Below, piece by piece: positions 1-24,244 of a stretch of DNA of 24,244 nucleotides. Position numbers and translations under genes: made by a program. Origin of the DNA: a virus; IMG/VR virus record IMGVR_UViG_3300015242_000427, positions 1 through 24,244 of that record; one strand, 5' to 3'. Position 1 is the first letter of the stretch. Each line of letters starts with the position of its first letter. The notes beneath the pieces are model-generated. The model did no database searches. It was not told where the DNA came from and saw only the letters and a program-made list of their open reading frames with translations.

Positions 1-432
1 ATGATCGGGCTACCGGTGATCGGCCGGCACAACGGGTACACCGGCCAGACGAGGGACTATCGCCTACGGTGGGCGCAGCACACCATCGGAGGAGGGAAGT
101 ATCGAGCTGTCCCGAAGTCGTGGAGTGACCTCGATCCGAAACCGTGGAGAATCCTCCCGCTCCCGAGGTGGCTGTTCCTGCATGCTCCCAGGGTGGTGGA
201 TCTCCTTGAAGCCGTGTGCATCTTCGCTACTGCTCCGGTGTACAACGTGCAACTGAACAAGGGGAACCTACGGAGAATCTCCCTCCGGCGCGCAGCCATG
301 CAACGGAGATTCCGCGACAATGCTCCTGCTCCGTGGCGCGTGGGAGCAATGCTCCTATGGAGCACGGGGCGCCTGCTCCTTACCTCCGGAATGGCAGTGC
401 TCCTGTGGCAGGTGATCTCATGGCGCTCATGA
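1..432 (+). CDS. GIY-YIG-like nuclease, possibly 5'-partial
   Basis: The protein has 143 residues from the ATG at the window edge. It carries the later part of a GIY-YIG nuclease fold: GYTGQTRD (residues 12-19) stands for the YIG strand, Arg21/Arg23 match the catalytic Arg helix, Glu70 in DLLEA the metal-binding Glu, and PVYNV plus N..N.RRI (79-93) the conserved Asn region. The first strand (GIY) is not present, so the gene may begin upstream of the window or be a short variant. Residues about 110-140 are an unusual hydrophobic, Leu/Trp-rich tail built from a TGCTCC microrepeat. The stop overlaps the start of the WhiB-like gene, so the two are probably co-transcribed. Expected role is DNA cleavage (homing or host/phage DNA processing). 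The fold assignment is inferred from motifs only. Confidence 0.6.
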   Translation: MIGLPVIGRHNGYTGQTRDYRLRWAQHTIGGGKYRAVPKSWSDLDPKPWRILPLPRWLFLHAPRVVDLLEAVCIFATAPVYNVQLNKGNLRRISLRRAAMQRRFRDNAPAPWRVGAMLLWSTGRLLLTSGMAVLLWQVISWRS

Positions 433-1178
433 ACGGGTGGCGCCTTGAAGGAGGAGGGCCGTGGCGGATAGTGGAGGAGTGCGTTGCCTCCCGGCACTGC
501 ACGTTGTACGCCGGCAAGCACGGTTGCATCTGCCCTCGCGCGCGCTCCCTGTACGAGAAGGATCTCATCCGTATGCGCAGGATCTCCAAGGAGTACCGGG
601 GCAGGCTGACGGAGGGACAACGTCAGCGCAGTGAATCTCCGGCATGGTTCAAGGGCGGACCGTGGAGGATAGCGGAGGAGTGCCTTGCGCTCGGGCACAA
701 CAATCTGGCATGGGCGCGGGGAACCAACAGGGATTCAGGTGGCGTGAGGTGCGTGTGCCCGCACGCAGTATGGCTCATGGAGCAGTACACGGCGAACCGG
801 CGTAAGCCGAAGGAAGTGCAACCTCCGCGCAAGAGGATGGGGTATGCGGCAGCTCTCCCTCTGGCCGCTGTGCCAGAGCCAGATTGGAGCAGGAGCGCAT
901 GCAGTAAGGACGTAGGAACGGCGGAAGGTGGCTTCAACGAGGATGTCAGCAAACGCGGTATGGCAGAACGGCAGGCTGCGAAAGATCTGTGCGGAGAGTG
1001 CCCGCTGTCTGTGTTCCGCGAGTGTGGTGCATGGATCGTAGCGAAGGAGGGGATTGCCCCCGGATCGCTCGGAGGTGTGTATGCCGGTAAGGACAGGTGG
1101 AATCGGCAGGGTGTTCAACTTGCCATGGTGGGGCAGATCATCAAGCGTGTCCGGCTGGACAGTGCGAAAACGAACTGA
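420..1178 (+). CDS. WhiB-like (Wbl) transcription factor with duplicated Cys-rich N-terminus
   Basis: The 252-residue protein has a WhiB-type iron-sulphur domain at about residues 152-235: DWSRSAC (Cys161), then LCGECPLSVFREC (Cys191, Cys194, Cys202), then a GGVY turn in place of the usual GVWGG. The last spacing is C-x2-C-x7-C, two longer than the common C-x2-C-x5-C. Upstream lie two copies of a unit beginning GGPWRI.EEC (12-46 and 79-121), each ending with a C.CP.A motif (Cys36/38 and Cys111/113). Wbl proteins bind a 4Fe-4S cluster and act with the primary sigma factor; phage versions such as TM4 WhiB can interfere with host Wbl control. I chose ATG 420 because AGGTG ends 5 nt before it; ATG 429, which overlaps the upstream stop as ATGA, is the alternative. 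The Wbl call is strong, the role of the N-terminus is unknown. Confidence 0.8.
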   Translation: MALMNGWRLEGGGPWRIVEECVASRHCTLYAGKHGCICPRARSLYEKDLIRMRRISKEYRGRLTEGQRQRSESPAWFKGGPWRIAEECLALGHNNLAWARGTNRDSGGVRCVCPHAVWLMEQYTANRRKPKEVQPPRKRMGYAAALPLAAVPEPDWSRSACSKDVGTAEGGFNEDVSKRGMAERQAAKDLCGECPLSVFRECGAWIVAKEGIAPGSLGGVYAGKDRWNRQGVQLAMVGQIIKRVRLDSAKTN

Positions 1179-1182
1179 TAGC

Positions 1183-1377
1183 ATGGTGTACATGGAGCCG
1201 TTGAAGGGCAAGACTTCAGACCGTATCCGAACCGGTGAGATTCCGGAGGAAGCGATCAGCAACAAGCGGATCGACACCGGGGACGCGCCGAAGATGGATT
1301 CGATCAAGAATTCCAGCGGCAAGGGTCTCGGTACCGGGGCAACCCGCAAACGTTCAGGAAAAGGAGCACAGGCATGA
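1183..1377 (+). CDS. Small basic protein of unknown function
   Basis: This 64-residue reading frame starts at ATG 1183, five bases after the stop of the WhiB-like gene, and its stop overlaps the next start as ATGA. ATG 1192 is an alternative start. The product is hydrophilic and rich in Lys, Arg, Gly and Ser, with a low-complexity C-terminus, and has no domain I recognise. No clear ribosome-binding site precedes it, so translation may be coupled to the upstream gene. Tight packing on both sides is the main support for it being real. Confidence 0.55.
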   Translation: MVYMEPLKGKTSDRIRTGEIPEEAISNKRIDTGDAPKMDSIKNSSGKGLGTGATRKRSGKGAQA

Positions 1378-1790
1378 CTGAGCAGTTGACCTACGAAAAG
1401 GCAGTAGAGTACGCGGAAGCGGTAGTGGCGGAGCGAGGTGCGGGCTTCGCCTACAGCGATGGAGGGTCGGACTACTGTTTCTACATTTCCACCACCGACC
1501 CCCGCTTTGAACTCATCGAATTTGATGGGGAGGAAGATGAAATTCCAGCCGAGGGGGCGGCTGTCACCGGATGCCTGGTGGGTGAGATCCTGAAACGCGC
1601 AGATCTGCTCACGGACTCCGTGGCTACTGCCCGCAAGAGTATCAATCAGCTCTGCGTAAACGGCGAAGTGCCTGCCGACCCAGAGGCGAGATACTTCCTC
1701 GCGTACTTGCAGAGTGAGCAGGATTTTGGCGCGTCATGGAGTCAGGCGCTCGCTTCGGCCAAAGAAAACGTTCAGAAATACAATCTCTGA
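1374..1790 (+). CDS. Acidic protein of unknown function
   Basis: The product has 138 residues, is acidic, and mixes predicted helix (TYEKAVEYAEAVVAE near the start) with a short beta-rich centre (DYCFYISTTDPRFELIEF). A clear AAGGAG lies 9 nt before ATG 1374, and the start overlaps the preceding stop as ATGA. It is the last gene of the rightward group and is followed within 10 nt by the bidirectional terminator. I do not recognise the family. Confidence 0.75.
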   Translation: MTEQLTYEKAVEYAEAVVAERGAGFAYSDGGSDYCFYISTTDPRFELIEFDGEEDEIPAEGAAVTGCLVGEILKRADLLTDSVATARKSINQLCVNGEVPADPEARYFLAYLQSEQDFGASWSQALASAKENVQKYNL

Positions 1791-1797
1791 CACAAAG

Positions 1798-1830
1798 AAA
1801 CCCCCGATCCTGAACCGGGATCGGGGGTTT
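1798..1830. terminator. Bidirectional intrinsic terminator between convergent operons
   Basis: A perfect 13-bp stem (AAACCCCCGATCC at 1798-1810 with its complement at 1818-1830) has a 7-nt loop and A/T-rich flanks on both sides. It sits between the rightward stop at 1790 and the leftward stop at 1844, so it can end transcription from both sides. Confidence 0.92.
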
Positions 1831-1843
1831 CCTGCTGTTCAGA

Positions 1844-2059
1844 CTACGCCGTCTTGCGCTTCGCGAGGTAGTTGGTGAGGAAACCGACCGCAGTGGTCAC
1901 GGCCAGAGTGCCGGCACCCAGTAGCCAACCGGGCAGGGTGTTGAGATCGAGCGCGTTCAGCGCGCCGAGAGCCGCTGTGGCTGCTACGGCTAGAGCGTAC
2001 TGGGTGAGCTGCCCGAGCGCGGCATCTCGGGTGATGCTCTTCTGGCCGCTGTCTGTCAT
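1844..2059 (-). CDS. Two-TM membrane protein, holin candidate
   Basis: The 71-residue protein has two hydrophobic segments (about residues 20-39, LTQYALAVAATAALGALNAL, and 44-66, ending NYLAKRK) and a short positively charged C-terminus. This is the size and layout of small class II type holins, which release endolysin by making lesions in the cytoplasmic membrane. ATG 2057-2059 is preferred; it follows the upstream stop by 2 nt and has GAGAAG just upstream. It is the last gene of the leftward late operon and lies close to the endolysin. Which of the three neighbouring membrane proteins is the holin cannot be told from sequence. Confidence 0.75.
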   Translation of the reverse strand: MTDSGQKSITRDAALGQLTQYALAVAATAALGALNALDLNTLPGWLLGAGTLAVTTAVGFLTNYLAKRKTA

Positions 2060-2061
2060 GA

Positions 2062-2358
2062 TCACTTCTCTCTGGGCGGCTGGCACCCGTGCATCTGATA
2101 TTGTATGAGATATTCCTTTTGTACCGCCCTACCCGTTGCGGACACGGGCGGTACATCTATGTACACGTTCAGTAGCGCCGTGAGCAGGTCACAGTACTGC
2201 ATGCGGCTCTTCTCGGCCGCTGCATCCGCAGTGACCTGGGATGCCCGAACGGAGCGCTCCGCCGCCCTCTGCGCCACGAACACACTCAGTACGGGTGACA
2301 GCAGACCCACCAGCAGCACTACGTACAGGGTGTACCTCAGAGGCCGCGTCGGCGCCAT
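2062..2358 (-). CDS. Single-TM membrane protein of the lysis region
   Basis: This 98-residue protein has one strong N-terminal membrane segment (about residues 10-28, TLYVVLLVGLLSPVLSVFV) after a basic start, followed by a helical, mostly hydrophilic extracytoplasmic-looking domain. It could be a signal-anchored lysis accessory protein. Its stop is 2 nt before the next gene. A 9-bp inverted repeat (2121-2129 and 2146-2154) lies inside the coding sequence. Confidence 0.7.
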   Translation of the reverse strand: MAPTRPLRYTLYVVLLVGLLSPVLSVFVAQRAAERSVRASQVTADAAAEKSRMQYCDLLTALLNVYIDVPPVSATGRAVQKEYLIQYQMHGCQPPREK

Positions 2359-2361
2359 GGT

Positions 2362-2466
2362 CTACCCGCCCGTCTTCAAGCGGATCATGACGAGGATGGT
2401 AGCGACGATGAGGCTACCGCCGGAGGTGGCAATGGCGATTCGTCCGTAGGCTTCTCGCGTCCATTC
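2362..2466 (-). other. Coding-like membrane segment in the -1 frame, overlapping the holin-like gene
   Basis: In the frame -1 to the 2385-2642 gene, the stretch ending at the TAG of 2362 reads EWTREAYGRIAIA followed by a hydrophobic GGSLIVATILVMIRL and stops 4 nt before the start of the next gene. This fills the otherwise short gap between neighbouring genes and uses mostly C or G at third positions. The frame is open from ATG 2646, but the earlier part looks like a shadow, and no good local start is visible. It could be a small overlapping gene or a frameshift extension. Confidence 0.35.
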
Positions 2467-2642
2467 CTGAGCGCGATGATCTCCGCCACCCCCGGTACGC
2501 CGATCAGGGATCCGCCCAGCAGAAGAAACCATTCGTTCACTTGCGTGGGCGGAACTTCCAACATCTGATACAGGATGATGAACCATCCCCCCAGAAAGGA
2601 AATCACGTCGCGTGTCAATATCCGCGCCAGCCATCGCTTCAC
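2385..2642 (-). CDS. Two-TM membrane protein, holin candidate
   Basis: The start is GTG at 2642. The 85-residue product has membrane segments at about residues 13-28 (VISFLGGWFIILYQML) and 38-60 (WFLLLGGSLIGVPGVAEIIAL) and a Pro/Ser-rich tail. Position just after the endolysin gene and size suit a holin or lysis accessory protein. The last 30 codons lie opposite a second open frame (-1 relative to this one) that ends at 2362 and itself encodes a convincing membrane segment; the tail of this gene is less GC-rich at codon position three than the competing frame there. Confidence 0.7.
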   Translation of the reverse strand: MKRWLARILTRDVISFLGGWFIILYQMLEVPPTQVNEWFLLLGGSLIGVPGVAEIIALRNGREKPTDESPLPPPAVASSSLPSSS

Positions 2643-2660
2643 GCATGATCCCGCTTTCTA

Positions 2661-2700
2661 TTCACTCGACTACGGAGGACGGAACTAGTTGTCGAGTGAA
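2661..2700. repeat. 10-bp inverted repeat at end of endolysin gene
   Basis: TTCACTCGAC (2661-2670) and its perfect complement (2691-2700) flank a 20-nt spacer. The right arm overlaps the last codons and the left arm lies after the endolysin stop. No T-run follows on the minus strand, so it is more likely an RNA stem that separates or stabilises transcripts than a full terminator. Confidence 0.6.
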
Positions 2701-3704
2701 CCGAGAACGGAACGCAACTCCGTGCCCACCTGCTCCGGGGTGGCGCCACCGGTAACGCCCGCTGCAATCAGAGCAGCGGCCAGAGCGGGCACATCCACGT
2801 TGCCGGGCGGCAGTGCTGCCACCACAGCCGCAACGATCTGCGCCACCGTGGGGAGCGCCAGCACTGCCGACTTCAGTCCCACCAGGTTCTGGACGGGTGC
2901 GGTCAGTTTGATGTTCGCACTGGCCGTGTCCCCGTTGTCTCCCACTAGGAAACCTCGCAACTGCGCGAGGTCTTGGAAGACGTTCTGCACGGTGCGGTTG
3001 GGGTAGGTCTCATCGCCGATCTTGTCGGTCAGTTCCATCTGAGGTACCTCGGTCCATCCTGGCGCGACTAGCGCCACTAGTTCTTGCAGGGTTCCACGGA
3101 ACGCGTTGGCGTCGCACGTGGTCTGTCCGCCGATGTTCGCGCTACTGCTGTATTGCAGCACAGCCGGCACTTGTCCGGAGTAGCTGTCCCACTTCGAGCT
3201 GCCATCCCCCGGATACAGCGAAGCGAAGCTACCGCTTCCGCTCACGTAGGAGCTTGCCCACAGAGGATAGCTGAGACCGGTCAGCGAGGATCCGTATACC
3301 CAAGATGGGCCGTACACGATGGGACGGAGTTTCGGCATCTTCGAGTGCAGGCGATCGCAGAACGTCTGAATATCGCTCTTGCTCGGAACGGTGCTGGAGT
3401 CGCCGTTCCACTTCTCGCAGTCCGCTTGAAGAATGAACGGCCGATCTCGCCAACCGGGGCACTGGCTGTCCAGCCGCGCTAGGAATGAGTCTGCTCTACT
3501 GCTGGCACTTCCGGGATACAGCACCCAGTACGCACCCAGCAGTACCTCCGGGCCGAGACCTTTCACGCCATTCCACCACGTGTTCAGTTCCGCATCGTCG
3601 GCATCCCCACCTGCCTTATGCGTGATGAACACGATTCCTTGAGAGACGGCGTTTCCGATGCTGGGTGCATCGAAGTGCGATTGGTCCCATCCGAATACGG
3701 TCAT
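2685..3704 (-). CDS. Endolysin, GH25-type muramidase
   Basis: The 339-residue protein begins VFGWDQSHF, matching the first strand of GH25 lysozymes with Asp7, and has ADCE at residues 94-97, the second acidic pair of the GH25 barrel. Further strands such as GAYWVLYPG and PIVYGPSWVYG fit the barrel, which runs to about residue 205. The C-terminal 120 residues (TDKIGDETYPNRTVQNV onward) are a separate region, probably for oligomerisation or wall targeting, ending in Ala-rich helices. GH25 enzymes cut the MurNAc-GlcNAc bond of peptidoglycan. There is no signal peptide, so release through a holin is expected, and three membrane-protein genes follow at once. Confidence 0.85.
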   Translation of the reverse strand: MTVFGWDQSHFDAPSIGNAVSQGIVFITHKAGGDADDAELNTWWNGVKGLGPEVLLGAYWVLYPGSASSRADSFLARLDSQCPGWRDRPFILQADCEKWNGDSSTVPSKSDIQTFCDRLHSKMPKLRPIVYGPSWVYGSSLTGLSYPLWASSYVSGSGSFASLYPGDGSSKWDSYSGQVPAVLQYSSSANIGGQTTCDANAFRGTLQELVALVAPGWTEVPQMELTDKIGDETYPNRTVQNVFQDLAQLRGFLVGDNGDTASANIKLTAPVQNLVGLKSAVLALPTVAQIVAAVVAALPPGNVDVPALAAALIAAGVTGGATPEQVGTELRSVLGSLDN

Positions 3705-3707
3705 GGC

Positions 3708-4244
3708 TTATCCGATCTGCCTATAGGTCATCCATGAACCTGCTTGAATAGACGTCGCCGTTGTGCTCGAACTAACCTGCGCGTATTGAAGAGTAAGCGT
3801 ACCGGCAGCGGTCACCGTTATGACGGAACGCTCTTCGATACGGTTGAAGTTAGCCGTTCCTCGTGTGCCGTAAGAAACGGCAGTCGCTAGGCCATGCACA
3901 GACATGCGCACGACTCCGACGTCCGTCGTCGTGACGACGTTGTTCGTCGGGCCAGACCCGATGCAATTCTTGAAACCGGTCGCGGTACCGCTGAACAACC
4001 ACGAACTCTTGAATTGACCGAGAGTAGATGCAGCGGTGGCATCGGAGGTGACGTGTAGGAAGAACTGAATTTCCCATACTCCGATACCGAGCGGGATGTT
4101 CAGGAATTCACCATCGTTGACCAGCGTAGTACTACTGACTACGGCCGGCAGTGACGTAGCTTTCAGAATGACGGTCGGCGTTGTGGCGTTGAGCAGGTCA
4201 GCAGTCACGCGCTGGAAGACTTGAAAGTTCGGATACAGAGGCAT
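3708..4244 (-). CDS. Minor tail or receptor-binding protein
   Basis: The 178-residue, beta-rich product starts MPLYPNFQVFQRVTADLLN, a lead-in seen in short phage tail-tip or fibre proteins, and then has strands of the C1q/TNF-like type (GVWEIQFFLHVTS, ending GSWMTYRQIG). It lies between the tail hub and the endolysin and starts 3 nt from the hub stop. A trimeric jelly-roll head is inferred from the pattern, not proven. Confidence 0.65.
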   Translation of the reverse strand: MPLYPNFQVFQRVTADLLNATTPTVILKATSLPAVVSSTTLVNDGEFLNIPLGIGVWEIQFFLHVTSDATAASTLGQFKSSWLFSGTATGFKNCIGSGPTNNVVTTTDVGVVRMSVHGLATAVSYGTRGTANFNRIEERSVITVTAAGTLTLQYAQVSSSTTATSIQAGSWMTYRQIG

Positions 4245-4246
4245 GA

Positions 4247-7078
4247 TCAGAGTCCTAACAGCATGGCAGTATCTACCGGCAACGTAATGGGCGCATTGAT
4301 GACCTGTGCTTTGACTATACCGTTTACGCTACGGGTAATGGTAGCCGCCTGCGGGGAGGCGGTCCCCGTGATATCCGTGACCGTTATGCGTTCCCCGCCG
4401 ATCATCACATCAAACGGGAACTCTGCCGGATTAGCAGCCGTTGTCACACACAGAGCGCCGGTGGTAGTTTTGAAGCTCGCACTCGTCGCACTATTGGTGA
4501 TCGCGGCGTTCAGTACGGTGTTGCTGGAATCCGCACGTTTCACCTCGCTGCTTATGTTGCTGAGAATGTTGATCACGTACGGATAGCCCGGGGTCGCATT
4601 GTACGTGATATCCCACGTGAACTGAGTGAAGGTCTCACTCTGCCCGCGCGCGATCAGAAACAAGGCGTCCGGCGGTAGCCACGGCGGAAGGTTCGTGATA
4701 CCGAAGACGTCTCCGATATCAGTGTTCGCGGCCAGAGTGAAGGATGCATCATAGAAAGAGAACGCACTCGTCCGGTGCAATGCGATCTGCACGGTCGGAT
4801 AGCGAGGCTCGATCCACGTACTCAACCCCAGCATGTATTGCGCCAACGCCAACAGACGGTCATCCGTGGCATTGTTGATTTCCGGCGCGCTCTGTACCCG
4901 GCCGATACCGCCCGAGGTGGGGTCGAGTGTGCTCATGGGGCCGCTGTCCAACGTGACCTGCACGCTAGCGCCGTTACGTCGGCTCAACGTGATGTCGTTG
5001 GCTACGCCGAGGTCATCAGGCACCGGGGCGATCGTACCGCTCAGCTGTTTGACCGTCTGGCCGTAGCCATAACTCAGTCCTAGGCCGTACTGATTCAACA
5101 TGTTGACACGCGTGCGGTAGTCCAGCCCCAGGCGGTTGCGCGGCTCTACAATTTCACCGCCGTCAACGTCTGCGCATTCATACAGGATGTTCATGATCGT
5201 ATCGATGGGCTGCGGCCCCATCAGTTCGGTATCCGCACTCAGCCCGATGACATTGGAACTGATACCGTTATCGCGGAGTACCCGCACCCATCGATCACCG
5301 GCAGTTTCACCAACATATCCGCTACTGTAGGCGGCGAATGCGTAGGTCGTGAACGGCACGTCAAACTGAGTGAGCAGCAGATGTGCCACCCGCACTCCAC
5401 TGAGTGCGGCAACACCTTGAAGTAGCAGTTTGTTGAATCTGCCCGGAGTGCCCGCGTACGAGAACGGTCCGCTCACGAAGAAAGATGGACCACCACCGGC
5501 AGCAGTCCATTCGAAACTCATGATCGTATTGCTACCGGAAGGCAGCAATTTAATCTTCATTGCCACCCAATCGGTAGGCAGTGCCCCGTATGTGAACGCA
5601 GCAGTTGTCAGAAGTCCCCCGGCGTTGTCGTACACGTTCACCCGATAGGCCGCCGTCTCCACCACGAAATCAACACGCGCAGCACTTCCGCCCGCAATGC
5701 TCGCCGAAAAGAGCGTCAAGTTGCTGAGCGGGATGCTCGGGAACTTGAAGAAGAACACGAAGTTTGCCTGTGTGGTCGAGTTACTGACACTGCTCTTCGC
5801 CGTTCCCGTAAAGAGTGGCCCCGTTCCTCCACACACAGCCACTCCGGCACTTCCGGGCAGAGTGGTGTCGGAATCAAAAGTCATGTCCGTCAGAGCTGCG
5901 CTGGGGCTTCCGGCAACAGAGCTACCCGCCTGTGTGGCATTGCTGCCATCCTCCATCGGCCAGTAACCGGTGGGTTGGAGGTTGATGAAGTTCTTGTAGA
6001 TGGGGGAGCGCAACGGTGTGGCGTTCGCATCGAGCCGGCGGATCACGCCAGCAGCCTCAAGCGCTACCTTCACCACCTTGCCGGTTGAATCCCACGTTTG
6101 AGGTAGGCTACTGACTTCACCGTAGAAACGGTAGTCGGCATTGGTGACCTCGGCCAGAAGGCCATTCGCGCCACCCGACAGTGCCCAGTTGTTCGCCTGC
6201 GGATCCGTGTACGTGGTGGAGTTGACCGTCCGCGCCGTGAAGTCCACAGACGCGCGGGTTGTGCCGTTGATCTGAAGTTGGAAGTAGTACACGCGCCCCG
6301 ACGCCGTACTGTAGTTGGTGAAAGTACCGGCACCCCCGTTGCCGCTTCCGATCTCCAACGGCACGGATGCGCTGAACAGCGTGACGTTCCCCGCAATGGT
6401 CTGCAAGGTTCCGAGGTTGGTGAACGTTCCCGCAAAGGTCGGCGCTGTCTGAAACAGAACGGTGTTGTTGGCGCCGCTCACCACATCGTGGAAGACGCGG
6501 ATGGCGATGCGACCATTCTGCGTGGGCAGACTGACACTACTGAATACGGTGATGATGGTCGTTCCGTCCGTGGAGTAAGTGTAAATCACCTGCCCTGTGT
6601 AGCTGATCCGGATCGACCATTGCCGCTGCGCACCCGTATTCCAGCGAGCGCACAGAACATGTCCCGGCTCTTGCCGCATCCGCGTGAGGTCAACATCTAC
6701 GATGATGTCGAAGTCACCGGCTCCGTTGAAGTTGGCGACGCTCGGCGCTACGAAGGAACCCGTACCGTTGCTCGGAATGGTCAGCGCTACGGTGGGACGT
6801 TGCACAAAGAAACGGATGGGCATGTTGCGAGGCAGGATGCCATAGTACGGGCTGCGCGGATTGGTGTTGTTGAAGACACCGTTGGGATCAAGAATCGTAC
6901 ACGAGAGACTGCTGCCCGTTGTGCGCTGCTGCTCTGCGGAGTGCCCGCGCGTGATGTCGATACCGTTCTCCATGAGAACGCGGTATCCGTTGGTGTTGTC
7001 GCGCACGATATCAGTCCAGCCCAAACCTTGAAGGTTGAGCTGAACCTTGATTCCTAGCGGACTCTGAGGGAAGGCCAT
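4247..7078 (-). CDS. Minor tail protein / tail hub with two LamG-like domains
   Basis: This 943-residue protein follows the tape measure with a TGATG overlap. The N-terminus (DITRGHSAEQQRTT and SLSCTILDPNGVF, about residues 39-72) and the later part (about 580-850) form the framework usual in actinophage baseplate hub proteins. Two beta-sandwich insertions resemble laminin G/concanavalin-like lectin domains: about residues 105-310 (FNGAGDFDIIVDVDLTRM) and about 365-580 (PTGYWPMEDGSNATQ). Such domains suggest sugar binding at the host surface. The C-terminal 100 residues are another beta unit ending in a VTRSVNG motif. Domain edges are approximate. Confidence 0.75.
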   Translation of the reverse strand: MAFPQSPLGIKVQLNLQGLGWTDIVRDNTNGYRVLMENGIDITRGHSAEQQRTTGSSLSCTILDPNGVFNNTNPRSPYYGILPRNMPIRFFVQRPTVALTIPSNGTGSFVAPSVANFNGAGDFDIIVDVDLTRMRQEPGHVLCARWNTGAQRQWSIRISYTGQVIYTYSTDGTTIITVFSSVSLPTQNGRIAIRVFHDVVSGANNTVLFQTAPTFAGTFTNLGTLQTIAGNVTLFSASVPLEIGSGNGGAGTFTNYSTASGRVYYFQLQINGTTRASVDFTARTVNSTTYTDPQANNWALSGGANGLLAEVTNADYRFYGEVSSLPQTWDSTGKVVKVALEAAGVIRRLDANATPLRSPIYKNFINLQPTGYWPMEDGSNATQAGSSVAGSPSAALTDMTFDSDTTLPGSAGVAVCGGTGPLFTGTAKSSVSNSTTQANFVFFFKFPSIPLSNLTLFSASIAGGSAARVDFVVETAAYRVNVYDNAGGLLTTAAFTYGALPTDWVAMKIKLLPSGSNTIMSFEWTAAGGGPSFFVSGPFSYAGTPGRFNKLLLQGVAALSGVRVAHLLLTQFDVPFTTYAFAAYSSGYVGETAGDRWVRVLRDNGISSNVIGLSADTELMGPQPIDTIMNILYECADVDGGEIVEPRNRLGLDYRTRVNMLNQYGLGLSYGYGQTVKQLSGTIAPVPDDLGVANDITLSRRNGASVQVTLDSGPMSTLDPTSGGIGRVQSAPEINNATDDRLLALAQYMLGLSTWIEPRYPTVQIALHRTSAFSFYDASFTLAANTDIGDVFGITNLPPWLPPDALFLIARGQSETFTQFTWDITYNATPGYPYVINILSNISSEVKRADSSNTVLNAAITNSATSASFKTTTGALCVTTAANPAEFPFDVMIGGERITVTDITGTASPQAATITRSVNGIVKAQVINAPITLPVDTAMLLGL

Positions 7079-9516
7079 CAGGCGACCGCCGACCCTCGTG
7101 TACCGAGCACAACCTGAACGTTCCCTCCGCGCTTACGAATCTTGCCGGCCAATGCCTCGATCAGCACGTCCACAAGCTGGTTGCCGCTCTGCTCTACGTA
7201 TAGCACAGTGTCTCCGCCACTCTTGCCGGATCCTTGCGATGCCATGCCCTTGCTCTGGCCGCTGGGATATACCATGCTCCCGCTCGGAAGTTTCACTAGT
7301 TCTGCGCCGCGCTCGTTGATCATTGTCAGGCCGTTGGCGATACCGCCGCTCGCCATATACGGGATAGTGCCCACACCGTAGGTTCCTCCGCCAAGCATGG
7401 CAGGCATGGTGAAGTTGAGACTGTCCCACTTCCCGATCACCCAGTTCATCACGTTACGGAAACCATTCTTCAGTCCATCGAAACTGCCGCTCAGTGTTCG
7501 GCTCAACCAGCTACCCATCTTGCCGAACCATGAGAAAACACCACTCGCCTTGCTGGTGATGTCATCCCACACCTTCCCGATGTTCCTGCCCGCTGTCTTG
7601 AAATTGGGGTAGATGTCAGAGATGACTCTAAGCAGATTACCAACCTGCTTAGCTACCGTCTTCGCCAACCATACGAAGATCGGGCCCAAGTCGTTGACCA
7701 CGAAGTTATACAGTTCTTGCATCTTCGCAAGGAAGTCTGCGATGTTCTTCTGTGTCTTCGGATCCTTGAGATACTTGTCCAGACTCTTCAACGCCTTGTC
7801 GATGGCGTCGAGCGCCCCCTGTCCGTTCTTCTGCGAAGAAGGAAAGAAGATCTCAATGAGATCGGCGGCGATGGTCATCAGATCGGTGATGATATCGAAG
7901 ATGGTTTGCAGCGTCTTCGCCGCGCCCGCCATGAAGTTATCGAGCTTGCCGCTCTTGTCGGCACTCTTGATCCACGCATCGAAGCGTTTCGCAATGCTCT
8001 CAATGAATCCGCCGATCACCTTCAACACCGGCACGCCAGCAGCGGCCAGACGACCGAACATGTCGATGAGCGCCGTTCCGGTTCCGCTCATCTGATCGAT
8101 GAAACCGCCGAACCCCTTGCCCACCTTCTCGATGTCCTTCACGAAGTCGCTGCTGCCCAGCGACTTCATCCACGCCTTGCCAAGACTGTTCAGATGATCA
8201 GCGATATTGCCCAGCAGATCATCCAACTTCGGCAACCACGTGTTGGCGAGATCGGTGACGCTCTTATCGAACCCGTCCAGCAACCGATCCTGAACGCGCT
8301 TCTTGATCCCATCGAAACGCTGTTCGATGGAGAGCAGCGCGTACACCAGTTTCTGTGCGTTCGGGGACAACTTGGCCATCGCCGCGTTGAACGCGTTCAC
8401 CCCACCAGCAGCGGCCGAGCTGGCAGCAGTCTGCTTCCGTTGCGCCTCACCGAGGTTGTGCTGTGCTTCGGTGACAGCTTCCTGCGCCCCTTTTTCTCGT
8501 TGACTGGCCGCGCTCACGATGTCGGACTGCGCCACCGAGGTTTTGGCAGCCTTGTCCTTCTCCTTGGTCAGATCTTGCACCTTGCCGACACGTTGGTCAT
8601 ACTCCGCCTTAGCGTCGGCAAGAGCGTTAGCGGCTTCCGCCTTCTCCCAATCGCTACCGGCGATCTGCGCGCGCCGGTTCTTCTCCTCAGCCTCAACTAC
8701 AGCTTGCTTCGCATCCGAAGCTGCTGCTGCTGCACTGGCGAGGTCAAGTGATAGTTGCTTGCGCCGGTCGATCTCCTCAGCGATGGCCTTAGTAACATTC
8801 TGACTGGCCTGCTTCTCGGACTCCTTGGCATCCTTGAGCGTGATGGTGGCACTGCGGATGCGCTCAGCAGCCGCGTGCTCCTGCTCCGCCGTGTCGCTAG
8901 CAGCCTTGCCGGCCCCCGCCATCTGCTTAGTATGCGCAGTCAAGGCCGCGCCGATCCCACCAAAGCCGATCGAAAGTACGCCAACACTGAGACCTACGCC
9001 AGCAAGAGCAGTAGCAGCAGCCGCCGCAGTTCCGGCAACAATGGATAGCGCCGGACCCAGCGCGAGGTAACCCGTCACCATAACTGGAATGGCGGCTGCT
9101 GCTGTTCCCACTGCTCCCACAAGTAGGTTAATCCCGCCACTGGCCGCTGTACCGCTAGCCCCGGCGGATGCCATAGAGAATCCAGCCTTGTCCACTTGGC
9201 CAGCAAAGTCCGCCACTTGCTTTGCCGGACCGTCTAGACCCTTGAGGAGGGATGCAGAGAATTTCGAGAAGATCGAAGAAGCTTTGTCTCCAATACTTCC
9301 AAGATCCTGAAAGTCTTTTTTGGTACGTGTAGCACCCTGCTCACTATCCTTGACGAACCGGCCGAGACTGTCGCGCGCGCGGACAAAGCTTTGATCGATC
9401 TGATCGCTGCTCTGTTTGGCAGAGGTGCCAATGCTCTTTACGCCTTTATTGATACCATCAACGTCACTCTTGGTGTTGTTGGTCACCTTAACGGTGATGG
9501 TGACTTCATTCGACAT
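7078..9516 (-). CDS. Tape measure protein
   Basis: The 812-residue protein lies after the frameshifted tail chaperone, which is the standard tape measure position. An N-terminal Gly/Ser/Lys-rich helix region is followed by a long hydrophobic block (about residues 130-200, several predicted membrane segments), a charged Ala/Lys/Glu coiled coil (about 205-370), and further amphipathic helices. The last 130 residues are Gly-rich and include MASGGIANGLTMINERGAE, a sequence type common near tape measure C-termini. It sets tail length and is thought to help DNA pass through the host membrane. The length predicts a tail of roughly 120 nm by the usual 0.15 nm per residue rule. Confidence 0.92.
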   Translation of the reverse strand: MSNEVTITVKVTNNTKSDVDGINKGVKSIGTSAKQSSDQIDQSFVRARDSLGRFVKDSEQGATRTKKDFQDLGSIGDKASSIFSKFSASLLKGLDGPAKQVADFAGQVDKAGFSMASAGASGTAASGGINLLVGAVGTAAAAIPVMVTGYLALGPALSIVAGTAAAAATALAGVGLSVGVLSIGFGGIGAALTAHTKQMAGAGKAASDTAEQEHAAAERIRSATITLKDAKESEKQASQNVTKAIAEEIDRRKQLSLDLASAAAAASDAKQAVVEAEEKNRRAQIAGSDWEKAEAANALADAKAEYDQRVGKVQDLTKEKDKAAKTSVAQSDIVSAASQREKGAQEAVTEAQHNLGEAQRKQTAASSAAAGGVNAFNAAMAKLSPNAQKLVYALLSIEQRFDGIKKRVQDRLLDGFDKSVTDLANTWLPKLDDLLGNIADHLNSLGKAWMKSLGSSDFVKDIEKVGKGFGGFIDQMSGTGTALIDMFGRLAAAGVPVLKVIGGFIESIAKRFDAWIKSADKSGKLDNFMAGAAKTLQTIFDIITDLMTIAADLIEIFFPSSQKNGQGALDAIDKALKSLDKYLKDPKTQKNIADFLAKMQELYNFVVNDLGPIFVWLAKTVAKQVGNLLRVISDIYPNFKTAGRNIGKVWDDITSKASGVFSWFGKMGSWLSRTLSGSFDGLKNGFRNVMNWVIGKWDSLNFTMPAMLGGGTYGVGTIPYMASGGIANGLTMINERGAELVKLPSGSMVYPSGQSKGMASQGSGKSGGDTVLYVEQSGNQLVDVLIEALAGKIRKRGGNVQVVLGTRGSAVA

Positions 9517-9730
9517 CGAGCACCTCCTCCTCTCGTCTTCCCATGCGCTCTATTTCCAACAGTCTCAGTAGCGATGAATCCTCGGCGTAGATCTCACTTG
9601 GTAGCTTTTTGAACATGCGACACAATCCGAGCACAAGCTCCGCGTACGCCAGCTCTGGCGGTTTTGTTACAACACTTCCATCGGCATAGATTCCTCCGGG
9701 GACTTCTCGCCAGAGTTGGAGCCCGGAGAC
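9506..9730 (-). CDS. Tail assembly chaperone, -1 frameshift extension
   Basis: In the -1 frame of the upstream chaperone gene, an open frame runs from the slippery site at 9730-9736 to a stop at 9506-9508, overlapping the tape measure start by 11 nt. It has no convincing start of its own and encodes a helical region (PPELAYAELVLGLCRMF, then LLRLLEIERMGRREEEV) typical of the T part of G/GT chaperone pairs. Reading CCCTTTG with a -1 slip would join the first 109 residues of the upstream product to 74 residues here, giving about 183 residues in all. Confidence 0.85.
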   Translation of the reverse strand, partial: VSGLQLWREVPGGIYADGSVVTKPPELAYAELVLGLCRMFKKLPSEIYAEDSSLLRLLEIERMGRREEEVLDVE

Positions 9731-10056
9731 AAAGGGGCGGGAATGTCCCCCACCTCACTGACCCATGACAGGATGACGGGAATGACGTCCCGAGCATCAC
9801 CCTGATCACGGATCTCGGCCAGAGAGGTACCGATGGGCGAACCGTCATCTTCGTAATTCCAGGACACCAGGGACCTTGAGAAGATCTCCAACATGGGCAT
9901 GATCTTCTCGAAACTGTTGGCGCCGGCCGCCTCCGTGCGCAAGGCTGCCATCACTTCGAGGTCCCCAATGGACAGTCCGCCGATCTTGACCTCCATGCCG
10001 TGAAGAGCGTGCCCCTCTTCCCATTTCAGGTTGTACGTCTTTTTCTGAAAAGCCAT
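9667..10056 (-). CDS. Tail assembly chaperone (G-like product)
   Basis: The zero-frame product has 129 residues and starts MAFQKKTYNLKWEEG; ATG 10056 is preferred over 10071 because GGGGAG lies about 8 nt upstream. Residues 20-100 are mostly helical (LSIGDLEVMAALR). The tail is Pro/Ser/Glu-rich and is the part replaced after a -1 shift. Position between tail tube and tape measure is diagnostic. The chaperones coat the tape measure protein during tail assembly and are not part of the virion. Confidence 0.85.
   Translation of the reverse strand: MAFQKKTYNLKWEEGHALHGMEVKIGGLSIGDLEVMAALRTEAAGANSFEKIMPMLEIFSRSLVSWNYEDDGSPIGTSLAEIRDQGDARDVIPVILSWVSEVGDIPAPLSPGSNSGEKSPEESMPMEVL
9730..9736 (-). promoter_or_regulatory. 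Candidate -1 programmed frameshift site CCCTTTG
   Basis: The minus strand reads C CCT TTG in the chaperone frame, an X-XXY-YYZ heptamer. After slipping back one base the two tRNAs would pair with CCC and TTT. It lies upstream of the zero-frame stop and within the window where both frames are open. GTG GGG GAC about 15 nt upstream is a weaker alternative. Confidence 0.65.
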
Positions 10057-10081
10057 ACCCGTTCTCCCCATCCGCTAACAG

Positions 10082-10489
10082 TTATGCCCAAGTCGGAACG
10101 GTGCCGTCGGCGAGCACGCCAGGCGCCGACCATGTGAGTTCACCACTGGCCGCGCGCGTGAGTGCGTAATCCGTGAAAAGGCACTCGTTCGGCAGAGACG
10201 TGGTGTTGATCGTGATGCTGACAGTGCGCAGCACGCTAGTGGACGGAACCGTCTTGAAGACTGCGTGACTCTTGCCGGCCGCGTTGTTGTACACGCCGTT
10301 GAGCGTGATGGAGAAGTCCGCCAGCAGCAGCAGCCGCTCGATCGCGCTCTTGTCCACACCGGTGACATCCTGCACGGCGCGCGGTGTACTCATCTGCCAG
10401 TTGGTGACATCGTTGCGGATGTCCTGCGGTGTTCCCGTGTTGTCGTCAACGCTCAGCGTTGTGACTCCGAGACCTGAGGCCTTCGCCAT
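10082..10489 (-). CDS. Major tail tube protein candidate
   Basis: The 135-residue protein shares a start (MAKASGLG) and a central motif (DVTGVDKSAIERL, residues 41-53) with the larger protein encoded at 10920-11669, so the two are paralogues. The remaining part is beta-rich and fits the lambda-V type tail tube fold. Location directly before the tail chaperones favours this copy as the main tube subunit. It is the smaller of the two and lacks the C-terminal extra domain. Confidence 0.7.
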   Translation of the reverse strand: MAKASGLGVTTLSVDDNTGTPQDIRNDVTNWQMSTPRAVQDVTGVDKSAIERLLLLADFSITLNGVYNNAAGKSHAVFKTVPSTSVLRTVSITINTTSLPNECLFTDYALTRAASGELTWSAPGVLADGTVPTWA

Positions 10490-10492
10490 TGT

Positions 10493-10918
10493 CTAGCCTT
10501 TCTCGTGAAGCGCACTCAAGCGCTCTTGGTTTCCTGCGAATTCGTCCAGCCACTGAGCTGGCTCTAGCGCTTTCATCTGGCCGGAAGTGCGCCAGTCACC
10601 ATGCACCTTCATGAACACCGGTTCCCGCTCAAGCACTACACGGTGCTTGTCGCTAGCGAAGCACCGTTGCCCTGGCGAGAACGTGAAGGCGACAAGAGCG
10701 CCATCTCGCTCCTCGGTGAACGCTCGCTCCGACTTTGCCCGGATATACTGCGCTTGCGGAGAAGCGTTCGGCACCACCGTGCGCCATCCGTTCTGCCATG
10801 CCGCACACTCCACCTCTTCGCACGTTGCCGACCGCTGGTGTGTGCTGCGCGGCATTCGGATGGCGTACGTGTCGTATGCGTGAGAGTCGAGAGCTGGTTG
10901 AATACGGAACGGCTGCAT
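10493..10918 (-). CDS. Conserved actinophage protein of unknown function
   Basis: The 141-residue product has a pattern I have seen in actinophage tail regions: a Cys-containing helix (TCEEVECAAWQNGWRT), a QYIR.KS.R.FTEE segment, FTFSPGQRCF, and HGDWR near the end. It sits between the two tail-tube paralogues with only 1-3 nt gaps, so a role in tail completion or tube assembly is likely but not shown. Confidence 0.75.
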   Translation of the reverse strand: MQPFRIQPALDSHAYDTYAIRMPRSTHQRSATCEEVECAAWQNGWRTVVPNASPQAQYIRAKSERAFTEERDGALVAFTFSPGQRCFASDKHRVVLEREPVFMKVHGDWRTSGQMKALEPAQWLDEFAGNQERLSALHEKG

Positions 10919-10919
10919 G

Positions 10920-11669
10920 TTAGAAGTTCACCCCAGCAACTTCATTGCGTTGCGCGGATACCTGAAAGACAGCGCTGGTGAACGTGCCCGTAGTGGCTAC
11001 GCGCACGTAGCGCCGGATGGTGGCAGTGTTCAGTGTTTGCAGACGCTGAGAGGATGGTGCACCACCCGGAGTGACTGCGGTGAACGTCAGACCGGTGATG
11101 TCCGCGAACGTGATGTTGTCCGCACTGTCCTGCAACTTCACCACCACGCTCGTGCCGACCACGCTAGCTATCTGTAGGTAGGCCTGCATGCCGAACAGAG
11201 TTGACGCGGCGCCGAAGTCGATGGCCGTTCCGTTCGTTGCCGTGGTGTCGGTGCGCATTCCGGCCGTGTACTGCAAACCCCATTCCAGCCCGAATCCATC
11301 AGCCTGTACGTCTACAGCGAAGGTGAGACTGCCGTCCGCGCCTCGCGTGGGATCGTAGTTGATCTGCTTCGCAACACAGTTGGCTGCATCGTTACCGATG
11401 CCCACCCCTCGCAGATAGGTCACCAGTCGGTCGGCCAGAGGGAGGGCTGCCAGCTTCACGTGCGTGCCCAACGCCACCGGATTGTGGAAGGCCACGAAAC
11501 CCAGCCCGCCATCGCGCAGTAGTCCGATGCGCTCGTTGGCGCTCTTGTCGATACCGGTGACGTCCCAGGCGGCCGGCCCCCCGTGAATGCTGGACAGGGA
11601 GTTGACGTCTCCGCTGATGTCCTGCCCATCGATGATGAGATGATCCCCGAGACCGGATTGCTTTGCCAT
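10920..11669 (-). CDS. Second tail tube-like protein with C-terminal beta domain
   Basis: The 249-residue protein starts at ATG 11669, which overlaps the upstream stop as TAATG. Residues 1-125 resemble the 135-residue tail protein nearby (MAKQSGLG start; DVTGIDKSANERI at 36-48). Residues about 150-249 form an added domain (VVVKLQDSADNITFADITG, then RRYVRVATTGTF) of a jelly-roll type often found as virion decorations. It may be a tube variant, tail-top ring or surface-decorated subunit. Confidence 0.7.
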   Translation of the reverse strand: MAKQSGLGDHLIIDGQDISGDVNSLSSIHGGPAAWDVTGIDKSANERIGLLRDGGLGFVAFHNPVALGTHVKLAALPLADRLVTYLRGVGIGNDAANCVAKQINYDPTRGADGSLTFAVDVQADGFGLEWGLQYTAGMRTDTTATNGTAIDFGAASTLFGMQAYLQIASVVGTSVVVKLQDSADNITFADITGLTFTAVTPGGAPSSQRLQTLNTATIRRYVRVATTGTFTSAVFQVSAQRNEVAGVNF

Positions 11670-12133
11670 TACGGTGACTCCGTCCACAGGTCGTTGATGA
11701 TGAGCGGCAAGAAGATGGTGAGCACGCGGTACACCGTGCCATCCTGCGTGATGTATCCGGACTGCGCGCTCAACGGGTTGCCGTCCGCACCTCGCACATC
11801 AACGTCCCGCAACAGTCCACTGAGCGTGAAGTTACCCACGTAGTCAGCCAGAAGGGTATCGGCGGCATCCATCATCTGCGGATCGATCATGTCCGCCTGC
11901 TCCGGACTGGTGTTCAATGCCGGCAAATACAGACGCACGTTGAACGTGATGCGCACGCTCGTGCTGTTCAGCCCGGAAGAGTTGACGGGCACGAGATCCT
12001 GCGTCCAGATGGCACAGGTCATCTGTCCGCCCGGCGCGTTCTTCGGCTCGTGTCCGTTGACCGCATCGAACATGCCGGTAGCAGCCGCGTGACTGGCGAT
12101 GGCGTTGACCAGGGTGCTGGTGTTAAGCGCCAT
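11669..12133 (-). CDS. Tail terminator-like protein
   Basis: The 154-residue alpha/beta protein has the size and place (after head-tail connectors, before the tail tube) of lambda gpU-type tail terminators. Features include an N-terminal helix (STLVNAIASHAAAT) and strands such as VRITFNVRLYLP and YRVLTIFLPLII. It overlaps the upstream gene by 11 nt. The call rests mainly on gene order. Confidence 0.6.
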   Translation of the reverse strand: MALNTSTLVNAIASHAAATGMFDAVNGHEPKNAPGGQMTCAIWTQDLVPVNSSGLNSTSVRITFNVRLYLPALNTSPEQADMIDPQMMDAADTLLADYVGNFTLSGLLRDVDVRGADGNPLSAQSGYITQDGTVYRVLTIFLPLIINDLWTESP

Positions 12134-12509
12134 GATTCAACTTCTCAGCAAGCATGTCCACATACGGTTGCAGGATGCTCTTCGCGCGCGCTTCCAGCAG
12201 CGCGGCGGTACGCCGGAACGTGGCATAGCCTTTGAACCGCGTGGTCTTGTTGCGGCTCCCCGTTCCCTCAAGCCACGGCCCGTACACCACTCCACCATCG
12301 TTGATGACCGTGCGTGAGGGGTACTCGGTGGTGGTCACCTGCAACCGGTAGTACGGGGTCTCCTTGCGTAGCACGCGCTCCAATTCGCCGCGCACCATGT
12401 CCGCACCAACTTCGGCAAGGTGATGCTGCATGTCCCGCACACTGCGGTCAATGATGGACTTCGCGCGCCCATCGAACAGCGGACCGCTCTCCTTGATGTC
12501 GACGCTCAT
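12123..12509 (-). CDS. Head-tail connector / HK97 gp10-like protein
   Basis: The 128-residue product has an N-terminal helical region (GRAKSIIDRSVRDMQHHL) and the conserved core PYYRLQVTTTE, VYGPWLEGTGSRNKTTRFKGY, followed by a C-terminal helix. The VYGPWLEGTG-type core is frequent in actinophage head-tail joining proteins. It starts with an ATGA overlap. It should act at the neck, where the tail meets the portal. Confidence 0.7.
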   Translation of the reverse strand: MSVDIKESGPLFDGRAKSIIDRSVRDMQHHLAEVGADMVRGELERVLRKETPYYRLQVTTTEYPSRTVINDGGVVYGPWLEGTGSRNKTTRFKGYATFRRTAALLEARAKSILQPYVDMLAEKLNHGA

Positions 12510-13549
12510 ACCGCACGCACCCGAGCGTACCGACCGTGCAGCCGCTTCACATTGTCTTCGAGATCCTTGACGGTGCGCTGCAACGCCGATCGCGACTGAC
12601 TCTCACCGGAACTGATCGTGTGCGCGAAACCGCTCAGCTCGTTGAGCTGACGCATAAGCGTGTACGCAACAGTCAGCTCTTCGATCAGCGCGGGCACTAC
12701 GTGCAAGAAGATGGGTGCGTTGATCAGGTGCGTTGTTGCCACGGTACCGAGCGCGCCGCGCGTCACAGTCAATAGTCGGGCGAAGAAGATGGTTGAACCG
12801 GTGTGCGCCGCGAGCGTGCTGCCACCGGTGGCGCGCCGCACGATCAGATTGTTTCCCGCGATGTCTACGATCTGCACGCGTTCCGCATCGATCAGCAGTT
12901 CCTCGCGCAACACGAACACGGTGCCATCGGCAACCGTCAGCGTGTTGGCGTTCAGATTGCTGGTCAATGTGCCCGTCTGGCCGCTGGTCACGAAGTTCTT
13001 CTCCGTGACGAGGAACCGTTCGGTGTCGATGCGCAGCACGCGCCCCACACCGATGTTCGCGCCCGTCACGGTGAGCGTGGTGGCTGCGGTTGTGGAGATG
13101 GCAGCGGACAGCGTTCCCGCCGAGCTTTCCTCCTGCACACAGCTCATCCACACACCGGTGACGACGAGGGAGCGCTGACCGGTGCTCTGATTGCTGGTCA
13201 GCGCCGAATTCGTGCCGATGTTGATGTCAATCCGGTCGTACGGCGGACCGTACTCGTTCGGCTCAAGGAAGTAGTTCGCCGGCGGAACAGTGGTGCCACC
13301 GCTCACGAAACTACTGATACTGATCAGTTGATTTCCTTCGAGCCACAAACGACCGGCTTTCGCCATCTGACCGTTCGGATAGTCGAAGTACTTCGTTGCA
13401 GTGAGAGGGTAGAAGATGCCGTTGAGGAAACCTTCCACGTTCCGAGACGCACTATCTATCGCACGGTCGATACGTGAAGCCGTGTACGCTGCTGCCCGAA
13501 TATCGAGCGCCTGCATAACGTTCTCGCGACTGGTATAGAAAACGCCCAT
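12506..13549 (-). CDS. Head-to-tail adaptor with repeated beta insertion
   Basis: Residues 1-140 and 290-347 are helical and match adaptor proteins that sit below the portal (SRIDRAIDSASRNVEGFLNG near the N-terminus; RTVKDLEDNVKRLHGRYARV at the C-terminus). Between them lie two similar beta modules, about 145-195 and 200-285, each with a TLTV..G...G..L.ID.E pattern. At 347 residues it is about twice the usual adaptor length because of this insertion. A GGGAGGGTAGG precedes ATG 13549. Confidence 0.7.
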   Translation of the reverse strand: MGVFYTSRENVMQALDIRAAAYTASRIDRAIDSASRNVEGFLNGIFYPLTATKYFDYPNGQMAKAGRLWLEGNQLISISSFVSGGTTVPPANYFLEPNEYGPPYDRIDINIGTNSALTSNQSTGQRSLVVTGVWMSCVQEESSAGTLSAAISTTAATTLTVTGANIGVGRVLRIDTERFLVTEKNFVTSGQTGTLTSNLNANTLTVADGTVFVLREELLIDAERVQIVDIAGNNLIVRRATGGSTLAAHTGSTIFFARLLTVTRGALGTVATTHLINAPIFLHVVPALIEELTVAYTLMRQLNELSGFAHTISSGESQSRSALQRTVKDLEDNVKRLHGRYARVRAV

Positions 13550-13605
13550 GAAAATCCTACCCTCCCACCATGCATTCGCGGCGGTATGAAACAGATACTA
13601 CAGTA

Positions 13606-13863
13606 CTACATGCCCTGCGGGATCGGATCAGGCTGCTTCTGGGTGATGTCCGCTATCAGCGACTCGTTCACCCAGTACCGCGTAGGTCCCACCGTGTCGG
13701 GAGTGGAGCTGGGAACGTCGATGATCAGACCACCGTTGCTCCACTTGGCACCCACGCCGTTGATGGGGATGGGGCCGGTACCGTACATGGCTGCCAGGGT
13801 GCTGCCGGCGTTCAGCGTGAGGTACACGGTGTTGGGGTTGAGCTGTCCGTCAAACCCTTCCAT
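13606..13863 (-). CDS. Small head-completion or structural protein
   Basis: Start ATG 13863 gives 85 residues beginning MEGFDGQLNPNTVYLTLNAG; GGAAGAAT stands just upstream and the start overlaps the previous gene by 14 nt. The product is beta-rich with a Gly/Asn/Pro content like virion proteins and contains GPTRYWVNESLIADI near the C-terminus. An upstream in-frame ATG would add residues that read like a shadow of the overlapping gene. Function unknown. Confidence 0.65.
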   Translation of the reverse strand: MEGFDGQLNPNTVYLTLNAGSTLAAMYGTGPIPINGVGAKWSNGGLIIDVPSSTPDTVGPTRYWVNESLIADITQKQPDPIPQGM

Positions 13864-14038
13864 ATTCTTCCATTCCTGATCGCGGCCGGTAGCCATCGTA
13901 GGGGCAGTACAGGATGCCGTTCTCGCCTTGCAGCAGCGGCTCACCGTCATTCGGGCAAGCCACTGGGGTTCGCGCTCGATCTTCCGCTACCCACTTCTGC
14001 TGTTCGATGATGATGTCCAGTAGCCCATACCAGCTCAT
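13850..14038 (-). CDS. Zinc-ribbon protein of the head region
   Basis: The 62-residue protein has an N-terminal helix (MSWYGLLDIIIEQQ) and a C-terminal zinc ribbon with two CP.DG knuckles (CPNDGEPL and CPYDGYRP). Such small ribbons are common in actinophage head operons, but their function is not known to me. It starts with an ATGA overlap on the upstream gene. Confidence 0.75.
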   Translation of the reverse strand: MSWYGLLDIIIEQQKWVAEDRARTPVACPNDGEPLLQGENGILYCPYDGYRPRSGMEEYGRV

Positions 14039-14169
14039 CGCGTCTTCTTCTTGGCCGGAGTACTCAGCTTCGGCTCTGGCTTCTCTTCTTCGGCGGCAGG
14101 CTCATCCACCACTACGTCTTCCTTGACGGTGGCGTCCGACACTACACTTTGAGAATTGATCTTCGCCAT
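14035..14169 (-). CDS. Short charged protein, 44 residues
   Basis: ATG 14169 follows an AGAGAGGAAA Shine-Dalgarno-like run. The product is split in charge: an acidic centre (EDVVVDEPAAEEEKPEP) and a basic end (PAKKKTR). No fold is predicted. Its tight coupling on both sides and clear ribosome site support it as a gene. It might be a disordered virion or assembly factor. Confidence 0.6.
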   Translation of the reverse strand: MAKINSQSVVSDATVKEDVVVDEPAAEEEKPEPKLSTPAKKKTR

Positions 14170-14183
14170 TGAAGTTTCCTCTC

Positions 14184-14501
14184 TCAGGTTGAGATGAGTC
14201 CGGCGGCCAGAAGAGACGCGCCGGTAGCGTTGTGCTGGGCTGCGAGATTCTCGGTGAGCACGCGTAGATTCTCTACCGCTGTCCGCAGCGTGTTCAGATC
14301 GGTCAACGTGCACGCGTTCAGTAGGGCTACTGGCGCGGTCGCGTACGCAACGGTCTGCGGGTTGCTGGTGTACGCGGGAAGCCCTTTGTTGGTGGTGCCG
14401 TACGTCCATGAGTAACCGGTGTGAATGTTCCCCGGAGTCTGAGCCAGCAACCCTAGGTTCCCCACGGCGGTGCCGGCGGCAGGAGGATTAGTGAGTGGCA
14501 T
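14184..14501 (-). CDS. Structural protein of unknown role
   Basis: The 105-residue product has a Gly/Ala/Thr/Asn-rich N-terminal half and a C-terminal helix (LTDLNTLRTAVENLRVLTEN). It begins one base after the stop of the upstream gene, suggesting translational coupling. Placement in the head decoration cluster suggests a virion component; I do not recognise the family. Confidence 0.65.
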   Translation of the reverse strand: MPLTNPPAAGTAVGNLGLLAQTPGNIHTGYSWTYGTTNKGLPAYTSNPQTVAYATAPVALLNACTLTDLNTLRTAVENLRVLTENLAAQHNATGASLLAAGLIST

Positions 14502-14502
14502 A

Positions 14503-14790
14503 TCAGTACGCCGTCACCTGAGCGAACCCGGTACCGGTTGACAGGATGCCGGTTATCAGACCCGAGTACGGATTGCCGGACGGACTCTCGTAGTAACCGC
14601 CTGCTGCGATCTGCAACGTGTAGTCCGTGGCACTGGCAGTGTTCCCGTACTTCACGTACAGGATCCCGGCGCTCTCGTTGAAGATGTGCACCATCTTGCG
14701 CGCGGTTACCGCGACCACAAGGTTGGCGAACGCGGTAGAGGTAGCCACCCGTGCTGGCACCGTGGTCTGTGTACCCGGACTGCTGCTCAT
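14503..14790 (-). CDS. Beta-rich head/virion protein
   Basis: The 95-residue protein matches a pattern known from small phage structural domains: ARKMVHIFNESAGILYVKYG, then DYTLQIAAGGYYE and a final ITGILSTGTGFAQVTAY. The domain is usually a single beta sandwich on capsid or tail surface. GGAAGAGAG precedes ATG 14790. Confidence 0.7.
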   Translation of the reverse strand: MSSSPGTQTTVPARVATSTAFANLVVAVTARKMVHIFNESAGILYVKYGNTASATDYTLQIAAGGYYESPSGNPYSGLITGILSTGTGFAQVTAY

Positions 14791-14824
14791 GAATGGCTAC
14801 TCTCTTCCGTCTCTCCACAACTTG

Positions 14825-15274
14825 TTACGCGAAGACGATGTTTGCGCCATCGTCAAGCGGGATGTACGTACACGTCCAGCGCATGGCGCCCGTATTCGTG
14901 GCGTCCGTGGTGATACGAATCGTGCCCGTGGGCATGATGGTCTCATTGCCCTGGTTGACGGCCGCGCTGATACTGGCCGAACCGCCCAGCGTGGTATAGC
15001 AGTACTGAGTGCCCACGGTCAGCGAGGTCACCAGTGAGTTGACCACCAGTGCCGTAGTGACACCGGACGCCGTACCCACCGCGTCAATCTTCAGGTTTGT
15101 CGCGGTCGCAGAGCAGACCGTGGTGACCTCACCGATCAGCGTGGTGATGATGACGCGACCGGTAACCGTGAAGATGGTCTGCACGGTCGTGGCCGGAAGG
15201 ACCGCCGCCGCGCGATCCACGCGGAAGCCCTGAGTGAGTTCCCTGTGTGACTTGCCGGAAACCATGGTTGCCAT
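14825..15274 (-). CDS. Head decoration or fibre-like protein
   Basis: ATG 15274 gives 149 residues (the frame also allows TTG 15289 and ATG 15265). It is almost all beta strand with Thr/Val/Ala-rich runs: TVQTIFTVTGRVIITTLIGE, then RWTCTYIPLDDGANIVFA. Location two genes after the capsid suggests a decoration protein. The gene starts 2 nt after the upstream stop. Confidence 0.65.
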   Translation of the reverse strand: MATMVSGKSHRELTQGFRVDRAAAVLPATTVQTIFTVTGRVIITTLIGEVTTVCSATATNLKIDAVGTASGVTTALVVNSLVTSLTVGTQYCYTTLGGSASISAAVNQGNETIMPTGTIRITTDATNTGAMRWTCTYIPLDDGANIVFA

Positions 15275-15276
15275 GG

Positions 15277-15711
15277 TCACACCGTCCAATCAGCGAGGTT
15301 CTGCGGGAACCGCTGGTAAGCGAGACCCTCCCCGATGTAGACGATGGTGCCGGTAGCGTGCGATGCAGCCACGTATGCGAACCCGTCCGACAGAGCGCCA
15401 GCAGGAACGAACACGGACAGCGAAGCAGCAGCAGCAGCGATCGTGTTGATGGAGCCGGACGCAGCAGCAGTCTGCCGAACCCACACACCAGCGCCGGACG
15501 CCATCGTGTAGTACACGAACGTGCCGGCGAGAGTCTGCGAGGTACCGCCGGTTGCAGCGTTCGCTTCGGTAATGGTCAGACCGGTTGCCGCCGTAGCGCC
15601 AACCACCGTGAAGGTCACACCCTGCATGTTGCGCAGAGACACACGACGGGCGGTAGTGGTGATGCTGGACAGGGTGTTGAATTTGTAACCTAGTGGAGCG
15701 AAGGAACTCAC
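15277..15711 (-). CDS. Capsid decoration protein candidate
   Basis: Start is GTG 15711, preceded by GAGGAG at a good distance. The 144-residue product is Ala/Thr/Gly-rich with strands (VTFTVVGATAATGLTITEA, FVYYTMASGAGVWVRQ) and ends FPQNLADWTV. As the first gene after the major capsid protein it is the best candidate for a head decoration protein. Family not certain. Confidence 0.65.
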   Translation of the reverse strand: MSSFAPLGYKFNTLSSITTTARRVSLRNMQGVTFTVVGATAATGLTITEANAATGGTSQTLAGTFVYYTMASGAGVWVRQTAAASGSINTIAAAAASLSVFVPAGALSDGFAYVAASHATGTIVYIGEGLAYQRFPQNLADWTV

Positions 15712-15770
15712 AACAACTCCTCAATGAGAGCGCCCGGGGTGTGAATGCCGGACTGATGGGTGGAGCAGGT

Positions 15771-15806
15771 GGAGGGCGCGGCGGGATGGGGGGCGCCGCG
15801 CCCTCC
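15771..15806. repeat. 12-bp GC-only stem-loop after the capsid gene
   Basis: GGAGGGCGCGGC (15771-15782) and its perfect complement (15795-15806) flank a 12-nt loop. It lies in the 117-nt gap between the capsid stop and the decoration gene. No T-run follows on the minus strand, so it is more likely an mRNA-stabilising or attenuating stem than a full terminator. Confidence 0.8.
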
Positions 15807-15828
15807 GGAACAGGGGTTACGGCAGAAG

Positions 15829-17184
15829 TTACGGACGCGCTGCCAGCTGAACCGTGGGGGACAACGTCGGACCACCGTTGCGCGGAGTGACGGCCTGCGC
15901 CATCCACGGACGACCGTCAACGCGCTCGATGATGCGGTAGGCTGCCAGGTCGTTGCCGAACCGGTAGTCCTCGCTCATCTCCGCACTCATCGCCATGCGG
16001 TCACCGATGAGATACTGCGAGAAGTCGACGAACGAGATGTCACCCTGCGCACCCAGCACGGACGTCTTCTCCGTGAAGATGACCGGACGACCCAGGATGG
16101 TGACCGGCGGACCTTCGACACCGTTGTTCAGCCAGATGGCTGAACCGCCGGTACCGACCGACAGGGCCATCGTAGCCAGCTGCGGGAACGTGTCGATCGA
16201 GGCGATCCACACGGCCTTGCCCAGCGAGGCAGGCAGCATACGCGAGAACATGCCGACCAGGTTCTCCCACAGGATGGTGCTCGTGCCCTGCCCGGATTCC
16301 TTGGCCTGTACCACGATGTTCGCGTTGGCCGCGTTGAACACGCCGAGCGGCTCACCGGCGCCGGAACCCTGCAAGAACGCGATGTCCTCGAACCAGGTGA
16401 TGGCTTCCGGGTAGATCTCGTTCAGCAGAGCCTCGATCGTGACGGCGCTGTCCTGGCGCAGCTCGTTCGGGAACTCAGTGTACGCCGTCAGCTTCTTAGC
16501 TTCAAGCTGCACGCGCGAGAATGACGGCTGACTCTGAACGAGCGCCGCACCTTCCTCCGTCCAGTAGCCGACCACACCACCGAACACGTTGGCCACGTTG
16601 GAGGTGATGTCGATGGTCGGCATGGCAACACGCAGACTGGCCATCGGGATGACCCGCGAACGCGGCCGGACGATCGCCGACTCCATCGCCACACGCAGAA
16701 GCTCCGTCCGGAACTGCTCCGGAATCAGGAAGCCACCAGAGCCCGGGTCCGTGCTGGACATGGCGTTCTGAATCTTCTTGCGCTTCTCTGCCACCTCGGG
16801 CTCACGCGGATCACGGTGCTTCCCGATGGTGTCGAAGAATTCATACAGGGTGCCGTAGTCACCATCGAGCGCCGAACCGGGTGCCTGATTGGAGTACGCC
16901 GCTCCGGTGGCACGCTGCATCTTGACGTCCTGCACGGACGCCGGCCGCATGTCTGGGCGCTTCAAGTCGACCTTGTTGTGCTTCGCGAAGTCCGCGAGAC
17001 CCTTCTGCACAAGCTCGTCGACCTGCTTCGAAATGTCCACGTCAGCCTTGTTGCTGGCCTTGACGTAGTTGGTGAGGAACTCACCGAACTTCGCAGGATC
17101 CTGATACACGATGTCCATGGACTTCTTGTCCATGAGCAGTTCAGTCAGCTCAGCGGAGTTGACCGGAATGGCAACATCAGGCAT
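15829..17184 (-). CDS. Major capsid protein, HK97 fold
   Basis: The 451-residue protein has an N-terminal region of about 120 residues, helical and charged, that fits a scaffolding (delta) domain, then the HK97 core: GGFLIPEQFRTELLRV, TEFPNELRQDSAVTIEALL, FLQGSGAGEPLGVFNA, and the C-terminal P-domain strand ISFVDFSQYLIGDR. No separate scaffold gene is present, and a ClpP-like protease gene precedes it, consistent with removal of the N-terminal part after shell assembly. A strong AAGGAAAGG site precedes ATG 17184. It is followed by a GC-rich hairpin. Confidence 0.95.
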   Translation of the reverse strand: MPDVAIPVNSAELTELLMDKKSMDIVYQDPAKFGEFLTNYVKASNKADVDISKQVDELVQKGLADFAKHNKVDLKRPDMRPASVQDVKMQRATGAAYSNQAPGSALDGDYGTLYEFFDTIGKHRDPREPEVAEKRKKIQNAMSSTDPGSGGFLIPEQFRTELLRVAMESAIVRPRSRVIPMASLRVAMPTIDITSNVANVFGGVVGYWTEEGAALVQSQPSFSRVQLEAKKLTAYTEFPNELRQDSAVTIEALLNEIYPEAITWFEDIAFLQGSGAGEPLGVFNAANANIVVQAKESGQGTSTILWENLVGMFSRMLPASLGKAVWIASIDTFPQLATMALSVGTGGSAIWLNNGVEGPPVTILGRPVIFTEKTSVLGAQGDISFVDFSQYLIGDRMAMSAEMSEDYRFGNDLAAYRIIERVDGRPWMAQAVTPRNGGPTLSPTVQLAARP

Positions 17185-17204
17185 TCTCTTACCTTTCCTT
17201 CTTG

Positions 17205-18092
17205 TCAGCTCAGCGAGCTACGGGCCGCGAGGCTCAAAGTGAGCGCACGCTTGTAGTTGAGAAGCGCAGCATCGGCTTCAATGGTCGGAGCATCCTCCAA
17301 GATGGTTGGAGCAATCTCCAGATCTTCTCCATCCACGGAGATGATCGGAGCGGGAGCATCGGCTCGGCCGAGGAAGTTGAACGCGGCCAGAGAGAGGCGG
17401 GATGTCGGAGCATCCTCCGGCTCATCGGGTTCATCGGGCATGGTGATCTCATCCACCAAACCGGCGGCGAGTGCTTCCTGCCCCGTATACCAGGTCTCCG
17501 CCTGCATACGCGCGCGCCACTCCTCCACCGTTCCGCCGGCCTGCAAGGAGTACATGTCTGCGATGTTGTCGGACAACTTGCCCAGCAGACTGCCCATGGC
17601 TGTCATGTCCGCAGGGTTGCCCCAGCACAGACCGGACGCGTCGTGAATCATCATGGTGGCGTGGCGCGCCATGATGATTCGGTCGCCCGCCATGGCGATG
17701 AAAGATGCCGCACTGGCCGCGAGACCATCGATGTACACGGTGACGTGCGCGTCGGTCGCCATGAGCGCGGAGTGAATGGCCACACCGTCGAACACTTCCC
17801 CGCCGGGGGAGTTGATGTGAATGTTGAGACGCGGGACGGTGATGCTGTTCAGCTGGTCGATGAACCCTTGCGCGCTCGTCCCCCAGAAACCGATCTCGTC
17901 ATAGATGTAGACGTCAGCCTCGGCGGCGGAAGCGTTCTCGATGCGGAACCAATCCTTGTCGTGCGCGCGGTTTTCCGGGCGTTTCTGCAACGCTAGACCT
18001 TCACGCATCAATTCCGCGTTGCGGTTGAGAACGCGCGCCGTGTCGGCATCCATCTTCGCGATGCGAGCGCGAGCAGCGATACTTGGTTTCAT
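17205..18092 (-). CDS. Head maturation protease, ClpP-like
   Basis: The 295-residue serine protease starts at ATG 18092, one base after the upstream stop. The ClpP signature is clear: INSPGGEVFDG (93-103), GLAASAAS with Ser127 as nucleophile, and MMIHDA with His150. The acidic C-terminal region (DEPDEPEDAP, then repeats of EDAPT) is low-complexity and may bind the capsid precursor. It should cut the N-terminal scaffold region of the capsid protein inside the prohead. Upstream in-frame start codons are ignored because they run into the neighbouring gene. Confidence 0.92.
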   Translation of the reverse strand: MKPSIAARARIAKMDADTARVLNRNAELMREGLALQKRPENRAHDKDWFRIENASAAEADVYIYDEIGFWGTSAQGFIDQLNSITVPRLNIHINSPGGEVFDGVAIHSALMATDAHVTVYIDGLAASAASFIAMAGDRIIMARHATMMIHDASGLCWGNPADMTAMGSLLGKLSDNIADMYSLQAGGTVEEWRARMQAETWYTGQEALAAGLVDEITMPDEPDEPEDAPTSRLSLAAFNFLGRADAPAPIISVDGEDLEIAPTILEDAPTIEADAALLNYKRALTLSLAARSSLS

Positions 18093-18093
18093 G

Positions 18094-18321
18094 TCAGACC
18101 CGAGGTGGCCAGTAGCAGGAATGTCCGACGGCAGCCTCTTCGGCGGTATCGAACAGGTGGACGCTCGTCTTCCACTCCGTGTTGCGCCCATCGAGAAGCA
18201 CGTGCACATTCACGCACGTATCCGACCACACGCGCGTGATGATCGCAGGCGCAACATCCGCGCCGTTGTTTATCACAGCGTCGACCGGAACAAGGACAAT
18301 GCGTCCAATGCTGGGTTTCAT
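18094..18321 (-). CDS. Small beta-rich protein of unknown function
   Basis: The 75-residue protein has an SH3-like strand pattern (GRIVLVPVDA, AIITRVWSDTCVNVHVLLDG). Similar small proteins occur near capsid genes in actinophages, but I cannot name a function. GGAAAGG lies upstream of ATG 18321, and the upstream gene ends at the adjacent base. It shares its first five residues (MKPSI) with the protease encoded next. Confidence 0.7.
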   Translation of the reverse strand: MKPSIGRIVLVPVDAVINNGADVAPAIITRVWSDTCVNVHVLLDGRNTEWKTSVHLFDTAEEAAVGHSCYWPPRV

Positions 18322-18525
18322 CTAACTACCTTTCCCGCGCCGTTTGACCACGCGCCCACGGCACGCATTGCCGTACTGGGCACCAACACATTGCGTATAC
18401 CCGACCCCGTCGGGGTAGTCGGCATAGGCGTCTTCACGGTTACTGTACAGCCGGTTGTCGTTTTCGTGGCACGGGGTGCACGTGTGATCATCGTTCTCCT
18501 CCACAGCCTGCCATCGCTTAGCCAT
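18322..18525 (-). CDS. Stand-alone Cys-rich domain like the C-terminus of MuF-type capsid proteins
   Basis: ATG 18525 follows AAGGAG and overlaps the portal stop; the product has 67 residues. Its pattern, CTPCHENDNRLYSN, then DAYADYPDGVGYTQC and NACRGRVV, is like the Cys-containing end of some phage minor capsid (MuF or F-like) proteins, here without the large N-terminal part. Four Cys and one His could bind zinc. Its place between portal and protease is where a minor capsid protein is expected. Confidence 0.6.
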   Translation of the reverse strand: MAKRWQAVEENDDHTCTPCHENDNRLYSNREDAYADYPDGVGYTQCVGAQYGNACRGRVVKRRGKGS

Positions 18526-19765
18526 CCTGCTCCTTAGCGGGAGGCTGCTCCTTACCCGGCGGAGCAATCACCGGAGGAGGTTCCGGTTTCGTGAAGGGGA
18601 TGTCAGGCCAACCGAGATACTCCAGCAACTTCGGGGAGTCGTAACCGATGGGCACCAAGGAGGCGATGGCGTTGCTCTTCGCCGTCAACGCTGCATTCTC
18701 CTGATCACTGTTCTCCGGCACCGGAGATTCGTAGTCCCACTCCAAACCCTTCCCCGCGTTTCCGAATTGCGGGAGGATTTCGAAGTTCAGCCAGTCGCGC
18801 CAACGGTCAAGTCGATCTTCGATCAGCCACTTCGCGAACACGTACTCGCCGGCTTCCGCGTTGGCACGGTTGACGTCATCAACACCACCGAGCATCGGTT
18901 TCGGATAGCCGAACGCCTGCCGAACCTTCTCGTCGGAGAGCTTGGACAGCTCCACGAATTGCATGTCTTTCTGCGAGATCGTGGTGCCGTTCCACTTCAC
19001 GCCAGCTTCGAGGATAGCCACGCGATGCGCCTTGGCGACACCGCGATGGTTCTCGTCCCACTGTGCTTTCAGCCGATCGAACGACTGGTCATCAAGGTTC
19101 TCCGGCGCTTCGAGCACTCCGCCCGGTTCCGCGCTGTTCTCGAAGAAACGGGCATTCCACTCCGTGCTGTACCGGGCGCTGTCGATGTCGCGCATCACCG
19201 ACTGCACAGGCCCCATACCCCGGTACGGATTGCCAGGGTCGGGCATCATGATGACGCTGCACTCGTTGGGATCGAGCGGCATCTTGTCGCCGTCAGGACT
19301 GGTGTAAATGTAGCCCTTGAGGAAGTTGTACGGATCCGGGATGGGCGTGATACGTTTCGGCATCACGTACCACAGCTCGATCGGTACCGCGTCTTTGCCG
19401 ATCTGCGCATGACTGGCGATGATCCGGCTCTCGCCCAACAGGTCAACATGCTGCTCCGCCGCTTCCATGAAGCGGCGTCTGTGCATGAACGGATTGGGCT
19501 GATCCCACAGGTCGATGCACGCGTGCGCAGTGACGGGCGTGCGATCATCCTTCACCCCACTGGCCGCTGTGCGGTACAGCGTCCAGTCCGCCTTGCTGGT
19601 GGCACTGGCGAGGCGGCTGACGATGGCGAATAGCACACCGGTACTGCCGTACGCCTGAATCTCCGGTGAGGTGTTGGTCTTGCCGCCGCGCAGCAGGGAC
19701 ACCACACTACTGCTGCGTACGGGCGCGAGGGGAACGGGACTGCTGTTGCGGAAGGGGCTACGCAC
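18518..19765 (-). CDS. Portal protein, HK97 family
   Basis: GTG 19765 is preferred because GGAGGTGG stands just before it; this gives 415 residues, within the usual portal range. Recognisable segments include AIVSRLASATSKADWTLYR, the RRRFMEAAEQHVDLLGES helix, YRGMGPVQSVMRDID, WNARFFENSAEPGGVL, and the late KPMLGGVDDVNRANAE. The C-terminus is Pro/Glu-rich. The portal forms the dodecameric DNA channel at one capsid vertex and docks the terminase. Confidence 0.93.
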   Translation of the reverse strand: MRSPFRNSSPVPLAPVRSSSVVSLLRGGKTNTSPEIQAYGSTGVLFAIVSRLASATSKADWTLYRTAASGVKDDRTPVTAHACIDLWDQPNPFMHRRRFMEAAEQHVDLLGESRIIASHAQIGKDAVPIELWYVMPKRITPIPDPYNFLKGYIYTSPDGDKMPLDPNECSVIMMPDPGNPYRGMGPVQSVMRDIDSARYSTEWNARFFENSAEPGGVLEAPENLDDQSFDRLKAQWDENHRGVAKAHRVAILEAGVKWNGTTISQKDMQFVELSKLSDEKVRQAFGYPKPMLGGVDDVNRANAEAGEYVFAKWLIEDRLDRWRDWLNFEILPQFGNAGKGLEWDYESPVPENSDQENAALTAKSNAIASLVPIGYDSPKLLEYLGWPDIPFTKPEPPPVIAPPGKEQPPAKEQDG

Positions 19766-19931
19766 GCGCCACCTCCGGCAACAGCTTGTGCGCCACGCGA
19801 GGCATACCCTCACAGGTGGTAGTACCCAGCCGTTCCCCCTGCGCTGTACGCAACTGTCCATCAACGCTCAGCATGAGCACATCCATGCAGTGCTGGCACC
19901 GCCGATGCCCGGGGACAACAGGGATCATCAT
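19758..19931 (-). CDS. Small Cys motif protein, 57 residues
   Basis: ATG 19931 overlaps the upstream stop as ATGA, and the end overlaps the portal start by 8 nt. The product reads HRRCQHCMDVLMLS near the N-terminus and has a third Cys in GTTTCEGMP. Short proteins with RC.HC plus a later C are common beside actinophage portals. A zinc-binding role is plausible; only three Cys and nearby His are present. Confidence 0.7.
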   Translation of the reverse strand: MMIPVVPGHRRCQHCMDVLMLSVDGQLRTAQGERLGTTTCEGMPRVAHKLLPEVARA

Positions 19932-20116
19932 CGGCGCGCCGCCGGCACATCCGTGCGGGACAGGTAGGCGAGACCGAACAGCAGCACACCGGTGACCGCC
20001 ATGCCCACACCTCTACCTGCCAGGCTGAACGCGGCCAGAGAGAGCAACACCAGAGAGGCGAGCACTAGCAACCAGGTGATGAGGTTCGGTGGTGGCTTGA
20101 GACGCTCCCAGTGCAT
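19928..20116 (-). CDS. Small two-TM membrane protein
   Basis: ATG 20116 with AGAGGTGG upstream gives 62 residues. Two hydrophobic segments (about residues 13-32, ITWLLVLASLVLLSLAAFSL, and 35-50, GVGMAVTGVLLFGLAY) flank a short turn, with a basic C-terminus. It is the first gene after the terminator at 20174-20201 and lies well away from the lysis cassette. Function unknown. Confidence 0.7.
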   Translation of the reverse strand: MHWERLKPPPNLITWLLVLASLVLLSLAAFSLAGRGVGMAVTGVLLFGLAYLSRTDVPAARR

Positions 20117-20173
20117 AGCCCATCCACCTCTGATCGCCGTGCGCGAGATCGTTTCAGCGCAAGGGTACAGCAA

Positions 20174-20201
20174 AGCGGCCCGGACCGTAGTCGGGGCCGC
20201 T
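20174..20201 (-). terminator. Probable leftward terminator
   Basis: AGCGGCCC and its complement form an 8-bp stem with a 12-nt loop, followed on the minus strand by TTGCTGT, a weak U-run. It comes 13 nt after the stop of the 20214-20450 gene and splits the small-gene group from the structural operon. I see no clear sigma-70-like promoter between it and the next start at 20116. Confidence 0.65.
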
Positions 20202-20213
20202 CGCGTGCTGTGG

Positions 20214-20450
20214 TTACTTCTTGCCGCTGTTCCCGCGCTTGTCTTCCTGCGAGGTGCCTTTACTCTTGCCCTTGTTGTCATCCTGCGGCCGGTCGTCGTG
20301 CTTGTCTCCGCCGTCGTTGTTCTTGCCGCCCTTGCTGGCCATGATCTTTCCCCTCCTGCATCCGTTCGAGCATCTGATGACGATGATGTGCCCGTCTTCT
20401 TGACCAACTGTTATGCCGGCGCCGGAGCAGACTTCACACCGTTCCCACAT
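20214..20450 (-). CDS. CxxCxGxG mini zinc-finger protein with charged tail
   Basis: The 78-residue product starts at ATG 20450 with AGGGGC upstream. Residues 1-35 carry CEVCSGAG and a second Cys pair (CSNGC), as in DnaJ-type zinc fingers. The rest is a Lys/Asp/Gly-rich disordered tail. An in-frame ATG at 20342 has a much stronger ribosome site (AGGAGGGG), so the tail alone (42 residues, MASKGGKNN start) may also be made. It overlaps the related upstream gene by 17 nt. Confidence 0.65.
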   Translation of the reverse strand: MWERCEVCSGAGITVGQEDGHIIVIRCSNGCRRGKIMASKGGKNNDGGDKHDDRPQDDNKGKSKGTSQEDKRGNSGKK

Positions 20451-20565
20451 TCACTGTGCCCCTGCCTTTGCAGGCAGTACAGGTCTCTTCGGTGGTCACA
20501 CCGTTCTTGATCTTCTTGATCACACCGTTACCGTGACAGTTCTGACACACTACCGTTTTAGCCAT
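20434..20565 (-). CDS. DnaJ-type zinc-finger mini-protein, 43 residues
   Basis: ATG 20565 follows GGAAAG. The product consists almost only of two CxxCxGxG knuckles, CQNCHGNG (about 8-15) and CTACKGRG (about 30-37), linked by a beta hairpin. In DnaJ two such pairs bind one zinc. Stand-alone versions are frequent in actinobacterial phages and their role is not known. It belongs to the operon that begins at the leaderless gene 20585-20734. Confidence 0.75.
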   Translation of the reverse strand: MAKTVVCQNCHGNGVIKKIKNGVTTEETCTACKGRGTVNVGTV

Positions 20566-20584
20566 GTTCTCGTCTTTCCAGACG

Positions 20585-20734
20585 TCAGGATGCGCGCACG
20601 TTGCGTGGGTACAACACGATGCCGTTCCGGTCATCGATCACCTTCTGGCGCCCTTTGAAGACCTCGCCCACGACAACCCCAGTACGGTGCTCGCCACGGC
20701 CATCAGTCCACTCGACGCGCTGTCCCTTGTTCAT
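20585..20734 (-). CDS. Small SH3-like protein from a leaderless promoter
   Basis: This 49-residue gene starts MNKGQRVEWTDGRGEHRTG and continues with beta-rich VVVGEVFKG and NGIVLYPRNVRAS, a pattern of small SH3-like barrels. Its ATG is exactly 6 nt from the -10 of the promoter at 20741-20769, so no room is left for a ribosome site. It heads the group with the two zinc-finger mini-proteins. Confidence 0.7.
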   Translation of the reverse strand: MNKGQRVEWTDGRGEHRTGVVVGEVFKGRQKVIDDRNGIVLYPRNVRAS

Positions 20735-20790
20735 GCACCTAACCTAGCAGTTCAGATCAGCACTGGCAAGCGTTTACGGATGGCGCACGC
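20731..20790 (-). repeat. 60-nt promoter repeat, copy A
   Basis: This block matches 20992-21051 at 57 of 60 positions. It includes the start codon, leader, -10, spacer/operator, -35 and the sequence that in copy B forms the last codons of the large terminase gene. Here those codons are non-coding remnants. Confidence 0.92.
20741..20769 (-). promoter_or_regulatory. Leaderless promoter with 18-bp operator (copy A)
   Basis: On the minus strand: -35 TTGCCA (20764-20769), 17-nt spacer, -10 TAGGTT (20741-20746), then 6 nt to ATG 20734. The palindromic element CAGTTCAGATCAGCACTG occupies 20748-20765, covering the spacer and the inner edge of -35. Confidence 0.8.
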
Positions 20791-20799
20791 TTGCCAGTG
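20761..20799. repeat. 12-bp inverted repeat between two small genes
   Basis: CACTGGCAAGCG (20761-20772) and its perfect complement (20788-20799) flank a 15-nt spacer. The left arm includes the -35 of the copy A promoter. On the minus strand it follows the 20810 stop by about 10 nt and could act as a terminator stem, though no U-run follows. Confidence 0.75.
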
Positions 20800-20809
20800 A
20801 ATCTTTAGA

Positions 20810-20995
20810 TCAGCGGCGACCCATGCCGTACACGCGACAGTGGCGATAGGCGTCTTCCATGAGCGCCTGCTGATGTGCTTCGTCCCGAACGGACTGCGCG
20901 TCACGTTGAGCGTTGATCTTCAGGGCTTCGATGTGCGCCAACAGCACGTAGCGCGTCCGGTTCGGGTACTGGCTGATCTCCGCCTGTGTCATCAT
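20810..20995 (-). CDS. Small helical protein from a leaderless promoter
   Basis: The 61-residue product (MMTQAEISQYPNRTRYVLLA start) is largely helical and has a basic C-terminus (RVYGMGRR). The first ATG is 6 nt from the -10 of promoter copy B, matching the copy A arrangement. The gene is flanked by the two copies of the 60-nt repeat, as expected of an inserted or duplicated unit. Function unknown. Confidence 0.7.
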   Translation of the reverse strand: MMTQAEISQYPNRTRYVLLAHIEALKINAQRDAQSVRDEAHQQALMEDAYRHCRVYGMGRR

Positions 20996-21051
20996 GCACC
21001 TAGCCTAGCAGTTCATATCAGCACTGGCAAGCGTTTACAGATGGCGCACGC
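20992..21051 (-). repeat. 60-nt promoter repeat, copy B
   Basis: This is the parental-looking copy: its right part (21035-21051) is the end of the large terminase coding sequence, its left part the promoter and start of the 20810-20995 gene. It differs from copy A at three positions. Confidence 0.92.
21002..21030 (-). promoter_or_regulatory. Leaderless promoter with 18-bp operator (copy B)
   Basis: On the minus strand: -35 TTGCCA (21025-21030), 17-nt spacer, -10 TAGGCT (21002-21007), then 6 nt to ATG 20995. The element CAGTTCATATCAGCACTG lies at 21009-21026. The -35 begins 5 nt after the terminase stop codon. Confidence 0.8.
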
Positions 21052-22423
21052 GAACCTTCGCTTTCAGATCATGCTCGGCAATGACGTAGCGCATCGTGTC
21101 GCACGCATGATCATTCTGCTTCAGCGGCTCATCCGGGATGGGTTTGCCGTCCGCGCCCGGTTTCCAGATGTAACCCGGCAGTTCACCCAGCAACCCCAGC
21201 GGAAGGCCTGCCTCTGCCACCTCCTCATCGCGATCCACCAGGGCATCGGCCAGAAGGAAGATCCTGGGCATACCATCGCCGGCGAGCGTGAAGCGCTGCT
21301 TCGTCACCTGAATGCCAGGGCTCACCGTCTTCTTGGCCGCGCGCGTCACTAGCCCCAGCTCCTTGGTGAACGTGGCACGATCTTCGGCATCGTGGTCGCA
21401 CACGATGAACTCCGGGCGCGGGTACTTCCACGTCACGCCGTCTTGCATGGTCACCACCTGCATGATCTGCGCGCAGTGCTCGCGCACGGTGCGCTTGCTG
21501 CGGTAGATCTCGTGCTCCAGCCACAGTCGTCCGTCCGGATCACGCGCCCACTGCTGCCAGCAGAACGGATTGGTGTATCCGAAGTCGATGCCCCATACTC
21601 GCGCCCAATCGCGCGGCAGGCGCTTGCGGTTGCTGACGTGCATGGCGCCATCGAACTCATCGAAGATCACGCCTTCCGCCGCCGCCCAGATACCGCCCTG
21701 TAACCGCAGCTTGCGCACCCCCGTCAACTTGTTCAGCTTGTCGAGATACGCCTGCCCCTTCACTGTGGGCGTGTACTGACCGGTGGCATCCACGGTGAAG
21801 AGATTGGGATTGTCCGTGTGCTTGGCGTACAGCATTTTGGTGGTACCGGCGTCGCATCGCAGCTTGAGCCAGTGATCCGGCTGTTCGGGGTTGCAGTCCG
21901 CGATGAGTTGCTGGAATGAGGTGCGCCCGTTGCGCAACCGTGTGGTGCACTTCTCCCAATCGGTGGGGGTCAGCTCGGTTGCTTCCTGCACGAAGATCAC
22001 ATCGAATTCCGATGACATGACCTTAGTGGGATTGTCCATGCCCGCGAGCATGATCTTGCTGCCGTTGTTGTACCGGTACTGAGCAGGCTCCTCACGGCTA
22101 CCGCCGTAGAACTGCACCAACCCCTGCTCGATGGCTTCCTTGGCCACGTGCTCCCGGTAGGTCACCACGCCCGTGCTGGACAGCGACACGAGGGTCTTGC
22201 GCACCATGAGCGCGCGTAGGGCTGTGGTGTGGTGCTCGTGCTTCTCCAAGCACAGCCGCGAACACTTGCCGTTCTTCATGCACATCATGTGCAATTTCCA
22301 CAAGGCGCTGTAGCTCTTGCCTGTGCCCGCCGGGCCGGCGATCAGCACCTCGCCGCCGCGCTCGCGTAGTAGCTGTCTGGCCGCGCCGCGCAGCTCCAAC
22401 CGTGTCACCACCTGTGCAGGCAT
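21035..22423 (-). CDS. Terminase large subunit
   Basis: From ATG 22423 the protein has 462 residues; ATG 22438 is possible but lies inside a hairpin without a ribosome site. The ATPase domain has Walker A GPAGTGKS (30-37) and Walker B DVIFVQE (141-147). The nuclease domain has GIDFGYTNPFCW and FIVCDHDAEDR as acidic motifs. Between Walker A and the next strand is an insertion with Cys48, Cys54, Cys58 and His62/64/65. The enzyme packages DNA into the prohead through the portal and makes the cuts at genome ends. Its end overlaps the promoter repeat copy B. Confidence 0.93.
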   Translation of the reverse strand: MPAQVVTRLELRGAARQLLRERGGEVLIAGPAGTGKSYSALWKLHMMCMKNGKCSRLCLEKHEHHTTALRALMVRKTLVSLSSTGVVTYREHVAKEAIEQGLVQFYGGSREEPAQYRYNNGSKIMLAGMDNPTKVMSSEFDVIFVQEATELTPTDWEKCTTRLRNGRTSFQQLIADCNPEQPDHWLKLRCDAGTTKMLYAKHTDNPNLFTVDATGQYTPTVKGQAYLDKLNKLTGVRKLRLQGGIWAAAEGVIFDEFDGAMHVSNRKRLPRDWARVWGIDFGYTNPFCWQQWARDPDGRLWLEHEIYRSKRTVREHCAQIMQVVTMQDGVTWKYPRPEFIVCDHDAEDRATFTKELGLVTRAAKKTVSPGIQVTKQRFTLAGDGMPRIFLLADALVDRDEEVAEAGLPLGLLGELPGYIWKPGADGKPIPDEPLKQNDHACDTMRYVIAEHDLKAKVRVRHL

Positions 22424-22427
22424 AGAT

Positions 22428-22455
22428 CTGGCCCCCATCGCTTGATGGGGGCCAG
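22428..22455. repeat. 12-bp hairpin at the large terminase start
   Basis: CTGGCCCCCATC (22428-22439), a 4-nt loop and the perfect complement (22444-22455) form a strong stem. It ends 5 nt before ATG 22423 and holds the alternative ATG 22438 and the only G-rich ribosome-site-like run. No U-run follows. It may limit terminase translation or separate it from the upstream genes. Confidence 0.8.
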
Positions 22456-22462
22456 TGTAGAT

Positions 22463-22633
22463 CTATTCGCCGGAAGGTCGATAGTGACGCTTGATGTCGG
22501 CTGCCACCTCTTCGTCGGTCATGTGCGCGTAACCGCGCCCCAGTTCATCCTCGAAGCTCACGCCGTGAGCGCCCGCTGCTGCCTCGCGCGCTTCACGGCG
22601 CTTGCGTTGCTGGCGTTGCTTGTCGGTCTCCAT
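22463..22633 (-). CDS. Small charged helical protein, 56 residues
   Basis: ATG 22633 is preceded by CAGGAGGG, one of the best ribosome sites in the window. The product is METDKQRQQRKRREAREAA at the start, strongly basic and helical, then acidic (TDEEVAADIKRHYRP). It lies directly before the hairpin and the large terminase gene. Function unknown. Confidence 0.75.
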   Translation of the reverse strand: METDKQRQQRKRREAREAAAGAHGVSFEDELGRGYAHMTDEEVAADIKRHYRPSGE

Positions 22634-22650
22634 CTCGTCCCTCCTGACTG

Positions 22651-22668
22651 TAAAGAAAGGTTTCTTTA
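22651..22668. repeat. A/T-rich palindrome TAAAGAAA-GG-TTTCTTTA
   Basis: Two perfect 8-nt arms flank a 2-nt centre in the short gap between the 22690-22914 gene and the 22463-22633 gene. The A/T content stands out from the GC-rich surroundings. It could be a protein-binding site or a weak RNA stem just upstream of the ribosome site. Confidence 0.6.
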
Positions 22669-22689
22669 GCGCTGCCGCTACTTCTGCTG

Positions 22690-22914
22690 TTACTTCTGCC
22701 GGTTCATCTTCTGCGTCACTCGCCGGCGCTGCTTCGGCGTGAGGTCAGCGGGGTCGCCCGGCTCATTCGAAAAGCGCGCTAGCCTGGTGTTCAGCTCCAT
22801 GTCGTTCAGCGCGTACGCCATCACCTCCTTTGTCATGGTGCTCCGGCCGGCCAGTTCCACCTCGCGAGCTTCCTGCTCAAGTGCGGCCTTAGTGATGTCC
22901 TTACGCTTCGCCAT
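22690..22914 (-). CDS. Small helical protein, 74 residues
   Basis: ATG 22914 with AAGGAG 7 nt upstream gives a Lys/Arg/Glu-rich protein (MAKRKDITKAALEQEAREVE start). Residues 28-48 (STMTKEVMAYALNDMELNTR) look like a helical pair, and the C-terminus (TPKQRRRVTQKMNRQK) is strongly basic. It starts 2 nt after the upstream stop. It might bind nucleic acid, but no known motif is visible. Confidence 0.7.
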   Translation of the reverse strand: MAKRKDITKAALEQEAREVELAGRSTMTKEVMAYALNDMELNTRLARFSNEPGDPADLTPKQRRRVTQKMNRQK

Positions 22915-22916
22915 CG

Positions 22917-23102
22917 TCAGACTCCTTGGATCTTGTGGGCACGGTTCATGTCCGTGATGCTCCGAATCAAAGCCCAGCAGCCCGGCCCGTCGCATCCGAT
23001 GTAGCCACCGATGGCGTTGCGCTGAGCCGTGAGATGAAACTCCGACTCGCGCTGCGCCGCAGCCTCGGCGCGCTCCGCTTTGCGTTTCTGCATCTCATTC
23101 AC
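22917..23102 (-). CDS. Small protein with CDGPGC motif, probably leaderless
   Basis: GTG 23102 lies 6 nt from a TAGTCT -10, in line with the other leaderless genes; ATG 23093 is an alternative. The 61 residues are a basic helix (MQKRKAERAEAAAQRESEFH) followed by a GCDGPGCWALIRS segment. The pair of Cys could coordinate metal with nearby His. It is the first of three small genes leading to the large terminase. Confidence 0.65.
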   Translation of the reverse strand: MNEMQKRKAERAEAAAQRESEFHLTAQRNAIGGYIGCDGPGCWALIRSITDMNRAHKIQGV

Positions 23103-23108
23103 GTTATT

Positions 23109-23140
23109 AGACTACACGTCATCAGTTCATATTTCCACTG
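23109..23140 (-). promoter_or_regulatory. Probable leaderless promoter with operator, weaker variant
   Basis: On the minus strand: -35 TGGAAA (23132-23137), 17-nt spacer, -10 TAGTCT (23109-23114), 6 nt to GTG 23102. The operator CAGTTCATATTTCCACTG is at 23123-23140, overlapping -35 rather than lying mainly in the spacer. The -35 matches TTGACA at four of six positions. Confidence 0.55.
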
Positions 23141-23161
23141 ATGTGAGATACTGCACAGAGC

Positions 23162-23190
23162 TTGCCAGTGCAGATTCGCACTGCTACAAT
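23162..23190 (+). promoter_or_regulatory. Leaderless promoter with perfect palindromic operator
   Basis: On the plus strand: -35 TTGCCA (23162-23167), 17-nt spacer, -10 TACAAT (23185-23190), then 6 nt to ATG 23197. The element CAGTGCAGATTCGCACTG (23166-23183) has perfect 6-bp arms. This is the best sigma-70-like promoter in the window. Confidence 0.88.
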
Positions 23191-23196
23191 TTAGGT

Positions 23197-23460
23197 ATGA
23201 CGAAGACGCAGATCGCGAAGCAGATCAAAGCAAGCTACCGGAAGTCACACGAAGCCGGCGAGTGGATGTCGGTGGTGGACTTCGCGGAGCAGGTCGACTA
23301 CACGCCGACTCAGATCGCGGAAGCGCTCATCCACCTCGCGCGCACGGACGACCGGTTCAACCTGGTTCCGGAGAGCAACCAGAAGATCCTCACGGACATG
23401 GACCACGCGTACGCAGTGCACTTCGGAGGACAGGAGAAGCACCTGTACTGCTGGTTTTGA
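23197..23460 (+). CDS. Winged-helix-like small protein, moron-like single gene
   Basis: The only rightward gene in the right 22 kb encodes 87 residues. The N-terminus is a basic helix (TKTQIAKQIKASYRKSHEAG), followed by VVDFAEQVDYTPTQIAEAL, which fits a helix-turn-helix, then a possible wing (NLVPESNQKILT and HYLYCW-like end, read as KHLYCWF). It has its own promoter and terminator, in the opposite orientation to its neighbours. The leaderless start at ATG 23197 follows from the 6-nt distance to the -10. It may be a DNA-binding regulator of the shared operator, but this is inference. Confidence 0.75.
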   Translation: MTKTQIAKQIKASYRKSHEAGEWMSVVDFAEQVDYTPTQIAEALIHLARTDDRFNLVPESNQKILTDMDHAYAVHFGGQEKHLYCWF

Positions 23461-23468
23461 GCAGTGCG

Positions 23469-23490
23469 GCCCCGGGCAACTGGGGCTTTT
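23469..23490 (+). terminator. Intrinsic terminator of the rightward gene
   Basis: GCCCC (23469-23473), an 8-nt loop and GGGGC (23482-23486) are followed by TTTT (23487-23490). It begins 9 nt after the stop of the 23197-23460 gene. Confidence 0.82.
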
Positions 23491-23502
23491 CTGTGCGCGC
23501 GA

Positions 23503-23518
23503 ATGGGAGCGCTCCCAT
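23503..23518. promoter_or_regulatory. 16-bp perfect palindrome containing a CebR-type operator
   Basis: ATGGGAGCGCTCCCAT is a gapless palindrome. Its inner 14 bp, TGGGAGCGCTCCCA (23504-23517), equal the operator reported for CebR, a LacI-family regulator of cellobiose/cellulose use in Streptomyces. It is placed between two convergent terminators, not at an obvious promoter. Confidence 0.6.
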
Positions 23519-23520
23519 GA

Positions 23521-23556
23521 CAGCATAGAAAGAGAGCCGGCACCCAGTGGATGCCG
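23521..23556 (-). terminator. Probable leftward terminator
   Basis: On the minus strand CGGCATCC, a 3-nt loop and GGGTGCCG (23538-23556) form an 8-bp stem with one G-T pair, followed by a pyrimidine-rich run containing CTCTCTTTCT. It lies 11 nt after the stop of the 23568-23729 gene. Confidence 0.65.
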
Positions 23557-23567
23557 ACTCGTTGTTG

Positions 23568-23729
23568 CTACTTGCTCTCGCGCTCCAACCGCTGGCGCTC
23601 AGCCGCCGTTGCCTTCTGCGCTTCGATCTCCGCTCGCGTCCCCTCCACGAAACTCTGACCGCGGCGAAGTCGGTGCTTGCTGTCCAGAATTGCAGCAGCT
23701 TCGCGCTGCTCCTTACTGTGTCTCGGCAT
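23568..23729 (-). CDS. Small charged protein from a leaderless promoter, 53 residues
   Basis: ATG 23729 is 6 nt from the TAGGCT -10. The product (MPRHSKEQREAAAILDSKHR start) is helical, basic and rich in Glu, Gln, Arg, with a repeated AE..... coiled pattern towards the end. It lies between the small terminase gene and the probable leftward terminator. Function unknown. Confidence 0.7.
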   Translation of the reverse strand: MPRHSKEQREAAAILDSKHRLRRGQSFVEGTRAEIEAQKATAAERQRLERESK

Positions 23730-23735
23730 ACGCTA

Positions 23736-23764
23736 AGCCTATCAGTTCAGATGTGAACTGTCTA
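23736..23764 (-). promoter_or_regulatory. Leaderless promoter with perfect palindromic operator
   Basis: On the minus strand: -35 TAGACA (23759-23764), 17-nt spacer, -10 TAGGCT (23736-23741), 6 nt to ATG 23729. The operator CAGTTCAGATGTGAACTG (23743-23760) has perfect 6-bp arms. The -35 includes the TAG stop codon of the small terminase gene. Confidence 0.8.
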
Positions 23765-24244
23765 GCTCAGTTCCTCCGGATCAACGCCAACAATCTCATA
23801 CTTGATGGCGCCGGAGATCTCCGCCTTGATCGCGCTGTCCACGCCCATGAGCTTGCGCGTGTGCTCGCCCATCTTGGCCGCTGTCTCGATCGCACGTAGC
23901 CGGCCAGTGTAGTCGCGCACCAACTCCCCGTTGTCGTCGTACGCGATGCTACCGTCTTTGCCAACGAACACGGGAGCCGGCACGAGATCTGCGATTTCCA
24001 GTGCGCGCCGCTGCAACTCACGGTACAAGTCGATGGACTCTTGACGCATCGCGTCCATGTCCACGGTCGGGATACTGGCGCGCGCATCCGCAAGGATCTG
24101 ACTGACGCGCATGGTGGAAATTTGAAACTCTTCGCCGATGTCTTCCATCGTGCGCTGATAGATCGTATAAGCGCGCCAGATAGCGCCGTCGCGACCTTCG
24201 AGCCGACTGGCCTTCCGCGCCCCGCCATCCCGCTTCTCTGCCAT
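23762..24244 (-). CDS. Terminase small subunit candidate (HTH protein)
   Basis: The 160-residue protein starts at the last base of the window, so its upstream signals are not visible. Residues 20-56 form a helix-turn-helix (AIWRAYTIYQRTMEDIGEEF, then ISTMRVSQILADARA), similar to sigma region 4 or small terminase DNA-binding domains. A central helical region (QESIDLYRELQRRALEIADL) and a late RLRAIETAAKMGEHTRKLMG helix could drive ring formation. Gene order supports a small terminase: the large terminase lies about 1.3 kb downstream, but with six small genes in between, which is unusual. Confidence 0.7.
   Translation of the reverse strand: MAEKRDGGARKASRLEGRDGAIWRAYTIYQRTMEDIGEEFQISTMRVSQILADARASIPTVDMDAMRQESIDLYRELQRRALEIADLVPAPVFVGKDGSIAYDDNGELVRDYTGRLRAIETAAKMGEHTRKLMGVDSAIKAEISGAIKYEIVGVDPEELS

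Follow-up and report, generated by a model that had tools for sequence, protein, structure and literature searches.

A putative operator-promoter block, probably copied together with the end of the terminase gene, brackets an orphan gene in a phage of actinobacterial type

In the 24,244-base virus record analysed here (the window), a 61-aa orphan gene, Y, lies between two near-identical 60-nt blocks, each of which carries a predicted sigma70-type promoter, a putative 18-bp operator and the final codons of the large terminase gene. The explanation that accounts best for this arrangement, and that we consider probable, is that a regulated promoter cassette belonging to a dispersed operator set was copied with the terminase tail by an illegitimate join. 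The window is part of a genome, and a single metagenome contig underlies its repeat structure. Since the terminase of the window shares 49% identity with the Thermobifida phage P1312 protein and 46% with the Streptomyces phage Dagobah one, the source looks like an actinobacterial-type phage, from soil.

Repeat search and self-BLAST returned 20731–20790 and 20992–21051 as the strongest repeat in the window (57 of 60 nt identical, or 95%; spacing 261; E = 1.4e-20), confirming the coordinates and match count of the duplicated 60-nt block given in a preliminary description of this DNA. The palindrome within each copy had not featured in that description, nor had its other matches in the window or the 13-nt inverted repeat at the edge of copy A. 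The locus contains the following elements:

20585–20734, minus strand: gene X, 49 aa, driven by copy A (from the ORF list)
20731–20790, minus strand: copy A, with a non-coding terminase-tail remnant, promoter, operator and the ATGA start of gene X
20732–20770, minus strand: core promoter of copy A (-35 TTGCCA, 17-nt spacer, -10 TAGGTT, 6 nt, ATG), predicted leaderless
20748–20765, no strand assigned: operator of copy A, the 18-bp palindrome CAGT-N10-ACTG, CAGTGCTGATCTGAACTG on the minus strand
20761–20799, minus strand: perfect 13-nt inverted repeat with a 13-nt loop across the upstream edge of copy A (z -4.0)
20810–20995, minus strand: orphan gene Y, 61 aa, between the two blocks (from the ORF list; coding-like GC pattern)
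20992–21051, minus strand: copy B, well supported as the original copy, with the last codons and stop of the terminase, promoter, operator and the ATGA start of Y
20993–21031, minus strand: core promoter of copy B (-35 TTGCCA, 17-nt spacer, -10 TAGGCT, 6 nt, ATG), predicted leaderless
21009–21026, no strand assigned: operator of copy B, the 18-bp palindrome CAGT-N10-ACTG, CAGTGCTGATATGAACTG on the minus strand
21035–22438, minus strand: large terminase subunit, well supported as the source of the remnant

Read on the minus strand, copy B is GCGTGCGCCATCTGTAAACGCTTGCCAGTGCTGATATGAACTGCTAGGCTAGGTGCATGA and comprises the last codons of the terminase (...CGC CAT CTG TAA, with the TAA stop at 21035–21037), the promoter and the ATG of Y. 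Copy A holds the terminase-tail remnant GCGTGCGCCATCCGTAA, with one change relative to copy B, outside any gene; this remnant, CATCCGTAA, comes after the stop of Y, and copy A ends at the ATG of X. Because the C-terminal codons are genuine terminase codons in relatives, whose terminases end R-V-R-H/Y-L/I-stop, the tail can be read as real coding sequence in copy B and as a fossil in copy A. Copying in the direction B to A, that is, from the terminase end as had been proposed, is well supported by these comparisons. Since the record is a single metagenomic contig and the blocks are repeats, strain variants with Y and with X might have been misjoined during assembly. We regard such an artefact as highly improbable: the copies differ at three positions and the whole unit is short (261 nt), the junction between Y and the terminase tail has just 13 nt of similarity, in inverted orientation, which would be too little for an assembler overlap, and a second record, G001, has the same kind of structure.

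Each block contains the 18-bp palindrome CAGT-N10-ACTG within a sigma70-type promoter, which supports the earlier reading of the block as a promoter; a stricter sigma70 consensus scan calls no promoter at the blocks. Besides the two block palindromes, the window has five further exact half-site matches. One, at 5075, was taken as probable chance, as it lies inside a coding ORF and is off consensus; the other four are listed here.

1160–1177, plus strand: operator, spacer-type promoter at the 3' end of a 320-aa gene
23123–23140, minus strand: operator, divergent promoter of the 61-aa gene at 22917–23102
23166–23183, plus strand: operator, spacer-type promoter of the 87-aa gene at 23197–23460
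23743–23760, minus strand: operator, leaderless promoter of the 53-aa gene at 23568–23729

The 320-aa protein (216–1178, plus strand), at whose 3' end the first of these sites lies, has a sub-threshold WhiB-like stretch and internal repeats at 453–487 and 654–688. Perfect inverted repeats of 14 bp and 12 bp with short loops, at 1797–1831 and 22428–22455, are likely terminators, and no Rfam families or tRNA were found in the window.

Across five related records we counted 45 exact CAGT-N10-ACTG sites (7 in the window and 12, 8, 3 and 15 in G001 to G004, respectively), compared with 0 for a reversed-pattern control, and among gaps of 4–16 between the half-sites a gap of 10 stands out. The symmetrised consensus is CAGTKSNNATNNSMACTG. 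A -10-like TANNNT begins at one of two exact offsets from the palindrome, +1 or +8, with 17 ends each; these make up 34 of the 90 oriented ends of the 45 sites, and other offsets are rare (P about 1e-26 for one offset). In the +1 type, the palindrome takes up the 17-nt spacer and runs into the -35, while in the +8 type it covers the -35 itself, often TTGACA. Taking as promoters those defined by a -10 at +1 or +8 from the palindrome, which gives 42 in eight records, we found -35 hexamers that are mostly TTGACA (11 of the 42), TAGACA, TTGCCA or TTGTCA, and an ATG or GTG exactly 6 nt past the -10 in 24 of the 42 (background 5.5%, P about 1e-19). Given a start codon at this distance, the predicted mRNAs should be leaderless and begin at the ATG.

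An exact-pattern scan of viral contigs with the promoter block returned no match outside the window. The exact consensus CAGTTGACATCTGAACTG occurs outside the clade as single sites in AT-rich DNA, which were taken as chance, with the exception of L113, a 14-kb viral contig that was missed by the terminase searches; it has three CAGT-N10-ACTG sites and is probably a member of the group. The -35-type operators often lie within longer palindromes, whose outer arms of 7–9 bp differ in sequence yet are complementary (G004 28799 and 36212; G001 20884, 21332 and 22147; G002 10103). Two of these were folded (-34 kcal/mol, z -5.7 and -7.6), and several have GATCTTT next on the other strand and may double as terminators.

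Since the palindrome occupies the polymerase-binding position of optimally spaced promoters, the most fitting interpretation is a putative operator for a phage regulator, most likely a repressor acting by blocking RNA polymerase; the operator set is counted, and the repression is what we infer from its placement. The site might instead serve an activator, a host regulator or a nucleoid-type protein, in keeping with the lack of any integrase or CI-type repressor among the records and with HTH_3 (PF01381) matches that are all below the cut-off and fall in a single HTH protein next to the terminase. We consider this unlikely, given that the optimal 17-nt spacers and the many strong hexamers would make an activator unnecessary and that a protein bound to the palindrome, which lies over the -35 or the spacer, would obstruct the polymerase.

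Candidates for the putative repressor were sought in the same records. Neither tyrosine nor serine integrases were detected in the related records searched, among them G004 and G006, with identical ends of 127 and 123 nt that point to complete circular assemblies. The phiC31 c repressor and integrase likewise had no credible homologue among the records covered, several being partial. One candidate is a family of about 94–105 aa, the 94-aa family, encoded upstream of a primase-like gene with operators or near-operators in front (G004 29161–29445, G002 1862–2146, G006 24370–24684 and G009 28151–28516). By eye, its sequence suggests a ribbon-helix-helix start; three of the four members have no Pfam match and the fourth has a spurious weak one, there is no NCBIfam or PDB support, and the monomer model is mostly one long helix. 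A second candidate, a 71-aa family, is preceded in six records by an operator or near-operator and gave a confident structure model with no significant PDB match. The third is the terminase-adjacent HTH protein itself (23762–24244, minus strand), which is matched by the PHROG 'RNase E' and by Sigma70_r4 and is, by position, more likely the small terminase subunit. G004 also encodes a 66-aa stand-alone GerE/LuxR-type HTH protein (26949–27149, minus strand) with an operator just upstream of its start. It is unlikely to be the shared regulator: among the operator-bearing relatives searched, such a protein exceeds the Pfam cut-off only in G004, with none in the 42.7-kb G009. The site could also bind another regulator, even a host one.

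An operator lies just behind or overlaps the terminase stop in all eight relatives whose terminase is at least 57% identical to that of the window (six exact, two with one mismatch). In most of them it starts 1 nt after the stop, which makes the TAG stop part of the -35. Among 29 relatives with terminase identity of 55% or less, none has an exact site at the stop, and three have one-mismatch matches, which is chance level; Dagobah and P1312, the nearest named phages (46–49% terminase identity), are without the operator set. The window alone has two operators at this position, with Y between them, where the eight relatives have one. The genes behind the single operator vary: L002 and L003 have a homologue of the 138-aa gene of the window (1374–1790), L004 has a small gene followed by a second operator-promoter, L005 has a secreted-looking protein, and L060 and L062 have other proteins. 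Relatives with one block and a different gene behind it, which the preliminary description had named as the comparison to make, thus exist in eight of eight cases, at terminase identities of 57–89%, so that they are not near-identical genomes. Neither blocks of unrelated sequence nor a copy A at a genuine terminase end, the two observations that would have spoken against its account, turned up in the relatives.

Y has a coding-like GC pattern (0.66, 0.40 and 0.77 at codon positions 1, 2 and 3, compared with 0.62, 0.43 and 0.81 in the terminase). No relatives of Y were found in viral contigs, related records, Pfam, PHROGs or NCBIfam, and protein search detected none for X; protein comparison showed that Y and X are unrelated to each other. 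The resulting order is terminase-[P]-Y-[P]-X, with each orphan gene behind its own promoter copy. As for the promoter and terminator that a moron carries, Y has the promoter, and the hairpin behind it (-26.2 kcal/mol, z -4.0) has no T-run. A 66-aa Cys-rich protein with DnaJ-like CXXCXGXG motifs (under the Pfam cut-off) is encoded at 20434–20634 on the minus strand.

The hairpin corresponds to the 13-nt inverted repeat at the upstream edge of copy A, whose arms (20761–20773 and 20787–20799) are missing from copy B; copy B folds at -13.2 kcal/mol (z +0.9), compared with the values just given for copy A. No arms of 13 nt or more occurred in 20 Markov shuffles of the window. The repeat is a probable junction scar or hairpin: a template switch may have left it, or Y may end in a hairpin here. 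The join upstream of copy A is illegitimate, and a terminase tail cannot have arrived behind Y by homologous exchange at the promoter alone.

On the explanation that we favour, the 60-nt block would be a regulated cassette (-35 TTGCCA, 17 nt, -10 TAGGYT, with the 18-bp operator between and over the hexamers and a leaderless mRNA), and dispersed operators would place many small genes under a single phage regulator, most likely a repressor. One such cassette stands directly behind the terminase stop in this clade, its -35 beginning with the TAG stop in several relatives. Because the cassette adjoins the stop, a copy of it made with some upstream sequence would carry terminase codons. In the lineage of the window, an illegitimate join would then have placed a second terminase tail and promoter behind Y, either through one crossover between related co-infecting genomes that joined terminase-P-Y to terminase-tail-P-X, or through a tandem duplication after which the second Y was replaced. 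The resulting repeats are long enough that homologous recombination could later delete Y or swap genes.

A purely local event is also conceivable, in which replication slippage or unequal crossing duplicated terminase-tail-P-Y in tandem, with later loss of the second Y or its replacement by X. The short spacing (261), the high identity and the common orientation of the copies fit such a duplication, as does the inverted repeat at the junction, which is of the kind that template switching can leave. Behind copy A, however, there is no trace of a second Y, and because X is unrelated to Y a replacement event would be needed as well; we find this account doubtful.

An independent case comes from G001 (L019), where about 1.4 kb contains a 65-nt direct repeat (95% identity; 20847–20911 and 21295–21359) and two inverted repeats, of 42 nt (100%) and 86 nt (81%). 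These repeats are operator-promoter-start blocks before unrelated proteins, which have the first six residues in common in one pair and nothing in common in the others. Altogether, G001 has five related blocks in direct and inverted orientation, 81–100% alike and followed by small unrelated genes (20847–20911, 21295–21359, 21550–21635, 21925–21966 and 22138–22222). One spacer-type block has its -10 and leader in common with the -35-type blocks, and for this reason an exchange within the promoter seems to have occurred in G001.

The preliminary description had suggested that the promoter repeat may itself be the recombination target for gain and loss of small genes. The direct 65-nt and inverted 42-nt pairs of G001 are suggestive of this, and promoter recombination is a plausible means of gene gain and loss; the terminase-tail junction at copy A, being illegitimate, does not conform to it. 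That homologous exchange at the cassettes is a regular route for such gain and loss is possible, although we lean against it. The five G001 blocks before unrelated genes, the different genes behind the same terminase-adjacent promoter among relatives and the precedent at repeats of about 50–60 bp in phages Island3 and Brujita (PMC3029335) argue for it. Against it stand the illegitimate junction, the lack of near-identical genomes that show gene presence and absence with block-exact ends, and selection on the promoter, which could partly maintain the similarity. More tentatively still, the cassette could act as a plug-in socket, with repeated homologous recombination moving pre-wired orphan genes in and out and new sockets arising by copying of the cassette behind the terminase.

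The locus offers a concrete case in which a putative regulatory site is itself the repeat that brackets a phage orphan gene, and in which a gene remnant fixes the direction of copying. If this holds generally, a new gene would be under the control of the phage switch from its arrival, and this would account for the harmless addition of tiny orphan genes. In this uncultured phage group, the palindrome further provides a regulon that can be tested and a means of screening for the regulator.

As in known sets of dispersed repressor operators, the motif described here is repeated beyond chance and its sites lie on promoters or between genes. The conserved inverted repeats (CIRs) of the Streptomyces phage phiC31 are operators bound by the phage c repressor. 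Our motif scan recovers them as CCTACTCA-NN-TGAGTAGG, the count being 9 to 15 according to which half-site is used. They resemble the present set in that many copies of one palindrome run through the genome, but differ in the palindrome and its spacing, and no credible c repressor homologue turned up in the records searched here, several of them partial. The stoperators of cluster A mycobacteriophages (L5, Bxb1) are likewise dispersed, mainly intergenic repressor sites (PMC3029335, PMC6550527); they are asymmetric 13-bp sites that mostly share one orientation and have been proposed to stop elongation, whereas the putative operators described here are 18 bp long and palindromic, serve both strands and lie mostly on promoters. 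SPBRE, a repeated element in the promoter regions of many SPbeta prophage genes, is bound by the master repressor MrpR (PMC10516654); it is a 15-bp motif of a Bacillus prophage with a known regulator, compared with 18 bp and a putative regulator here. The SAS/ESAS elements of cluster K are found at the starts of many genes of different families (PMC3203893), but SAS is an asymmetric 13-bp sequence, GGGATAGGAGCCC, and only ESAS has inverted repeats, of 17 bp with a variable spacer. With respect to gene gain, the closest parallel is Island3 gene 68, an orphan gene linked to a repeat of about 60 bp that it has in common with its neighbour; in the close relative Brujita the gene is absent and the repeat occurs once (PMC3029335). 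In the window, a 60-nt repeat similarly brackets Y, and a single block with other genes is found in the eight relatives (57–89% terminase identity, hence not near-identical). The Island3/Brujita repeat is the 3' coding end of two genes, whereas that of the window consists of a putative regulated promoter and a terminase tail, so that each gene would gain the same switch. Dispersed phage operators and gene gain at short repeats are thus already known, and what is new here is a putatively regulated promoter as the bracketing repeat, together with a terminase fossil.
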